Of a stretch of 64,000 bases of DNA, positions 1 through 64,000 are shown one piece after another. The DNA lies in NCBI RefSeq assembly GCF_014645495.1, contig NZ_BMLV01000002.1:425191-489190 (forward strand), read 5' to 3'. Numbering within the stretch: the first letter of the stretch is position 1; each line of letters begins with the position of its first letter. The notes under the pieces were generated by a model. It made no database searches. It was given only the letters and a program-made list of their open reading frames with translations, and was not told the origin of the DNA. Source of the DNA: Cloacibacterium rupense (lineage in GTDB: Bacteria; Bacteroidota; Bacteroidia; Flavobacteriales; Weeksellaceae). The position numbers were made by a program, and so were the translations under genes.

Positions 1-1403
1 GTCCAGATAGGTTCGTCTTGTTTGTTTTTTAGCACTTGTATTTTACCATTTCCATCTTTCACTTGTACTACAGGGCCGTTTTTCATAAATAAACCCATAA
101 TATCTACTACTTCAGTTAGAGAACCTCCACCGTTATTTCTAAGGTCTAGGATAATTCCTTCTACATTTTGTGCTTTTAACTTAATCAGTTCAGCTTTTAT
201 GTCATCAGAAGCGTTTCTGCCTTTGGCATCTTCAAAATCTGCATTGAAACTAGGTAAATTAATGAAACCGTATTTTTTACCATTTGGTGTATTTACAATA
301 ATACTTCTAGCAAAAGTATCTTCTATGGCAACTTCTTCACGAATCATTTTCACTTCTTTGATGCTTCCGTCTTTTTTTCTAAGCGTAAGAACTACTTCTG
401 TACCTTTCTCACCACGGATAAAACGCACTGCTTCATCTACCAACATTCCACTTACATTAATAGGTTCTTCGCCCTTTTTAGACTGAACTTTTAAAATTTC
501 ATCACCTTCAGAAACTTGTTTTGATTTCCAAGCTGGAGCGCCCACCACTAAAGTTCCTATCAATATTTTACCTTTCTTTTCTTGAATAGTAGCACCTATT
601 CCTATAACTTTTCCTTTAAAATTAACATCAAAATCTTCTTTGTCTTGTGGTGAAAAATAATTGGTATGTGGATCAAAAACTTCTGTGTAGGCATTCATAT
701 AGAGAGAGAACCAGTCCATTTTTTTTCTCTTTTCATATCTTTTGAACATCGAAGTCAAAAGATCTTTCACTTCTTCTGTAGCTTTGGCTTGTTTCTGTTG
801 AGGAGTTAAAATATTTAATTTTATCGTGTCCTTCAATTTAAATTTAGTAACGCTATCTTTTTTCTCTTTCTGCGTTTCTTCTTTAGCATTAAGCGTTTCT
901 ATTTCTTGCAAAATATTATACTTGATGAATTTTTTCCATTCTGTTCTAAGTTCTTCTTGGTTTTTAGGATAAGTTTTTAACTTTGGTTCAAGAATAAGTT
1001 CCTCTTTTTCATCAAAATTAATAGGCTTACTTAAGATATCTTGAGAAAGTTTTTCCACTTCTTTGGTTCTAGCATTCAATCTATCTACGGTAAGATTAAA
1101 GAAAGTTAAATCTCCTTTGTTTAGATAATCGTCAAGCTTTGTTCTATGCTTTGTAAACTCATCTACATCTGACTGCAAAAGAAATTTTTTCGCAGGGTCC
1201 ATCATTTCTAGATACTTATCATATACATCTGCAGAATATGCGTCATTAATTGGCTTTGGAGAATAATGTAGATATGACAAGGTGTTCTTTACACTAATCA
1301 TAATGGTTTGCATCTTTTCCTCATCATTTTGAGGAGAATTGAAGCAAAACATCAGCGTCATCAAGGGTGCAAAAAACAACAATTTTTTTAGATTGAATTT
1401 CAT
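1..1403 (-). CDS. prc: Tail-specific (carboxy-terminal processing) protease, S41 family, C-terminus cut by the window
   Basis: The reading frame opens at the ATG at 1403 and stays open to the left window edge, giving about 467 residues with no stop. An N-terminal hydrophobic segment ending near residue 21 looks like a signal or lipoprotein peptide. It is followed by the helical Prc N-terminal domain (KKFLLQSDVDEF region), a PDZ domain and the start of the S41 fold with the motif LDLRNNGGGSL. The catalytic Ser/Lys lie beyond the edge. Prc enzymes act in the periplasm and cleave proteins from their C-terminus. The family identification is firm; the symbol follows the E. coli homologue. Confidence 0.9.
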   Translation of the reverse strand, partial: MKFNLKKLLFFAPLMTLMFCFNSPQNDEEKMQTIMISVKNTLSYLHYSPKPINDAYSADVYDKYLEMMDPAKKFLLQSDVDEFTKHRTKLDDYLNKGDLTFFNLTVDRLNARTKEVEKLSQDILSKPINFDEKEELILEPKLKTYPKNQEELRTEWKKFIKYNILQEIETLNAKEETQKEKKDSVTKFKLKDTIKLNILTPQQKQAKATEEVKDLLTSMFKRYEKRKKMDWFSLYMNAYTEVFDPHTNYFSPQDKEDFDVNFKGKVIGIGATIQEKKGKILIGTLVVGAPAWKSKQVSEGDEILKVQSKKGEEPINVSGMLVDEAVRFIRGEKGTEVVLTLRKKDGSIKEVKMIREEVAIEDTFARSIIVNTPNGKKYGFINLPSFNADFEDAKGRNASDDIKAELIKLKAQNVEGIILDLRNNGGGSLTEVVDIMGLFMKNGPVVQVKDGNGKIQVLKNKQDEPIW

Positions 1404-1474
1404 ATTAGTATGTAATATTTTTAGAATTAGTTTTATAAAATATCCGTTTTGTTACAAGTTTAAGAAAACTTTAG

Positions 1475-1482
1475 CAAAAGTA
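1475..1482 (-). promoter_or_regulatory. Bacteroidota -7 element for the S41 protease gene
   Basis: On the minus strand this reads TACTTTTG, a perfect TAnnTTTG match 71 bases before the protease start codon. No clear TTTG -33 element is seen 19-21 bases upstream. Confidence 0.45.
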
Positions 1483-1553
1483 CTATCTTATTCTGTTTAA
1501 ATAATGAATTTTTCTATATTTTTCAATAAAAGCAAAAAATTATTTCAAAGAAA

Positions 1554-3833
1554 TTAGAAATTATACTGAAAGCCGAATTTAATGCCGAATTTTCTAGTAT
1601 CTATATTTTCTAGATAATTACCTCTCCAATTAAAGTCTATTCTAAGGATTCTAATATTCCCAAAGCCAATATTTTCTATACCAAAACCATATTCATAATA
1701 AGGTTTATTGGGTGCTTTAAGCAATATATTGGTGGAATTGATATTTTTAGAATAATCACTAAGACTACCGATAGCTGTTCTATAAAAAGCGACTTCCCTT
1801 AATTTCAACTTTTTAATCAAGGGAATGTAAGATAAAAGTTTCCCATTAAAATGATGCTCTGCATGGAAAGTGGCATATTGGTCTGTAACAAATTCATAAT
1901 AATCTAGCAACGCAAAGGTATTGGGGATTAAAGAATAAGATTGGTTGCCCGGAATTACATTTTGCAAAGCTAGTGGAACTGTACTGAAGTTTTTTCCGGC
2001 TTCTACATTTAGCAATAATCTACCAAAACTCTTCAACATAATCGGTTGGAAATAATAAAACTGAAGTTTGCTGTAATTAAAATCAGACCCGAAAACACCT
2101 TTTAAACCTTGGGTATATTTCAAAACTAAAGTTGGTGCTAGTGTGCTATGCTCATATCTGTCTACTCCATATTGTGAAAACTTAGCACCTGGTCTTGCCG
2201 TGATACTAAAAGCCATTTTAGTGTCTTCTAATTCAGAAAATAGTTGTCCGTTTTTGTAATAATCAAGAGAAAATTTTTCTGGATTGGCAGATTTTATGGT
2301 TTGATAAGTGGCGTCTAATCTTAACGTAAAATTTTTCAATGGGTCTATCGCTGCAAAAGCACTGGTCTGATTTACGGAACTCAAATTAAAATTGTTTCCC
2401 ACGTTGAGAACGCCAGATGAAGCAAAAGAACGGGTCATAATTCCTTCGTCTGTGGTTAATTGTGCGCCTAGCTGCATTACGTCTCTTCTAGTACCAGCGC
2501 CAATGGTAAATCTATTGTCTCTGTCAAACATTTTTCTAGCTTCGAAGCCATATTTTAACTGCCTGTCTTTGAAACCATAAGCTGTATAAAATGCAGCCCT
2601 CCACATATCATTTGGAGTGAAATAAGTTCTAGCTCCTAGTCTTAGCCTAAAGCCTTCTACATCATTAAAACCTACAATAGAATATATATCTCCGATATCT
2701 ACAGAATTAAAAACATTAAAATATCCTGAAGCCAACGTTTCATAGAGTTTTACTGCTTTTTTAAACTTCGGAACTTTATTAAGCTCGTCAATCATTTTAT
2801 AGATATTCTGTTCAGATTCTGTAAGGGGTTCTTTTCTTTCTAATTCCCAGTAATCATCACTTTTTTGAACGCTTGCATCGCTTAGAGATTCTGTACTTCT
2901 CTCAAAAATATCGTCTTCTAAATTTTGGTCAAAAGAATATTTAGAAAAAAGAGTCGTTTTCTTTGCCAAAAGACTTTTAGATTTCTCATTTTTCCCGAAA
3001 ATAGACATTTGAATTTCCTGATAATTTCTCCTTGGGAGAAAAATAGAGTCACTAGGATTGTAGTATTCTAGTTCGTAATAAAAATTATTAACAAAATTGA
3101 CATTGATGTTTCGGGTAGACTTCAATGTAGAACGCACCACGGCATAATTTTCTTTAGAAATATAAACAACTCCATAAATAGACAAAACATCTTTTCTTTT
3201 TGGGGTATATTTAATTTTATAACAATCTGTTCCAGAGATATTTTCGTCATTCAACAGCACATAGTCATAACTCGCAAAACCATCTCTGGCAATAGGACTG
3301 GTAAAACCTATATTAAAGAAATTTAAGGTGTTGTCATAAATATTAATTTCTTTATAAAGATTCTTGGCGGTATTGGCTACAACTTCATTATTAGAAAAGC
3401 CAGATGATTTATTGGCAATAACGTCTCTTTTCTCTTTTTTAGGATTGTTTTTTCCAAAATTTTTATAAACAGATTCATTGAAATAGATAGGAAGCGTAAG
3501 ATTATTCCCGTTATCAGTAGAGTCTGCATATTGAAAAACAAAATCTAATCCTTTGAAAATCTTTTTCTTAGTAAATGCACTATCAATATTGGTAACATCT
3601 ACTTCTATTTTTTCATATTCATTAAATTGATAGTCCTTAAATCCGCCCAAGCCATTGCTTTTTTTGCGTTTCCATACTTCCTGCAAAATTTCGTAAGCAG
3701 GATTTTCTTTTTTCTTCAGTTTCTTTTTGGTAGATTTCAACTCAACGCTTTCTATAGATTTTTCTTTAATCTGGGCAGTCAAAACAGTTGAAAACAATAT
3801 AATAAACAAAAATATTATTCTTCTTAAATTCAT
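1554..3833 (-). CDS. DUF5686 family outer-membrane protein
   Basis: 759 residues with a signal peptide ending at about residue 20 (FSTVLTAQ). The N-terminal half carries the NPAYEILQEVW motif typical of DUF5686, often found in Bacteroidota proteins that also have a carboxypeptidase-like regulatory domain (not visible here). The C-terminal half has alternating hydrophobic/polar strands and ends in aromatic FGIKFGFQYNF, as expected of a beta-barrel inserted in the outer membrane. The function of the family is unknown. It starts 177 bases from the divergent surE. Confidence 0.8.
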   Translation of the reverse strand: MNLRRIIFLFIILFSTVLTAQIKEKSIESVELKSTKKKLKKKENPAYEILQEVWKRKKSNGLGGFKDYQFNEYEKIEVDVTNIDSAFTKKKIFKGLDFVFQYADSTDNGNNLTLPIYFNESVYKNFGKNNPKKEKRDVIANKSSGFSNNEVVANTAKNLYKEINIYDNTLNFFNIGFTSPIARDGFASYDYVLLNDENISGTDCYKIKYTPKRKDVLSIYGVVYISKENYAVVRSTLKSTRNINVNFVNNFYYELEYYNPSDSIFLPRRNYQEIQMSIFGKNEKSKSLLAKKTTLFSKYSFDQNLEDDIFERSTESLSDASVQKSDDYWELERKEPLTESEQNIYKMIDELNKVPKFKKAVKLYETLASGYFNVFNSVDIGDIYSIVGFNDVEGFRLRLGARTYFTPNDMWRAAFYTAYGFKDRQLKYGFEARKMFDRDNRFTIGAGTRRDVMQLGAQLTTDEGIMTRSFASSGVLNVGNNFNLSSVNQTSAFAAIDPLKNFTLRLDATYQTIKSANPEKFSLDYYKNGQLFSELEDTKMAFSITARPGAKFSQYGVDRYEHSTLAPTLVLKYTQGLKGVFGSDFNYSKLQFYYFQPIMLKSFGRLLLNVEAGKNFSTVPLALQNVIPGNQSYSLIPNTFALLDYYEFVTDQYATFHAEHHFNGKLLSYIPLIKKLKLREVAFYRTAIGSLSDYSKNINSTNILLKAPNKPYYEYGFGIENIGFGNIRILRIDFNWRGNYLENIDTRKFGIKFGFQYNF

Positions 3834-3985
3834 TTTTCATCGGCATTTAAAGAGCAATTGTTGCCCCAAACAAACTCGCAATATACTACAAATATTGTTC
3901 CTATTGTGTAACCTTCATCTCAAAAAACAATTTTTAGCATTACTTAATATTAACGCAGAAAAAAACCAAATCTTGCTAAAAAGAA

Positions 3986-3993
3986 GTAATTTT
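3986..3993 (+). promoter_or_regulatory. Bacteroidota -7 element for surE
   Basis: TAATTTTG, a perfect TAnnTTTG, 17 bases before the surE ATG. The rest of the 3834-4010 gap is AT-rich and shows no other clear signal. Confidence 0.5.
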
Positions 3994-4010
3994 GTGTAAA
4001 ATGAAAAAAA

Positions 4011-4781
4011 ATGACAAACAGACCTTTGATTTTAGTTACCAATGATGATGGAATTACCGCACCGGGAATTAGAAATCTCGTAAGTTTTATGAACGAAATA
4101 GGAGATGTAGTAGTGGTAGCGCCTAACTCTCCACAATCTGGAAAAGGACACGCCATTACCATTAATTCTACCCTTACTTTTGAAGAAATCAATTTAGAAG
4201 GACCTCAACGTGATTATTCATTAAGCGGAACGCCAGTAGACTGCGTAAAATTTGCATTAGATAAAGTGCTAGACAGAAAACCAGATTTGGTGGTTTCAGG
4301 AATTAATCACGGTGCTAATTCTTCTATCAATGTAATCTATTCTGGCACCATGAGTGCTGCTGTAGAAGCAGGTGTAGAAGGATTGCAAGCCATAGGTTTT
4401 TCTTTACTAGATTTTGCATGGGATGCAGATTTTTCTCAAAGTAAAGAATTTATACAAAATATTGTAAAAAAAGTTTTAGAAAATCCTCTGCCTAAAGGAA
4501 TTGTACTCAATGTAAACATCCCAAAACTTAAAAAAGAAGAAATAAAAGGCATTAAAGTTTGCCGACAAGCCCACGCAAAATGGGAAGAAAGTTTTGATGA
4601 GCGTGTAAATCCTCACGGGAAAAAATATTATTGGCTTACTGGTTATTTTAACAATATGGATTCTGGTGATGATGCAGACGAAAGAGCTCTAGCCGATGGT
4701 TATGTTTCTGTAGTTCCAGTGAAATTTGACCTGACCGCTCATGAATATTTGAAAGAATTGGGAGAGGTTTTGAATGGGTAG
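4011..4781 (+). CDS. surE: 5'/3'-nucleotidase SurE
   Basis: 256 residues, the usual SurE length. The metal-binding motif TNDDGITAPG (D12, D13), the serine in NSPQSGKGHA (S43) and the SGINHGAN motif (N99) are all present, so the enzyme should be active on nucleoside 5'- and 3'-monophosphates with a divalent metal. An upstream in-phase ATG is absent; the ATG at 4011 gives the normal MTNRPLILVTNDDG N-terminus. The next gene is on the same strand about 200 bases away, with a weak terminator between. Confidence 0.97.
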   Translation: MTNRPLILVTNDDGITAPGIRNLVSFMNEIGDVVVVAPNSPQSGKGHAITINSTLTFEEINLEGPQRDYSLSGTPVDCVKFALDKVLDRKPDLVVSGINHGANSSINVIYSGTMSAAVEAGVEGLQAIGFSLLDFAWDADFSQSKEFIQNIVKKVLENPLPKGIVLNVNIPKLKKEEIKGIKVCRQAHAKWEESFDERVNPHGKKYYWLTGYFNNMDSGDDADERALADGYVSVVPVKFDLTAHEYLKELGEVLNG

Positions 4782-4841
4782 AATATCATTAATTCATCAA
4801 TTGACAAATAACTTTCATATTCTTTTTTTAAATAAATTTCG

Positions 4842-4865
4842 AAATCCGCTTTTTGAGGATTTTTT
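4842..4865 (+). terminator. Weak intrinsic terminator after surE
   Basis: Arms AAATCC (4842-4847) and GGATTT (4857-4862) with a nine-base loop, followed by a T run. The short stem makes this tentative. Confidence 0.4.
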
Positions 4866-4982
4866 CATTCCAAAACTTCCAAAATTTTTCCCTAATTTTA
4901 CCACAGAAGCGCTCAGAATAATAGATAAAATCAAATTGAAAAGATAAATAGTTCTTAAGTGTATATTGTACAAATTCTAAAA

Positions 4983-6455
4983 ATGTTAATAAAAAAATAT
5001 AATTATCAAGCATTTTTTTTTCTAGTTGTTTTTATGACTTTCTTATTAGGAAGTCTTGTAAAAAACAATATTTTATTAACAGATGATCTTGCATTTGTAG
5101 ACAATGCTAGATTTGCAAAACATAAAAATTTTTTTGAATATATTTATTCTTTCATGAATACAGAAACTATGACGTCTAGACCGGTTTCTGCTTTTATCAC
5201 TGCACTTATAACTTATGCCAGTAGTTATTATGAACGTTTTTATTATGTAGCTTACCTTTTTTTTATCATATCTGTCTTCTTTGTTTTCAAAATCACACAG
5301 ATTTTTACCAAAAATTTTTTCTTCTCTATTGCTACCGTCTTTTTATATGTTTTCTTGCCTGTAGGAAATGCTCTTGTTTTTTCACCGATAATGCTGAATT
5401 CTGCACTAGCAACTATTTTTTATTGTAGTAGTTTAATTTTCCTTTTAAAAGAACAAAAACATAAATATGATGTCATTTATAGTGCTTTATTTTTTCTTTT
5501 ATCAATTTTATCATACGAGATTTTTTTGCCTCTTATATTATCTAATCTTTTTTTGATCAAAAAAAGAAAAATATCATATTTGGCAGGTATCATAATCACC
5601 TATCTTATCTATAAAAAAATTATTGAACCAAGCCTTTTTGAAAATTATTATCATAGAGAACAAGTAAATATTTTATTAAATATCAAAAGAGATTTTAAAA
5701 TTTTATTAAAATCAATAAAAGTTATAATATATGATTTGTCCATAAGCGTTATTCGTGCAATAAAAGCAATTAGATATTATTCTTTCCAAGATTTTATATC
5801 CCTTATTTTAATAAGTACTTCATTTTTATATTTCATTTCTAGAAACAAAATTGAAGGGAAGCCTTTTGAAAAAACTCCTAATCTTATTCATTTCCTAATT
5901 TCTTCCTTAATACTTAGTTTTACCATTTTTTTAGTCTCTAACTACGAACCATCTATCAAAGGTTTTTCAAGTAGGACCATGGGAGGAATCAGATTATATT
6001 TCTCATTTTTTTTAATGTACATTTTTATAAAATATAGGTTAAAAACATTATTTAGTATCACTATTATTATTTTTATCATAAATTCTATCAGTGTAAAAAA
6101 TGCATGGCAATATAGCTCTGAAATAAACAATGAAATTTTTAAAAAAATTTCTTTAAAAAAAATAACGACTAAAAAAGCTCCTTATCTTTACATTGTTTTT
6201 AATAAAGAAAATATCAATTTAAAAAAAGAATTTTCTGATAAACAAAAAGAAGATAGAAATTATTTTTTTAGAAGAGACCAATTTGTAGCAGAAGAGCCCT
6301 TGTTTTATGCTCCTTGGGAATCAGACTACTTGAAACATAAATTTAATATAGAAAAAAAAATAAATATTGAATATTATTTTTATAACGATAAAGTAAAAAC
6401 AAAACCATATTATTTATTTGATTTCCATAGAAATAATTTACTTTTAATAAAATAG
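4983..6455 (+). CDS. Polytopic membrane protein, possible GT-C type glycosyltransferase
   Basis: About 490 residues with roughly ten hydrophobic segments and a soluble, lysine-rich C-terminal tail of about 110 residues. An acidic pair (LLTDDLAFVDNARF) lies in the first periplasmic loop and is followed by an SRPVSAF stretch. This layout (acidic residues after the first membrane helix) occurs in GT-C glycosyltransferases and GtrII-like proteins, but I cannot name a family. The ATG at 4983 (MLIKKYNYQ) is preferred to one eight codons upstream because the hydrophobic segment follows directly. Its base composition is clearly AT-richer than surE and guaC, which suggests weak constraint or transfer. 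Function unknown. Confidence 0.65.
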   Translation: MLIKKYNYQAFFFLVVFMTFLLGSLVKNNILLTDDLAFVDNARFAKHKNFFEYIYSFMNTETMTSRPVSAFITALITYASSYYERFYYVAYLFFIISVFFVFKITQIFTKNFFFSIATVFLYVFLPVGNALVFSPIMLNSALATIFYCSSLIFLLKEQKHKYDVIYSALFFLLSILSYEIFLPLILSNLFLIKKRKISYLAGIIITYLIYKKIIEPSLFENYYHREQVNILLNIKRDFKILLKSIKVIIYDLSISVIRAIKAIRYYSFQDFISLILISTSFLYFISRNKIEGKPFEKTPNLIHFLISSLILSFTIFLVSNYEPSIKGFSSRTMGGIRLYFSFFLMYIFIKYRLKTLFSITIIIFIINSISVKNAWQYSSEINNEIFKKISLKKITTKKAPYLYIVFNKENINLKKEFSDKQKEDRNYFFRRDQFVAEEPLFYAPWESDYLKHKFNIEKKINIEYYFYNDKVKTKPYYLFDFHRNNLLLIK

Positions 6456-6524
6456 AGTTAACCTTATTTAAAAATTTCTTTTTTTTATCTTTTAATTTTA
6501 TTTAATTTTATAAAAAATACCAAA

Positions 6525-7568
6525 ATGCGCATAGAATACGAAATAAAATTAGGTTTCAAAGATGTAATGTTTCGCCCAAAACGTTCTACACTTAAGTCTC
6601 GTTCTCAAGTAAGTCTTGAAAGAGTTTTTACTTTCAGAAATTCTAAAAAAACTTGGACTGGCGTTCCTATTATTGCCGCAAATATGGATACCGTAGGAAC
6701 TTTTGAAATGGCAACTGCTTTATCTTCTGAAAAAATAATGACGGCAATTCATAAACATTATTCTATAGAAGAATGGACAGCTTTTCTAGAGAACTCGCCA
6801 GAAAGCATTTATCAATACATTGCCATAAGCTCTGGAACTGGCAGTGCAGACGAAGAAAAAATAAAACAAATCATCGGTAAATTCCCTAAAATAGATTTTA
6901 TCTGCATCGATGTGGCCAACGGTTATTCTGAACATTTTGTGAATTTTGTGAAAAAAGTAAGAGCAGATTTTCCAGATAAAACCATTATCGCAGGAAATGT
7001 GGTAACTGGTGAAATGGTAGAAGAACTTATTTTGGCAGGTGCAGATATTATAAAAGTAGGAATTGGGCCTGGTTCTGTTTGTACTACCAGAGTAAAAACG
7101 GGTGTTGGTTATCCTCAACTTTCTGCCATTATAGAATGTGCAGATGCGGCTCACGGTTTGGGTGGTCATATTATTGGAGATGGTGGTTGCAAAGTTCCGG
7201 GAGATGTTGCAAAAGCGTTTGGTGGCGGTGCAGATTTCGTAATGCTTGGAGGAATGCTAGCTGGTCACGATGAAAGTGGAGGAGAATTGATAGAAGAAAA
7301 TGGTAAAAAATATAGACTTTTCTACGGAATGAGTTCTAAAACAGCCATGGATAAACACAGCGGTGGTGTTGCAGAATACCGTGCTTCTGAAGGAAAGACT
7401 GTGAAAGTAAAATACAAAGGTCCAGTTTCTGAAACCGTGAAAGATATAACAGGTGGTGTGCGCTCTACTTGCACTTATGTAGGTGCTTCTCAATTAAAAG
7501 AGCTTTCCAAAAGAACAACTTTTATAAGAGTTCAAGAACAACACAACGAAGTGTTTGGAAATGAATAA
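6525..7568 (+). CDS. guaC: GMP reductase
   Basis: 347 residues of the IMPDH/GMPR TIM-barrel fold without the CBS domains of IMP dehydrogenase. Catalytic C186 sits in GPGSVCTTR, and the flap region [20 protein letters not shown] matches the eukaryote-like GuaC class. It converts GMP to IMP with NADPH in the cytoplasm, linking guanine salvage to the adenine branch. The start [14 protein letters not shown] is standard. It is a single-gene unit closed by a terminator. Confidence 0.96.
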
Positions 7569-7585
7569 TTTATATAAAAAACGTA

Positions 7586-7612
7586 GAAAAAGCTCATCAA
7601 TTGGGCTTTTTT
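7586..7612 (+). terminator. Intrinsic terminator after guaC
   Basis: Arms AAAAGCTC and GGGCTTTT around a seven-base loop, with one G-T pair, running into further T residues. Confidence 0.7.
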
Positions 7613-7699
7613 GGTCTTTATATCTTATTTCTTAGTTAATTTTAAATTAATCATAATATCAAAATTATTGATTTTCAAGAAAATAATTAAGCAAAGGCA

Positions 7700-7730
7700 T
7701 TGTGTATTCTAAATTTTATTTTTATTTTTG
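7700..7730 (+). promoter_or_regulatory. Promoter of a candidate small RNA
   Basis: TTG at 7700-7702, a 20-base spacer, and TATTTTTG at 7723-7730 (perfect TAnnTTTG). No protein gene follows on this strand before the convergent nucleosidase gene ends at 7955, so the promoter has no obvious coding target. Confidence 0.5.
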
Positions 7731-7735
7731 CAACC

Positions 7736-7812
7736 ACAAAACACAAATGCTAACATATATTATAATTCTCTGAATTATACTATTTTAAATCCTCTCTCAT
7801 GAGGATTTTTTT
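7736..7812 (+). ncRNA. Candidate two-hairpin small RNA, about 77 nt
   Basis: Starting about five bases after the promoter, the segment holds a perfect 8-bp hairpin (TATAATTC 7761-7768 with GAATTATA 7772-7779, loop TCT). An intrinsic terminator follows (AAATCCTC 7787-7794 with GAGGATTT 7801-7808, then four more T). An eight-codon ORF starting at 7748 (MLTYIIIL) lies inside it, so it could instead express a micropeptide. No known RNA family is recognised. The rest of the 7569-7954 gap, from 7813 on, is AT-rich and shows nothing further. Confidence 0.45.
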
Positions 7813-7954
7813 ATTCTATTATATAAGATTCTTTACTTTTAATATTTTCTATAACTAGATTCATTTTGTTACTTAGTTTAGCAAATTCATAAAAAAAAAT
7901 TGATTTTTTGAAAATTTAACAATAACTTTTTTGTTAATTTTTTTTCAAAAATTC

Positions 7955-8521
7955 CTAAAATAAAATCTCTCTAAAAGCTGAAGCAGCAAATTTCACTTGT
8001 TCTACCCAATCTTCTGCTGCGCCACCATCTGCACCATCTGAAATATATTTTAAACAAAGAAAAGGGATGTTTTCTTCTTTAGAAACTTTAGCTAAAGCAA
8101 AAGCTTCCATTTCTATTACATTATATTCTGGATTTTTATGTTCCATTTCGAATTGGTCTCCGCTTCCGCAGATTCCTTTTGGTAAATTTTCTATTTCTAT
8201 ACCGTAATTTAAAATGACTGGGTCTGTAGAAAATGGTGTCTCAAATTTTTGGAAACCCAATGCAGTAACTTCCATATCACGTTGTATAAATTCTGTGCAA
8301 CAAACTACACATCCTTTGTTAAATTCTGTACTTCCTGCTGTTCCTAGGTTGATGATAAGGTCTGGCTGGTGTTTTTGGATGGCTTTCAATAGATTGTAGG
8401 TTGCATTTATTTTCCCTACGCCTACAAAAGCTACATTTTCTTGTGAAAATTCTGTTCCGGCTTCTTTTTCTAGCGCAAAAACAAAAAGTGGATTTTTATA
8501 GGTGACATTATTGATTTTCAT
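7955..8521 (-). CDS. Nucleosidase / purine nucleoside phosphorylase family 1 protein (MTA/SAH nucleosidase-like)
   Basis: 188 residues, shorter than the roughly 230 of E. coli MtnN. Family motifs occur in order: VFALEKEAG near the N-terminus, the glycine-rich VGVGKINA and LGTAGS, IEMEAFALAKV with the substrate-binding Met-Glu, and YISDGAD with the catalytic Asp. It probably hydrolyses the N-glycosidic bond of methylthioadenosine, S-adenosylhomocysteine or a related nucleoside. The exact substrate cannot be read, so no symbol is given. It is followed by no gene on its strand, and a terminator hairpin separates it from upstream fabG. Confidence 0.85.
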   Translation of the reverse strand: MKINNVTYKNPLFVFALEKEAGTEFSQENVAFVGVGKINATYNLLKAIQKHQPDLIINLGTAGSTEFNKGCVVCCTEFIQRDMEVTALGFQKFETPFSTDPVILNYGIEIENLPKGICGSGDQFEMEHKNPEYNVIEMEAFALAKVSKEENIPFLCLKYISDGADGGAAEDWVEQVKFAASAFREILF

Positions 8522-8562
8522 TGATGGAGATTTTTCTAAATTTTCTAAAAAAGTAATTCTAA

Positions 8563-8668
8563 AGCCCGCGCGTATCTGCGTGAGGGATGCGGAAGGTGCG
8601 ACCGTAGGGAGCAGTGCGGAGCGAAGCGGAGCACCGAAACGAAGTGTAGCCTGTAGAAGCCCGACCCG
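8563..8668. repeat. GC-rich intergenic block, likely repeat element
   Basis: About 105 bases at roughly 65% G+C inside an otherwise AT-rich gap. It has internal short inverted repeats such as GTGC/GCAC around GGAGCGAAGCGGA, and contains GAGCGAAGCG, which recurs at 63218-63227. Open frames across it in both directions have no protein-like features. It looks like a dispersed structured element of the kind found between flavobacterial genes; the family is not established from this window. Confidence 0.55.
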
Positions 8669-8684
8669 AAGTTTTTGGAATGGA

Positions 8685-8719
8685 AAACCTCATAGATTTC
8701 TGGAAAATCTATGAGGTTT
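8685..8719 (-). terminator. Strong terminator hairpin after fabG
   Basis: Perfect 15-bp inverted repeat, AAACCTCATAGATTT (8685-8699) and its complement (8705-8719), loop of five. It lies 47 bases past the fabG stop and is followed on the minus strand by a short T run. It could work in both directions. Confidence 0.75.
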
Positions 8720-8765
8720 ATGCTGCTGGGAAAACGTAGGGACACGCCCAAAATATTTTAAATTT

Positions 8766-9509
8766 TTAAGTCAACATTCCGCCATCTACGTTGAGCACTT
8801 GCCCTGTAATGTAGGCAGACATCTCTGAACCAAAATAAACGCAAGCATTAGCCACGTCTTCTGGTTGACCACCACGTTTTAGAGGAATAGCGTCTCTCCA
8901 ACCTTGAACTGTTTTTTCATCTAAAACTGCCGTCATTTCTGTTTCTATAAAACCTGGAGCGATTGCATTACAACGGATGTTTCTAGAGCCCAATTCTAGC
9001 GCTACAGATTTTGTAAAACCGATAACTCCCGCTTTAGAAGCCGCATAATTGGCTTGTCCGGCATTTCCTTTTACACCAACCACCGAAGTCATATTGATAA
9101 TAGAGCCATTTCTTGCTTTCATCATTGGTTTAATCACGGCTTTGGTAAGGTTAAAAACGGAATCTAAGTTTACTTTGATAATGGTATCCCAGTCTTCTTT
9201 TGACATTCTAAGCATTAAATTATCTCTGGTAATTCCGGCGTTGTTTACCAAAATATCAATTTTACCAAATTCTGCTAAAACATCTTCTACCAACTTCTGA
9301 GCGGCATCATAATCTGAAGCGTCTGATTGATAACCTTTGATTTGGGTAACGGCGGATAGTTCTTCTTCTAAAGCCTTGGCTTTATCTACAGAACCTGCAT
9401 AAGTAAATGCGATTTTGGCACCTTGAGCTGCAAAAACTTCTGCAATTCCTCTACCAATTCCTCTGGTTGCTCCGGTAATGATGGCAACTTTTCCTTCGAG
9501 TAGTTTCAT
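8766..9509 (-). CDS. fabG: 3-oxoacyl-[acyl-carrier-protein] reductase
   Basis: 247 residues of the classical short-chain dehydrogenase fold. The NADP-binding TGATRGIGRG (13-22), NNAG (89-92) and the catalytic S142, Y155, K159 (GQANYAASKAG) are present. The C-terminal YITGQVLNVDGGM is diagnostic of FabG, which reduces 3-oxoacyl-ACP in type II fatty acid elongation. The symbol is well supported by length and motifs. The leader (9510-9618) carries a hairpin, and a TAAATTTG -7 element lies at 9604-9597. Confidence 0.95.
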   Translation of the reverse strand: MKLLEGKVAIITGATRGIGRGIAEVFAAQGAKIAFTYAGSVDKAKALEEELSAVTQIKGYQSDASDYDAAQKLVEDVLAEFGKIDILVNNAGITRDNLMLRMSKEDWDTIIKVNLDSVFNLTKAVIKPMMKARNGSIINMTSVVGVKGNAGQANYAASKAGVIGFTKSVALELGSRNIRCNAIAPGFIETEMTAVLDEKTVQGWRDAIPLKRGGQPEDVANACVYFGSEMSAYITGQVLNVDGGMLT

Positions 9510-9536
9510 AACAATGTATTGTTTTTTATTTGTGTT

Positions 9537-9562
9537 ATGAATTGCGCTTTCGCTTAATTCAT
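9537..9562. other. Hairpin in the fabG leader
   Basis: ATGAATT+GCG pairs with CGC+AATTCAT, with a two-base bulge and a CTTT loop. The outer arms resemble the TATGAAT/ATTCATA hairpin of the REP units at 12.7-13.4 kb. It may be a degenerate REP, a terminator for the upstream gene, or a leader structure. Confidence 0.35.
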
Positions 9563-9618
9563 TATACTTTATTTATTATTCTCTAAATAACTTTTGCAAA
9601 TTTAAAAGAAATTATTAA

Positions 9619-10197
9619 CTATTCATTCAAACCTTTTCCTGCAAAAATTTGGGGTTTTGCTTTTTCTATTCTAGCAATTCTGGTTGATGATTGTTTAGCA
9701 GACGAAAAGTGCAATAAATAAGCGCGTTGTCTTCCTGGAGTTAATGATTTAAAAGCTTTTTCAAAATCTTTATCTTGTTTAAAAAATTCTTCTAATTCTT
9801 CAGGAAGTTTTTGTTCTTCGATTTTTTTAAAAGTTACTTTTGCGCCAGATTTTTCTAGCTCAATCATTTCTTTGATGTAGTCTTTCAAAACCGACTCTAA
9901 ATCATTGATTTTTTGAAGATTAGTAAATTTTACAATTTTTGCAGACTGGGTATTTTCGCCAGCAAATTCTAGAATTTTTTGCTCATCTTTCAGCAAAACT
10001 CCTTTGAAGAAACTCAGTGTGCAAAATTCTTTGAAACTTCCAAGAATAATGAGATTTTTACCGTTGTAAGAATAGCACGGTTGATACCATTTTACTTCTT
10101 CGGCTAAACCACAATCAAGAACGATGGAACGAAGTTTTGTGAGTTCTTCTCTCCAATTTTTAGATTTTTCGATAAGTTCTTCTACGGTTGGTTTCAT
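9619..10197 (-). CDS. DUF1801/YdeI family protein
   Basis: 192 residues. The N-terminal part (WREELTKLRSIVLDCGLAEEVKWYQPCYSY) is the DUF1801 fold, and the C-terminal part carries the YdeI/OmpD-associated signature FKSLTPGRQRAYLLHFSSAKQ with the closing RIARIEKAKPQIFAGKG. These are soluble bacterial proteins without a settled function; the domain is a SufE/ARM-like helical fold. It follows the GHKL gene by only six bases on the same strand, so it is probably in one transcript with it and rsmI. Confidence 0.85.
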   Translation of the reverse strand: MKPTVEELIEKSKNWREELTKLRSIVLDCGLAEEVKWYQPCYSYNGKNLIILGSFKEFCTLSFFKGVLLKDEQKILEFAGENTQSAKIVKFTNLQKINDLESVLKDYIKEMIELEKSGAKVTFKKIEEQKLPEELEEFFKQDKDFEKAFKSLTPGRQRAYLLHFSSAKQSSTRIARIEKAKPQIFAGKGLNE

Positions 10198-10203
10198 TTT
10201 GTT

Positions 10204-12045
10204 TTAATATCTCTCGCAGAATTTACTTTTTATAAAATTTAAAAAAGTATTATTTCTTGAATCAGCATCATTAACAACAGCATCTAAATCCCATACATAA
10301 ATTCCTATAGGAACCTTTACAATTGGATTTTTAGAAATTGCTACTTCTGTATCTCGATAAAACATTTTACCTGTCGAATATAGCTCATTATATGAACCTA
10401 ACAAAGATAATTCAGTTTCTTCATCGATTTCAATAATTGCATAATACCAAATCCTTTGGATTTTATTATTATAATATTTCATCAATTTTTGTGCTCTAGT
10501 CTCAAGTTGATTTATAGCTTTTAAATTTTCATATTTTCCAACTCCCCTCTTTTTTAGTTCCACTATAACAATATCAAAAGGAACATTTTCTTCTGGATTA
10601 TTTGAAAAAACAAATGCTAAATCAGGTCTATCAATATCTTTTTCTATATTTTCATTTTCAGTAATGATTTTCAATAAGTCTGTTGTTTCTCTATTACTCA
10701 ATACAAATTCGTATGTCATATACTTATCATCCAAAAGCCAAGAATTGTTTTTATATATATCATTTGTTTGATTATCCTTTGAAAAAAAACCATCTTTTCC
10801 CATAGTTGCAAACAACTTATGTAACTCAGACTCGCTATTGTCTTTTGTAGATTTTTTTAACTTATTAATTGTTAACTGTCTAAATAAAATATACTCTGTT
10901 AAAGCTCTTGAAGAAAGTTCTAAAGATTTCTTAAATTGTTCATCATTTAAACTTGATGCTTCTAATAATTCCTTTTGCTCTTTAAAGAATTCGTCTTGAG
11001 CTTCTTTTAAAACATCGTTCTTCTTTAAATATCCTACATTATCAGTATTAAAATATCCTCCAAGATGCGGGTAAGTATTAAACAAATCTTTTCTAATATT
11101 TTCGTTCCTTTTTTTTATTTTTGGAACGTTTTGTTCAATTATTTCAGCAACTTCTTTTCTAAAAACGTTTTGAATAATGTATAAGTCTTGTTTTGTTAAA
11201 GCTAAATTTTGGCGGTTGGCATCTACTTTTCCAATAAAAAAATCAGATAATAAAAGAAATACCATCTTGTAACCTGTAGGTGTATTTTCTTGGGCAATTA
11301 AGTCAATCTTATAAGTCCTATTGTCGACCGAAATAGCAGCTATTAAATTACTTTCGAGTGGATTTTCAGTCTTTTCAATTGAATAAAATAGCTCAAATTT
11401 ATCATATAAATTTATTGGGCTTTCTATATCTTTTTCATAAAATTGCGGAATATCACTTGCATCCAATATTTGAGAAGTAGCTTTATCACTTACTAAAGTT
11501 TCTATATTAATTCTAAATTCTTGTTTACTTCTTTTTTTATTAAATAGTAATGTGTAAAACTCTTCTAATATTCTGTTTTTTAAAAATGCAGGATTAATGT
11601 ATTCTCTTTTTGCAATTTTCTGCAAAGTGCACCCAGAAAACAAAAATTTACTTCCGTTACTTTCCGTTGTTTCTTCTATATTTGAAATACTTTCATCAAA
11701 ATTTTCTGAAAAAATAAACCTTCTTTTTTTATTTTCGAATATACTTTCAACCTCTACTTTTTCAAAATAACATAAATAAACTAATCGTCCTAATCCTTTG
11801 TGTGAGCTTTCTTCAACATCAAATAAGTTTGAAAATTTTTTATATCTTTCATTTGTAAAACCGTCACCATTATCTTCAATTGTAAATTTCAAGGTATCTA
11901 TCTTATTAATTTCATCAAGAGAAATTCTTATATTAATTTCTGAGGCATTTGCATCAAAAGCATTCGCTATAGCCTCAAAAAATACCATTTCCAAAGAAGA
12001 GTTTGTAAAAAACATTTTTACTGCCTGAGCTAGTTTTACTTTCAT
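10204..12045 (-). CDS. GHKL (HSP90/MutL/MORC-like) ATPase with PD-(D/E)XK-like C-terminal domain
   Basis: 613 residues from the ATG at 12045; a TTG four codons upstream is possible. The numbers here count from that TTG. The N-terminus has the Bergerat-fold N box FFEAIANAFDANA (E28, N32, D35), the G1 box IEDNGDGF and the G2 box HKGLGRLVYL. A middle S5-like region with VDANRQNLAL (a basic ATP-sensing loop) follows, then a charged linker. The C-terminus shows D479 (RPDLAFVF) and, 21 residues later, E500-L-K502 (VIVELKK), the spacing of a PD-(D/E)XK nuclease core. The ATG lies two bases past the rsmI stop, so it is translationally coupled. Possibly a stand-alone defence or DNA-processing gene; function unknown. 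Confidence 0.8.
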   Translation of the reverse strand: MKVKLAQAVKMFFTNSSLEMVFFEAIANAFDANASEINIRISLDEINKIDTLKFTIEDNGDGFTNERYKKFSNLFDVEESSHKGLGRLVYLCYFEKVEVESIFENKKRRFIFSENFDESISNIEETTESNGSKFLFSGCTLQKIAKREYINPAFLKNRILEEFYTLLFNKKRSKQEFRINIETLVSDKATSQILDASDIPQFYEKDIESPINLYDKFELFYSIEKTENPLESNLIAAISVDNRTYKIDLIAQENTPTGYKMVFLLLSDFFIGKVDANRQNLALTKQDLYIIQNVFRKEVAEIIEQNVPKIKKRNENIRKDLFNTYPHLGGYFNTDNVGYLKKNDVLKEAQDEFFKEQKELLEASSLNDEQFKKSLELSSRALTEYILFRQLTINKLKKSTKDNSESELHKLFATMGKDGFFSKDNQTNDIYKNNSWLLDDKYMTYEFVLSNRETTDLLKIITENENIEKDIDRPDLAFVFSNNPEENVPFDIVIVELKKRGVGKYENLKAINQLETRAQKLMKYYNNKIQRIWYYAIIEIDEETELSLLGSYNELYSTGKMFYRDTEVAISKNPIVKVPIGIYVWDLDAVVNDADSRNNTFLNFIKSKFCERY

Positions 12046-12047
12046 AT

Positions 12048-12722
12048 TCAAATACAATTATTAATTATCAAAACAATCTCTCCTTTCAAGGTCTTGCTTT
12101 TAGAAAAAGCAATGAGTTCATCGATAGTTCCTCGTTTGGTTTCTTCGAACTTTTTAGAAATTTCTCGACTTAAACTTACTTTAGTATGTTCCCCAAAAAA
12201 TTCTTTGATTTGTTCTAAAGTGGTATTGATTTTATGTGGACTTTCATACAAAACAATGGTTTTTTTCTCTTCGGCAAGTTGCTTCAGTTTGGTTTGTCTG
12301 CCTTTTTTTTGAGGCAAAAATCCTGCAAAATAAAAATCGTGATTGGGCAAACCAGAAACTACCAAAGCTGGAACAAAAGCAGTTGCACCAGGAAGACAAA
12401 TCATTTCCACATCTTCATCTGCACACGCTTTCCCAAGTAAATAACCTGGATCTGAAATTCCGGGAGTTCCTGCATCGGTAATTATGGCGATGCTTTGTCC
12501 GGATTTTAAATCGGTGATTACTTTTTCTGTTGCAGTATGTTCATTATGAAGGTGATACGATTTTAAAGGTTTTGAAATTTCGTAATGTTTCAATAAAATT
12601 CCCGAAGTTCTGGTGTCTTCACAAAGGATATAATCTACTTCTTTCAAAACTTTTATCGCTCTGAAAGTCATATCTTCTAGGTTTCCAATCGGAGTTGGAA
12701 CAAAGTATAGGATTCCGCTCAT
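12048..12722 (-). CDS. rsmI: 16S rRNA (cytidine(1402)-2'-O)-methyltransferase
   Basis: 224 residues. The SAM-dependent tetrapyrrole-methylase fold is clear: YFVPTPIGNLEDMTFRA at the N-terminus, CEDTRTSGILLKHY, ITDAGTPGISDPG and LPGATAFVPALVVSGL. RsmI methylates the 2'-O of C1402 in 16S rRNA. I chose the ATG at 12722 (MSGILYFVPTPIG); the five codons before it come from the adjoining REP hairpin and do not resemble the family. The GHKL gene begins two bases after its stop. Confidence 0.95.
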   Translation of the reverse strand: MSGILYFVPTPIGNLEDMTFRAIKVLKEVDYILCEDTRTSGILLKHYEISKPLKSYHLHNEHTATEKVITDLKSGQSIAIITDAGTPGISDPGYLLGKACADEDVEMICLPGATAFVPALVVSGLPNHDFYFAGFLPQKKGRQTKLKQLAEEKKTIVLYESPHKINTTLEQIKEFFGEHTKVSLSREISKKFEETKRGTIDELIAFSKSKTLKGEIVLIINNCI

Positions 12723-12772
12723 TATGAATAAATTCATAACTTCTAATATCAGTCGTTCCTACGGAACTCCCT
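12722..12772. repeat. REP unit copy A (partial)
   Basis: Contains TTATGAAT/ATTCATAA (8-bp perfect hairpin, 12722-12739) and GTTCC-TAC-GGAAC (12755-12767), in the same order and spacing as copies B and C. It lacks the other two hairpins. Its first base is also the first base of the rsmI start codon. Confidence 0.75.
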
Positions 12773-12802
12773 ATAAAAGCTATGTTTGTTTTTTTCTTTT
12801 TT

Positions 12803-12913
12803 CTATGAATAAATTCATAGGTTCTAAAATCGTTCGTTCCTACGGAACTCTCTAATGTTTCAGAGTCGCAGAGCGACGAAAGATTTCAAAGCCTGAGATT
12901 TTAATCTTAGGCA
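12803..12913. repeat. REP unit copy B (full)
   Basis: Four hairpins in order: CTATGAAT/ATTCATAG (12803-12820), GTTCC-TAC-GGAAC (12836-12848), GTCGC-AGA-GCGAC (12865-12877) and GCCTGAGATT/AATCTTAGGC (12891-12912). It lies directly downstream of the transposase gene, which ends at 12917. Confidence 0.85.
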
Positions 12914-12916
12914 AAT

Positions 12917-13378
12917 TTAAGTTAATTCTTCAAACCAATAATCTTCATCGTATTTCACTTCAAATTTCTGCAAAAGTTTTAAATATTCATCTTTAAAGTT
13001 TTCTTTTTGATGATGTTCTTCTTGGTTTTCAATGTATTTATAAACTCTATCTATTGAATTTTGATTATAACTAAAACCACCAAATCCACGTTGCCATTCA
13101 AATCTTTCTTCTAAAAATTGATTTTCATTAATCCATTTTGAAGATTTTGCTTTTACACTTTTCATTACTTCCGAAAGAGAAAGTGTAGTTTTTAAAGTTA
13201 AAAAACAATGAACATGGTCTTCTACTCCATTTACAATAATGGTTTTACAACCTGTTTCATTAATTAAATTTCCTATTACGGCAAACAACTCTTTTCTGAA
13301 ACTTTCTTTAATAAGTGCATTTCTATATTTTACGGCAAAAACAGTTTGCACGTATAATTTTACATAAGTATTTGGCAT
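12917..13378 (-). CDS. REP-associated tyrosine transposase (RAYT), IS200-like Y1 family
   Basis: 153 residues of the Y1 transposase fold. The HUH motif is DHVHCF (H55, H57), followed by the family signature FEWQRGFGGFSYNQNSI and YKYIENQEEHH, whose Y115 is the expected nucleophile. Such single-gene transposases bind and cleave single-stranded REP hairpins and are usually domesticated rather than part of a mobile IS. Consistent with this, no IS605-type tnpB is nearby, and closely related REP units lie on both sides (12803-12913 and 13392-13501). The reading frame looks intact. Confidence 0.9.
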   Translation of the reverse strand: MPNTYVKLYVQTVFAVKYRNALIKESFRKELFAVIGNLINETGCKTIIVNGVEDHVHCFLTLKTTLSLSEVMKSVKAKSSKWINENQFLEERFEWQRGFGGFSYNQNSIDRVYKYIENQEEHHQKENFKDEYLKLLQKFEVKYDEDYWFEELT

Positions 13379-13391
13379 CGTTATTAGTTTT

Positions 13392-13501
13392 TTATGAATA
13401 AATTTATAACTTTTAATATCGTTCGTTCCTACGGAACTCTCTAATACTTAGAGTCGCATCACGACGACCGATTTCTAAGCCTGAGATTTCAATCTTAGGC
13501 A
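13392..13501. repeat. REP unit copy C (full)
   Basis: Same four-hairpin order as copy B: TTATGAAT/ATTTATAA (13392-13409), GTTCC-TAC-GGAAC, GTCGC-like/GACGAC, and GCCTGAGATT/AATCTTAGGC (13479-13500). It lies between the transposase gene and the DUF4395 gene, in the same orientation as copies A and B. Confidence 0.85.
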
Positions 13502-13513
13502 AATTATAAATAT

Positions 13514-14158
13514 TTAAAGTTTCTTAAACAAATCTGTCGGCATTATTTTAAAAGCATCATTAAAAACGAAAGCTAAAATTACCACAAAAACAACAAATCC
13601 TAAAAATATAAACCATTGATTTACAGAAATTTTCTGAATATCTTGCTTCTGGTTTACTTCACAGATTTCTCCTGGACAATATTGCGCTTTTTCTTTATTT
13701 ATCCATCCGTATAATTTACAGCCGATACAAACTCCGAAAGCAGATTCGAAGAACATCAAAATCAGGCAAACAAAACAAGTAAGCCCTGTAATTACACTAT
13801 AAGTGTTAAGCAAAACCAATAAAAGAAACATCAGAATTGAAAGAAATAAACCAATTCCCCAGGCAAATTTTTTCTGTGGCGCTCCTACATATTCTGGATT
13901 TTGATTTCTCACGAAAAATCTTCCCAAAATAAGAAGTGGTGAAAATTTCGGGCTAACAAATAATCTGATAGAAAAATCTATCATAAAAATAATAATGACG
14001 TATTTTATAGGTACAAAATCATGATTATGTATAATTAAAAAAAAGGAAATAAGCGTTGCCAGAAACATAATTCCTGCAGTTGCTCTTATTTCTCTTTCGT
14101 TTACTACGGGAATATTATAACCTGAGACTGTTTCACCAAATTGTAGTTTGTTTTTCAT
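13514..14158 (-). CDS. DUF4395 family membrane protein
   Basis: 214 residues with about six hydrophobic segments: a pair near 30-75, a pair near 105-145, and a final one near 180-205. The signatures VNEREIRATAGIMF, DFSIRLFVSPKFSPL and FESAFGVCIGCKLYGW match DUF4395, in which the two cysteines of the CxxC-like GVCIGC are conserved and a membrane redox role has been guessed. Its start is 75 bases from the end of the next gene upstream. REP copy C follows its stop. Confidence 0.8.
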   Translation of the reverse strand: MKNKLQFGETVSGYNIPVVNEREIRATAGIMFLATLISFFLIIHNHDFVPIKYVIIIFMIDFSIRLFVSPKFSPLLILGRFFVRNQNPEYVGAPQKKFAWGIGLFLSILMFLLLVLLNTYSVITGLTCFVCLILMFFESAFGVCIGCKLYGWINKEKAQYCPGEICEVNQKQDIQKISVNQWFIFLGFVVFVVILAFVFNDAFKIMPTDLFKKL

Positions 14159-14233
14159 ATTTTTAAAGTTTAAATTTTGAGATAAGTCTCACTTTTTCAG
14201 AAATTTGTTACAATTGTATATCAATTACTGGTT

Positions 14234-14818
14234 TTAGTCTATTTTAATTTTAAAAATTTGTTTGTTATTATCTTCAACAAAAACAAAACTTATATTTATA
14301 CAAACAATTCGGAATATAAAATGCTCCGAAATGTTTTCTAATTTTTTTATCAAACTTATTTTATCGAAATCATAGGAATATATTTCTATTATTTGTTTTT
14401 CATCGGTATAAGGAATATTTACCGTCGCAAAATATTTATAATCAGAACTAAATATCGGAAAACCATTTAATTTATATTTTTTCCCAGATTCCTTGCTGAT
14501 AAGAAAATAATATTCGCCATTATACTCTGTAACTTTAATTAAATCAAAATTATGATAAAATTGAAAAGTTCCTTCAAATTCATATTGAATATAATTCTCG
14601 TCTGAATTGTTATTTACAAACTTTAAAGTTCCTTTATTTGTTTTGATGACAAAACCATTTTCAATCTTTTTAACAAATTGTTTATTTACCAATTTATTTA
14701 AGTAAGAATGACAAGTATCTCTCTTTTCAGTTTTAATAAATTCTGCACTTTCAGTCTTTTGGCAGAAAATAAAAATTGAAAAGAATAAAAAGGGGATTGA
14801 TAAACTATAATTTCTCAT
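14234..14818 (-). CDS. Hypothetical secreted protein
   Basis: 194 residues with an N-terminal hydrophobic stretch (MRNYSLSIPFLFFSIFIFCQ) that could be a Sec signal or lipoprotein signal; the Cys is at residue 19. The rest alternates short beta strands (GTLKFVNNNSDENYIQYEF, YYFLISKESGKKYKL) and may form a WD- or beta-propeller-like blade set. I recognise no family. The start overlaps the end of mpl by 14 bases, so it is likely co-transcribed with it. AT-rich, probably a lineage-specific gene. Confidence 0.6.
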   Translation of the reverse strand: MRNYSLSIPFLFFSIFIFCQKTESAEFIKTEKRDTCHSYLNKLVNKQFVKKIENGFVIKTNKGTLKFVNNNSDENYIQYEFEGTFQFYHNFDLIKVTEYNGEYYFLISKESGKKYKLNGFPIFSSDYKYFATVNIPYTDEKQIIEIYSYDFDKISLIKKLENISEHFIFRIVCINISFVFVEDNNKQIFKIKID

Positions 14819-16175
14819 ACAAATCCTTACAAAATTCCTCCAAACTAGGATCTCTCGCTCCCATCAAAAGAAGCACAGAACTTTCTGATAATGAAGATTT
14901 AACCTCATTTAAAAAATCATTTCTATCTTCTACAAAAAACGCTTTTTTACCTCTTGCTTTGATGTCTTCTATTAAATCGTTTGCAGAAATATCTTTCACG
15001 GCAGTTCCACCAGCGTAGAAAATTTCACTCATCCAAATTTCATCATTTTCACGAAGCGAAGCCGAAATTTCTTCCACAAAATCTTTTCTCAAAAATCTCG
15101 TCGGTCCATAACCATGAGGTTGAAACCAAGCTATTACTTTTTCAGCCAAAGGTTGACAAGCCTTAATGGAAGCAGCACATTTTGCAGGATTGTGCGCATA
15201 ATCATCAATCACCCAAACTCCATTTTTTTGTCCGAGAATTTGATGACGACGATAAATTCCTTCGTATTTTGATAAACTTTCGGCGCAAGTTTTTAAATCA
15301 ACTCCAATTTGATGAGCCACTGCAATTGCGGCAGTTGCATTTTCTACAGAATGTTGGCCAATAGCATTCATTTCAAATTTTTGATTCAATACTTCAAAAC
15401 TCAAATGAAAACCATTTTGTTCAAATTTTTTAGCATTAAAACCTGCATTTTCTTTCTCAAAACCAAAATCATTTTTAGAATTCTCCGACAAAGATTTGGC
15501 TAATGCATTTGATTGATTTACAATAAATAAGCTATTGGCATTATTTTTAAAAATCGTAAAAAGTTCTATCAATTCATCAATTTCTTGATGGTCTTTGTCT
15601 ATATTAAGTAAAAGTCCGATTTCAGGTTCGTATTGAACTACAGAACCATCGCTTTCGTCAGCTTCTATAATGAGCCAATCTCCTTTTCCAACGTAAGCAT
15701 TTCCGATTTTTCCTTGTTTGATAATGGAAGTTAAACCTGCTCCAGAAATTATAGAAGGCTCTAAACCCGCATCCAACAAAATTTGAAATAACATCGCCGA
15801 AGTGGTTGATTTTCCAGAAGTTCCAGCAACTGCAATGGTTTTCTTGCTTTTGGCAATCATCGCCAGAAGCTGACTTCTTTTAATTATAGGAATTCCGAGT
15901 TCTTTGGCTTTTTTTACTTCGTAAACCGTGTCTTCAATCGCGGTAGAAACTACTACCAAATCAGTTTCCTCGGTAATACCGCTTCCATCTTGAACAAAGC
16001 ACTTAATTCCTTCATTTTCAAGTTGTTCTTTGGTTTTATTGTACTCGCCTTTATGGAAATATCGGTCACTTCCCGAAACTTGCATACCAATGCCTTGCAA
16101 ATATTGAGCAATAGCACTCATACCAACGCCTGCAACTCCTATGAAAAAAGGATTTTTGAAATTTGAAATATTCAT
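14805..16175 (-). CDS. mpl: UDP-N-acetylmuramate--peptide ligase of the MurC/Mpl type
   Basis: 456 residues with all three Mur-ligase domains: an N-terminal UDP-binding Rossmann fold (GVAGVGMSAIAQYL), the ATP-binding centre AGTSGKSTT (P-loop 118-124) with EADESDGS, and the C-terminal domain with YAHNPAKC and WFQPHGYGPTRFL. Mpl reattaches recycled murein tripeptide to UDP-MurNAc. The other possibility is a MurC paralogue, since both share this architecture. The closest calls in Bacteroidota are Mpl-type, so the symbol is moderately sure. A short simple-sequence stretch (GATGGATGATGGATG) lies just before the gene. Confidence 0.8.
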   Translation of the reverse strand: MNISNFKNPFFIGVAGVGMSAIAQYLQGIGMQVSGSDRYFHKGEYNKTKEQLENEGIKCFVQDGSGITEETDLVVVSTAIEDTVYEVKKAKELGIPIIKRSQLLAMIAKSKKTIAVAGTSGKSTTSAMLFQILLDAGLEPSIISGAGLTSIIKQGKIGNAYVGKGDWLIIEADESDGSVVQYEPEIGLLLNIDKDHQEIDELIELFTIFKNNANSLFIVNQSNALAKSLSENSKNDFGFEKENAGFNAKKFEQNGFHLSFEVLNQKFEMNAIGQHSVENATAAIAVAHQIGVDLKTCAESLSKYEGIYRRHQILGQKNGVWVIDDYAHNPAKCAASIKACQPLAEKVIAWFQPHGYGPTRFLRKDFVEEISASLRENDEIWMSEIFYAGGTAVKDISANDLIEDIKARGKKAFFVEDRNDFLNEVKSSLSESSVLLLMGARDPSLEEFCKDLYEKL

Positions 16176-16246
16176 ATTTTGTTAGGTGTTAGATGATGGA
16201 TGATGGATGCTTTTCTTCATACATCCAGCTTCCAACATCCAGCATT

Positions 16247-17218
16247 TTATAAAAATTTATTCTCTACCAAGCTCCACAATCTTTGGGCATATTCATCTAC
16301 TTTTTCCCAATTTCTTTCGTAGTAAACATCACTTAGATAATCTTTGGCTTGATCTAACTTTTTAAAGGAATTCAATTTTGTAACTACCTCATTCAGTTCT
16401 ACTTGACTGCCATCAAAAAGTACTTTTGTAAAGGCAATTTTGTCATTAATATCCAATTTAAAATCTGGCAATTGCTTTTCTGCTTCCAAATAATCTGTTG
16501 GCATATTATTTTTTAGCAAACTAGGATTTTTATGTGGAGTTTCAGGTTTTTGTTCTTCTTTTATTTCTTCTGGAATATTCATTAAATGGTCATCATCAAA
16601 AAGACTTTGTACTATATTCAAACCTTTGATGTGAGACAATTTGAATTTCTTAGAATGATGCGGAGATTCGTGTATTTCCGTTGGTTCTACAGATTTTTCA
16701 GTATGAATTGGTTTTTCTATATCTAAGATTTTTCTTCTTTCTTGGTGAATTCTTTCCTCTTCTTCTAGCTTTTCAATTTCAATTTTTTTATTCGAAATTT
16801 GTTCCAGCTCTTCATTGACTTCATTTTGAATATTTTCGGATATAGTATTTTGTTCCGCTTCTTTTTCAAGGAAATATTCATCATCTATATTTTCTGAAAC
16901 AACAGCTTCTTCAATCACAACTTCTTCTATATCAGAAACTTTTATTAAATTTTCTTCTTCTTGAATATCAATAATTTGTTTGGTATCAATTTCAAAATTA
17001 ATGACATCTCTTACAACGTTTTCTTCTAAAGCCTTCTCTTCAGAAAGCCATTTTTCTACTTCACCATAAATTTTTAATTCAGAAACTTTTTCTGAAAATA
17101 ACTTAATTTTATCTACATTTTTTATGAAATCTTCCTCAGAAGAATATCCAGAAAACTCTTGCAAGAGCAATTTAACCTCTTGATATACTTTATCTTGAGT
17201 TTCTTTTAAATTTTGCAT
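16247..17218 (-). CDS. Conserved hypothetical protein, acidic, beside tdk
   Basis: 323 residues from the ATG at 17218 (MQNLKETQ); frames further upstream would overlap tdk. The first two thirds are rich in Glu, Lys and Ile and look mostly disordered or coiled-coil. The last 90 residues form an ordered helical domain with the pattern FTKVLFDGSQVELNEVV and NWEKVDEYAQRLWSLVE. I recall this C-terminal pattern as conserved in Bacteroidota proteins of unknown function, often next to thymidine kinase. It is divergent from tdk with only 56 bases between the starts. Confidence 0.7.
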   Translation of the reverse strand: MQNLKETQDKVYQEVKLLLQEFSGYSSEEDFIKNVDKIKLFSEKVSELKIYGEVEKWLSEEKALEENVVRDVINFEIDTKQIIDIQEEENLIKVSDIEEVVIEEAVVSENIDDEYFLEKEAEQNTISENIQNEVNEELEQISNKKIEIEKLEEEERIHQERRKILDIEKPIHTEKSVEPTEIHESPHHSKKFKLSHIKGLNIVQSLFDDDHLMNIPEEIKEEQKPETPHKNPSLLKNNMPTDYLEAEKQLPDFKLDINDKIAFTKVLFDGSQVELNEVVTKLNSFKKLDQAKDYLSDVYYERNWEKVDEYAQRLWSLVENKFL

Positions 17219-17239
17219 ATTAAATCTTTTAAAATTGCT

Positions 17240-17247
17240 TAATTTTG
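17240..17247 (+). promoter_or_regulatory. Bacteroidota -7 element for tdk
   Basis: TAATTTTG, a perfect TAnnTTTG, 27 bases before the tdk ATG, in the short divergent gap. Confidence 0.45.
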
Positions 17248-17274
17248 AAACTAATTTATCTGCTAATTTAGACA

Positions 17275-17862
17275 ATGTTTTTAGAAAATACAATAAACCA
17301 CGCAAAACAAAGTGGCTGGATGGAAGTAATCTGTGGATCAATGTTTTCTGGGAAAACCGAAGAATTGATACGAAGATTGCGCCGCGCAGAAATGGCTGGG
17401 CAAAAAGTAGAAATTTTTAAACCAAAAATTGATACAAGGTATGATGATGTAGAAGTGGTTTCTCATAATCATAATAAAATTATGAGTACACCTGTAGAAA
17501 GTTCTAACGAAATTCTTCTGCTAGGTTCTACTTGTGATGTGATAGGAATAGATGAAGCACAGTTTTTTGACGAAGGAATTGTAGAAGTAGCTAATCAACT
17601 GGCAAACAACGGAGTACGCGTAGTAATCGCAGGTCTAGATATGGATTTTCTGGGCCGACCTTTTGGGCCAATGCCTTTTTTAATGGCTACTGCAGAATAT
17701 GTAACCAAAGTGCACGCCATTTGTAAAAAAACAGGAAATTTAGCTAATTATTCCATGAGAATATCTAAAAACCAAAATTTGGTACAACTCGGAGAAACTG
17801 ACAGTTACGAAGCTGTAAGCAGAAGAGTTTTTGTAGATGATGTTTTGAATAAAAAAGAATGA
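17275..17862 (+). CDS. tdk: Thymidine kinase (type II)
   Basis: 195 residues. P-loop GSMFSGKT (21-28), Walker B-like GIDEAQFFD with catalytic E94, and the GLDMDFLGRPFGPMP lasso segment are present, so phosphorylation of thymidine with ATP is expected. The structural zinc site is degraded: the first pair keeps C150 but has T153, and the C-terminal CRxC is replaced by S182-R-R-V185. Its stop overlaps the murF-alr start (ATGA), indicating co-translation. Confidence 0.95.
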   Translation: MFLENTINHAKQSGWMEVICGSMFSGKTEELIRRLRRAEMAGQKVEIFKPKIDTRYDDVEVVSHNHNKIMSTPVESSNEILLLGSTCDVIGIDEAQFFDEGIVEVANQLANNGVRVVIAGLDMDFLGRPFGPMPFLMATAEYVTKVHAICKKTGNLANYSMRISKNQNLVQLGETDSYEAVSRRVFVDDVLNKKE

Positions 17863-20309
17863 ACTACACCACAAAAGAAATCGCCGAAATTACTCAATCT
17901 CAATTAATTGGAGATAAAACTCTGCATGTTCAGCATATTGCTTTTGATAGCAGAAATATCTATTCGGTGATAAAAACCGCTTTTATTGCCATCAATACGC
18001 CTACCAATACTGGAGAAAAATACATTCCGCAAGCGATAGAAAAAGGAATTAAAATTATTATTTCAGAGAATTTTTATTCTGAATACGAAGGAATTACGTG
18101 GATAATTGTGGAAAATTCTGTGAAGTTTTTACAAGATTTAGCCAAATATCACGTAGAAAAAAATACTCAACTCAATACCATAGGAATTACTGGAAGTAAC
18201 GGAAAAACCATCGTAAAAGAATGGCTCTACCAATGTCTTTGGAACGAAATGCCTACGGTAAAATCACCGAAAAGTTTTAATTCACAAATCGGTTTGCCCC
18301 TTTCTTTGCTTCAAATCTCTAGCAAACATCAATTAGGAATTTTCGAAGTTGGAATTTCTAAACCATCAGAAATGGCGGTTTTAGAAGATATTTTCTCACC
18401 CAAAATTGGCATTCTTACTCATATTGGAACGGCGCACTCTTCTAATTTTAAGAATGAAGAGCAATTAATTGAAGAAAAAATTCTTCTTTTTAAAAACTCT
18501 GAAACTATTCTTTTTAATGGAGATAATGTATTGGTTTACAACAAAATAAAAGATATTTATCCTGATAAAAAGTTGATAAGTTTCGGATTAGAGAATAGAA
18601 ATGATGTAAAAATCATCTCCAATCCGGAAAATCTGCAAGAGGAAATTAAGGTTCAGTATTTCTCTGAAGAATTTTCTTTTCCTGCCAACCAAAGAGACGA
18701 AGCTACACTTACCAATGCTCTGGCTTTGGTCTGTGCAATGAAAGAGCTTGACTTCACCAACGAAAAAATTGTAGAAAAAATCAATGCTTTAAAAGCGGTA
18801 GAAATGCGTTTGGAAAGCGTAAATGGCGTTCGTAACAATTTGATTATCAATGATTCTTTTAACCTAGATTTAGATTCATTAATTATTGCTTTTCAGTTCA
18901 TTAAACAATACAATAAACCAGAAAAAACACTTATTCTTACCGATATTATAGATGTAAAAGAAGACGAATTTTCTCTTTATAATAAAGTGGCAGATCTTAC
19001 TAATGAACAGAATTTCAGTCAAGTTTTTTTGGTAGGAACACAAATTTCGAGATTTCAGGAAAAATTTAAGGCAAAAACATTTTCTTTCAAAAAAACAAAA
19101 GAACTCATTGAAAGTCAACAACTTGAACAATTAGAAAATCAACTCATTCTATTGAAAGGTGCTAGAATTTTTGAGATTGAGAAAGTAAAACAGTTGCTGG
19201 AACTTCAGAAACATGATACGGTTTTAGAAGTAAACTTGAATGCTATTTTGCATAATATCAACGTTCACAAAGCTTTATTAAAACCAGAAACTAAAATTTG
19301 TGCCATGGTAAAAGCCTATTCTTATGGATTAGGAGGTTATGAAATAGCAGAATTTTTACAACACCATCATATTGATTATCTGGGAGTTGCGTATGCAGAC
19401 GAAGGTGTAGATTTGCGTAAAAATGGTATTACTACGCCTATTTTGGTGATGAATCCTGAACAAGGCAGTTATGATATAATTATTGATTACAATCTAGAGC
19501 CTGAAATTTATAGTTTACGTGTTTTAGAACTCTTTACCACACAACTTCAATTAAAAGGAATTCAAAGAAAATATCCTATTCATCTAAAGATAGAAACAGG
19601 AATGCATCGTCTTGGTTTTAAGGAAGATGAAATAGATGAGCTTCTAGAGTATTTGAAAAAATACAATATCAAAGTTGCAAGTATTTTCAGCCATCTTTCA
19701 TCGTCAGACATTCCTGAAGAAAGAGAATATACGCTGAACCAAATAGAAACTTTCAAAAGAATTTCTGAGAAGTTAATTTTGGGTTTAGGTTATCAGCCTA
19801 TGAGACATATTTTAAATTCATCCGGAATATCTAATTATACTGATTATCAGTTTGATATGGTAAGAATAGGAATAGGTATGATAGGGATTTCACCAACTCC
19901 AGAAATTAAAAATCAACTACAAAATGCGGTTACATTTAAAACGGTAATTTCACAAATTTCTGAAGTCAAAAAAGGAGATTCTATTGGTTACAGTAGAAAG
20001 TATAAAGCAGAAAAAGACACCAGAATTGCCACTTTACCAGTAGGTTATGCAGACGGAATTCCTAGGCTAATTGGCAATAAAAATGGTTTTGTAGGAATTC
20101 ACAAACAGAAAATTCCTATTGTAGGAAATGTATGTATGGATATGCTGATGGTAGATTTAGAAAATTTACCTGCCAAAGATGGCGACAAAGTTATTATATT
20201 TAATGAAAATCCTTCATTAGAGGAATTTGCAGAATACTGTAAAACAATACCTTATGAGGTATTAACTTCCATATCTAGAAGAGTAAAAAGAATTTATATC
20301 AAAAACTAA
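17859..20309 (+). CDS. murF-alr: Bifunctional UDP-MurNAc-tripeptide:D-Ala-D-Ala ligase / alanine racemase
   Basis: 816 residues fusing two cell-wall enzymes. Residues 1-440 are a Mur ligase with P-loop TGSNGKT (111-117). Residues from about 448 are a PLP alanine racemase, with K485 in CAMVKAYSYGLG and the C-terminal catalytic region SIGYSRKYKA and PVGYADGIPR. The first half adds D-Ala-D-Ala to UDP-MurNAc-tripeptide; the second makes the D-alanine it needs. The fusion is common in Bacteroidota. The Mur P-loop has I118 where T is usual, a mild change. Confidence 0.95.
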   Translation: MNYTTKEIAEITQSQLIGDKTLHVQHIAFDSRNIYSVIKTAFIAINTPTNTGEKYIPQAIEKGIKIIISENFYSEYEGITWIIVENSVKFLQDLAKYHVEKNTQLNTIGITGSNGKTIVKEWLYQCLWNEMPTVKSPKSFNSQIGLPLSLLQISSKHQLGIFEVGISKPSEMAVLEDIFSPKIGILTHIGTAHSSNFKNEEQLIEEKILLFKNSETILFNGDNVLVYNKIKDIYPDKKLISFGLENRNDVKIISNPENLQEEIKVQYFSEEFSFPANQRDEATLTNALALVCAMKELDFTNEKIVEKINALKAVEMRLESVNGVRNNLIINDSFNLDLDSLIIAFQFIKQYNKPEKTLILTDIIDVKEDEFSLYNKVADLTNEQNFSQVFLVGTQISRFQEKFKAKTFSFKKTKELIESQQLEQLENQLILLKGARIFEIEKVKQLLELQKHDTVLEVNLNAILHNINVHKALLKPETKICAMVKAYSYGLGGYEIAEFLQHHHIDYLGVAYADEGVDLRKNGITTPILVMNPEQGSYDIIIDYNLEPEIYSLRVLELFTTQLQLKGIQRKYPIHLKIETGMHRLGFKEDEIDELLEYLKKYNIKVASIFSHLSSSDIPEEREYTLNQIETFKRISEKLILGLGYQPMRHILNSSGISNYTDYQFDMVRIGIGMIGISPTPEIKNQLQNAVTFKTVISQISEVKKGDSIGYSRKYKAEKDTRIATLPVGYADGIPRLIGNKNGFVGIHKQKIPIVGNVCMDMLMVDLENLPAKDGDKVIIFNENPSLEEFAEYCKTIPYEVLTSISRRVKRIYIKN

Positions 20310-20328
20310 AAAACTAGCCAAACACAAT

Positions 20329-22482
20329 ATGAAAAAATTAATCTTCCTTTTTTGTTTACTTATTTTTATCCTTAATTATACTCAGGTCAAAGAAAATCTA
20401 GTTATACCAAAAAATCCAAAAATAGGCCTTTCGTTAGCCGGTGGTGGTGCCAAAGGTTTTGCTCATGTTGGTGTTTTAAAAGTTCTAGACTCATTAGGAA
20501 TAAAAGTAGATTATATTTCTGGTACCAGTATGGGAGCTATTGTAGGAGGTTTATACGCTTCGGGGTATACTGGCAAGGATATAGAAAAAATTGTAATGGA
20601 TACTGATTTTTATAACCTTCTAAGCAATGCAAATAACAGATCCGAAAGTTCTTTTTTTAATAAATCTGTTGATAAATATATACTGAAAGTACCTATCAAA
20701 AACGGAAAAGTTACTTTACCATCTTCTATATCTTCAGGACAAAAAAATATTTATATGCTGAAAGAACTTTTTAAAAATGTTTCTAATATAGAGGATTTCA
20801 ATAAGTTACCAATTCCATTTATGTGTGTAGCCACCAATCTAGAGAGTGGAAAAATGAAAATTTTTGAAAAGGGAGATCTTTCAGAATCTATTTTAGCAAG
20901 TTCTGCATTTCCTTCTCTAATGGACCCTGTAAAAATTGAAGACAGTATATACATAGATGGAGCTATGACAGTAAACTATCCCTCAGAATTATTAAAAAAG
21001 AAAGGTATTGACATTGTAATAGGTGTAGACCTTAACCAAGGTCTCAACACTAGAGATAAAATTAATAGTATTGTAGATATATTGAACCAAGTTATAGATT
21101 TCGGGATTGTAAAAGAGACAAAAAACCAGTTAAAATTTACAGATGTTAATATAAAACCTAATTTAGAAGGTCTAGGAGTTACTAGTTTTGATGAAAAAGA
21201 TAAAATATTAAAATCTGGATACTCTGAAGCATTAAAATATGTTGACATACTTCATCAACTTCCAAAAAAGAATTATGATTATCTCAGAATACCAGTAAAT
21301 CCAATTTATTCTAATATTTATAAAATAGATGATATAGAAGTAGAAAATAATATAATCTTTAACAAAGATTATATTATTGGAAAAATGAATTTAAAATTAC
21401 CATCATCACAAACATATGGTTCTATTAATAAAATGCTAGACAAACTCTACGCAACCAACAATTATAAAATTATTAACTATGATATTGTTCAAAAAGAAAA
21501 TAAAAATATTTTGAAGCTTAATGTTAATGAAGATAATAACAGATTTTTCCTGAAATTTGGTCTACATTATGATGAAATTTTCAAATCTGGATTGCTAGTA
21601 AACACTACTATTAAAAGACTTTTATTTCGAAATTCTAGCCTATCTATTGATGGTATAATTGGTGATAAACCTAGATATTACCTTAATTACTTTATTGATA
21701 ATGGTTATATACCAGGTATAGGAATTAATGCTTCTGGTATGAGTTTCCAACTAAAAAAACAAGATAAATTTGCTTACGAAAGTTGGAAATGGTACAGGAC
21801 AGAATTATTTTTACAATCAGTATTTAAAGATAAATTTGCCATTGGTGGTGGTATTAGTTATGATATTTTCAATGTTACTGACCTTGTTTCAGATTCCAAA
21901 AAAAAAGGAAAATTCCTCAATCCCTATTTTTTCTTAAAAGGAGATACACAAGATAGTAAAATGTTTCCAAAAAGAGGATATTATACCTACATAGAAGCAA
22001 AAGCATACAATTTTCTAAAAAAGGGCTTAGAAGAAAGTTCTTTACAGATTAAAGCTGATATAAGAGGTAATTTTCCTATAACTAAATATCTTAGCTATAG
22101 ACTTAATACTATTTATGGGATTTCTATAAATAAAGTAGATGATTTCTATCTATATAATCTTGGTGGTATATTTGAGCAAAATATTGTAAACTTCGTAAGG
22201 TTTAACGGATATCAATTTGGTGAACATAAAAATAACAATATATTTAAAATATCAAATGACTTTCAGTTTAATTTTTTCAAAAATTATTATCTTATTGGTA
22301 ATCTAAGTTTAGGAAATTTATTCAGTGATTTTGAAGATTCCCAATTCCTTAAAATTAATTATTCATCTATTGGAATCACCGCAGGATATGACTCTCCTTT
22401 CGGTCAAATAAAAATTAATTATAGCTATGCTCTACCAAACTCCTCAGGTCTATTTAATGTAGTTCTTGGGCATTGGTTCTAA
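20329..22482 (+). CDS. Patatin-like phospholipase with outer-membrane barrel (PlpD/type Vd-like)
   Basis: 717 residues. A signal peptide (about 1-20) is followed by a patatin domain with the oxyanion GGGAKG (38-43), nucleophile S67 in GTSMG and catalytic D210 in DGAM. After residue 310 comes a POTRA-like region (DIEVENNIIFNKDYIIGKM) and a C-terminal D15/Omp85-like barrel ending in ALPNSSGLFNVVLGHWF. This is the arrangement of type Vd autotransporters such as PlpD and FplA, which present or release a lipase at the surface. It follows murF-alr by 19 bases on the same strand. Confidence 0.85.
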   Translation: MKKLIFLFCLLIFILNYTQVKENLVIPKNPKIGLSLAGGGAKGFAHVGVLKVLDSLGIKVDYISGTSMGAIVGGLYASGYTGKDIEKIVMDTDFYNLLSNANNRSESSFFNKSVDKYILKVPIKNGKVTLPSSISSGQKNIYMLKELFKNVSNIEDFNKLPIPFMCVATNLESGKMKIFEKGDLSESILASSAFPSLMDPVKIEDSIYIDGAMTVNYPSELLKKKGIDIVIGVDLNQGLNTRDKINSIVDILNQVIDFGIVKETKNQLKFTDVNIKPNLEGLGVTSFDEKDKILKSGYSEALKYVDILHQLPKKNYDYLRIPVNPIYSNIYKIDDIEVENNIIFNKDYIIGKMNLKLPSSQTYGSINKMLDKLYATNNYKIINYDIVQKENKNILKLNVNEDNNRFFLKFGLHYDEIFKSGLLVNTTIKRLLFRNSSLSIDGIIGDKPRYYLNYFIDNGYIPGIGINASGMSFQLKKQDKFAYESWKWYRTELFLQSVFKDKFAIGGGISYDIFNVTDLVSDSKKKGKFLNPYFFLKGDTQDSKMFPKRGYYTYIEAKAYNFLKKGLEESSLQIKADIRGNFPITKYLSYRLNTIYGISINKVDDFYLYNLGGIFEQNIVNFVRFNGYQFGEHKNNNIFKISNDFQFNFFKNYYLIGNLSLGNLFSDFEDSQFLKINYSSIGITAGYDSPFGQIKINYSYALPNSSGLFNVVLGHWF

Positions 22483-22523
22483 AAAAATAATTTCTAAATA
22501 TTAAATCCAGAATCATAAGTTCA

Positions 22524-22934
22524 ATGATACACTTCTTTTACGAAAATACAGAAGAAAAAATACCAGAATATCTAAAATTTTGGATAGAAAAAATAATCAT
22601 TTCCGAAGAAAAAAAACTCGGTGAAATCAATTATATTTTCTGTGATGACGAATATTTACTCAAAATAAATCAAGATTTTTTAGACCACGATTACTATACA
22701 GACATCATCACTTTTGACCAAGTTCGTGGAAAAACAATTTCAGGAGAGATTTTTGTATCTTTGCAACGAATTAAGGATAATGCAAGTCTTATTTCAAAAA
22801 ATTACGAAGAAGAGAAAAAAAGAGTAATCGCTCACGGAGTTCTTCACCTTTGTGGTTACAAAGATAAAACCGAAGAACAACAAAAAATAATGCGTGCAAA
22901 AGAAGATTTTTATTTGTCACTACAAACAGAATGA
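22524..22934 (+). CDS. ybeY: Endoribonuclease YbeY (rRNA maturation)
   Basis: 136 residues. Conserved DFLDHDYYTDIITFD and the metal-site motif HGVLHLCGYKD are present (H104, H108). The usual third histidine ligand is replaced by D114, a variant I believe is common in Bacteroidota YbeY. YbeY acts in 16S rRNA 3'-end processing and ribosome quality control. The normal start MIHFFYENTE is kept. It is followed by a 239-base gap with a repeat element and a parS site. Confidence 0.93.
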   Translation: MIHFFYENTEEKIPEYLKFWIEKIIISEEKKLGEINYIFCDDEYLLKINQDFLDHDYYTDIITFDQVRGKTISGEIFVSLQRIKDNASLISKNYEEEKKRVIAHGVLHLCGYKDKTEEQQKIMRAKEDFYLSLQTE

Positions 22935-22946
22935 TTTTCTTTAGAA

Positions 22947-23082
22947 GCTATTTCCCGCTTTCCACTTTTACTCCTCACTCCAAAGCTAAATCCAACGCTT
23001 GTTGCGGGGTAACCGTTGCAAAACGAGGAACGAGTTTAGACGACTCAATTAAAAATAAATTAATTTGGAGTCAATCGGGGCT
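22947..23082 (-). repeat. Intergenic element with CCCG/CGGG ends, copy 1
   Basis: Read on the minus strand it begins AGCCCCGATT and ends GGAAAGCGGGAAATAGCT; AGC/GCT and CCCG/CGGG can pair across 136 bases. The interior holds a stem GACTC...GAGTC continuing into AATTAA/TTAATT, and CAACGCTTGTTG. Copy 2 at 56577 shares only the ends, so the ends are conserved and the interior is variable. An open frame through it has no protein features. Confidence 0.6.
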
Positions 23083-23115
23083 TGTTACAATTCGTAATTT
23101 TAATAAAATTGATAG

Positions 23116-23135
23116 AATGTTTCACGTGAAACATT
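23116..23135. other. parS centromere-like site 1
   Basis: AATGTTTCACGTGAAACATT, a perfect 20-bp palindrome whose central 16 bases equal the general chromosomal ParB binding consensus TGTTTCACGTGAAACA. It lies 38 bases before mnmG. Confidence 0.85.
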
Positions 23136-23173
23136 ACTTTAAAATCTAAAATTTATAATTTAAAATTATATAA

Positions 23174-25036
23174 ATGTTATTTAACGAAATATATGATGTA
23201 ATCGTAGTAGGAGCTGGTCACGCTGGTTGCGAAGCCGCTGCTGCTGCAGCCAATCTTGGCTCTAAAACCATCCTCATTACGATGAATATGCAAACCATCG
23301 GACAAATGTCTTGTAACCCAGCAATGGGCGGTATTGCAAAAGGACAAATCGTAAGAGAAATAGATGCAATGGGCGGTTACAGCGGTATTATTGCCGATAA
23401 ATCTGCCATTCAATTCAAAATGCTTAATCTTTCAAAAGGTCCTGCAATGTGGTCACCAAGAACACAAAATGACAGAATGAAATTCGCAGAAGAATGGAGA
23501 TTAGCATTAGAAAACACTCCAAATCTTGATTTTTTTCAAGATATGGTGAAATCATTAATCATAAATAACGGAAAAATAGAAGGTGTTATAACCTCTTTAG
23601 GAATTGAAATCAAAGGAAAATCTGTAGTTCTCACCAACGGAACTTTCTTAAATGGTCTAATCCACGTTGGTGATAAGCAACTAGGCGGCGGAAGAATGGG
23701 AGAACCAAAAGCCTACGGAATTACAGAACAATTGGTAGATTTAGGCTTTGAAGCTGGTAGAATGAAAACAGGAACACCTGTTCGTGTAGACGGTAGAAGC
23801 CTAGATTATTCTAAAATGGAAGAACAAGCAGGAGACGAAAATCCACAAAAATTCAGTTATTTAGATACTCCAAAACTAATAAAACAACGCAGTTGTTACA
23901 TTACTTATACAAATGAAACCGTTCACGAAATTTTAAGAACAGGATTTGATAAATCTCCAATGTTTAACGGTACTATACAAAGTATTGGCCCTAGATATTG
24001 CCCTAGTATTGAAGATAAAATCAATCGTTTTGCAGAGAGAAATCGTCATCAATTATTCGCAGAACCAGAAGGTTGGAATACTGTAGAAGTTTATGTAAAT
24101 GGTTTCAGCTCTTCACTTCCAGAAGATGTACAATTAAAAGCTTTACACCAAGTTCCAGGTTTTGAAAAAGCAAAAATTTTCAGACCAGGTTACGCTATTG
24201 AATATGACTACTTCCCTCCTACTCAATTGAAACATACATTAGAAACAAAATTAGTGGAAAATCTCTATTTTGCTGGACAAATCAACGGAACAACTGGTTA
24301 TGAAGAAGCAGCTGGACAAGGTTTAATGGCAGGAATTAACGCTCACAACAAAGTCCACGAAAAAGACGAATTTATCTTAAGCAGAGACGAAGCTTATATA
24401 GGTGTTTTGATAGATGATTTAATTACCAAAGGAACTGAAGAACCTTATAGAATGTTTACTTCCAGAGCAGAATACAGATTGCTTCTAAGACAAGATAATG
24501 CAGATATTAGATTAACTGAAAAAGCTTATAATCTTGGTTTAGCACGTGAAGAAAGGCTTAGAAAAATGGTGGAAAAAGTAGCAAAATCTACAGAATTAGA
24601 AGAATTTTTGAGAGAAACTTCTTTAAAACCTGGCGTTATTAATCCAATTTTAGAAGCTAACGAAAGTTCTTTGGTAGATCAAGCTTATAGAGCAGCTCAA
24701 ATTCTTACAAGACCAAACATCACTTTAGATAAACTTTCAGAGATTGATCTTATCAAAGAAAAAGCAGATGAATACAATGAAGAACAAAAAGAACAAGCCG
24801 AAATCAACATCAAATACAAAGGTTATATCGAAAAAGAAAGAGATAATGTAGCTAAATTATTAAGATTAGAAACCATCAAAATACCAGATGATTTTGATTA
24901 CAGTAAATTAGGTTCTTTATCTATGGAAGCTAGACAAAAACTTAATAAAATTAAACCAAAAACTATAGCACAAGCAGGAAGAATATCCGGAGTTTCTCCA
25001 GCAGATATTAATGTTTTATTAATCTATTTAAAATAA
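23174..25036 (+). CDS. mnmG: tRNA uridine-5-carboxymethylaminomethyl modification enzyme MnmG (GidA)
   Basis: 620 residues. The FAD-binding [12 protein letters not shown] (near 12-22), the [22 protein letters not shown] block, [16 protein letters not shown], and the C-terminal helical domain with [17 protein letters not shown] are all typical. With MnmE it adds carboxymethylaminomethyl groups to U34 of certain tRNAs. mnmG often sits near the chromosome origin. Here it is bracketed by two identical parS palindromes, the second starting within its stop codon region. Confidence 0.97.
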
Positions 25037-25054
25037 TGTTTCACGTGAAACATT
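25035..25054. other. parS centromere-like site 2
   Basis: AATGTTTCACGTGAAACATT, identical over 20 bp to site 1, overlapping the mnmG stop codon. Confidence 0.85.
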
Positions 25055-25070
25055 CAATTATTTGAAATTA

Positions 25071-25105
25071 AAATTTTGAGATTTGAAATAATTAATCTCA
25101 AATTT
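25071..25105. terminator. Hairpin after mnmG, possible terminator
   Basis: AAATTTTGAGATT (25071-25083) pairs with AATCTCAAATTT (25094-25105) with one bulged base. No clear T run follows, so termination is only a possibility. Similar GATTTGA-rich sequence occurs before maf and the kdsC-like gene. Confidence 0.4.
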
Positions 25106-25130
25106 CAAACTTCAAATATCAAATCAATTT

Positions 25131-25949
25131 ATGAAAATCAAAGACCATTTTCTTTCAAAAGAAGAATTCGAAATTAGAGAAACTGAAATAGAAGGTATTT
25201 TTAAAACCTACCCTATTCCAGAAAATTTAGGCAAATATTATGATAGCAAAGAGTATATTTCTCATCACCAAGATTCTAATTCTTTGAAAGAAAAAATATA
25301 CAAATTTGCTCAATCTTTTAATCTAAACTACAAAAGAAATATCCTTTCGAAAGTAACATTTGAAAATGCAAAAGTTTTAGATTATGGTTGCGGTGCTGGT
25401 GAATTTCTAAAACATATAGAAAATGATGTAGAAACTTTCGGTTTTGAACCAAGTGATGCAGCCAGAAATTTTGCAAAGCAAAAAACTACAAAAACTAAAT
25501 TTGTAGAAAATCTAAATGAAATAGAAAATGAAAGTTTAGATGTTATTACGCTTTGGCATGTTTTCGAACACATCGAAAATCAGAGTGAAATACTCTCTTT
25601 ATTTTATCAAAAATTAAAACCCAACGGATATTTGATTATTGCTGTTCCAAATCATACTTCGTATGACGGAAAATATTACAAAGAATTTTGGGCAGCTTAT
25701 GATGTTCCAAGACATCTATTTCATTTCTCAAAAAAAGGAATGCAAAAATTATTCAATACAGAAAATTGGAAATTAGAAAAAATAAAACCTCTTCTACTCG
25801 ATTCTTATTATATTTCTATTTTGAGTGAAAAATATAAGAAAAATCCTCTTTTTTTAATTTTTGGAGGAATTCGTGGGGCGATTTCTAACATAAAAGCCTC
25901 AAAAACGGGCGAATTTTCTAGCTTGATATATATTATCAAAAAAATCTAG
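25131..25949 (+). CDS. Class I SAM-dependent methyltransferase
   Basis: 272 residues. Motif I is VLDYGCGAGEFL (82-93), motif II FGFEPSDAA, and the post-motif VITLWHVFEHIENQ is typical of Methyltransf_23 type small-molecule methyltransferases. The N-terminal segment YYDSKEYISHHQDSN recalls enzymes that methylate glycans or lipids, but the substrate cannot be read. Convergent with pgk; the shared terminator lies at 26073-26102. Confidence 0.85.
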   Translation: MKIKDHFLSKEEFEIRETEIEGIFKTYPIPENLGKYYDSKEYISHHQDSNSLKEKIYKFAQSFNLNYKRNILSKVTFENAKVLDYGCGAGEFLKHIENDVETFGFEPSDAARNFAKQKTTKTKFVENLNEIENESLDVITLWHVFEHIENQSEILSLFYQKLKPNGYLIIAVPNHTSYDGKYYKEFWAAYDVPRHLFHFSKKGMQKLFNTENWKLEKIKPLLLDSYYISILSEKYKKNPLFLIFGGIRGAISNIKASKTGEFSSLIYIIKKI

Positions 25950-26072
25950 AAAATCGATTTTTAACCTATTTATGAAAGTCAATTTTTGAGCATTTTAAGT
26001 TTTTTTTCTTAAATTTTAAAAAAATTTTTCTTTTTACTTTTAAGAAATTTAATAAGAAAAAAAATACATAAA

Positions 26073-26102
26073 AAAATCTTCAGAATAATTTCTGAAGATT
26101 TT
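26073..26102. terminator. Bidirectional terminator between the methyltransferase gene and pgk
   Basis: Perfect 13-bp arms AAAATCTTCAGAA (26073-26085) and complement (26090-26102) with loop TAAT. A and T runs flank the two sides, as needed for convergent genes. Confidence 0.85.
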
Positions 26103-26124
26103 TAATTTTATAAAAATTATTTAT

Positions 26125-27315
26125 TTAATTATTTATCGCAGCAACTCCTGGAAGTTCTAAACCTTCTAAAGATTCTAACATTGCTCCACCTCCTGTAGAA
26201 ACATAAGAAACTTTATCAGCATAACCGTTTTGTTTTACAAACGCTACAGAATCTCCTCCACCAACTAAAGAGAAAGCACCTAGTTTCGTTGCTTCATAAA
26301 TACTATCACCTAAAGCTTTAGTTCCTCCAGCAAAATTAGACATTTCAAAAACTCCTACAGGTCCATTCCAAAGAATTGTTCTAGAATTCATTAAAACATC
26401 GTGATTAATTTCTCTAGTTTTACTTCCTGCATCCATACCCTGCCATCCTTCTGGAATATGGTAAATATCAACTTCTTTTCTATCAGCATCATTACTAAAA
26501 TCGTCAGCTACAACAACATCTACAGGTAAAAATACTTTTACATTATGCTGCTTTGCTTTTTCTAAAATTTCAAGAGCAAGATCCATTTTATCTGCTTCTA
26601 ATAAAGAATTACCAATATTTCCTCCTAAGGCTTTGATAAAAGTAAAAGACATACCTCCACCAATAATTAAGTTATCTACTGCAGGTAAAATATTCTCAAT
26701 AATAGTAATTTTAGTAGAAACTTTAGAACCTCCTAAGATAGCAGTTACAGGCTTTTCACCACTCCTTAACACTTTATCAATCGCTTGAAGTTCATTTGCC
26801 ATCAATAAACCGAAAAATTTAGTTGAAGGGAAAAATTTAGCTATTACTGCTGTAGAAGCGTGAGCTCTATGTGCAGTACCAAATGCATCATTTACATAAA
26901 CATCTCCCAATTTAGCCAATTTACCTGCAAATTCTTCATCACCTGCTTCTTCTTCATTATAAAATCTAAGATTTTCAAGCAAAAGAATTTCACCTGCTTG
27001 CAATTCTGCCGCAGCTTTCTCTGCTTCTTCACCAATACAATCAGAAGCGAATTTTACTTCTTTTCCTAGAACTTTAGAAACTTCATCTACGATATGAGAA
27101 AGAGAAAAATCTGGATTTACTTTTCCTTTTGGTCTACCAAGGTGAGTCATAATAATTACAGAACCACCTTCGTTTAGAATTTTATCAATAGTTGGCTTAG
27201 CAGCTACAATTCTGGTATTATCAGTTACATTTTTATTTTCATCCTGAGGAACATTGAAATCAACTCTAATGAGTGCTTTCTTTCCTGAAAAATTAAAATC
27301 ATTAATTGTTTTCAT
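26125..27315 (-). CDS. pgk: Phosphoglycerate kinase
   Basis: 396 residues. [12 protein letters not shown] with the 3-phosphoglycerate-binding Arg/Asp/Asn, the MTHLGRPKG loop, [13 protein letters not shown] and the nucleotide-binding GGGDSVAFV near the C-terminus are all present. It makes ATP from 1,3-bisphosphoglycerate in glycolysis. Start MKTINDFNF is standard for Bacteroidota. It faces the 660-base gap described as a candidate origin. Confidence 0.97.
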
Positions 27316-27356
27316 AAACTTTATTATTATTTAAATATTATTTTTCATTCGGTTTA

Positions 27357-27364
27357 CAAATTTA
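27357..27364 (-). promoter_or_regulatory. Bacteroidota -7 element for pgk
   Basis: Minus-strand TAAATTTG, a perfect TAnnTTTG, 41 bases before the pgk start codon. A TTTG lies at 27383-27380 but with a short 15-base spacer. Confidence 0.45.
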
Positions 27365-27402
27365 AGATTTCTAAAATGGCAAAAAGAAAATTCCTGAGAA
27401 AA

Positions 27403-27929
27403 ATTTCCACAAACTGACGAAAAACATTTTCTAACAATATTTATCTTTTTATAAAAGAAAAAAATGAATACTATTGTTGTAGTTGTGAATGATGTGGAAA
27501 AATATTGGTTAATTTTTTCGTAACATTTAGTTGAAGTTGAATTCATATATAATTAACATTACAACCCCTTGATTTTTAGTATAAATTAACACTTATTAAC
27601 AAATGTTAGTATTTATTAAATTGATAGATTATTTATAATATTTATGAGGAAAACTTCATCATAGTTTAGCCGAAACTTTTCAAAAGAAAATTGTTTTTAT
27701 TCAAAATTATTTTTCCATTAAGCATTTTATTTGAATAGAGAAAGAAGTAGTTCTAAATAGTTTTCCACAAATAAATTAGAACTTGTTAACAATGATTTTT
27801 CTTAACATTTTAATTTACTTAAAGAGATGTAAATGAACATATTATGAATTAATGAATATTGTTAATATTTAGTTAAAATTCTGATAATCAATTCTATTAA
27901 TTTTAAGATTAAAATAGATTTAATCCACA
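27403..27929. other. Candidate replication origin in the pgk-rpiB gap
   Basis: The gap 27316-27975 has no credible gene. It holds four sequences close to the DnaA box TTATCCACA: ATTTCCACA (27403-27411), TTTTCCACA reversed (27493-27501), TTTTCCACA (27761-27769) and TAATCCACA (27921-27929). Very AT-rich stretches and many TTAAC words lie between them. Two parS sites lie 2.3 and 4.2 kb away. All four boxes carry mismatches, and long AT-rich promoters could give some hits by chance. The gap also holds the pgk and rpiB promoters. Confidence 0.4.
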
Positions 27930-27945
27930 TTTAAATTAAAAGCCT

Positions 27946-27953
27946 TAATTTTG
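27946..27953 (+). promoter_or_regulatory. Bacteroidota -7 element for rpiB
   Basis: TAATTTTG, a perfect TAnnTTTG, 22 bases before the rpiB ATG. Confidence 0.5.
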
Positions 27954-27975
27954 TACTAAATAATCTAATATAAAA

Positions 27976-28407
27976 ATGAAAAAAATTGCTATTGCTGCTG
28001 ATCATGCAGGATTTGAATACAAAGAATACATTAAAAATCAATTAAAAGACCAATATGAATTGGTAGATTTTGGTACTCATTCTGTAGATTCTGTAGATTA
28101 TCCAGATTTTGTGCATCCTGCTGCTAGTGCTGTAGAAAATGGAGATTGTGAATTTGGAATTCTTTTTTGCGGAAGCGGACAAGGTGTACAATTAAGTGCT
28201 AATAAACACCAAGGAGTAAGATGTGCATTAGCTTGGATGCCTGAAATTGCTGCTTTATCTCGTCAACATAATAATTGTAATATGGTAGCCTTACCGGCCA
28301 GATTTATTGCCAAAGAACTGGCGCAGGAAATTATAGAAAAATTTCTCAACACCGATTTCGAAGGAGGAAGACACCAGAATAGAGTAGATAAAATCACTTG
28401 TAAATAA
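27976..28407 (+). CDS. rpiB: Ribose-5-phosphate isomerase B
   Basis: 143 residues. IAADHAGFEYKE (D9, H10), catalytic C65 in FCGSGQG and NKHQGVRCAL match RpiB of the LacA/RpiB family. It interconverts ribose 5-phosphate and ribulose 5-phosphate in the pentose phosphate pathway. Closed by its own terminator before rnr. Confidence 0.95.
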   Translation: MKKIAIAADHAGFEYKEYIKNQLKDQYELVDFGTHSVDSVDYPDFVHPAASAVENGDCEFGILFCGSGQGVQLSANKHQGVRCALAWMPEIAALSRQHNNCNMVALPARFIAKELAQEIIEKFLNTDFEGGRHQNRVDKITCK

Positions 28408-28409
28408 AG

Positions 28410-28437
28410 AAAATCTCCAGCGAAAGTTGGAGATTTT
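28410..28437 (+). terminator. Intrinsic terminator after rpiB
   Basis: Arms AAAATCTCCA (28410-28419) and TGGAGATTTT (28428-28437), loop of eight, followed by TGTTT. Confidence 0.8.
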
Positions 28438-28475
28438 TGTTTAAATTTATAAAAATTAAAAACACCAAATAATAT

Positions 28476-30623
28476 ATGAAACAACAACATAAATCACAAA
28501 AACAAGACCAGAAACTTCGCGATATTGGGAAGCTTATTCTGCGTTTTATGAACAAAAAAGCGTCTAAAATATACAATTATAAACAGATAGCAGACGGTAT
28601 AGAATACAAAAATCCGAGACAAAGAGAACTTGTTTTACAAGCTTTGCACAAATTGCGTGCAGAAGATAAAATTAAAGAAACAGACCGTTTAAAATACATT
28701 GTAAACCTTCAAATTACGGACACTTTAACTGGAGTAATCGATTTTGCAGCCAATGGAAACGCTTATGTAAAAGTAGAAGGCATAGAAGATGATATTTTTG
28801 TGCATCAAAAAAATGTAAAAGATGCGCTACAAGGTGACACCGTTCTCATAGTAACTTATCATTTCAAAGGAAAAAAATTAGAAGGTTCTGTTTTAGAAGT
28901 TTTAGAAAGAGCTAATGATACTTTTGTGGGTACTTTTCAATATGTTCAACACAAAGATTTCGGGTTTGTAGTAGTAGATAAAAAACAAATCAACAACGAT
29001 TTTTTCATCCCAAAAAATAAAATGAACGGCGCAAAAGATGGTGAAAAAGTAGTCGTAAAAATGCTGAATTGGGACGAAAATTCTAAAAATCCGGAAGGAG
29101 AAATTATTCAAGTTTTGGGTTTACCAGGTGAGCACGAAACCGAAATTCATTCCATTCTAGCAGAATATGGTTTGCCTTATGATTTTCCACCAGAAGTAGA
29201 AGCTGATGCAGATAAAATCAATAAGAAAATTACTGCTGCTGAAGTGAAAAAACGCCGTGATATGCGTAAAATTCTGACTTTTACTATAGATCCGAAAGAT
29301 GCAAAAGATTTTGACGATGCTCTTTCATTGCAAAAATTACCTAACGGAAATTGGGAAGTTGGCGTACATATTGCAGACGTTTCTCATTATGTAAGACCAG
29401 GAACAATTCTCGATGATGAAGCATATAAACGGGCCACTTCTGTATATTTGGTAGACAGAGTTGTGCCAATGTTGCCAGAAGTTTTGAGTAACGAAGTTTG
29501 TAGTCTTCGCCCTAATGAAGATAAATTCACTTTTTCGGCGGTTTTTGAACTGAATGATAAAGCAGAAATTCAAAATCAATGGTTTGGAAGAACCGTGATT
29601 CATTCTGACAGAAGATTTACTTACGAAGAAGCGCAAGAACGTATTGAGACAGGAAAAGGAGATTTAGCAGAGGAAATTTTAACTTTAGATAAATTGGCAA
29701 AAATTCTTCGAAAAGACAGATTAAAACACGGAGCCATCGCTTTTGATAGAATGGAAGTAAAATTTAATCTCGATGAAGAATCTAATCCTATTGGCGTTTA
29801 TTTCAAAATTTCTAAAGATTCTAATCATTTGATTGAAGAATTTATGCTTTTGGCCAACAAAAAAGTTTCAGAATTTGTTTCTTTAACTCGAAAAGGAGAG
29901 TCTACCGGAAACACTTTCGTGTATAGAATTCACGATGATCCAGATCCTACCAAATTATTGGCTTTGAAGGATTTTGTAGGCACTTTTGGGTATAAAATGA
30001 ATTTGGCCAATTCTAAAAAAGTAGCAGAATCTCTCAACAAATTATTGAAAGAAGTAAAAGGAAAAGGTGAGGAAAATATGGTGGAAACTTTGGCAATGAG
30101 AACCATGAGCAAAGCTGTTTATTCCACAGAAAACATCGGACATTACGGACTTTCTTTCGACCATTATTCGCATTTTACATCGCCAATTCGTCGTTATCCA
30201 GATTTGGTTGCTCACCGATTATTGCAACATTATTTAGATGGAGGAAAATCACCGAATGCTGCAGAATATGAGGAAATGATGAAACATTGCAGCGCTCAAG
30301 AACGTTTGGCTTCTGATGCGGAAAGAGATTCTATCAAATTCATGCAAGTGAAATTTATGGAAAAACACGTGGGCGAAGTTTTCGAAGGCGTAGTTTCAGG
30401 AACAGCAGACTTCGGATTTTGGGTCGAAATACCTGAAAACGGAGCAGAAGGTTTAATAAAATTACGAGATTTGATGGATGATTCTTACTTTCATGATGCT
30501 AAAACACACTCTATTGTTGGGATGAGAACTGGTAGAACTTTCCAATTGGGTGATAATGTGAAAATTAAAGTCATTAAAGCGAATTTAGTAGCCAAACAAT
30601 TAGATTTTAAAATTGTAGATTAA
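28476..30623 (+). CDS. rnr: Ribonuclease R
   Basis: 715 residues. The order is an N-terminal winged-helix region, cold-shock OB domains (GVIDFAANGNAYVKVEG, FGFVVVDKKQINNDFFIP), the RNB catalytic domain with the acidic cluster IDPKDAKDFDDAL near 271-283, and an S1 domain at the end (GEVFEGVVSGTADFGFWVE). RNase R degrades structured RNA 3' to 5'. Domain order and length fit RNase R rather than RNase II. Confidence 0.95.
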   Translation: MKQQHKSQKQDQKLRDIGKLILRFMNKKASKIYNYKQIADGIEYKNPRQRELVLQALHKLRAEDKIKETDRLKYIVNLQITDTLTGVIDFAANGNAYVKVEGIEDDIFVHQKNVKDALQGDTVLIVTYHFKGKKLEGSVLEVLERANDTFVGTFQYVQHKDFGFVVVDKKQINNDFFIPKNKMNGAKDGEKVVVKMLNWDENSKNPEGEIIQVLGLPGEHETEIHSILAEYGLPYDFPPEVEADADKINKKITAAEVKKRRDMRKILTFTIDPKDAKDFDDALSLQKLPNGNWEVGVHIADVSHYVRPGTILDDEAYKRATSVYLVDRVVPMLPEVLSNEVCSLRPNEDKFTFSAVFELNDKAEIQNQWFGRTVIHSDRRFTYEEAQERIETGKGDLAEEILTLDKLAKILRKDRLKHGAIAFDRMEVKFNLDEESNPIGVYFKISKDSNHLIEEFMLLANKKVSEFVSLTRKGESTGNTFVYRIHDDPDPTKLLALKDFVGTFGYKMNLANSKKVAESLNKLLKEVKGKGEENMVETLAMRTMSKAVYSTENIGHYGLSFDHYSHFTSPIRRYPDLVAHRLLQHYLDGGKSPNAAEYEEMMKHCSAQERLASDAERDSIKFMQVKFMEKHVGEVFEGVVSGTADFGFWVEIPENGAEGLIKLRDLMDDSYFHDAKTHSIVGMRTGRTFQLGDNVKIKVIKANLVAKQLDFKIVD

Positions 30624-30653
30624 AATCAGTTAAATTTTAAATCTATAATTTCT

Positions 30654-30661
30654 TATCTTTG
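30654..30661 (+). promoter_or_regulatory. -7 element 4 bases before the LysE-type gene, possibly leaderless
   Basis: TATCTTTG, a perfect TAnnTTTG, with only four bases before the ATG. If used, transcription would begin at or near the A of ATG. Confidence 0.4.
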
Positions 30662-30665
30662 TTCA

Positions 30666-31355
30666 ATGCTTGAGCTTATTCTTTCAGCAATTGGTTTAGG
30701 ATTTATGTTGAGTCTGGTTTTCATCGGGCCCATTTTTTTCCTTTTGATAGAAACCAGCTTTTCTAGAGGTCACAAACATGCATTAGCATTAGATATTGGA
30801 GTAATTTCTGCTGATATTCTGTGTATAATTGCAGCTTATTTTGCCAGTTCAGATATTGTAACGATTATAGATGACCATCCTGGTTTTTATAGAATCACGG
30901 CGCTTATCGTCTTCGTTTATGGTATTTTTATGATGGTTTCTAAGACCAAAATGCACCTTCCAGATGAGGCTAAATTTATCAATCAGAATTATTTTAAAAC
31001 TTTTATCAATGGTTTTTTGTTTAATTTACTTAATGTAGGTGTGATACTTTTTTGGTTGGTAACGGTAATTTCGGTTAGAAATCAATACCCAGAAACTCAT
31101 AATTTTATCATTTATATTTCTTTAGTTATAGCAACCTACTTATGTATAGATTTAGTAAAAATTTTACTAGCTAAACAATTCCACTACAAGTTAACGGAGA
31201 AACTAGCCAACAATATTAGAAAAGGAGTGGGAGTTATTTTAATTATTTTTAGTTTTTTTATTTTCCTTCAAAGCTATAAGAAATTCAACCAGTTTGATAA
31301 ACGTTTAGAAGAAGCCGAAAAAAAGGAAGTTAAATATAAAGAAGGCGCTCAATAA
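30666..31355 (+). CDS. LysE family exporter
   Basis: 229 residues with six membrane segments. The family signature near the N-terminus, FIGPIFFLLIETSFSRGHKHALALDIGVISADILCI in outline (about residues 20-55), matches LysE/RhtB transporters, which export amino acids or similar small molecules. The C-terminal tail is charged (FDKRLEEAEKKEVKYKE). The substrate is unknown. ATG at 30666 is the usual start; it lies 42 bases after rnr. Confidence 0.85.
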   Translation: MLELILSAIGLGFMLSLVFIGPIFFLLIETSFSRGHKHALALDIGVISADILCIIAAYFASSDIVTIIDDHPGFYRITALIVFVYGIFMMVSKTKMHLPDEAKFINQNYFKTFINGFLFNLLNVGVILFWLVTVISVRNQYPETHNFIIYISLVIATYLCIDLVKILLAKQFHYKLTEKLANNIRKGVGVILIIFSFFIFLQSYKKFNQFDKRLEEAEKKEVKYKEGAQ

Positions 31356-31406
31356 AATATTCCACTGTAAATTAATTTGCAAATACTTACTATCAAAGAA
31401 AACAAA

Positions 31407-32336
31407 ATGAAAGAAATTATTTTTCCAAAATCTTTGAAAAAAGGTGATAAAATTGCCATTATTTCTCCAGCAGGTTTCGTAGAAGAAGCACCTTTGCAAA
31501 ACACCTTAAATTTAGTACAATCAAAAGGTTACGAACCTGTTTTTGGCAAACATACTTTAGGAAAATTTGTAAACGGATACAATTATTCTGGTACCGAAAA
31601 AGAAAGAATCCAAGATTTGAATTGGGCTTTGAACGATGAAGAAATTTCTGCAATTTGGGCAACTAGAGGCGGTTATGGTTGTCAACATTTATTGAGACAT
31701 CTTAAACTTTCAAAATTTAAAGAAAATCCGAAATGGTATATTGGTTATTCTGATAATACCGTGATTAACAGTTATTTATTAAAAAACGGATTTGCTTCTA
31801 TACACGGACAAACCATCAAAACTGCAAGTTTCGGGGTTTCGGAAGAAGGTTATGAGAATATTTTTAATATTTTGGAAGGAAAAAAGCTGAAATATACTTT
31901 AGAAAAACACCCATTCAACAAAAACGGAATTGCAGAAGGAGAATTAATTGGCGGAAATTTAGCGTTAATTTATGCACTTTTAGGAACTAATTATTCATTT
32001 AAATTTAAAGACAAAATTCTTTTTATAGAAGATATTGGCGAGAATTTCTACGCTTTAGATAGAATGTTGATGAGCCTAGATTTGGCGGGAGTTTTTAGAA
32101 AAATAAAAGGCTTAATTATTGGTGGAATGACCAATATGGGCGACGAAAAAGAAAACAAAAACTACGAAGAACCTTTCGATGAATTTGCCTACGAAATTAT
32201 TGCTCAAAGATTAAAAAAATACAACTTCCCTACTCTTTTCGGTTTCCCGAACGGACATATTTTTGATAACCGACCTTTGATAATTGGAAGAAATGTAAAG
32301 ATAGAAGTTGGAGAAAAACCGAAGGTGGAAATTTAA
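31407..32336 (+). CDS. LD-carboxypeptidase (S66, muramoyltetrapeptide carboxypeptidase family)
   Basis: 309 residues from the ATG at 31407; an in-frame ATG ten codons upstream is less likely because IAIISPAG normally lies close to the start. The nucleophile is S115 in WYIGYSDNT, with the Glu in EDIGENFYALDRM and the His in GFPNGH completing the Ser-Glu-His triad. Such enzymes remove the terminal D-alanine from murein tetrapeptide during recycling, which suits the mpl gene in this window. No signal peptide, so cytoplasmic. Confidence 0.9.
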   Translation: MKEIIFPKSLKKGDKIAIISPAGFVEEAPLQNTLNLVQSKGYEPVFGKHTLGKFVNGYNYSGTEKERIQDLNWALNDEEISAIWATRGGYGCQHLLRHLKLSKFKENPKWYIGYSDNTVINSYLLKNGFASIHGQTIKTASFGVSEEGYENIFNILEGKKLKYTLEKHPFNKNGIAEGELIGGNLALIYALLGTNYSFKFKDKILFIEDIGENFYALDRMLMSLDLAGVFRKIKGLIIGGMTNMGDEKENKNYEEPFDEFAYEIIAQRLKKYNFPTLFGFPNGHIFDNRPLIIGRNVKIEVGEKPKVEI

Positions 32337-32375
32337 TTAAATCATTTATCAATTATCATTCATCAATTATAAAAA

Positions 32376-32747
32376 GTGGCAGATCACAACGAATTTGGGA
32401 AACTCGCAGAAGAATTGGCAGAGAATTTTTTAGTTCAAAAAAACTATAAAATTTTAGAAAAAAACTTCCGTTATCAAAAAGCGGAAATAGACATTATTGC
32501 CGAATTTGAAAACCAAATCATCATTGTAGAAGTAAAAGCCAGAAAAACAGACGCTTTTATGCTTCCGCAAGAAGCCATCAACAAAAGAAAAATAAAACTG
32601 ATTGTTTCCGCGGCCAATTATTTTTTAGAAGAAAATAATATTGATAAAGAAACCAGATTTGATGCCATTACGGTTCTACCAAACGAGTCTGGAAAATTAG
32701 AAATTACACATTTAGAAAACGCTTTCGAAGCATTCGATGCGAATTAA
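32376..32747 (+). CDS. YraN/UPF0102 family endonuclease-like protein
   Basis: 123 residues from a GTG start. The PD-(D/E)XK core is visible: E37-x-D39 in KAEIDIIA and E52-x-K54 in VEVKARK. UPF0102 proteins are small restriction-endonuclease-fold proteins of unclear role. No ATG gives a full N-terminus (ADHNEFGKLAEELAENFL), so the GTG is chosen. It is three bases from the Lgt-like gene. Confidence 0.88.
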   Translation: MADHNEFGKLAEELAENFLVQKNYKILEKNFRYQKAEIDIIAEFENQIIIVEVKARKTDAFMLPQEAINKRKIKLIVSAANYFLEENNIDKETRFDAITVLPNESGKLEITHLENAFEAFDAN

Positions 32748-32750
32748 TAC

Positions 32751-33509
32751 ATGAATCTTCCTTGGAAAATATCGCTTTTTGGAGAATCTTTTTACCTCCA
32801 TATTATTTTTGAAGCATTAGCGTTTTTCATCGGGATTCGCTATTACTATTTTCTTCGAAAACAGCAACCAGACTACATTTCAGACACTAATAGATTGTGG
32901 ATTTTATTAGGAGCAATGTTTGGAGCTTTATTAGGATCAAGGATTATAGGTGTGATGGAAGTTCCAGAATTTTATAAGAATTTTACTTTTCAACTTTTAT
33001 ACAATAACAAAACAGTTTTAGGAGGTTTTTTAGGCGGACTTTTTGGAGTTGAAATTTTCAAACATTTTGTTGGCGAAAAACAATCTTCAGGAGATTTATA
33101 TGTTTTGCCCATTATTTTAGCATTATTTATCGGGAGAATTGGGTGTTTTTCTATGGGGATTGCCGAAACTACATTTGGTACAGAAACCCATTTTTTTACA
33201 GGAATGGATTTAGGAGACGGAAAACTTCGGCATCCTGTTATGTTGTACGAAATGCTGTTTCTAACTTTACTTTTTGTTTTTTTCAAAGTTTTATATCGAA
33301 AAAAATTCAAAAATTACCAATTAGGAGATGGTTTCAAAATTTTTATGTTATTGTATTTCGGTTTTCGATTTTTGATGGAATTTCTAAAACCACGTTACGA
33401 AATCTTTTTAGGACTTACGATTATCCAATGGTGCGGGATTTTTGTTTATCTTTATTATTGGAAGTTTTTTTTAAGATTTTTCCGTTATTATAATCAAAAC
33501 CAAAACTAA
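32751..33509 (+). CDS. Prolipoprotein diacylglyceryl transferase-like membrane protein
   Basis: 252 residues with about seven membrane segments. The Lgt-family signature is present in variant form, GRIGCFSMGIAETTFG (near 127-142) where canonical Lgt has GRLGNFxNxE, followed by LRHPVMLYEML. Canonical Lgt transfers diacylglyceryl to the lipobox cysteine. The altered motif and the neighbouring radical SAM gene suggest a paralogue with a different lipid role, so I give no symbol. It touches the next gene directly. Confidence 0.8.
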   Translation: MNLPWKISLFGESFYLHIIFEALAFFIGIRYYYFLRKQQPDYISDTNRLWILLGAMFGALLGSRIIGVMEVPEFYKNFTFQLLYNNKTVLGGFLGGLFGVEIFKHFVGEKQSSGDLYVLPIILALFIGRIGCFSMGIAETTFGTETHFFTGMDLGDGKLRHPVMLYEMLFLTLLFVFFKVLYRKKFKNYQLGDGFKIFMLLYFGFRFLMEFLKPRYEIFLGLTIIQWCGIFVYLYYWKFFLRFFRYYNQNQN

Positions 33510-34922
33510 ATGCACAAAACACGAGATTACATATACTACGATTATACCAAAAGTCTTTGCCCAGAATGTTTAGAAACTATTGATGCCAAAATTGTTTTCA
33601 GAGATAGCAAAGTTTGGATGCTCAAAAATTGTAAAAAACACGGCGAATCTGAAGTAATGATTGCTGATGATGTAGAATATTACAAGCAAATCCGAAATTA
33701 TAATAAACAGTCGGAAATGCCACAGAAATTCAATACCAAAGTACATTTTGGTTGTCCTTATGATTGTGGTTTGTGTACCGATCACGAGCAACATTCTTGC
33801 CTTTCGATTGTAGAAGTTACAGATAGATGCAACTTAACTTGCCCAACTTGTTATGCTAATTCTGCCCCAAATTATGGCAGACACAGAACGTTGGAAGAAA
33901 TAAACAGAATGTTTGATACCATTGTAGAAAACGAAGGAGAACCAGATGTGGTGCAAATTTCGGGAGGAGAACCTACTGTTCATCCAGAATTTTTTGAAAT
34001 TTTAGATTTAGCAAAGTCAAAACCAATAAAACATTTAATGTTGAATACCAACGGAATACGAATTGCAAAAGACAAAAATTTTGTAGAAAAATTGGCTTCA
34101 TATATGCCCGATTTTGAAATTTATTTGCAGTTTGATAGTTTCAAACCAGAAGTTTTAGAAGAATTGCGAGGCGAAGATTTAACCGAAGTTCGTAAAAAGG
34201 CTATTGAACATTTGAACGAATTCAATCTTTCCACAACTTTGGTAATTACGCTTCAAAAAGGATTGAATGATGATGAAATTGGTGAGATTTTAGATTATGC
34301 TTTGAAACAAAAATCGGTTCGTGGTGTTACATTCCAGCCTACTCAATTTGCAGGAAGAACAGAAAATGAGGGTGCGAAATCTGAAAAAATGACACTTACA
34401 GAAGTTCGCAGAAAAATTTTGGAACAATCTACCGTTTTTGAAAAAGAAGATTTAATTCCCGTTCCTTGTAATCCCGATGCACTTTGTATGGCTTATGCAT
34501 TGAAATTGAATAACGGCGGCGAAACCGAAATTTTCCCGATGACACGATATGTAAATCCGGAAGATATTCTTAATAATTCTAGAAGTACCATTGTTTACGA
34601 ACATGACGAAAGAATAAAAGAGCACATGACAAACCTTTTCAGCACAGGAATTTCTGTAGATTGTGCAGGAAGCGAAGGTGGCGAATTTCAGCAGTTGATG
34701 TGCTGTTTACCAACGGTAAAATCGGATTCGTTGGATTATTCAAATTTGTTTAGAATTATCATCATGAATTTTATGGATGCCCATGATTTTGATGTGAGAG
34801 CCGTAAAAAAATCTTGCGTTCATATTGTGAGCAATCAGTACAAAATGATTCCTTTCGAAACGATGAATTTACTTTATAGAGACGAAAAAATAAAAGAAAT
34901 TAGAAAATCATGGTTGGCGTAA
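33510..34922 (+). CDS. Radical SAM protein of the Tes/Mss (tetraether/membrane-spanning lipid synthase) family
   Basis: 470 residues. The radical SAM cluster CxxxCxxC is C107, C111, C114 (DRCNLTCPTCYA). Extra cysteines are C17/C20 (CPEC), C41 and C82/C86/C89/C97 (FGCPYDCGLCTDHEQHSC). This Cys-rich N-terminal block directly before the SAM motif is the hallmark of archaeal Tes (MJ0619) and of bacterial homologues studied for joining lipid tails. The GGEP motif (SGGEPTVHP) is intact. The reaction in this organism is unknown. It overlaps the next small gene by 13 bases. Confidence 0.85.
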   Translation: MHKTRDYIYYDYTKSLCPECLETIDAKIVFRDSKVWMLKNCKKHGESEVMIADDVEYYKQIRNYNKQSEMPQKFNTKVHFGCPYDCGLCTDHEQHSCLSIVEVTDRCNLTCPTCYANSAPNYGRHRTLEEINRMFDTIVENEGEPDVVQISGGEPTVHPEFFEILDLAKSKPIKHLMLNTNGIRIAKDKNFVEKLASYMPDFEIYLQFDSFKPEVLEELRGEDLTEVRKKAIEHLNEFNLSTTLVITLQKGLNDDEIGEILDYALKQKSVRGVTFQPTQFAGRTENEGAKSEKMTLTEVRRKILEQSTVFEKEDLIPVPCNPDALCMAYALKLNNGGETEIFPMTRYVNPEDILNNSRSTIVYEHDERIKEHMTNLFSTGISVDCAGSEGGEFQQLMCCLPTVKSDSLDYSNLFRIIIMNFMDAHDFDVRAVKKSCVHIVSNQYKMIPFETMNLLYRDEKIKEIRKSWLA

Positions 34923-35110
34923 TTATTTTACTCATTGTTTTAATATCAGCTTATTGGGTTTCTGCTTTGGTATTATTAATTTCTGGAATTTATTTGCAAC
35001 GAAAAGCGGAATCAGAAGAAAGAAAAAACGTTGGAAAAACGAGAATGATTATTGGAATCATCGTGCTTATTATTGGCGGTGCGTTTTGCGGAACTATTCT
35101 TAATGTTTAA
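34910..35110 (+). CDS. Small two-helix membrane protein
   Basis: 66 residues. Two hydrophobic helices (about 3-28 and 46-64) flank a charged linker (QRKAESEERKNVGKTR). The second half resembles that of the protein at 35494-35691 (RK..G..RM.I...I.LIIG...CG.IL), so the two are paralogues. It overlaps the radical SAM gene, which argues for one transcript and a related role. Confidence 0.65.
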   Translation: MVGVIILLIVLISAYWVSALVLLISGIYLQRKAESEERKNVGKTRMIIGIIVLIIGGAFCGTILNV

Positions 35111-35126
35111 TTTTAAAATATTAATT

Positions 35127-35486
35127 ATGGATGACTTAATTACAATATTATATGTAGTTTCGCCAATAATATTCTTTGTGAGTTTATATTATTTGGTATT
35201 TAGAAAATTTGACAATAAGAATTATAGAATTTTACTAGGTGTTTTTGTTACAAATTTTCTACTTTTAATTTACTTAATTTTTAAGTCATACAAAGAGCCT
35301 TATATTTCTATTTATTATGGAATTTTAGGAATTATAGGATTTACTTTTGCATTAAGAGGTATTTATAAATACTTTTCTGAAAAAGAAATTACAAAACAAC
35401 AAAAAATAAAAGTAGCAATCTACATTTTCATTTGCCTAATCATAGGTTTTGGAATGTGTTCTACCACAGGAATTTTTGGTTTTTAA
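35127..35486 (+). CDS. Hypothetical membrane protein
   Basis: 119 residues from the ATG at 35127 (MDDLITILYVVSP); earlier in-frame starts overlap the previous gene. Four hydrophobic helices (about 5-26, 35-52, 57-80, 95-117). No family recognised. It sits between two paralogous small membrane proteins. Confidence 0.55.
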   Translation: MDDLITILYVVSPIIFFVSLYYLVFRKFDNKNYRILLGVFVTNFLLLIYLIFKSYKEPYISIYYGILGIIGFTFALRGIYKYFSEKEITKQQKIKVAIYIFICLIIGFGMCSTTGIFGF

Positions 35487-35493
35487 AAAAGTT

Positions 35494-35691
35494 ATGGGAT
35501 TATTTATTTTATATTGGCTAATTGTAATTGTTCTTTTCCTAATAGGATTAGGAATAAGTATTTTTGCAAAAGACAATGAAAAAAGAAAAACAGGAATTAG
35601 AATGTTAATAACTTCTGTAATCATGCTCATAATCGGAGCAGGAGTTTGTGGTTACATTTTAATGAATCTCAATTTAGGCAATATGCATTAA
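35494..35691 (+). CDS. Small two-helix membrane protein, paralogue of 34910-35110
   Basis: 65 residues from the ATG at 35494, eight bases past the previous stop. Helices at about 3-25 and 39-60 flank the linker AKDNEKRKTGIRM. The spacing and the closing LIIGAGVCGYIL resemble LIIGGAFCGTIL of the earlier gene. Confidence 0.6.
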   Translation: MGLFILYWLIVIVLFLIGLGISIFAKDNEKRKTGIRMLITSVIMLIIGAGVCGYILMNLNLGNMH

Positions 35692-35782
35692 TCATTTATG
35701 AAATCGCCATGATTAACAAACGCAAACACCGATGAAGATTAGGCGATTCCATATGACCTTTAAAAAACAATAAAAACTACAT

Positions 35783-36532
35783 ATGAAAACAATATTCATC
35801 ACAGGAGCAACTTCAGGAATCGGCAAAGCTACCGCCGAAATTTTCGCAAAACAAGGACATAGATTAATCATCTGTGGACGAAGAAAAGAAGTTTTAGAAA
35901 ATTTACTAATTCAGTTGAGTAATTTCACTGAAGTATATAGTTTGGTTTTTGATGTAAGAAACCAACAAGAAGTTGTAAACGCCATCAATTCTCTTCCTGA
36001 AGAGTGGAAAAACATTGATGTTCTAGTTAATAATGCAGGAAATGCGCACGGTTTAGAGCCCATTTCAGAGGCCAATGTTTCGGATTGGGATGCGATGATG
36101 GATGGAAATGTAAAAGGACTACTCTACGTTTCTCAACCGATTATTAAATTAATGAAATCTAAAAATTCTGGACATATTGTGAATATTTCTTCCGTAGCAG
36201 CAAGACAAACGTATGCTAACGGAACGGTTTATTGCGCAAGTAAAAAAGCAGTTGATGTCATTTCCGAAGGAATGCGTCTTGAACTTACAGAATTTGGAAT
36301 TAAAGTAACCAATGTACAACCAGGAGCAGTAGAAACCGATTTTTCTAAAATAAGATTTAAAGGTGACGAAGAACGTGCCGCAACCGTTTATGCAGGTTAT
36401 GAACCATTAATTGCCGAAGATATTGCCGATGCAATTTCGTATTGTGTAAATGCCCCAGACCGAGTTTCTATTGCCGAAATTTGTATTTATCCAAAAGCAC
36501 AAGCGGAACCGAGAACGATTTATAGAAAATAA
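35783..36532 (+). CDS. Short-chain dehydrogenase/reductase (YdfG-like)
   Basis: 249 residues. NAD(P)-binding TGATSGIGKATA (6-17), NNAGNAHGLEPI, and the catalytic Ser/Tyr/Lys in SSVAARQTYANGTVYCASKKA are present. The C-terminal block PGAVETDFSKIRFKGDEERA and the pattern AEDIADAI fit the YdfG/serine-3-dehydrogenase-like subgroup, which reduces small hydroxy acids or malonic semialdehyde. The substrate is not determined. Confidence 0.9.
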   Translation: MKTIFITGATSGIGKATAEIFAKQGHRLIICGRRKEVLENLLIQLSNFTEVYSLVFDVRNQQEVVNAINSLPEEWKNIDVLVNNAGNAHGLEPISEANVSDWDAMMDGNVKGLLYVSQPIIKLMKSKNSGHIVNISSVAARQTYANGTVYCASKKAVDVISEGMRLELTEFGIKVTNVQPGAVETDFSKIRFKGDEERAATVYAGYEPLIAEDIADAISYCVNAPDRVSIAEICIYPKAQAEPRTIYRK

Positions 36533-36564
36533 TTTTAGAATTAGGAAATTAGTTAGCGGGATAA

Positions 36565-36572
36565 TATCTTTG
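36565..36572 (+). promoter_or_regulatory. Bacteroidota -7 element for tsaB
   Basis: TATCTTTG, a perfect TAnnTTTG, 45 bases before the tsaB start. Between them lies a simple repeat of ATCATTTATCAATC type. Confidence 0.45.
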
Positions 36573-36617
36573 CAGTTCGATTATCATTTATCAATCATCA
36601 TTTATCAATTAAATTCC

Positions 36618-37301
36618 GTGAAAATCCTCCACATAGAAACCTCATCACGAAACTGTTCTGTTGCCATTTCTGATGGCGAAGAATTGTTATGTCTTTGCGA
36701 AGAAGTTTCAGAAAACTACAAACAATCTGAATCTTTGCACACTTTTGTAGAATGGGCAATAGAAGGCGCAGAAATTTCTTTGAAAGATATAGAAGCCGTT
36801 TCTTTAGGAAAAGGACCGGGTTCTTATACAGGTTTAAGAATTGGCGCAGCTTCTGCAAAAGGTTTTTGCTACGGATTGAAAGTTCCTTTAATTGCAGTAA
36901 ATTCTTTAGAAACGATGATAGAGCCGTTTTTAGGGCAAAACTATGATATAATCATTCCATTAATCGATGCGAGAAGAATGGAGGTTTATTGCGCTGTTTA
37001 TGATGGAAATTCTGGCAAAATGATTTCGGAAACAGAAGCCAAAATTCTAGACGAACAATCTTTCAAAGAATTAGAAGGAAAAAAAATACTTTTTGTAGGA
37101 GATGGAGCGAAAAAAGCACAAGAAATTTTACAAATTTCTAATGCAGATTTTAATCAAGAAGTTTATCCTTCAGCAAAATATCTCATAAAAAAATCGGTGG
37201 AAAAATTAAATCGACAAGATTTTGAAGATGTAGCTTATTTCGAGCCATTTTATCTGAAAGATTTCCACGGTGTAAAGAAAAAATCTTCAGAAAATTTATA
37301 A
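36618..37301 (+). CDS. tsaB: tRNA threonylcarbamoyladenosine biosynthesis protein TsaB
   Basis: 227 residues from a GTG at 36618 (KILHIETSSRNCSVAI), the normal N-terminus; frames opening earlier run into the SDR gene. SLGKGPGSYTGLRIGAASAKGFC is the TsaB signature. TsaB partners TsaD and TsaE in forming t6A37 on tRNA. A terminator follows at once. Confidence 0.95.
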   Translation: MKILHIETSSRNCSVAISDGEELLCLCEEVSENYKQSESLHTFVEWAIEGAEISLKDIEAVSLGKGPGSYTGLRIGAASAKGFCYGLKVPLIAVNSLETMIEPFLGQNYDIIIPLIDARRMEVYCAVYDGNSGKMISETEAKILDEQSFKELEGKKILFVGDGAKKAQEILQISNADFNQEVYPSAKYLIKKSVEKLNRQDFEDVAYFEPFYLKDFHGVKKKSSENL

Positions 37302-37306
37302 AAAAT

Positions 37307-37336
37307 AAAGCGAAATTGAAAACTCAATTTCGCTTT
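37307..37336. terminator. Bidirectional terminator between tsaB and porW
   Basis: Perfect 13-bp arms AAAGCGAAATTGA (37307-37319) and its complement (37324-37336), loop AAAC, with T and A runs either side. The end of porW begins four bases later. Confidence 0.85.
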
Positions 37337-37339
37337 TTA

Positions 37340-39835
37340 TTATCTATCTTTTTTAGGTTCTATAGGTTTTAAGGGCAAAGGGTCTGGTTCATTCATTTCC
37401 TTATTATTAATTTTTGGAGGCGTTGTAGAACTGTTTGGAGTAAAGTTAGGCTGTATGGCATCATTATTCTTAATTTCCACTTTTTTATCCTCTATTTTGG
37501 TGTTTATAGGTTTATTAATAGGATTTCCGTTGGCGTCAAATTGCTCTACTTTTAAGTCGCTTTTCAAAAACTGAAGCATTTCTTTAGCTTTTATTCCTTC
37601 AGGTGTTTTAGGATAGTTCAGCATTAATTGTTCTAACTGTAGAATCATAATTTCTTTACCAGCCGTTTTTGCCGTGTTGAATGCTTGTAGCAAAGCAAAT
37701 TTAGGAATTAATACATCCTTCGGAAATTGCTTTTGCGCATCTTCAATCAGTTTTCTAGAATCTTCATATTTTCCTTCTTCATAGAGTTGGTAAGCATCTG
37801 TATATTTCTTCTGAACCTCTGTATCAGAAGATGTAAATTCTGCTTTTTTAGGATTTTTAACAAATTCTGCGATGGAAGTATAAGGGTATTTTTCTAAAAT
37901 TAGTTGTTTGGCACGTTCAGCATCTTTAGGATTTTTCTCGTAATTCATAGAAAAAATCTGGTAAAGTGCTTGTTGCTCTGTCTCTTCGTCTGTTTTAGAA
38001 TCTACCAAATCATACAATGTTTTAGTAGCCAAAGGGACATTAGAAAAAAAATTGTCATACATTCTACCAAGGCCTAGACTTGCAGTATCTCTATTTTTTT
38101 TGAGGGCAGCGAGTTCTTCTGTTTTAGCAGGAATTTTTTCGATATAGAAATCTGGTTCATACCTTCTAGGATTGGGTGCAGAAGTTATGCCAAGAGCTTC
38201 GTTTTTAAGGTCTTCTATAGAATTTTGTTTAGCAGAAGTACGCCAATTGTCTGTAGGGGCTCTGTTTCCCCAGATTTGTTTAAATGCAGATTCTCCCTTA
38301 GAAATGGTAGATTGACTGGCAAAATAAAAACCCTTACTTCCTCCGCTGAAATCCATAAAAGAACTGCTATTGTCAGTTCCATTTAGTAAAGCAAAATCAG
38401 TAGTTTCGAATTTATTATTTTTCTCTTTTTCAGCTTTTTTGCGCTCTAGCTCTTCTTTTGCTTCTTTGGTTTTTAAAGTTTCAATATGTTTGTTAAAGTA
38501 AGCCAATCTCTCATCATTTGACATTTTGGTTAGATTCAGAATGCTGTCATTTTTCTTGATGAGGTAATAGTTTTTAGAAACTTTTTTTATGTTTTCGGTT
38601 AGCGATTTCAGGTTTTCTTTTGCTGGAAGATAATTCATTGAAGCATAGGCAGAATCGTAGTAAACTCCGGCACTCAGATAATCATTCTCATCAAAATGTT
38701 TTTTCCCAATTTCATAATACGCCAAACCTCTGATTTGGGGATCTGAAACTTTTTCTTTGATAGATTTTCTGAAAAAATCTTGTGCATCGTCTTTTTTACC
38801 AGCTTTATTTGCCATTAAACCCAATGCATAATAAAACTCATTTTTACGAGAGGCGTATGTTCCTTTTTTGCTTATTTTTTCTAAATATTCTTTTGCGCCT
38901 TCATAATCATCATCTTTTCCATTGAAGGTTTTGGCAATTTCTATTTGAGATTTCACTTCAAATTCAAAATCTCTAGCGTTTTTATAAGCCGTCACAAAAC
39001 TTTCTCGGGCTTCTTCATTTTTACCCAAACTCGCTAGAATTTGACCTCTTAGAAAAGCAATTCTACTTCTTAATTTCTTATTTTTGTTGAATTGATAAGC
39101 TTCTTCTAATTCGGTGATGGCCTCTTCTTTTTTGCCTGCTTCTAGTAGCATTTCAGAGTAGAAAACGCTCAATAATTTTTTCTCAGATTTTCTTAATTTT
39201 TCTTTTTTTAAATCTCTGAAATTTTCATCAGCTTGATAATAATCTTTCATCTTGCCATAAGCGTAAGCTTCATAGACTTTTACCAAGTTGAGTCTTTTAT
39301 CTTTGGCAAAATTTTTCTTCAAAATATTGATGGCGTCTAGCGCTTCTAAAGCTTTTCCTTGAAAAAGTCTGGCTTTGGCTAAAAGAAGATAAGCATCAAA
39401 AATCTGTTTATTTTTTTCTTTACCATTAAACAGCATCGAATGTTTTTCAATGGCTTTCAAAGCTTTTATTTCTGCGATTTGAAGTGAGCCTGCTTTGTTG
39501 CTGTTTCCAACAGAAGTACCGCCATCAAAATCATCTTCTTTAAAAAAATCTGAAGGAGGTGTAGTGCCCGCTTGAGATGAAAAACCTAGATTTCCCATAT
39601 TTTCTGGGGAAATTTGTTCTTCGTAAGTAAGCAGTTTAATGTATGGTGCGTAGAAATTATCCTTATAAGATTTTTCTCTATTGGTAAGTTCAGATTTCAA
39701 GGCTTCTTGTCCGTTAAAAAGTACATTATATTGAGTGGTGAAACCTTGATATTTTCTATTAATAAAACCGTCTTTTCTTGGCGAACAAGCCAAGATGGTG
39801 GTTAAAATCAATAGAAATGGGATGTTTTTTTTCAT
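37340..39835 (-). CDS. porW: PorW/SprE-type lipoprotein of gliding motility and type IX secretion
   Basis: 831 residues with a lipoprotein signal (LTTILACSP, C17). The early signature NRKYQGFTTQYNVLFNGQEAL is characteristic of PorW/SprE, followed by long stretches of TPR-like helical repeats and a proline-rich C-terminus. In Flavobacterium and Porphyromonas, PorW links the trans-envelope T9SS core to outer-membrane machinery. It may be needed to secrete CTD-bearing cargo. The rest of the T9SS is not in this window. Confidence 0.88.
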   Translation of the reverse strand: MKKNIPFLLILTTILACSPRKDGFINRKYQGFTTQYNVLFNGQEALKSELTNREKSYKDNFYAPYIKLLTYEEQISPENMGNLGFSSQAGTTPPSDFFKEDDFDGGTSVGNSNKAGSLQIAEIKALKAIEKHSMLFNGKEKNKQIFDAYLLLAKARLFQGKALEALDAINILKKNFAKDKRLNLVKVYEAYAYGKMKDYYQADENFRDLKKEKLRKSEKKLLSVFYSEMLLEAGKKEEAITELEEAYQFNKNKKLRSRIAFLRGQILASLGKNEEARESFVTAYKNARDFEFEVKSQIEIAKTFNGKDDDYEGAKEYLEKISKKGTYASRKNEFYYALGLMANKAGKKDDAQDFFRKSIKEKVSDPQIRGLAYYEIGKKHFDENDYLSAGVYYDSAYASMNYLPAKENLKSLTENIKKVSKNYYLIKKNDSILNLTKMSNDERLAYFNKHIETLKTKEAKEELERKKAEKEKNNKFETTDFALLNGTDNSSSFMDFSGGSKGFYFASQSTISKGESAFKQIWGNRAPTDNWRTSAKQNSIEDLKNEALGITSAPNPRRYEPDFYIEKIPAKTEELAALKKNRDTASLGLGRMYDNFFSNVPLATKTLYDLVDSKTDEETEQQALYQIFSMNYEKNPKDAERAKQLILEKYPYTSIAEFVKNPKKAEFTSSDTEVQKKYTDAYQLYEEGKYEDSRKLIEDAQKQFPKDVLIPKFALLQAFNTAKTAGKEIMILQLEQLMLNYPKTPEGIKAKEMLQFLKSDLKVEQFDANGNPINKPINTKIEDKKVEIKNNDAIQPNFTPNSSTTPPKINNKEMNEPDPLPLKPIEPKKDR

Positions 39836-39903
39836 CGAAGTGTTTTAATAACAAAAATTGCTTTGTTTTATTGTGAAGAGCAATAAATAAACACGTAAAA
39901 ATA

Positions 39904-40473
39904 CTAAAAATTTTGTAAACCTAATTCTTTCAAAGTTTTGTAAACCAAATGAGTTGGCAATCCCATAATGGTGTAAAAACAGCCATTAATTCTAGAAATT
40001 TTTGCCATTCCTAACCATTCTTGTATGCCGTAACTACCAGCCTTATCAAATGGTTGATAATTTTTGATATAATAATCGATTTCTTCCTTAGAAATTTCTG
40101 TAAATTCTACCTCGGCAACATCCGTTATGGTGATGATTTTTTCTGAGGTTTTAAAAGAAATTCCGGTGTAAACTTGATGGGTTTTTCCGGATAAATGAGA
40201 GAGCATTTCTACCGCTTCTTCCCTATTTTTTGGCTTTCCGAGAACTTTATTTTCAAAAGCAACTACCGTATCAGCTGTCAGTAAAATTTCATTTTCTAAT
40301 AAATTCCTAAAAGCATTGGCTTTAAGTTCAGAAAGATAAGAAGCTATGTCTTTTACTTCTAAATTTTCTGGAAAAATTTCGTCACAATTGATAGAAATCA
40401 CTTCAAAATCAAAGCCTAAACTTTGCAAAAGTTCTTTCCTTCTTGGCGAATTAGAACCGAGTAATATTTTCAT
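39904..40473 (-). CDS. maf: Maf-family nucleoside triphosphate pyrophosphatase
   Basis: 189 residues. The N-terminal GSNSPRRKELL, ADTVVAFENKVLGKPKNREEA and the closing IMGLPTHLVYKTL match the Maf fold, which hydrolyses dTTP/UTP or modified nucleotides to monophosphate. The substrate class (YhdE- or YceF-like) is not decided. Part of a leftward run after kdsC-like. A (GATTTGA)5 tract lies just upstream. Confidence 0.93.
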   Translation of the reverse strand: MKILLGSNSPRRKELLQSLGFDFEVISINCDEIFPENLEVKDIASYLSELKANAFRNLLENEILLTADTVVAFENKVLGKPKNREEAVEMLSHLSGKTHQVYTGISFKTSEKIITITDVAEVEFTEISKEEIDYYIKNYQPFDKAGSYGIQEWLGMAKISRINGCFYTIMGLPTHLVYKTLKELGLQNF

Positions 40474-40477
40474 TTAC

Positions 40478-40512
40478 GATTTGAGATTTGAGATTTGAGA
40501 TTTGAGATTTGA
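40478..40512. repeat. Tandem heptamer (GATTTGA)5
   Basis: Five exact 7-bp units directly upstream of maf. A degenerate version lies upstream of the kdsC-like gene near 41083-41098. Confidence 0.8.
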
Positions 40513-40556
40513 GAAAATGTTTTAAAGTTAATCAATTATCATTCATCAAGAATCAA

Positions 40557-41075
40557 TTATATAGACTGCGTGTTATCTTCCTCCCAATTTCCTTGCACTT
40601 TCATCACTTGTTCTATCACATCTCTTACCGCACCTTTTCCACCATAAATAGGAGAAATATAGTCCGAAATTACTTTCACTTCAGCCACAGAATTGGGCGG
40701 ACAAGCAGAAATTCCAGAAACTTTCATCATTTTGATGTCTGGAATATCATCTCCCATCGTAAGAATTTCTTCATTATTGAGGTTGTATTTTGCCTTAAAT
40801 TCTTCGAATTTCTCTATTTTGTGATGCACTTTTGCATAATAATCAGTGATGCCTAAATAATGAATTCTGTGACGAACCATTGGATCATCCCCGCCAGTTA
40901 TTACACAGATTTTGTATCCTTTTTTCAATGCTTTTACCACTGCATAACCGTCTAAAACATTCATTACACGGCACATATTTCCTTCGGGTAAAAGATAAAC
41001 GCTTCCGTCTGTGAAAACGCCGTCCACATCAAAAACAAAGGCTTTTATATTTTTTAATTTTTCTAAATGACTCAT
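40557..41075 (-). CDS. KdsC-like HAD phosphatase
   Basis: 172 residues with HAD motif I FDVDGVFTDG (D16, D18), motif II VITGG, and motif III/IV GDDIPDIKMMK. The length and tetrameric C0-type layout are those of 3-deoxy-D-manno-octulosonate 8-phosphate phosphatase, used in LPS core synthesis. A paralogue acting on another phosphosugar cannot be excluded, so no symbol. Confidence 0.88.
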   Translation of the reverse strand: MSHLEKLKNIKAFVFDVDGVFTDGSVYLLPEGNMCRVMNVLDGYAVVKALKKGYKICVITGGDDPMVRHRIHYLGITDYYAKVHHKIEKFEEFKAKYNLNNEEILTMGDDIPDIKMMKVSGISACPPNSVAEVKVISDYISPIYGGKGAVRDVIEQVMKVQGNWEEDNTQSI

Positions 41076-41158
41076 ATAATTTACGATTTGAGATTTAAGA
41101 TTTTGGATTGATGATTTTGAAAAGAATAATTCGTAATTCTAAAATCGCACATCCAAAA

Positions 41159-41908
41159 TTAAGAATACATTTTCTTTATCGATTCGTTTAAGGTTTTATA
41201 AATTTTCAGTTTTTCCTCGTCGGTAATCAGTTGTTCGTGGAGTTCTAGAATTCTGTTGTCTCCTCTCACAGCAGGTCCGGTTTGAGCTAATTTAGGTTCT
41301 AGTTCGTGAATTTTCTGCGTTGTTTCATCAATTAAAGGTAAAAAATATTCAAACGGAATGTTTTGACTGTCAGAAATTTCTTTGGCTCTTGCAAATAAAT
41401 GATTCACAAAATTACACGCAAAAACCGCCGTTAAATGAATGTATTTCCTTTTTTTATTATCAGCAAGCATTACATTTTTTGAAATTTTTGAAGCTAAATT
41501 TTTCAAAATTTCAGCATCTTCTTCGTTTTCAGCATCTATGAAAAAAGGAATTTTATGGTAATCTAATTTTTTAGATTTTGAAAAAGTTTGAAGCGGATAA
41601 AAAACTGATTTTCTGTAATTTCCTGCCAATGCTTCACGTGAAACAGAGCCAGAAGTATGAGCTACCAAACAATTTTCTTTTTTAATAAGTGCAGAAACTT
41701 CTGCAATAGAAGAATCACTAACAGAAATAATATACAAATCTGCTTCTGCAAGAGTTTCTGTAGAAAAAGGAATGTGCAGTTCTTCTGAAATTTTAGAAAG
41801 TTCAGTTGCATTTCTGCCAAAAATTTGAGACACTTCTACTCCACTTTTTTTGAAAGCTTTTGCCAAGTGATAGGCTACATTTCCAGAACCAATAATTACG
41901 ATTTGCAT
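41159..41908 (-). CDS. DUF2520 Rossmann-fold oxidoreductase-like protein
   Basis: 249 residues. The dinucleotide-binding GSGNVAYHLAKAF (7-19) starts the Rossmann domain, and the C-terminal helical domain (HLTAVFACNFVNHLFARAKE) is the DUF2520 signature, similar to ketopantoate reductase-like proteins. Function unknown. A 15/16 parS-like sequence lies in the coding region at 41630-41645. Confidence 0.85.
   Translation of the reverse strand: MQIVIIGSGNVAYHLAKAFKKSGVEVSQIFGRNATELSKISEELHIPFSTETLAEADLYIISVSDSSIAEVSALIKKENCLVAHTSGSVSREALAGNYRKSVFYPLQTFSKSKKLDYHKIPFFIDAENEEDAEILKNLASKISKNVMLADNKKRKYIHLTAVFACNFVNHLFARAKEISDSQNIPFEYFLPLIDETTQKIHELEPKLAQTGPAVRGDNRILELHEQLITDEEKLKIYKTLNESIKKMYS
41630..41645. 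other. parS-like site 3 (15/16) inside the DUF2520 gene
   Basis: TGCTTCACGTGAAACA, one mismatch (position 3) to TGTTTCACGTGAAACA. Being intragenic, the mismatch may reflect coding constraint. Confidence 0.6.
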
Positions 41909-41912
41909 AGTA

Positions 41913-41920
41913 CAAAGGTA
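41913..41920 (-). promoter_or_regulatory. -7 element 4 bases before the DUF2520 gene, possibly leaderless
   Basis: Minus-strand TACCTTTG (perfect TAnnTTTG) ending four bases before the ATG at 41908. It overlaps the short gap after the GT9 gene, so read-through from GT9 is equally possible. Confidence 0.35.
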
Positions 41921-41927
41921 AGAAACA

Positions 41928-42899
41928 CTAGGGTTTAATTTTATTTAGAATTTCTGAAATTTCTATTTGGTTAAGGCAAGCGTAATCTCCTCTGTAACAA
42001 GGCTTATTCCCAAAAACAGAACAAGGCCTGCATTCTAAATTTTTAATTTCTACAATATCATTTTCAGATTGTCCATAACCTAAAAATCCAGCAAAACAAT
42101 GGGTAGCGCCCCAAACCGAAACTACTCTAGTTCCTACCAAACTTGCGAGGTGCATATTGGCAGAGTCCATAGAAATCATCAGTTCTAGCTCAGCTATTTT
42201 CTTTAGTTCTTCTTTTAGAGAAAGTTTACCAGCTAGAGAAGTTACATTTTCTAATTCTAGCTCCCATTTTGATAAGATTTCCACTTCTTTTTTACCACCT
42301 CCGAAAAGATAAATTTGATAATTTTTAGAAAGTGTTTTCACCAATTCTAAAGATTTTTCAATCGGAAGCATTTTTCCTTCGTGCTGTGCAAAAGGCGCAA
42401 AACCAATTCCAGATTTTTGAAGAGAATTTTTGGGAAGTTGATGAGAAAGTTTTAGAGAAAAGCCTAATTTCCTGAAAACATCTGCGTATCTTTCTGTAGT
42501 GGGTTTCAGAGGTTTTTTAACTTTATTTTCCTTTCTGGTCAATTGTTTTTTTTTGGTTCTGCCTTTGTCTAAAGTTGCCGTTTTTCTTCGACTCAGTTTA
42601 AATAAAATCGTCATAATTTTAGAACGAAGAACATCATGCAAATCGGCCACATATCTGGGTTGAAATTCTTGATTAAGTTCTTTCACCAATTTTCTTAGAC
42701 CAAAAACTCCTTTGTAATCATCTAGATTCACACCACGGAAAGTCAATCGCTCTACTCCATCGAATAAATCTGCAAAGTTTTTTCTTGAAACAAAAACAAT
42801 TTCTGTATCAGGATTTTGTGCCAAAAATTCTTTTAGAACAGGCACAATCATTGCCACATCTCCAAAAGCCGAAAAACGATATGCTAAGATTTTTTTCAC
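41928..42899 (-). CDS. Glycosyltransferase family 9 (heptosyltransferase-like)
   Basis: 323 residues with a GT-B fold: N-terminal RFSAFGDVAMIVPVLKEF and C-terminal ISMDSANMHLASLVGTRVVSVWGATHCFAGFLGYGQSE, the GT9 signature of WaaF/WaaC. It most likely transfers a heptose or related sugar to the lipopolysaccharide core. Its start overlaps sufE by four bases. Confidence 0.88.
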   Translation of the reverse strand: MKKILAYRFSAFGDVAMIVPVLKEFLAQNPDTEIVFVSRKNFADLFDGVERLTFRGVNLDDYKGVFGLRKLVKELNQEFQPRYVADLHDVLRSKIMTILFKLSRRKTATLDKGRTKKKQLTRKENKVKKPLKPTTERYADVFRKLGFSLKLSHQLPKNSLQKSGIGFAPFAQHEGKMLPIEKSLELVKTLSKNYQIYLFGGGKKEVEILSKWELELENVTSLAGKLSLKEELKKIAELELMISMDSANMHLASLVGTRVVSVWGATHCFAGFLGYGQSENDIVEIKNLECRPCSVFGNKPCYRGDYACLNQIEISEILNKIKP

Positions 42900-43315
42900 G
42901 ATTTTAACTGAAACGCTACGGCGTAAAATTTAATTTGCTTAGTCATCGCCATCAAACCATTGGCTCTAGAAGGCGATAAAAATTCTTGCAAACCAATTTT
43001 TGAAATAAAATCAAAGTCAGAATCCAAGATTTCTTTAGTAGTATGTCCGCTGTAGATTCTCACCAAAAGAGACACAATTCCTTTCGGTAAAATTCCGTCA
43101 GAATCTGCATTGAAGAAGAGTTTTCCGTCTCTGAATTCGGCGTCTAACCAAACTTTAGACTGGCAACCTTTAATCAGATTTTCTTCAGATTTTTTTTCTT
43201 CTGGCAAACCTTTCAGTTCTTTTCCCAAGTCTATAATGTATTCATATTTCTGCTCCCAATCGTCCAGAAACTCGAATTCGTCTATAATTTCTTGTTGTTT
43301 TTCTTGAATTGTCAT
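42896..43315 (-). CDS. sufE: SufE family Fe-S sulfur-transfer protein
   Basis: 139 residues. Active-site C51 in LIKGCQSKVW sits where E. coli SufE has its C51, and PSRANGLMAM closes the family core. SufE accepts sulfane sulfur from SufS and passes it to the SufBCD scaffold. No suf genes are nearby. The start MTIQEKQQEIIDEFEFL is standard. Confidence 0.93.
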   Translation of the reverse strand: MTIQEKQQEIIDEFEFLDDWEQKYEYIIDLGKELKGLPEEKKSEENLIKGCQSKVWLDAEFRDGKLFFNADSDGILPKGIVSLLVRIYSGHTTKEILDSDFDFISKIGLQEFLSPSRANGLMAMTKQIKFYAVAFQLKS

Positions 43316-43319
43316 TTAG

Positions 43320-43327
43320 CAAAATTA
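43320..43327 (-). promoter_or_regulatory. -7 element 4 bases before sufE, possibly leaderless
   Basis: Minus-strand TAATTTTG (perfect TAnnTTTG) separated from the ATG by four bases, the same spacing as for the LysE-type and DUF2520 genes. Confidence 0.4.
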
Positions 43328-43398
43328 GTAAAAGTTTTAGATAGAAAAGCATCTGATAAAGGGAATTAATTTATTTACGATGCAGTTTAGTAATATTG

Positions 43399-43406
43399 TA
43401 TATTTG
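43399..43406 (+). promoter_or_regulatory. Bacteroidota -7 element for the polysaccharide cluster
   Basis: TATATTTG, a perfect TAnnTTTG, 36 bases before the GNAT/FemAB-like gene at 43443, which opens the rightward cluster. Confidence 0.45.
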
Positions 43407-43442
43407 TTTTTTGTATTAAAATGGGCAGAAATTTTATCAATA

Positions 43443-44423
43443 ATGAATAAAATTACAATTCGAAATTATAATGAAACTGATTTTGAAGCTTGGAATCAAA
43501 TGGTTTCTGAAGCTAAAAACAGTACATTTCTTTTTGATAGACGTTTTATGGAGTATCATCAAGAAAAGTTTCAAGATTTTTCATTGATGGCTTTTGATGA
43601 AAAAAATGAACTTATTGCCATATTGCCTGCTCATAAAATAGGTAATGAAGTATATTCTCATCTTGGATTAACCTATGGTGGTATTATAACGAAAAAAGAC
43701 CTGAGAGCAACTGTTTTTTTTGATGTTTTTTCTGAAATTTTAAAATTTTTATTTCATCAAGGAATTCTTTTTTTGCATTGGAAAGAAGTGCCTTATTTTT
43801 ATCATTCTTACCCAAGTGATGAGTGGAAATATTTAGCATTTGTTACTGAATCTGAACTTTATAGAAGAGATTTATGTGCAGTAGTGAATCTGAGGGAGGA
43901 ATTTAAAATCTCTGATTCTGTAATTAGAAATGCAAAATGGTGTGAAAATCAGGGCTATTATTATCAAAAATCTGAGCAATGGAAAGAGTTTTGGGAAGAA
44001 ATTCTAACGCCTGAATTAGAAAAAAGACACCAAGCAAAACCAGTACATCAATTAGAAGAAATTTTGAGACTAAAAGCCAATTTTGAAGGAAATATTTTCT
44101 TTTATGGAGTTTTTTTGGCAAACCAATTGCTTGGTGGCACGGTGGTTTTTGTAAACAAAAAAGTCATTCATTCTCAGTATATTTCCGTAAAATCTGAATT
44201 TAAGAACAAGAAGGTTTTGGATTTTCTTCATTACAAATTGATTAAAGAAGAATTCAAAGATTTTGATTATTTTGATTTTGGTATTTCAAACGAAGAAAAT
44301 GGCAGAAAAACCAATATGGGACTGCTTTTTTGGAAAGAAGGTTTCGGAGCTAGAGGAATATCTCAAGATTTTTATAAAATATCGACCAAAAATTTTAGTT
44401 TAATAGAAGAAATGTTTTTGTAA
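43443..44423 (+). CDS. GNAT/FemAB-like acyltransferase
   Basis: 326 residues from the ATG at 43443 (MNKITIRNYNETDF); an ATG 21 codons earlier lies before the likely transcription start. Two acetyltransferase-fold halves can be followed. The C-terminal FKNKKVLDFLHYKLIKEEF and DFGISNEENGRKTNMGLLFWKEGFGA resemble FemAB-type GNAT proteins that acylate cell-wall or polysaccharide amino groups. Here it is first in a sugar-synthesis cluster and may acylate an amino sugar. Confidence 0.75.
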   Translation: MNKITIRNYNETDFEAWNQMVSEAKNSTFLFDRRFMEYHQEKFQDFSLMAFDEKNELIAILPAHKIGNEVYSHLGLTYGGIITKKDLRATVFFDVFSEILKFLFHQGILFLHWKEVPYFYHSYPSDEWKYLAFVTESELYRRDLCAVVNLREEFKISDSVIRNAKWCENQGYYYQKSEQWKEFWEEILTPELEKRHQAKPVHQLEEILRLKANFEGNIFFYGVFLANQLLGGTVVFVNKKVIHSQYISVKSEFKNKKVLDFLHYKLIKEEFKDFDYFDFGISNEENGRKTNMGLLFWKEGFGARGISQDFYKISTKNFSLIEEMFL

Positions 44424-44463
44424 AGAAGAAATATTTTTTCTTTCTACAAAGTTCCCTTAAGTA

Positions 44464-45564
44464 ATGATAAAATATCTAGACCTAAAAAAGTTGAATGAAC
44501 CCTACGAAGAAATCATTCTAGAAAAAACAAGAAGTTTACTTTCTAGCGGATGGTATATTTTGGGCAAAGAAGTTGAAAATTTCGAAAGAGAATATGCCTC
44601 TTATTGCGGCGTGAAACATGCTATAGGGGTAGGGAATGGATTAGATGCATTGGTTTTGATATTTAAAGCCTATATAGAATTAGGCAAACTAGAGAAAGGA
44701 GACCAAATATTAGTACCCGCAAATTCTTACATTGCAAGCATTCTTGCAGTTATAGAGGCCGGATTAACACCGAAATTGGTAGATGTAAATTTAGAAAATT
44801 ATAATCTGGACATTCATGCTGTAAAAAAAGCAGTAGAACCTAAAACTAAAGGAATTTTATCGGTACATCTTTATGGTCAAATAACTGAAGGTCAAGAGAT
44901 AAGAAGTTTTTGTGATGAGCATGGGCTACTGATGATAGAAGACGCAGCACAAGCACATGGAGCAAAAGAAGGCTTGAAAAGAGCTGGCGCAATTGGTCAC
45001 GCTGCTGGTTTTAGTTTTTACCCCGGGAAAAATTTAGGATGTCTAGGAGATGGAGGAGCAGTAACTACCAATAACGATAAGTTAGCCAATTGTATAAAAG
45101 CCCTTAGAAATTATGGTTCGGAAGAGAAATACAAAAATATTTACAAAGGAGTAAATTCTAGACTTGATGAAATTCAGGCGAGTATCCTTACCGAAAAATT
45201 AAAAAACCTAGACCAAGACAACCAAAAAAGAAGAGCAATCGCAGAAAGATATATCAATGAAATAAAGAATAAAAATGTGGAAATTCCGTTATGGGATAAG
45301 ACTGAGAATCATGTGTTTCATATTTTTGGGGTGAGAGAAAAAGACCGAAATCATTTTCAGGATTATCTTCACCAAAATCAAATATATACCATGATACATT
45401 ACCCAATTCCGCCACATAAGCAAGATTGTATGAAAGAGTTTTCGCAACTGAGTTTTCCTGTTTCAGAGCAAATACACAGAGAAATTATAAGTTTGCCCTG
45501 CCACCAGATGCTAACAGAAGATGAAATAAGTTTTATAATTAATGTAATAAATAATTATAAATAG
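44464..45564 (+). CDS. DegT/DnrJ/EryC1/StrS aminotransferase (3-amino sugar type)
   Basis: 366 residues. PLP lysine K189 lies in [16 protein letters not shown], with [14 protein letters not shown] and AQAHGA. The close neighbour is an FdtA/QdtA-like ketoisomerase gene, so it most likely converts dTDP-3-keto-6-deoxyhexose to the 3-amino sugar, as FdtB and QdtB do. The exact sugar configuration is not readable. Confidence 0.85.
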
Positions 45565-45566
45565 CT

Positions 45567-47000
45567 GTGATTCAGAAGGATAAAATATTAAAAAGCATAA
45601 CAGTTTTTGGTGGATTACAATTCTTGAATTTAGCTATAGGGATTATTAGGTCTAAGTTAGCCGCTGTTTGGTTAGGAACACAAGGGGTTGGTTTTTTAGG
45701 GCTTATCGTTACAACATTTAACCTTTTGGTAGGAATTTTAAATTTAGGATTACCAACAAGTACGATTAAACATCTTTCAGGTAAGTCTGGCAACACACTA
45801 TCTAAGAATATAAGGGTAGTTGAAATTTTATCAATTGTTCTTGGGCTAGTTGGAGGCTTAATTTGTTTAATTTTTGCAAGAATTTTATCGGAAAATACCT
45901 TTAAAACTACAGATTACACCTGGGCGTTTCAATTATTATCTGTTTCTCTGTTTCTAAAGCAGATTTCTAGCATTTATTCTAGTATAATTCAAAGTAGAGT
46001 AAATCTAAAACATCTGGCTAATGCTAATATCGTTGCTAATTTAATTGGGATTTTATTTACATTACCTTTATATTATTATTATAGAATAGATGGTATTATC
46101 TATAATATCATGGTAGTTGGGCTTGTAGAGTTAATCGTTTTTTATGTTTTCTTCAAAAAATTAAAATTTGAGAATGCAAAAATAAGTGAGAAAGATTTTG
46201 TTAACGAATCCAAAGAGATTCTAGGGGATGGATTTTTTTTTAATCTAAGTGGTAATTTAACGCTTTTATCAAGCTATTTACTCCAAGTTTTTATAACTTA
46301 TTACGGAGGGATGATAATATTGGGAAATTATTTTTCTGGCTATACCATTCTAAATACCTATGTCTCTATTATTTTTACAGCAATGAGTGTAGATTATTTC
46401 CCAAGAGTCTCTAAGAATAAGGAAGATATCAAGGCCATGAACGAAGAGGTCAATTTTCAGATTTTTATTGGCATTGTTTTGCTACTACCTATCTTACTTT
46501 TTTTATTAATTTTCTCAGAAATTGTCATTGAAATTTTATTTAGCAAAGATTTTTTAGAAACAGCTTTATACGTACAGATTGCCGTTTTAGGAGTGTTTTT
46601 CAAGTTATTTTCTTGGTCATTAGGTTTTATTATTCTTGCAAAAGGAAGCAGAAAAATGATTATTAGCAACGCACTACTTTTCAATGTTCTTTTTATAGTA
46701 ATACATATTTTAGGATTCTATATAAAAGGTCTTATTGGTCTTGCTGTAGCTTCTAACGTTTACTTCTTACTACATCTGTTGTGGAATTATTGGTTGACCA
46801 ATAAAAAATTGAACGTAATTGTAGAGAAAAAACAACTAAAATTGTACTTTTATTGTTCATTAATACTCTTAATAAGCATAGTGATTAATTATGTTGCGTT
46901 AGACTCAATACTCAAAAAAGCCATACTATCAACTATTTTAGTTTTTTCATCTATTTGGTCATTAAAACAGATGAATTTAATTTTTAAATGGATAAAATGA
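45567..47000 (+). CDS. Wzx-like O-antigen flippase (MATE/PST type)
   Basis: 477 residues from a GTG at 45567, three bases past the aminotransferase stop. About twelve membrane helices with the N-terminal SITVFGGLQFLNLAIGIIRSK typical of polysaccharide transporters. It would move the undecaprenyl-linked repeat unit to the outer face of the inner membrane. The stop overlaps the next ATG (ATGA). Confidence 0.85.
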   Translation: MIQKDKILKSITVFGGLQFLNLAIGIIRSKLAAVWLGTQGVGFLGLIVTTFNLLVGILNLGLPTSTIKHLSGKSGNTLSKNIRVVEILSIVLGLVGGLICLIFARILSENTFKTTDYTWAFQLLSVSLFLKQISSIYSSIIQSRVNLKHLANANIVANLIGILFTLPLYYYYRIDGIIYNIMVVGLVELIVFYVFFKKLKFENAKISEKDFVNESKEILGDGFFFNLSGNLTLLSSYLLQVFITYYGGMIILGNYFSGYTILNTYVSIIFTAMSVDYFPRVSKNKEDIKAMNEEVNFQIFIGIVLLLPILLFLLIFSEIVIEILFSKDFLETALYVQIAVLGVFFKLFSWSLGFIILAKGSRKMIISNALLFNVLFIVIHILGFYIKGLIGLAVASNVYFLLHLLWNYWLTNKKLNVIVEKKQLKLYFYCSLILLISIVINYVALDSILKKAILSTILVFSSIWSLKQMNLIFKWIK

Positions 47001-47734
47001 AAAAAAAATATTTTCAATTAAAAAGTAAAATTAAGCTATATATTAAAATAAATTGGATAAAAACAATATACATTAATTTTAAAATGCTTTCTTTAGACCA
47101 AGCAAAGAAATTACCAATTATAGTTTTTGGCAAATGTTCTTTCAAAAATTTAGAAGGTAAAATTGTTTTAGAAGGAGAATCTTTTTTTGGAAGGATAGGA
47201 ATAGGACAGAAATATCAAATATTTGAAAAAGAGAAAGGTATTTCGGAGTTTCGAATCGCAGGTGAACTAAGATTTCAAGGAAGAGCACAGTTTGGAACAG
47301 ATTGTAGGGTATTTGTAGGAGAAAACGCGATTTTCACGTTGGGTGATATGGCTTCAATAGGAGGTGATAGTTCATTAATATGCACACAAAAGATTTCTCT
47401 CGGCAGATTTTGTAGAATGGGATCAGAGACCTTTATTACTGATTCTAATTTTCATGCGATGAAAAACACCGCAACAGGAGAAATTCATCCAAAATCTTTT
47501 GAAATTTGCTTAGGAAATTATAATTTTATAGCCACAAGAGTAACAATAATGGGAAAAACCAAAACACCAGATTTTTGCACCGTAGCATCTTGTTCGTTGA
47601 TTAATAAAAATTTTTCTGAGTTTGGAGAAAACATTCTTATAGGAGGAGTGCCAGCTAAATTACTTAAACAAAACCTCAAAAGAGATTGGGAGGGGGAGAA
47701 ACAATCTTTAGAGCATTACTTGAAAATACAATGA
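46997..47734 (+). CDS. Hexapeptide-repeat acyltransferase
   Basis: 245 residues from the ATG at 46997 overlapping the flippase stop by four bases. The left-handed beta-helix repeats run from about residue 70 to 210, with SNFHAMKN and IGGVPAKLLKQN. It likely acetylates a sugar of the cluster. Its stop overlaps the next gene's ATG (ATGA), so the genes are co-translated. Confidence 0.8.
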   Translation: MKKKYFQLKSKIKLYIKINWIKTIYINFKMLSLDQAKKLPIIVFGKCSFKNLEGKIVLEGESFFGRIGIGQKYQIFEKEKGISEFRIAGELRFQGRAQFGTDCRVFVGENAIFTLGDMASIGGDSSLICTQKISLGRFCRMGSETFITDSNFHAMKNTATGEIHPKSFEICLGNYNFIATRVTIMGKTKTPDFCTVASCSLINKNFSEFGENILIGGVPAKLLKQNLKRDWEGEKQSLEHYLKIQ

Positions 47735-48123
47735 ATTCCAAAATAATAAATCTTCCAAAAATTGAAGACACAAGGGGAAATCTCTCTGTGATTGAAAAAA
47801 ATAACATTCCCTTTTCTATCAAAAGAGTTTACTATCTCTATGATGTGCCTAGCGGAGCAGAAAGGGGAGGGCATGCTCATAAGGAACAAGAAGAATTTAT
47901 TGTTTCTGTATCAGGAAGTTTTGATGTCATTTTGAATAATGGAGAACACGAGGAATCATATACTCTGAATAAACCAAATCAGGGGCTTTATGTAGCCCAA
48001 AAAACATGGCGAGAACTTAGAAACTTCTCTTCTGGAGCGGTTTGTTTGGTTGTTTCTTCGGGTGAGTTTGATGAGGATGACTACATCAGAGATTTTGAAG
48101 ACTTTTTGAACTATTTAAAGTAA
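47731..48123 (+). CDS. dTDP-4-keto-6-deoxyhexose 3,4-ketoisomerase (FdtA/QdtA/WxcM-like cupin)
   Basis: 130 residues from the ATG at 47731. The cupin core carries GGHAHKEQEEFI and the closing SSGEFDEDDYIRDFEDFL, both typical of FdtA/QdtA. It moves the keto group from C4 to C3 before the aminotransferase acts. FdtA and QdtA differ in stereochemistry, which cannot be told here. Ends overlap the convergent GT2 gene by 13 bases. Confidence 0.88.
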   Translation: MNSKIINLPKIEDTRGNLSVIEKNNIPFSIKRVYYLYDVPSGAERGGHAHKEQEEFIVSVSGSFDVILNNGEHEESYTLNKPNQGLYVAQKTWRELRNFSSGAVCLVVSSGEFDEDDYIRDFEDFLNYLK

Positions 48124-49007
48124 ATAGATGCTCTGCATTTTAGCTCTAATAGAAAAAACTTGAAAAAATCTACCCAATTGTTGTTTAGATAGCATTGTTC
48201 TATACTGTAATGTATTCTTTTTAAAAGAGCTTTATTTTCTTTAGAATTATTCCTTTTTATGGCTTCTGTGTATATCACCATCAGAGAGAGATTAATTTTT
48301 TTTGCAAAATTATTTTTTTGATGAAATTGATTGCCTAGAGAATTGTCTAAATTTCTTTTTTCCATTAAAAATTCATCTAGAAAAGCAATTCTATGACGAT
48401 ATGAAAGACGAAGCCAATAATCTAAATCTTCAAAAACAAGACTTTCATTATATCCGTTTAAAAGTTCAAAGTGTTTACGTCTCATCATTGCAGATACAGA
48501 ACACATGCATAATCCACCACTTAGCAAACTTTCATAGGTGGTTGTGAATAAATTTTGGTCTAAAACGTTTCCATCATCGTTTACCGCAAAGTAATGATTG
48601 ATAAATTTTCCATTGGCGTCAATATTATTTGCGTTGCCAAAAATTAATCCCACATTTTCATCTTGGCTTAAGAAGAAATTGACTTGTTTTTCAATACAAT
48701 CTGGTAGTAGTCTATCGTCAGCAGAAAGGTCAATTAAAAAATTACCTTTAGATTTTTTGAAAGCCAAATTAAAAGCTTTGTTATGACTTATTGTGGTTGG
48801 CAGATTTATAAAAACTGTTTCGGGGTATTGTAAAAAAAAATTTTGTATTACATCAAAAGAATAATCGCTACTGCCATTATTAATCACAATAAGTTCTATA
48901 TTTGTGTAAGATTGTTTCACTACAGATTCTAGAGCTTCCCAAACATAAAGCTCATGATTGTAGCAATTACAAATAACAGTTACTAAGGGTGAATTTTCGG
49001 TATTCAT
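48111..49007 (-). CDS. Glycosyltransferase family 2
   Basis: 298 residues from the ATG at 49007 (MNTENSPLVTVICNCYNHE). GT-A fold: VTVICNCYNHELYVWEALESVV, then the donor-site DLSADDRLLPD and the acceptor-region FEDLDYWLRLSYRH (ED motif). It is inverted relative to its cluster neighbours and starts one base from the divergent GT4 gene. Confidence 0.88.
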   Translation of the reverse strand: MNTENSPLVTVICNCYNHELYVWEALESVVKQSYTNIELIVINNGSSDYSFDVIQNFFLQYPETVFINLPTTISHNKAFNLAFKKSKGNFLIDLSADDRLLPDCIEKQVNFFLSQDENVGLIFGNANNIDANGKFINHYFAVNDDGNVLDQNLFTTTYESLLSGGLCMCSVSAMMRRKHFELLNGYNESLVFEDLDYWLRLSYRHRIAFLDEFLMEKRNLDNSLGNQFHQKNNFAKKINLSLMVIYTEAIKRNNSKENKALLKRIHYSIEQCYLNNNWVDFFKFFLLELKCRASIYFK

Positions 49008-49008
49008 T

Positions 49009-50118
49009 ATGATGAAAAGCAAAGATAAGGAAAACAAAATCAAAATAGCACTTATAAGTTATTCATTATCTTCTGGTGGACTAGAGAGAGTAATCGCCAA
49101 TTCATCTATTATGTTTAATGAAATGAATATAGAAGTGGACCTTCATATTTTAGAGGCTGAAATTCACTACCCGTTTGCAGGAACCATTTTTGTTTACGAC
49201 ATTAAAAACAAATCCATATTAGAAAAAATTAGAAAATATGAATTGTTAAGAAAGAACCTAAAAAATAATAATTACAACCTAATTATTGACCATAGGTATA
49301 GACTAAGCCCTAGTTCAGAGTTTTTTTGGCAATATTATATTTACAGCAAACAAAAGGTGGTGAATTATATCCATAGCTCAGTATTATTGCATTATTTTTC
49401 TTCTTTGAATAGAAAATTAATAAATCTTATTTTCAGGAAAAGACTTTTTTTATCAGTTTCTAAAGAGATTGAATCTAAAGTGAAAATTAATTTTCCTTCG
49501 CAAAAAATAAAAACAATATATAATCCAATATCATTTTCAAAACCAGAAATAAAACCAGAAGTTCAGAAGTATATTGTAACAATATCCAGAATGGATTTCG
49601 GGAATACTAAGCAAGTAGATGTGCTTTTAGAATGTTTCGCCAAAAGCAAACTGCCTAATAATGATTATAAGTTAATAATTATAGGTTCGGGAGAAAAACA
49701 AACAGAGATGGAATTATTGGCAAAACAACTTAATGTTTCGAATCAAGTGATATTTAAAGGGTTTTTAGAAAATCCATATCATTATCTTAAAAATGCTTTT
49801 TTTACAACATTAACAAGCAAGTACGAAGGCTTGCCAACCGTTCTAATAGAATCTTTGATGCTAGGAACCCCAGTAGTCTCTTTTGACTGCGAAACCGGGC
49901 CAAATGAAATTATTAAAAATGAAATTAATGGACTTTTGGTAGATAATCAAAACAAGATAGCATTTATAGAAGCAATGAATCGTATGATTAGCGAGCCAGA
50001 ACTATATCAAAAATTAAAATCAAATGCAGTAAAATCTGTTGAAAAATTTTCTATCCATCAGATAAAATATGAATGGGAAAAGTTTTTGAATAAAGAAATA
50101 ATTAATGATAAATATTAA
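49009..50118 (+). CDS. Glycosyltransferase family 4
   Basis: 369 residues of the GT-B fold. The early SLSSGGLERVIANSS and the C-terminal nucleotide-sugar block TLTSKYEGLPTVLIESLMLGTPVVSFDCETGPNEII (about 268-305) with the E(x7)E motif mark GT4. Retaining enzyme, probably adding a sugar to the repeat unit. Convergent with the next gene by 17 bases. Confidence 0.9.
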   Translation: MMKSKDKENKIKIALISYSLSSGGLERVIANSSIMFNEMNIEVDLHILEAEIHYPFAGTIFVYDIKNKSILEKIRKYELLRKNLKNNNYNLIIDHRYRLSPSSEFFWQYYIYSKQKVVNYIHSSVLLHYFSSLNRKLINLIFRKRLFLSVSKEIESKVKINFPSQKIKTIYNPISFSKPEIKPEVQKYIVTISRMDFGNTKQVDVLLECFAKSKLPNNDYKLIIIGSGEKQTEMELLAKQLNVSNQVIFKGFLENPYHYLKNAFFTTLTSKYEGLPTVLIESLMLGTPVVSFDCETGPNEIIKNEINGLLVDNQNKIAFIEAMNRMISEPELYQKLKSNAVKSVEKFSIHQIKYEWEKFLNKEIINDKY

Positions 50119-51040
50119 AATCAATGCCAAATTTTTTCAGGTATCTTTTGCCATAAAGAGCATATCGCAAAATAAATGCAGGCATAGACAAAAGTAATTT
50201 CACTTTTGGTTCAATATTTTCTCTTTCTACTTCTTTTAAATAGAATTTTTTTTTCTCTTTATTTCCAAATGTATGAAAATGCAGCGCATATTCAATTCTG
50301 TATACATCGAGGAATTTTTTTAAGCTAGGATTATTTTTTTCGTCTTCTAAAAATTGATCAAAAGTTGGAAGTTTTTTTTCATTGATTTTGATTCTAGAAA
50401 GACTTTTGTTTGTTTGAAGAAAATTATAAATAACAGTAGTGTTTTTGCAAATTACTACATTGTGCTTTAATGCTATTCTTATCCAATAATCAATATCTTC
50501 TCCATTATACAATGTATTATCAAAAAAACCGATATTTTTAATAACCGTATGATGAATAGTGTTGGCAGATGAATTGCCTATTCGGCTCTTTATGCTACTC
50601 CCAAAAAAATCTTTTACATAACCCTCATATTCCTCAGAAATATCTATAAATTTACAGTAAGAATATTTACCATCAGCTATTTTAGTTTTGTATCTACTGC
50701 AATACATACCCGCATCAGGAAACTTTTTAATCGTAAAAAAAAGATTTTCAAGATAATCATTTGTCCATTCATCATCTGCATCTAAAAAACAAAAGTATTC
50801 TCCCTCAGCCATTTCCATACCTTTGTTTCTAGCAATAGAAACGCCTTGGTTATTTTGATGGAAAATTTTTATTCTACTATCGGTAAATCTTTTAATTTTT
50901 TCTAGACTAGCATCATTAGAACCATCATTCACGATTATAATTTCATAATCATTAAATGTTTGATTCAAAACACTTTGAAGAGTCTTTTCTATAAAAACCT
51001 CTTTATTGTACAACGGAATAATGATACTGAAGTAAGCCAA
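50102..51040 (-). CDS. Glycosyltransferase family 2
   Basis: 312 residues. FSIIIPLYNKEVFIEKTLQSVL, IIVNDGSNDAS, CFLDADDEW (DxD) and NGEDIDYWIRIALKH define an inverting GT-A enzyme. Second inverted glycosyltransferase of the cluster. Preceded two bases upstream by the small membrane-protein gene, so both share a promoter. Confidence 0.9.
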   Translation of the reverse strand: MAYFSIIIPLYNKEVFIEKTLQSVLNQTFNDYEIIIVNDGSNDASLEKIKRFTDSRIKIFHQNNQGVSIARNKGMEMAEGEYFCFLDADDEWTNDYLENLFFTIKKFPDAGMYCSRYKTKIADGKYSYCKFIDISEEYEGYVKDFFGSSIKSRIGNSSANTIHHTVIKNIGFFDNTLYNGEDIDYWIRIALKHNVVICKNTTVIYNFLQTNKSLSRIKINEKKLPTFDQFLEDEKNNPSLKKFLDVYRIEYALHFHTFGNKEKKKFYLKEVERENIEPKVKLLLSMPAFILRYALYGKRYLKKFGIDFNIYH

Positions 51041-51042
51041 TC

Positions 51043-51261
51043 TTAGTCTTTTTTAATCAAGTGATAAACTTGTATTACACTTAAAATAGCATTTGGGATA
51101 ATTACCGGCCAAAGCATCCCACTGAAAACGCCATAAACAACAAAAGCAATGCATCCTACTAAGTTTACAATTCTTATTTTTTTTAAATCCTTTAGCATAA
51201 AACTAAGAATTACAAAAATCGAGGCTAGATAACCTACATATTCTGACCAATTTTCGCTCAT
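51043..51261 (-). CDS. Small YgjV/PQ-loop-like membrane protein
   Basis: 72 residues from the ATG at 51261 (MSENWSEYVGYLAS). Three hydrophobic helices with the order LASIFVILSFMLKDLKKIRIVN, a short loop, and WPVIIPNAILSVIQVYHL. The layout recalls the YgjV family and half-size SemiSWEET transporters, but the PQ motif itself is not seen. Function unknown. It is the first gene of a two-gene transcript with the GT2. Confidence 0.6.
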   Translation of the reverse strand: MSENWSEYVGYLASIFVILSFMLKDLKKIRIVNLVGCIAFVVYGVFSGMLWPVIIPNAILSVIQVYHLIKKD

Positions 51262-51279
51262 ATATAAAAATTTGGACGA

Positions 51280-51287
51280 CAAATTTA
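51280..51287 (-). promoter_or_regulatory. Bacteroidota -7 element for the YgjV-like/GT2 unit
   Basis: Minus-strand TAAATTTG, a perfect TAnnTTTG, 18 bases before the ATG at 51261. Confidence 0.45.
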
Positions 51288-51345
51288 CTCTTATTTTTAT
51301 AAAATAATGTCATTAAGTCATAATAATAGTTTGGTAAAGTATTTG

Positions 51346-51353
51346 TAACTTTG
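51346..51353 (+). promoter_or_regulatory. Bacteroidota -7 element for clpC
   Basis: TAACTTTG, a perfect TAnnTTTG, 55 bases before the clpC ATG. No -33 TTTG at a normal distance. Confidence 0.5.
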
Positions 51354-51408
51354 ATTTGTAAATAAGTTTTTGTACTTATTTTCAAAACATTAAATTGAGG
51401 AAATTGCT

Positions 51409-53925
51409 ATGGAAAATAAATTCTCAGAAGGCCTAAACAAAGTCTTCAAACAAAGTAAAACTGAGGCAAAAAGACTACAAAGCGAGTTTCTTTCTACAGA
51501 ACATTTCTTGCTAGGAATTATTAATACGGATAATTCTGCCAAAGAAATTTTAGAAAACTTAAACGCTGACCTTACTCAGATTAAAAGAAAGATAGAAAGC
51601 ATGAATGTCAATACCAATCCTTTTGCAGAAGAAAAGGATAGTATTTCATTGACCAAACTGGCAGACTACGCCCTAAAAAGAGCCGACTTAGAAAGCAGAC
51701 AGTATAAATCTTCAGAAATTAATACCGTACACCTTTTACTTGGAATTCTTTATAAAATTGAAGACCCTGCAACTAGTATTTTAGGTTCTTATGATGTTGA
51801 TTATGAAAGTGTTGCTAAAGAATATCAAGCCATGCTCAAAAATTCTGGGCAGCTCCCAAAAAGTTCTGCGTATGATGACGACGAAGAGAGAGAAGAGTAC
51901 GGCCAAATGAAAAAGCCTACCGGAAATATAGGAGCAGGAAAAAGCAAAACACCTACGCTAGATAATTTCGGTAGAGACCTTACAGCTCTTGCTTCAGAAG
52001 GAAAACTAGACCCTGTAATCGGTAGAGAAAAAGAAATAGAGAGAGTTTCTCAGATTCTATCTAGACGTAAGAAAAACAACCCGTTATTAATTGGTGAACC
52101 AGGCGTAGGTAAATCTGCGATTGCTGAAGGCTTGGCCCTTAGAATTCATCAGAAAAAAGTATCTAGAGTTCTTTATGGGAAACGTGTAATTACACTTGAT
52201 TTAGCAAGTTTAGTTGCTGGAACCAAATACAGAGGTCAGTTCGAAGAAAGAATGAAAGCCATCATGACAGAACTAGAGAAAAATAGAGATGTCATTCTTT
52301 TCATAGATGAACTTCACACGATTGTTGGCGCAGGAAGTTCTACAGGAAGTTTAGACGCTTCTAATATGTTTAAACCTGCTTTGGCAAGAGGAGAAATTCA
52401 ATGCATTGGTGCTACAACTTTAGACGAATACCGTCAATACATAGAAAAAGATGGCGCTTTAGAAAGACGTTTCCAAAAAGTAATGGTAGAGCCTACTTCT
52501 ATCGAAGAAACCATCTTGATTTTGAATCAAATTAAAGACAAATACGAAGACCATCATAATGTAACCTATACAGACGAAGCCATTGCAGCCTGTGTAAACC
52601 TTACTTCTAGATACATTACAGACCGATTTTTACCAGACAAAGCCATTGATGCTATGGACGAAGCTGGCTCTAGAGTGTATATCAAAAATATGAAAGTGCC
52701 TACCGAAATTATTGAGCACGAAGCTAAAATTGAGGAAATTAAGGAACTGAAACAAAAAGCAGTAAAAGCTCAAGATTATTTAGAAGCCAGAAGATTAAAA
52801 GACGAAGAAGAGCAGTTACAAATGGAACTTTCTGTAGCCCAAGAAAAATGGGACAAAGAAGTGAAAGAGAAAAAGGAACAAGTAACCGAAGAAAATGTAG
52901 CTGAGGTGGTTTCTATGATGTCTGGAGTTCCAGTAACCAAAGTGGGGAAAAACGAAATGGACAAATTGGCCAATATGGATAATTTGCTCAACGGAAAAGT
53001 AATCGGCCAAACAGATGCGGTGAAAAAAGTGGTAAAAGCCATCCAAAGAAACAGAGCAGGTCTTAAAGACCCAAACAGACCAATTGGAACTTTTATTTTC
53101 TTAGGAACTACAGGTGTTGGTAAAACTGAATTGGCTAAAGTAATGGCTCGTGAATTATTCGATTCTGATGATTCTTTGATCAGAATTGACATGAGTGAAT
53201 ACATGGAAAAATTTGCGGTTTCTAGATTGGTTGGTGCGCCTCCAGGATACGTAGGTTACGAAGAAGGCGGGCAATTAACCGAAGCTGTGAGAAGAAAACC
53301 ATACGCTGTAATTCTTCTAGACGAGATAGAAAAAGCTCACCCAGATGTTTTCAATATTTTGTTACAAATTCTAGACGAAGGTCACGTAACCGATTCTTTG
53401 GGCAGAAAAGTAGATTTTAGAAACACCATTATCATTTTAACTTCTAATATCGGAACTAGAGACTTGAAAGATTTCGGTGATGGAGTAGGATTTGGTACTT
53501 CTGCCAAAAAGTCTAATACAGATGCCAGAGCAAGAGCAACCATAGAAAGCGCCCTCAAAAAAGCGTTTTCACCAGAATTCTTAAATAGAATAGACGACAT
53601 CATTATCTTTAATGCACTTGAAAAAGATGATATTAAGAAAATTATAGATTTAGAATTAAACAAACTGTACAAACGTTTAGAAAAACTAAACTACAAAGTT
53701 CAGTTAACTGATGAAGCCAAAGATTTCATTGCAGAAAAAGGTTGGGACAAAGATTTCGGAGCTAGACCACTGAAAAGAGCTATCCAAAAATATATAGAAG
53801 ACCTTTTGGCAGAAATGTTGGTAAACAAACAGTTTACCGAAGGCGAAGAAGTAATTCTGAAACTAAACGAAGCCAAAGATGCTCTAGAAGGTGAAACCTC
53901 TATGAAATCTAAAGAAAAAGCTTAA
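51409..53925 (+). CDS. clpC: ATP-dependent Clp protease ATPase subunit ClpC
   Basis: 838 residues. Clp N-domain repeats are followed by the first AAA+ module (GEPGVGKS), a UVR-like middle region (VKAQDYLEARRLKDEEEQLQ), and the second AAA+ module (GTTGVGKT, LLDEIEKAHPDVFN). A VGFGTS loop after the second module is the expected ClpP contact. ClpC unfolds substrates for ClpP. The middle region separates it from ClpA and ClpB. Confidence 0.95.
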   Translation: MENKFSEGLNKVFKQSKTEAKRLQSEFLSTEHFLLGIINTDNSAKEILENLNADLTQIKRKIESMNVNTNPFAEEKDSISLTKLADYALKRADLESRQYKSSEINTVHLLLGILYKIEDPATSILGSYDVDYESVAKEYQAMLKNSGQLPKSSAYDDDEEREEYGQMKKPTGNIGAGKSKTPTLDNFGRDLTALASEGKLDPVIGREKEIERVSQILSRRKKNNPLLIGEPGVGKSAIAEGLALRIHQKKVSRVLYGKRVITLDLASLVAGTKYRGQFEERMKAIMTELEKNRDVILFIDELHTIVGAGSSTGSLDASNMFKPALARGEIQCIGATTLDEYRQYIEKDGALERRFQKVMVEPTSIEETILILNQIKDKYEDHHNVTYTDEAIAACVNLTSRYITDRFLPDKAIDAMDEAGSRVYIKNMKVPTEIIEHEAKIEEIKELKQKAVKAQDYLEARRLKDEEEQLQMELSVAQEKWDKEVKEKKEQVTEENVAEVVSMMSGVPVTKVGKNEMDKLANMDNLLNGKVIGQTDAVKKVVKAIQRNRAGLKDPNRPIGTFIFLGTTGVGKTELAKVMARELFDSDDSLIRIDMSEYMEKFAVSRLVGAPPGYVGYEEGGQLTEAVRRKPYAVILLDEIEKAHPDVFNILLQILDEGHVTDSLGRKVDFRNTIIILTSNIGTRDLKDFGDGVGFGTSAKKSNTDARARATIESALKKAFSPEFLNRIDDIIIFNALEKDDIKKIIDLELNKLYKRLEKLNYKVQLTDEAKDFIAEKGWDKDFGARPLKRAIQKYIEDLLAEMLVNKQFTEGEEVILKLNEAKDALEGETSMKSKEKA

Positions 53926-53931
53926 AAATAG

Positions 53932-53959
53932 AAACCTCCGAAAATTTTTTCGGAGGTTT
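53932..53959. terminator. Terminator between clpC and the XRE-ImmA gene
   Basis: Perfect 12-bp arms AAACCTCCGAAA (53932-53943) and complement (53948-53959), then a T run. It can serve both convergent genes. Confidence 0.9.
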
Positions 53960-53964
53960 TTTAG

Positions 53965-55053
53965 TTAATTAAGAACAATTTTTAATTTGGTTCTTAATGG
54001 TACATTTTCTTTACCAAAAAGTTCTTCTCTTAACTTTTCTGTAAAACCTAATTGTTTGTAAAATCCGTTTTCTGTTTCAGATTCTAAAAGTTTAAACATT
54101 TTATTTAAAAGTGTGGGTTTTGCAATCTCAAACTCTAAAGGTTCTTGTTTTCTTATTGGTGCTAATTTCATCATCCAAAAGCGAAGTGTTTGTTGTGATA
54201 TTGTGCCTAATGAATATGCACGATATACTAATGATGAAATTGACATATTCCATTCTAATTTCAAAGATTTTAGTTTCTCAAGTGTTAGTTGTCTCAAAGA
54301 AGATTTTATATCTTTTTCTGGAGCTAAAAAAGAAGCAGCAAAGTTATTTGCTTCCGCTTCGATATCTCTGTCAATTGAAATTAAATCTTCAAAGTGTAAT
54401 AGGAGATGTCCGAGTTCGTGAGCTATTGTGAAAACTTTTCTAGAATTAGGTATTTTATCATTTACTAAAATAACGGGAATTCCTTTCACATAAAAGCTAA
54501 CTCCATCAAACTTATTATTATCAGAAGAAATAAAATCATAATCAAAAAAATGAATTATTATACCTTTACTTTCTAATAAATCAACAATATTGTTGATTGG
54601 CCCTCTACCAATTCCGAATTTTAATCTGATTTCTGTAGCTAAATATTCAAAATCAATTTTAAACTCATTGTCTTTCTCTTTAATAAAATCGTCAGTATTA
54701 ATTTTAGGAAGACCATCAGCGTCTAAATCTATAATTTCTAAAGCTTCAGAAATAGTGTTGTGTAACAAGTTGAGTCTTGATTCAAAAAGAGCAAGCTTTG
54801 TTTTGGTTATTGAGGATAATTTTCTGTAAAATAGTTTTTGATTTACATTTTCTACATTTCTTTTAAAGAAACTGGGTTCAAAATATTCTTTAAATTTTTC
54901 AATTTGATTTTCTTCAAGGTTTTTATCTCCTTTCTCTAACTTACTAATAACAGGTTGAGATACACCAAGTAACTTTGCAAACTGCGATTGATTTAATCCA
55001 TAAAAATCTCTAACAATTTTAATGGAAAATCCATTGTAAGCATTTGTTTCCAT
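53965..55053 (-). CDS. XRE-family regulator with ImmA/IrrE metallopeptidase domain
   Basis: 362 residues. The N-terminal helix-turn-helix (LNQSQFAKLLGVSQPVISKLEKG, about 20-42) is joined to a C-terminal peptidase M78 domain with HELGH (212-216) and the downstream E233 in EAEANNFAASFLAP. In known systems such as ImmA of ICEBs1 and IrrE of Deinococcus, the peptidase cleaves a repressor and derepresses genes. Here both parts are in one protein. It is the second gene of a two-gene unit; its role is inferred to be autoregulatory, but its target is not in view. Confidence 0.85.
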   Translation of the reverse strand: METNAYNGFSIKIVRDFYGLNQSQFAKLLGVSQPVISKLEKGDKNLEENQIEKFKEYFEPSFFKRNVENVNQKLFYRKLSSITKTKLALFESRLNLLHNTISEALEIIDLDADGLPKINTDDFIKEKDNEFKIDFEYLATEIRLKFGIGRGPINNIVDLLESKGIIIHFFDYDFISSDNNKFDGVSFYVKGIPVILVNDKIPNSRKVFTIAHELGHLLLHFEDLISIDRDIEAEANNFAASFLAPEKDIKSSLRQLTLEKLKSLKLEWNMSISSLVYRAYSLGTISQQTLRFWMMKLAPIRKQEPLEFEIAKPTLLNKMFKLLESETENGFYKQLGFTEKLREELFGKENVPLRTKLKIVLN

Positions 55054-55070
55054 TTTATATATTTTTTAAA

Positions 55071-55093
55071 AAGAACTTTGACTTTTTGATTTC
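55071..55093. repeat. Inverted-repeat copy 1 beside the XRE-ImmA module
   Basis: The plus strand holds CTTTGACTTTTTGATTTCT (55076-55094). Its reverse complement recurs at 55781-55799 with one extra A, so the pair brackets the 55106-55756 gene. Confidence 0.55.
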
Positions 55094-55105
55094 TTCGGGT
55101 TAGAA

Positions 55106-55756
55106 CTAAGCTATTGCTGAATCTGAATCAGATTCACCGTTTTGTTTATTTTTTGATTTTATAATGTTTTCAGTATTTACTTTAGAAACCTCTCTAATTC
55201 CATATTCTAAAGCGATACCTCCTCCATGATAATATTGCAGATTTACAAAATCTATAAAATCAGTAGTTTTCTTAAAACCAACAAAAAGTATTGGCGGAGA
55301 GGTTTTAAGATTTAATTTTGAAATTTCTGCACTCATTTTTTTAGACATTGTAAAAGGCAAGCCTTGTAAAACATCTTCGAATCTTTTTGTTTTCATGCCT
55401 TCAACGGTGTTTTCCTTACCTAAAGCTTTGAAACATAAAAAGAAACTATTGTCAACTAAAGCATAAGTCATTCTATAAGTTTCGAAAAACTTGACTCTAT
55501 GTCTAGTCTTCTCATTGGCTAAAATCCTAGCTTTAAAAATGTCAATAATTGCATTGTTTAGAAGCATTGATTGCAGCGTTTTTTTACTAAAGAGATTAGG
55601 TTCGGTTTTCACCAAACCTAAAACTTTAGCATTACCTTCTGTTACTGCTTGATAAGCAGTTTCTAAAATTTCTTTGCAAATATTTGGTCTAAAATTTGCA
55701 AGATATCCGGTAAAAGTATTAGTTTTACCAAGAAAATAAAAATTAATATTTTTCAT
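55106..55756 (-). CDS. Hypothetical protein, first gene of the XRE-ImmA unit
   Basis: 216 residues, no signal peptide or membrane helix. Mixed alpha/beta pattern with a stretch FFLCFKALGK and the glycine-rich YYHGGGIALEYGIREVSK near 173-190, then a charged, serine-rich tail. I recognise no family. It lies 52 bases upstream of the XRE-ImmA gene on the same strand, so the two probably form a functional pair of the toxin-antitoxin or regulator-effector kind; this is inference from position only. Confidence 0.6.
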   Translation of the reverse strand: MKNINFYFLGKTNTFTGYLANFRPNICKEILETAYQAVTEGNAKVLGLVKTEPNLFSKKTLQSMLLNNAIIDIFKARILANEKTRHRVKFFETYRMTYALVDNSFFLCFKALGKENTVEGMKTKRFEDVLQGLPFTMSKKMSAEISKLNLKTSPPILFVGFKKTTDFIDFVNLQYYHGGGIALEYGIREVSKVNTENIIKSKNKQNGESDSDSAIA

Positions 55757-55780
55757 TAAAGTGTAAAGTATTTAATGGAG

Positions 55781-55803
55781 AAATCAAAAAAGTCAAAGAA
55801 CTT
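55781..55803. repeat. Inverted-repeat copy 2 beside the XRE-ImmA module
   Basis: GAAATCAAAAAAGTCAAAG (55781-55799), complement of the copy at 55076-55094 apart from one base. It lies in the leader of the two-gene unit. Confidence 0.55.
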
Positions 55804-55804
55804 A

Positions 55805-55830
55805 AAGCATCTTGCGCGAACAAGGTGCTT
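55805..55830. other. Leader hairpin of the XRE-ImmA unit
   Basis: AAGCATCTTG (55805-55814) pairs with CAAGGTGCTT (55821-55830) with one G-T pair and loop CGCGAA. Six T residues follow in the plus direction, so it could end an antisense transcript or attenuate the leftward one. Confidence 0.4.
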
Positions 55831-55858
55831 TTTTCTTGCATATAAATTATGCACTATA

Positions 55859-55891
55859 CAAAAGTAATAAAATATTTTAATATTAAACAAA
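55859..55891 (-). promoter_or_regulatory. Promoter of the XRE-ImmA unit
   Basis: Minus-strand TTTG (55891-55888), a 21-base spacer, and TACTTTTG (55866-55859), matching both parts of the Bacteroidota consensus. The expected transcription start, near 55853, gives a leader of about 97 bases. Confidence 0.65.
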
Positions 55892-55892
55892 A

Positions 55893-55925
55893 TGTGGATA
55901 AATATTCTAAAAATATTTATCCACA
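55893..55925. promoter_or_regulatory. Perfect inverted repeat of two consensus DnaA boxes
   Basis: TGTGGATAAATATT (55893-55906) and its complement (55912-55925) with loop CTAAA. Each arm contains TTATCCACA or its reverse. It abuts the -33 element of the XRE-ImmA unit by one base and lies 28 bases past the outer-membrane gene. It may be an operator, a DnaA target or a terminator. Confidence 0.6.
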
Positions 55926-55953
55926 ATAACAGAATTATGTTTTTTATTCATTT

Positions 55954-56484
55954 TTACAACCCAAAAACAAACCCAACTTGTGGCACAAACCCACTACTGA
56001 AAATACTATTATTTTCTTTCCAAAGTACATTATACATTACGCCTAATTGCATATAAGCACGGTTGCCAACTCTGGTCATATAACCGCCGCCTAAAAAGAG
56101 TGCAGCTTCATCAAAACCGTATCTTTGTCCTGTAGTTTTATCTTTTTGGTTGATGATGAATTCCTGAAATTGCCCGCTTAGATAGAAATTTCTCCCAAAA
56201 TAGTAATTAGCAAAAGGGCCAATTCCAAATAAAGTAGAAGAGTAGTAATCTGTATTGAGGAAGTTAAAACCAGCTAAAATACCTGCTTCTAAATTTTCTG
56301 TAACCTTATAACCAACTCTAGGTGAAATAGAAAGTCCGAAGCCAGAATTACTACCGAAACCACCAGAAATACCGGCACTTCCTCCGAAAGTCCATTTAGA
56401 ATTGCCAATTTGTGTAGAACCACCAATCTGCGCAGAGAGACTGATGGATGAGGCTATGAGCAAGGAAAGAATAATTTTTTTCAT
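55954..56484 (-). CDS. Outer-membrane beta-barrel protein
   Basis: 176 residues with a signal peptide (about 1-18, SISLSAQ) and alternating strands ending in VPQVGFVFGL, the aromatic-ended C-terminus of OmpA/OmpX-like eight-stranded barrels (family PF13568/OMP_b-brl). It probably functions as a small porin or structural barrel. The stop lies 28 bases before the DnaA-box inverted repeat. Confidence 0.8.
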   Translation of the reverse strand: MKKIILSLLIASSISLSAQIGGSTQIGNSKWTFGGSAGISGGFGSNSGFGLSISPRVGYKVTENLEAGILAGFNFLNTDYYSSTLFGIGPFANYYFGRNFYLSGQFQEFIINQKDKTTGQRYGFDEAALFLGGGYMTRVGNRAYMQLGVMYNVLWKENNSIFSSGFVPQVGFVFGL

Positions 56485-56576
56485 TTGTTTTTTATGTTTT
56501 TTTGATGATTAATTTATAGGTAAATGTATAAAAAATACCAATGTGGAGAAAGTGAAAACTGAAAAGAAACTTATTT

Positions 56577-56716
56577 TATAGCCCCGATGGAAGCATTGTC
56601 TGAGCTCTTTTTAAAATTTTCTTTGTAAGGAGAACCCCTTTTTGCGTTCAAAACGCAGAAAGGGGTTGTGGTTGGGAGAAAATTTTAAAAAAGCGAGTGC
56701 GTACAGCGGGACTGCG
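56577..56716 (+). repeat. Intergenic element with CCCG/CGGG ends, copy 2
   Basis: It starts TATAGCCCCGATGGAAGC and ends AGCGGGACTGCG, with CCCG/CGGG able to pair across about 120 bases. Inside is a perfect 15-bp stem (TTTTTAAAATTTTCT 56608-56622 with 56677-56691). Within that, a 16-bp hairpin (AACCCCTTTTTGCGTT 56633-56648 with 56652-56667, one G-T pair) has loop CAA. The 56485-56827 gap otherwise holds only the mnmA promoter. Confidence 0.65.
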
Positions 56717-56769
56717 TGTGATAGAATTTCTAAATATCTTGCTTCTAAAAATTTATGAAATTATTGTTG

Positions 56770-56777
56770 TAATTTTG
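56770..56777 (+). promoter_or_regulatory. Bacteroidota -7 element for mnmA
   Basis: TAATTTTG, a perfect TAnnTTTG, 50 bases before the mnmA ATG at 56828. Confidence 0.5.
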
Positions 56778-56827
56778 CAGCATCAAAACTAAGGGCTCCC
56801 GTGAAGAGTCTCGTAAAATTGAAAAAA

Positions 56828-58015
56828 ATGAAAATAGTAGTAGGACTTTCTGGCGGTGTAGATTCTAGTGTAGCTGCCTATTTATTACAAAAACAAGGTC
56901 ACGAAGTTATCGGGCTTTTTATGCGAAATTGGAATGATGCTTCCGTAACTTTGGAAGACGAATGTCCTTGGATAGAAGACAGCAATGACGCCCTTTTAGT
57001 GGCAAAAAAACTCGGAATTCCTTTCCAAGTGATTGATATGAGCGAACTCTACAAAGAGCGCATTGTAGATTATATGTTTGCCGAATATGAAAAGGGTAGA
57101 ACACCCAATCCTGATGTTCTTTGTAACCGAGAAGTGAAATTTGATGTTTTTCTAGAAACTGCGCTTTCACTTGGTGCAGATAAAGTAGCAACGGGACATT
57201 ATGCAAGATTAGATTCTTTTACCAATGAAAATGGGGAAGAAGTGTATCAACTTTTGGCTGGTAAAGATAACAACAAAGACCAAAGTTATTTTTTGTGTCA
57301 ATTAAGTCAAAAACAGCTTTCTAAAGCGCTTTTCCCGATTGGTGAACTCACCAAACCAGAAGTAAGAGAAATTGCCAGAGAAATGGAATTGGCAACTGCC
57401 GATAAAAAAGATTCTCAAGGTTTGTGTTTCATAGGGAAAGTTAGTTTGCCGACTTTTCTTCAGCAACAATTAAAAGCCAAAGAAGGTGAAATTGTAGAAA
57501 TTTTCAGTGATTTTGCTGAATATCACAAAGAAAAACCTGAATTTTCTTCAAAATTAGAAGAACTAGAATATCTCTCAGCAAAAATTCATTACAAAAAATC
57601 AGACGGAAAAGTAATTGGCAAACATCAGGGGGCACAATTCTATACAATCGGGCAAAGCAAAGGCTTAGGAATTGGCGGTCACAAAGAATCTTGTTTCCTC
57701 ATTTCCAGAGATATGGAAAATAATTTGGTTTATGTAGGAGAAGGAAGAAATTTCCCAGGATTGTATAGAAAAGCTTTGAAAATAGATAATTCAGAATTGC
57801 ATTGGGTTCGTGAAGATTTACGTCTTAAAAACGGAGAATCTATGGAAGTTTTGGCGAGAATACGTTACCGTCAACCGTTAGAAAAAGCCATGCTTTATCA
57901 GTTTGAAGAAGGATTTTTCATAGAATTCGAAAATCCACAATCTGCTATAGCGGAAGGACAGTTCGCAGCTTGGTATGTAGGCGAAGAATTGCTAGGAAGT
58001 GGGGTGATTTCGTAA
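56828..58015 (+). CDS. mnmA: tRNA-specific 2-thiouridylase MnmA
   Basis: 395 residues from the ATG at 56828 ([14 protein letters not shown]); an in-frame upstream start adds nine codons with no family match. PP-loop SGGVDSS, the first active-site Cys in [12 protein letters not shown], the second in GLCFIGK, and the barrel domain with [18 protein letters not shown] are present. It thiolates U34 in tRNA for Lys, Glu and Gln, complementing mnmG in this window. Confidence 0.96.
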
Positions 58016-58033
58016 AAAATTAAAAATATATAC

Positions 58034-58062
58034 AAAGAGCAGTCTATTTCAGGCTGCTTTTT
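58034..58062 (+). terminator. Intrinsic terminator after mnmA
   Basis: AAAGAGCAGTCT (58034-58045) pairs with AGGCTGCTTTTT (58051-58062) with G-T pairs and loop ATTTC, followed by further T. Confidence 0.75.
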
Positions 58063-58140
58063 TTATGTTTAGAATAAGAAAAACCTTATAAATAAGGGCT
58101 TTGAAGCAATAAATACTTTTATTTTGAAGTTATAATTAAA

Positions 58141-59379
58141 ATGATGCTTATGAATTACAATGAACTCTATGAAATTTTAAAAGAAAACTTCGAAAAAGAA
58201 GGAAATTTTAAGACCATTGAAGACCTCAATGTAACGATAGAAACCATTCATTTTCATTCTAAAAAAGCAGATTTACTCAATGGTTCTTTTTCTTCCACTT
58301 CTTGCGAAAAACACCAAACACATTTTAAGGAAAGTAATGAAAATCAAACACTTTACGGTTTTTCAAGTGTCGATGTAAAAGATTTTGACATCGAAAGAAA
58401 TAAGCATTTTGACTATTATATTCTCAAAAGAGCAGATGTAGAAGTTGCAGAAGGAACGCTTATTTTTTTCCATGGATTGAATGAAAAAAAGTGGGATAAA
58501 TATTTGCCTTGGGCTTATGAATTGGCTCAAAAAACTAAGAAAGCCATTATTCTTTTCCCGATTGCATTTCACATGAACAGAGCCGAAGAAATCTGGAGCG
58601 ATAGACATGCGATGGTAGAAATAGCACAATTCAGAAAGAAAAATTATCCCGAAAATACTAATTGTTCTTTTGTAAATGCGGCGATAAGTTCTCGTTTAGA
58701 ATCTCATCCTCAAAGAATTTTTTGGTCTGGTTTTCAGACATATTCAGATGTAATACAAGTGGTGAAAGATATTAGGAATCAACAAATTAAAAGTATTTCA
58801 ACTGAAACTTCTATAGATTTGTTTGGCTATTCTATTGGTTCGTTTTTGTCAATGATTCTAAAAATGGCAGACCCCGAAGGAATTTTTGAAAATTCAAAAT
58901 TATTCTGTTTTTGTGGCGGAATGACGATTGACAGAATGTTCCCAATTTCTAAATACATTATGGACGCAAGAGCTGCCATAAAAATGCAAACCGTTTTTGC
59001 GGAATTGTTAAGTTCTGATTTCCAGTCTGATGAAAGATTAGGTCATTTTCAGGACGAAAAATTACACCCTCAGGAAAGTTGGTTCAAAATGATGTTGAGG
59101 TACAATTATTTCCAAAAAGAAAGAGAAGAAAGAATTAGAAAACTGCATCATCAAATCAAACTCTATGTCCTTGAAAAAGATGAAGTTGCACCACCCATAG
59201 AAGCGCTCAATACTTTGCAAGGCGGTTACAGAAATATAAAAACTGAGGTAGAAATTCAGGATTTTCCGTATGAATATTCGCACATGGTTCCGTTTCCTTT
59301 AACCAATAAAATTCAGAAAGAAGTTACGGAAGCTTTTCAGCATTTTATCAATTCTGCAAGTGAGTTTTATAATTGTTGA
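58141..59379 (+). CDS. DUF6051 family alpha/beta hydrolase-like protein
   Basis: 412 residues; the ATG at 58150 is an alternative start. A nucleophile elbow-like GYSIGSF sits at about residue 231, with an early EGTLIFFHGLNEKKWDKYLPWAYELA (oxyanion HG) and a late VLEKDEVAPPIEAL plus YSHMVPFP, which could supply the Asp and His of a triad. DUF6051 is an uncharacterised Bacteroidota hydrolase-like family. No signal peptide. Confidence 0.75.
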   Translation: MMLMNYNELYEILKENFEKEGNFKTIEDLNVTIETIHFHSKKADLLNGSFSSTSCEKHQTHFKESNENQTLYGFSSVDVKDFDIERNKHFDYYILKRADVEVAEGTLIFFHGLNEKKWDKYLPWAYELAQKTKKAIILFPIAFHMNRAEEIWSDRHAMVEIAQFRKKNYPENTNCSFVNAAISSRLESHPQRIFWSGFQTYSDVIQVVKDIRNQQIKSISTETSIDLFGYSIGSFLSMILKMADPEGIFENSKLFCFCGGMTIDRMFPISKYIMDARAAIKMQTVFAELLSSDFQSDERLGHFQDEKLHPQESWFKMMLRYNYFQKEREERIRKLHHQIKLYVLEKDEVAPPIEALNTLQGGYRNIKTEVEIQDFPYEYSHMVPFPLTNKIQKEVTEAFQHFINSASEFYNC

Positions 59380-59381
59380 TA

Positions 59382-59696
59382 TTAAAAAGCATTAATAATA
59401 ACCGCGCCACGTTTTTCTACGCCGTAAATTGTTTTTGCGCCATTTTCATTCAAAAGATTTACAGATTCTATTCTAGATTTTTTTAAAGGAATTTTTATAG
59501 TGTCTAGATTTTCATCATATTTAAAAACTTCACCATTAATAATGATAAGGGGATTTTTAGATAAAATTCCATCTGAATAGCCTCTTTTTACTTCTTGGTT
59601 GAGGAAAAATTTGTCATCATTTTTTTCTTCTAAAACAAAGGTTTTTGGATGGCAACTCATTAAGAATAGAACAACAAAAGCAGTCAATTTTTTCAT
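59382..59696 (-). CDS. Small lipoprotein with TonB-receptor plug-like sequence
   Basis: 104 residues with a lipoprotein signal (LFLMSCHP, Cys 15). The body NPLIIINGEVFKYDEN, RIESVNLLNENGAKTIYG and KRGAVIINAF follows the order of SusC/TonB-dependent receptor plug domains (PLIVIDG, IESIEVLKDASAxAIYG, GVIxITTK), but no barrel follows. It lies eight bases after the LytTR gene. Confidence 0.65.
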   Translation of the reverse strand: MKKLTAFVVLFLMSCHPKTFVLEEKNDDKFFLNQEVKRGYSDGILSKNPLIIINGEVFKYDENLDTIKIPLKKSRIESVNLLNENGAKTIYGVEKRGAVIINAF

Positions 59697-59703
59697 ATTT
59701 CAA

Positions 59704-60447
59704 TTATTTTACCAACCAATCTTTAAAATCTTTCACGCGTTCTCTACTTACCGTAATTTCCTCGGAAGGTTGTGCTTGTAATTCTACTTTATAATACGGT
59801 GAAGTGTGGATGTTTTTTATACAATCTGAACTGATGATAAACTGTCTATTCACTCGGAAAAACGTCTTTTCATCTAACACTTCTTCCAGTTCATCTAATG
59901 TAAAATCTGTAGGGAAACTTCGTTCTAAAGTTTGGGCGTAAACAATTTTATTTTCAGAATAAAAACAACAAATTTCTTCGGTTTTTATCACCTTTAAATT
60001 GTACCCGATTTTCACTAAAATTCTAGACAATTTCGGTTGGTCTTCTTTGATTAAAGATTTCATTTCCAAAGCGTTGTGCGTTTCTTCGGAAGGTAAAAAA
60101 CTTTTGAATTTTTCAATTGCTTTGGCTAAATCTTCTTCGGAAATTGGCTTCAATAAGTAATCAATAGAATTGAGTTTGAAGGCTTTCAACGTGTATTGAT
60201 CAAAAGCTGTAGTGTAAATGATGAAGCTTTTGGTAGGGATTTTTTCAAAAATATCAAAAGACAAACCATCGCCTAAAACAATGTCTGAAAATATCAATTT
60301 TGGGTGTTCATTTTTACTGAACCAATCTACCGCTTCTTCTACAGAATGAATAGTTGCAACCAATTGTAAATCAGTAAAATTGCTCAGTAATCTTTCGAGT
60401 TTTCTAGCAGCTGGTTTTTCGTCTTCTATGATAATTGTTCTAATCAT
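59704..60447 (-). CDS. LytTR-family response regulator
   Basis: 247 residues. The receiver domain has acidic E8/D9 and phospho-acceptor D55 in IFSDIVLGDG, then K near 106. The C-terminal LytTR DNA-binding domain ends in EEITVSRERVKDFKDWLVK. It should be phosphorylated by the LytS-type kinase encoded upstream in the same operon. Two matching LytTR half-sites lie before the operon (63151-63183), which supports autoregulation. Confidence 0.9.
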   Translation of the reverse strand: MIRTIIIEDEKPAARKLERLLSNFTDLQLVATIHSVEEAVDWFSKNEHPKLIFSDIVLGDGLSFDIFEKIPTKSFIIYTTAFDQYTLKAFKLNSIDYLLKPISEEDLAKAIEKFKSFLPSEETHNALEMKSLIKEDQPKLSRILVKIGYNLKVIKTEEICCFYSENKIVYAQTLERSFPTDFTLDELEEVLDEKTFFRVNRQFIISSDCIKNIHTSPYYKVELQAQPSEEITVSRERVKDFKDWLVK

Positions 60448-60522
60448 TTTTCAAAAAGTTTGAATTGGTTTGATGTGGTTTGAATTGGTTTAAAAAAGTT
60501 AATTGTTAAATAAACAACGCCA

Positions 60523-60813
60523 TCACCTCTTATCTTTATCCATTAATTCTCGGATTTTCTTTTCTTCCCAGTTTTTTCCGAGGAAAAAGTTAGGCAAAAA
60601 TACAGATAAACCGTGGGAAGCTAAACCTATTCCCCAAAAGAAAGTTCCCCAGAAATTTTTGAATTCAAAATTACCTGTTTTTTGGTGGTTAACGAAAACG
60701 AGAAGAATATTTACCAATACAAAAACCAAGGCGTGTATATAAAATCCTTTGATTTGCTTGATGCGCTTTTTAGCTTGTAAATATTTGATATTTTCTTTGT
60801 TATAATTTTCCAT
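60523..60813 (-). CDS. 2TM domain-containing protein
   Basis: 96 residues from the ATG at 60813 (MENYNKENIKYL); a start nine codons upstream overlaps the preceding gene further. Two hydrophobic helices and the closing FLGKNWEEKKIRELMDKDK motif match PF13239. Three small 2TM proteins and one fused to the kinase lie in this operon. Confidence 0.8.
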   Translation of the reverse strand: MENYNKENIKYLQAKKRIKQIKGFYIHALVFVLVNILLVFVNHQKTGNFEFKNFWGTFFWGIGLASHGLSVFLPNFFLGKNWEEKKIRELMDKDKR

Positions 60814-61099
60814 TTGAGTTGTTTTTAAGGTTTCTTTCAATCATTTTTCTTTCCCAATCGTAATCAAAAACAAAAAGTTTCACAGCTTTTACTGCCAAGA
60901 TAATCCCCCAAATCCAGAAAATAATAGAAACTCTCCCGAATCCGAAATTAAATTCATTCAACTGAAATATGTTTTCTCTATTGAAAAATATAAATACAAT
61001 GCAGAAAACCAATACATTAACTCCGAATTTTCTGATTTTTGCTACGTGTTCTCTGGCTGCTTCATATTTTATTTTGTCAAGTTCTCGATTTTCCATCAT
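60800..61099 (-). CDS. 2TM domain-containing protein
   Basis: 99 residues. EHVAKIRKFGVNVLVFCIVFIFF, the second helix FGRVSIIFWIWGIILAVKAVKLF and YDWERKMIERNL fit the 2TM family, though the NWEER motif is altered to DWERK. It shares one base with the previous stop (TAATG). Confidence 0.78.
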   Translation of the reverse strand: MMENRELDKIKYEAAREHVAKIRKFGVNVLVFCIVFIFFNRENIFQLNEFNFGFGRVSIIFWIWGIILAVKAVKLFVFDYDWERKMIERNLKNNSNGKL

Positions 61100-61410
61100 T
61101 ATTTATTTTTGAGTTGTTTATCCATTAATTGTTTTGTTTTTCTTTCTTCCCAATTATGGAAATAAGGCACAAAAAGGTAAATGCCATAACCAAAAAGAAA
61201 AATGGCCCAAGAAACAACCATCCAAACCGCATAATTTCTTGAAATATCAAAGATGTTTCCGTTGTAATTTTTTCTTACAATTAAGTAACCTATGATTAGA
61301 AATCCTAGAACCATATAATAATACGTTTTGATTTCTTTTACTCTCTTTTCTGCTTTTTTGTAAGCAATATTTTTGTTAGAATTTTCTTGATTTTCCATAG
61401 CTATTTCCAT
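61099..61410 (-). CDS. 2TM domain-containing protein
   Basis: 103 residues; the ATG at 61398 (MENQENSNKN) is an alternative start. AEKRVKEIKTYYYMVLGFLIIGYLIV, a second helix and HNWEERKTKQLMDKQ match the family. It overlaps the kinase gene by ten bases. Confidence 0.8.
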   Translation of the reverse strand: MEIAMENQENSNKNIAYKKAEKRVKEIKTYYYMVLGFLIIGYLIVRKNYNGNIFDISRNYAVWMVVSWAIFLFGYGIYLFVPYFHNWEERKTKQLMDKQLKNK

Positions 61411-62747
61411 TTATTAGCGTCTTTTTCTTCTTTTTCTAGGTATTTTCTAATTTGTCTTTCTTCCCAATCTTTGCCAATTCCGAAGACTTGAAAAGCGTGT
61501 GCTACCACACCAATTCCCCAACCTAGCATTGGCCAAAATGCCCAATAATAGCCAGGAGAAGTTTTCCAATTGATGATGAATAAAAATGGGATAAAAATAC
61601 AATATGAGATAAGATTTCCATAGAAACCTTTCAGTTCTTCTACTCTTTTGGCTGCTTTTTCGTAAGCCATTTGTTCTTCTGAAGGAGAGTATGTGTTCAT
61701 AGCTTTTATTTTTTCTTTTAAAATAGGGAGTTTTACTCGGAAAAAATCTTCTGATTTTTCCACAAAAACATTTCTGTTGGTTAATAAATTATATCTCGAA
61801 ACAATGTTGGCCAAACCTACTCCGGTAGATTTATTAGGCAATTCTCTGGTTTGCAAATTGTTTTCAATGATAAGGTTTCCGTTTTCTGCAAAGATTTTGA
61901 TGTTCAAAGGTTTAGAGGAAGTTGCAAAATTATGTTTGATAGAATTTTCAAGCAAAAGCTGCAAAGAAAGTGGCACTACAAACCCTTTTTTGTCTTCGTC
62001 TGAAATAATGAATTCAAAAGTTACCGCATCTTCGAATCGGGTTTTCAACAATTCGCAATAGGTCTTTGCAAAATCTATTTCTTCTTCTACCGAAACCAAT
62101 TCTTTGTCTTTTTGTTCGAGAACATATCTGTAAATCTTTGACATTGAGTTCGTAAACTGTTGTGCTTGCTTTGGGTTTTCTTCAATCAGAGAATCTAAAA
62201 CATTCAGAGAATTGAATAAAAAATGCGGGTCTAATTGATTTTTAAGACTTTCAAATTGTGCATTGGCAGATTTAGCGATGAGTTTTTGTTCGACTACTTC
62301 TTTTTTAGCATTTTGTTTCATAGCCTGCATAAAACCTTTAGCGTGAAGAAATGCCGAGATAAGTAATGCAAAATTGATAAAAAACCAATTGGTAAAATTC
62401 CATTTTGAACTGAAAAATTCTGCGGGATTTAAACCTTGAATTAGTACAAAATTGATGTAATTGAGAAGGTATGTTAAAGAAATATTTAAAATTAATGTGC
62501 CAAGGATGGCAAAGATTGTTCTTTTATTAGTTTCTTCTGACCAAGAAAATTTTTTGTCAAGATAATCATTTAGAAAACCATTACCAATCCCGTATCCAAA
62601 AGTGTACATTACTGAAATAAGGAAAGTATAGATGTAGTTTTCTAATGATTTTTCGGGTGAGGTCAAGAGGAAAAACAAGATGCTTCCTCCGAAACTTATC
62701 CAAAGTAACGTTTTAAGGCTTTTTCTAAAATTTTCTATGGAGAACAT
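61401..62747 (-). CDS. LytS-type sensor histidine kinase with C-terminal 2TM domain
   Basis: 448 residues. Four N-terminal membrane helices (about 12-140) lead to the LytS-type H-box QLDPHFLFNSLN (H175), then an ATPase domain with NSIKHNF and GVGLANIVSRY. From about 358 a complete 2TM domain follows (AAKRVEELKGFYGN to GKDWEERQIRKYLEK). The kinase-2TM fusion directly links the family to this signalling pathway. Confidence 0.9.
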   Translation of the reverse strand: MFSIENFRKSLKTLLWISFGGSILFFLLTSPEKSLENYIYTFLISVMYTFGYGIGNGFLNDYLDKKFSWSEETNKRTIFAILGTLILNISLTYLLNYINFVLIQGLNPAEFFSSKWNFTNWFFINFALLISAFLHAKGFMQAMKQNAKKEVVEQKLIAKSANAQFESLKNQLDPHFLFNSLNVLDSLIEENPKQAQQFTNSMSKIYRYVLEQKDKELVSVEEEIDFAKTYCELLKTRFEDAVTFEFIISDEDKKGFVVPLSLQLLLENSIKHNFATSSKPLNIKIFAENGNLIIENNLQTRELPNKSTGVGLANIVSRYNLLTNRNVFVEKSEDFFRVKLPILKEKIKAMNTYSPSEEQMAYEKAAKRVEELKGFYGNLISYCIFIPFLFIINWKTSPGYYWAFWPMLGWGIGVVAHAFQVFGIGKDWEERQIRKYLEKEEKDANKWK

Positions 62748-62764
62748 TTCTAAAAATTTACTAA

Positions 62765-63052
62765 TTATTTGTTCATATATTCTTTAATTTTTCTTTCTTC
62801 CCAGTTGTTACCTAGGATAAAATCTGGTGCAAAAACAGACATGGCGTGTGCCAATAAACCGAATCCCCAGAAAAGGGCCGTCATATAACCATCTGTATTA
62901 GCAAAACCTTTGTTGGCGATCACACTGTTTGAAACTATAATCATTAGGTTTACACAAATATAAACAATCGCGTGAATGTAAAAACCTTTAATTCTTTTTA
63001 CTTTTCTTTTGGCCATTTCTAATTTGCTGTTGGTTGTGTTGTAAGTTTCCAT
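62765..63052 (-). CDS. 2TM domain-containing protein, first gene of the operon
   Basis: 95 residues. AKRKVKRIKGFYIHAIVYICVNLMIIV and LFWGFGLLAHAMSVFAPDFILGNNWEERKIKEYMNK are the full PF13239 pattern. It is transcribed first, 18 bases ahead of the kinase gene, from the promoter at 63112-63142. Confidence 0.88.
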   Translation of the reverse strand: METYNTTNSKLEMAKRKVKRIKGFYIHAIVYICVNLMIIVSNSVIANKGFANTDGYMTALFWGFGLLAHAMSVFAPDFILGNNWEERKIKEYMNK

Positions 63053-63111
63053 TTTTTTAAGTTTTTAAAATTAATATTTTGTGATTGTGTAGATGTTTTA
63101 ATTTCTTGATG

Positions 63112-63142
63112 TAAAGGTATTGTAGGAGAGGATGTTTTCAAA
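63112..63142 (-). promoter_or_regulatory. Promoter of the 2TM/kinase/LytTR operon
   Basis: Minus-strand TTTG (63142-63139), a 19-base spacer and TACCTTTA (63119-63112), one mismatch from TAnnTTTG. The expected start near 63105 gives a leader of about 53 bases. Confidence 0.6.
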
Positions 63143-63150
63143 TTATATGT

Positions 63151-63183
63151 TACTGAACGGTAATTTTTTTGTACTGAACGGTA
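63151..63183 (-). promoter_or_regulatory. LytTR operator: two direct repeats
   Basis: On the plus strand TACTGAACGGTA occurs at 63151-63162 and 63172-63183, 21 bases apart. The minus-strand core ACCGTTCAG matches the published LytTR half-site pattern (T/A)(A/C)(C/A)GTTN(A/G)(T/G) at every position. The nearer repeat ends eight bases before the -33 element. Confidence 0.7.
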
Positions 63184-63192
63184 TTTTCAAGG

Positions 63193-63238
63193 GTTCCCCT
63201 CTTTCAGAAGGGTGGCTGAGCGAAGCGAAGTCGGGGTG
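63193..63238. repeat. GC-rich block sharing GAGCGAAGCG with 8563-8668
   Basis: The stretch from CCCCTCTTTCAGAAGGG to GTCGGGGTG has a short CCCCT...AGGGG-like pairing and the ten-base GAGCGAAGCG at 63218-63227. It lies between operator and terminator. Confidence 0.4.
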
Positions 63239-63258
63239 TCAAAAAAATAAAAAAACAA

Positions 63259-63295
63259 AAAACCCTTTTTGCGTTTGGAACGTAAAAAGGGTTTT
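63259..63295 (-). terminator. Strong terminator after the TPR gene
   Basis: AAAACCCTTTTTGCGTT (63259-63275) pairs with 63279-63295 (one G-T pair), loop TGG, followed on the minus strand by a long T-rich stretch. The core resembles the inner hairpin of the element at 56633-56667. Confidence 0.88.
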
Positions 63296-63315
63296 GAAAA
63301 AATCTAATTGATAGT

Positions 63316-63972
63316 TTATTTAGCCTGAGAGATAAAATAATTCGCTTCGCCTTGTCCCCAATTTGGATCAACAGAAGATTTTATTTTGTAAGTTTTGAAT
63401 TGTTCCAAAGCTTTCTTGAAAAGTTCAATACCTTTAGATTTACTTCCCCCGAATTGCTCAGGAGTGTAATATAAATCTTCGGCTTCTAGAATGGAAATTC
63501 TAGGATTTTCAGGATCCAATTCTTTAGCTTTAGCTAATGCTTGTTGTGCGGCTTGGCCTTCGGTTTGCCATCTTTCCATAGGATTTACCATCATTTTCAA
63601 TCCGTGGTTCATTTTTTTCAAAAGAAAAATTTCTGCGTTATTTGGCGAAAGCGCTTCAGCTTTGTCAATATAATTTTGAGCTTCTTTTGCTACATCATCT
63701 AATTGAGCGACTTGATTTTTCTGCATCAGCTCTCTTCCTTTTTTGATGATAGAAAGAGCGGCATAATAATACGGTTGCCAAAGTGTTTTTTCTTTGTCTC
63801 CAATTCTTGCAAAATCATTGGCTTGAGCAGTGTAATCATCAGGATTAGCTTTAGGCATTTCAATCATTTGAACTTTTGGAAGCATCGCTTTTTCGTAAGC
63901 AGTTTGAGCGAAGCTGTAAGTTGTTGTAAATGTGATTGCAAGGGCTAAAATGGTTTTTTGTAACGTTTTCAT
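63316..63972 (-). CDS. Secreted TPR-like protein
   Basis: 218 residues with a signal peptide (about 1-22, TTTYSFAQ). Helical repeats with AEALSPNNAEIFLLKKM and AKELDPENPRISILEAEDLYY are TPR-like. The pattern DLYYTPEQFGGSKSKGIELFKKAL suggests a cell-envelope role, but the function is unknown. A single-gene unit with its own terminator. Confidence 0.75.
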   Translation of the reverse strand: MKTLQKTILALAITFTTTYSFAQTAYEKAMLPKVQMIEMPKANPDDYTAQANDFARIGDKEKTLWQPYYYAALSIIKKGRELMQKNQVAQLDDVAKEAQNYIDKAEALSPNNAEIFLLKKMNHGLKMMVNPMERWQTEGQAAQQALAKAKELDPENPRISILEAEDLYYTPEQFGGSKSKGIELFKKALEQFKTYKIKSSVDPNWGQGEANYFISQAK

Positions 63973-64000
63973 ATTAACTGTTTTTTAATTGTTTAAATTT

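Follow-up and report, generated by a model that had tools for sequence, protein, structure and literature searches.

The closest described control sites are those of two LytTR systems. At the agr P2 and P3 promoters of Staphylococcus, direct repeats are bound by a dimer of the LytTR regulator AgrA, with the centre of the site near -60 (PMC4227749). In the LRS systems HdrRM and BrsRM of Streptococcus mutans, in which a LytTR regulator is paired with a membrane inhibitor protein, the sites are 9-bp repeats, mostly with a 12-bp spacer and mostly 10 bp before the -35 element, and positive autoregulation by HdrR has been shown (PMC6193735). The genes next to the site studied here bring in a third system, the Hus haemophore uptake system of Porphyromonas gingivalis, whose haemophore HusA has the groove residues W130 and Y164 (PMC6173696). 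In the parts of the Hus literature at hand, no LytTR regulator is named for hus, and HaeSR is described as the regulator of hmuY, kgp and rgpA (PMC6173696, PMC10100897).

The window, that is, the whole stretch of DNA that was analysed, comprises 64,000 nt of Cloacibacterium rupense, and positions refer to it unless a contig or locus is named. A preliminary description had reported two 12-bp direct repeats with 21-base periodicity, eight bases upstream of a TTTG-N19-TACCTTTA promoter and in front of an operon for a LytS-type kinase and a LytTR regulator, and each part of this was borne out. Read on the plus strand, the 12-mer TACTGAACGGTA occurs twice, exactly, at 63151-63162 and 63172-63183, with a start-to-start distance of 21 nt; a repeat search lengthens the pair to 16 nt (94%). 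On the minus strand the arrangement is ACCGTTCAG-N12-ACCGTTCAG, 10 nt ahead of TTTG-N19-TACCTTTA. The predicted distal LytTR half-site lies at 63174-63182 and the predicted proximal half-site at 63153-63161, each within one of the 12-mers. The -33 element TTTG (63139-63142, minus strand), which is degenerate in relatives, is 8 nt from the 12-mer and 10 nt from the 9-nt core, and a 19-nt spacer separates it from the -7 element TACCTTTA (63112-63119, minus strand), which is of the Bacteroidota type TAnnTTTR. If the -7 element ends at -4, the transcription start of the kinase operon, which the preliminary description had expected near 63105, would be at about 63108, and with the -7 box at -11 to -4 the operator would be centred at about -59.5.

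The half-site agrees with what we take to be the LytTR consensus; on that consensus, two half-sites of about 9 bp and of LytTR form, set one two-turn step apart, make the site a predicted LytTR-bound direct-repeat operator. A search for the operator pair at up to 3 mismatches gave a single match in the window, whereas 0 of 100 shuffled sequences contained one. Between the husA-like gene and the operator, the repeat search also found a terminator-like inverted repeat on the minus strand (63259-63295), followed on that strand by a T-rich run. Since these separate the site from the upstream gene, it is plausible that the kinase operon has its own promoter. A search of Rfam over 59300-64000 gave no match. 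Near the operator, at about 63190-63242, there is also a short repeat element with GAGCGAAGCGAAGTCGGGGTG, of which the window holds one copy; a second copy, in the opposite orientation, was seen by eye before the receptor operator described below (about 3670-3725 of locus L012).

The operon runs on the minus strand from 63052 down to 59704, perhaps to 59382, and encodes four small 2TM proteins, the LytS-type kinase and the receiver-LytTR regulator. Its first gene, for 2TM protein a, is at 62765-63052 (Pfam PF13239, E 1.3e-25). The histidine kinase gene (61401-62747) carries the LytS-type domain (PF06580, E 2.6e-25) and a C-terminal 2TM domain (PF13239, E 3.9e-28), and is followed by the genes for 2TM proteins b (61099-61410, PF13239, E 1.4e-9), c (60800-61099, E 3e-9) and d (60523-60813, E 1.5e-26; the listed ORF extends to 60840, with a TTG start). 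The response regulator, the predicted binder of the site, is encoded at 59704-60447 (LytTR domain PF04397, E 5.3e-20; receiver domain PF00072, E 2.3e-11). A lipoprotein-like ORF of 104 aa (59382-59696), 7 nt past the regulator gene, is a possible last gene of the operon; Pfam and NCBIfam gave no match to it at E <= 0.01, and among seven related loci it was found in genome G010 alone at the cut used. Five 2TM units are thus counted in the operon (60523-63052), four free and one fused to the kinase. PF13239 is described as a domain of unknown function.

Both signalling proteins keep their catalytic residues. The DPHFLFN box and N268 of the kinase are invariant in 13/13 aligned proteins (13 of 14 rows, one having been dropped for a stop in its translation), and D55 and K100 of the regulator in 11/11. 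With a His_kinase domain and an intact H box on one side, and a receiver with its phosphoacceptor Asp and a LytTR domain on the other, the pair is a LytS/LytTR two-component system. The small 2TM proteins a, b and d diverge fast, with 58-72% identity to their counterparts in the same genus (genomes G056, G010, G039, G070 and G080); the identity of the regulator to those of the same genomes is 95-96%. The membrane sensor of the kinase (residues 1-140, window 62328-62747) has 56% identity to that of the nearest relative, G089, and the kinase core and regulator 98%, while the sensor is closer to that of the more distant G019 (71%, core 92%). At the DNA level, blocks of 60 columns are 48-75% identical to G089 in the sensor region and 83-100% on the core side. 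From these alignments, it is possible that the sensor domain has been exchanged between relatives.

The preliminary description had held that the site gives a searchable operator and suggested a genome scan, and the scan returned a regulon of three sites. The genome (3.17 Mb, 13 contigs) was searched with the pattern ACNRTTCRG-N12-ACNRTTCRG at up to 2 mismatches. This degenerate pair had 12 matches, and the reversed control 15, and exactly three pairs in the genome had zero mismatches, all on the minus strand and within 3.3 kb. One, at contig 488343, is the operator of the kinase operon. The other two, which the preliminary description had missed, lie beyond the right edge of the window: that of the 218-aa husA-like gene just past it, at contig 489239-489268 (window 64049-64078), and that of a TonB-dependent receptor gene at contig 491622. 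A TAnnTTTR box is found exactly 33 nt past the pair at all three sites. The nine weaker matches (1-2 mismatches) were dropped as they have no -7 box 33 nt on, the distance that was examined. The three sites share one build and mark the sensor's own operon and the genes beside it.

Spacing was studied in the best 80 of 265 loci with an orthologous regulator (1.59 Mb), which come from Cloacibacterium, Kaistella, Chryseobacterium, Epilithonimonas, Soonwooa and some MAGs. The strict half-site formed 57 pairs at 21 nt and 0 at other spacings up to 45, and its reversed control one pair, at 10. A relaxed half-site, [ACG]CN[AGT][TC]TC[AG]G, gave 137 pairs at the 21-nt spacing, whereas the other spacings from 10 to 60 averaged 0.54 pairs (maximum 8); the reversed control had 0 at 21 nt, with fewer half-sites (820 versus 1698). 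Because these 80 loci were also the source of the relaxed form, its composition is uninformative, and the information lies in the spacing, the distance to the -7 box and the identity of the targets. A -7 box follows 136 of the 137 relaxed pairs, at 33 nt (81) or 34 nt (55), and the targets of these 136 sites are kinase or 2TM genes (82), receptor genes (42), HusA-like genes (10) and hydrolase genes (2). At least one such site is present in 70/80 loci and none in 10/80. The preliminary description had taken absence of the repeat before homologous operons as the result that would speak against it; in fact 65/80 loci carry a relaxed pair in front of the kinase gene or a 2TM gene, with the -7 box at 33 or 34 nt from the pair. 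At a score cut of 18, a site lay upstream of 31/76 kinase, 33/60 receptor, 4/62 HusA-like and 2/3 hydrolase genes, and these numbers increase with the relaxed half-site. Many husA genes in these loci have no site of their own; in L065 and L074, both of genus g20, husA comes a short way behind the receptor gene. In these two loci a second operator also precedes a free-standing 2TM gene immediately ahead of the regulator gene, which gives two control points per cluster.

The -33 bases are degenerate across the 80 loci, as is expected of an activator-dependent promoter. Autorepression by response regulators is common, and the same operator and regulator might instead act by repression, or the unphosphorylated form alone might bind, with the signal de-repressing the regulon; AgrA represses one promoter through a site just downstream of that promoter (PMC4227749). 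The sites here, however, keep a fixed place upstream that does not overlap the promoter, and all but one of the 137 pairs have the -7 box at 33/34 nt. This is the position of activators at AgrA and LRS promoters, and together with the degenerate -33 bases it makes repression distinctly unlikely.

The prediction was put to the family: the pattern from the three C. rupense sites, with the -7 box, was run on 296 Weeksellaceae genomes. It found 131 sites in 88 genomes (128 in 87 when the source genome is excluded), and the reversed pattern found 0. In a sample of the order, the strict pattern occurred in 19/39 genomes of the family versus 0/207 of other families. The next gene was identified for a subset of 50 out of 131 sites, spread over four other genera: 30 were assigned automatically, all in genus g20, and 20 were hand-picked, mostly away from the regulator (3 in g20, 2 in g23, 13 in g9 and 2 in g26). 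It was a receptor gene at 27, a secreted alpha/beta hydrolase gene at 12, a kinase or 2TM gene at 8 and a HusA-like gene at 3, with 0 others. The presence of another short repeat element close by, at about 63190-63242, might suggest that the operator is itself a chance or mobile repeat with no regulatory role. We rejected chance on the shuffles, the reversed control (131 sites versus 0) and the fixed geometry, and with 50/50 inspected targets falling in four gene families such an origin can be given almost no credence.

The hydrolase is a protein of about 265 aa with PF12146/PF00561 (one member scanned). Homology searches of the C. rupense genome gave no match to it or only matches of 28% identity, and it is therefore taken as absent from this genome. 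In the near relative G089 (locus L148), all four units stand in a row, each with its own operator. There the hydrolase gene and its operator lie between the husA-like gene and the kinase operon (5445-7565 of that locus); the equivalent interval of the window, 63053-63315, has 263 nt only. In G010 (locus L059) the 14-kb locus that was retrieved lacks the receptor and husA-like genes, and an operator and promoter of the receptor type stand directly before the kinase operon. This arrangement is a natural promoter exchange, and it agrees with co-induction of the units.

The regulator encoded at the end of the kinase operon is one of four LytTR matches in the genome, and an AraC-family gene adjoins the receptor gene. 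The operator might therefore be bound by another LytTR protein or by the AraC-family protein, with the kinase/regulator operon merely one target among several. Three observations make this very unlikely. The three other LytTR genes have none of the 12 pair matches in the 12-kb regions that surround them, and the half-site has the form that we take to be that of LytTR sites. Moreover, among 60 genomes the strict motif was present in 18/31 whose regulator is at least 58% identical, in 0/13 with a regulator of 39-52% identity and in 0/16 without a match (18/31 versus 0/29; Fisher 2.6e-7, a value that ignores kinship and is overstated), so that the motif tracks close orthologues of the regulator. 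The strict pattern is missing in the other 13/31 genomes with a close regulator. In ten loci of the family with a diverged regulator (L088-L097), a free search for a repeat with a -7 box gave only AT-rich or weak pairs, and operators were found in 0/10.

What the regulon does is suggested by the 218-aa protein encoded at 63316-63972 (minus strand), the gene whose operator lies outside the window. In Pfam it has weak TPR matches only. Its AlphaFold model (mean pLDDT 89.2) was compared with known structures: by Foldseek, P. gingivalis HusA (6bqs) was the sole hit at E <= 0.001, with E 1.7e-10, and the alignment of the model with HusA by VIA-align had a Z score of 22.8 (rmsd 3.5, 192 residues aligned), versus 14.9 for the next best structure. 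A profile of 14 orthologues searched against solved structures again found HusA (6bqs/6crl, PG_2227), at E 9.5e-36 and over residues 24-211; no other structure reached E <= 0.1. W130 and Y164 of HusA align with W135 and Y169 of the 218-aa protein, and both positions are aromatic in 14/14 aligned sequences. By its near full-length homology, TPR-like fold and aromatic groove residues, the protein is assigned to the HusA haemophore family. It is a HusA homologue, and it is predicted to bind porphyrin or haem. The receptor gene adjoins it in C. rupense; a single-sequence search for solved relatives of the receptor found none at E <= 0.01.

The operator and the autoregulation could be as proposed and the regulated genes still serve another purpose, such as uptake of a different hydrophobic nutrient or a response to envelope stress, the HusA fold having been reused. 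TPR-like folds bind many ligands, the hydrolase and the 2TM proteins are unnamed in the parts of the Hus literature at hand, and no named haem domain was found by Pfam in the membrane sensor of the kinase. Against this stand the profile search, in which HusA was the only solved structure to match and did so over almost the whole protein, the wide margin in Z score over the next structure, and the conservation of both groove aromatics. A role outside porphyrin uptake thus seems unlikely, if less so than repression or a different binder.

HusA-family proteins were found in 41/198 genomes of the phylum. A HusA match was present in 38 genomes outside the family, and 20 loci from these make up a distant set. 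A homologous receptor is encoded near HusA, on the same strand, in 18/20. Kinase and regulator genes are found in HusA's orientation in 11/20, and these loci were called linked; HusA stands without co-oriented LytTR genes in 9/20, among which L288, having the genes nearby in another orientation, was counted as unlinked. The best pair anywhere in the 14-kb locus was found ahead of the receptor or husA gene in 7/11 linked loci versus 0/9 others (Fisher 0.005, overstated as kinship is ignored). In L300 the top-scoring pair is followed by a -7 box at 33 nt and is flanked by the receptor and husA genes; as it falls beyond the preset range, this locus was counted as a miss. Of the seven top pairs, that of L302 alone has the -7 box 33 nt on; in L296 the site ranked second has it too. 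The highest scores in L291 (14.1) and L297 (15.3) are similar to those reached by the best unlinked loci, which go up to 14.9. The link of HusA with a LytS/LytTR pair is therefore not confined to the family, and the same is probably true of the operator in diverged forms, which mostly lack a -7 box at the distance seen within the family.

Taken together, the site is likely to be an operator at which a LytTR regulator activates transcription; its two-component system would regulate its own operon and a Hus-like regulon for porphyrin/haem uptake, a reading in which the binder, the activation, the ligand and the signal are what we infer. The LytS-type kinase would sense a signal at the membrane and phosphorylate D55 of the regulator. 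A dimer of the regulator would then bind the two 9-bp half-sites side by side on the same face of the DNA, the 21-bp step being about two helical turns. Centred near -60, just upstream of the contact with RNA polymerase, it would activate a promoter that has a proper -7 element and often a poor -33 element. By activating its own operon the regulator would set up positive feedback, and it would co-induce the genes for the HusA-type haemophore, the TonB-dependent receptor and, where present, the secreted alpha/beta hydrolase. The sensor thus very probably switches on both itself and the neighbouring uptake system, and the signal would be haem or porphyrin, or a shortage of it.

A more far-reaching proposal, which we hold to be rather doubtful, is that the LytS/LytTR pair and its 2TM set, four free and one fused to the kinase, form an old, unrecognised regulator dedicated to Hus-type systems in the Bacteroidota. 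The 2TM proteins might form or tune a sensor that reports porphyrin from HusA and the receptor to the regulator, and the sensor might be swapped between species as a cassette while the core, regulator and operator stay fixed. The 2TM domain PF13239 is tied here to a specific sensory operon, and its role is therefore testable.

In the open-licence literature, among the matches listed, no paper joined LytTR with HusA or described the operator, and none assigned a LytS/LytTR and 2TM system to a Hus-like regulon. The Riemerella pair RAYM_RS09735/09740 was considered as the same system and rejected, as it is described as of BaeS/OmpR type in the part of the paper at hand (PMC5399024), and a phage-shock paper that mentions LytTR and 2TM does so in other contexts in its accessible part (PMC11237479). 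A search for terms in the main text of an RNA-seq study of Riemerella under iron limitation found no wording on LytTR, histidine kinases, TPR or response regulators (PMC5429918). A single repeat has thus led to a defined regulon with an operator that can be searched for in Weeksellaceae relatives. It has also led to a candidate for a regulator dedicated to haemophore uptake of the Hus type; the Hus literature, as far as it was available, names none.

In architecture the operator is an ordinary LytTR operator of the known AgrA/LRS type. Like the AgrA operators, that of C. rupense consists of direct repeats just upstream of the promoter, centred at about -59.5, with LytTR binding predicted here; unlike them, it serves a Bacteroidota -33/-7 promoter and an uptake regulon rather than quorum sensing, under a LytS-type kinase with 2TM proteins. 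The layout of repeat and spacer resembles that of the LRS, as does the presence of a membrane protein gene in the operon. To our knowledge, however, the LRS have neither a kinase nor a receiver domain, and the C. rupense operon, which encodes both a histidine kinase and a receiver domain, is not one of them. As in the Hus system of P. gingivalis (HusA, HusB, HusC, HusD), a HusA-family haemophore gene adjoins a TonB-dependent receptor gene (PMC6173696, PMC10100897, as far as available); the receptor of C. rupense is a candidate counterpart of the receptor HusB. Unlike the genes of that system, those of C. rupense are linked to a LytS/LytTR system with 2TM proteins.
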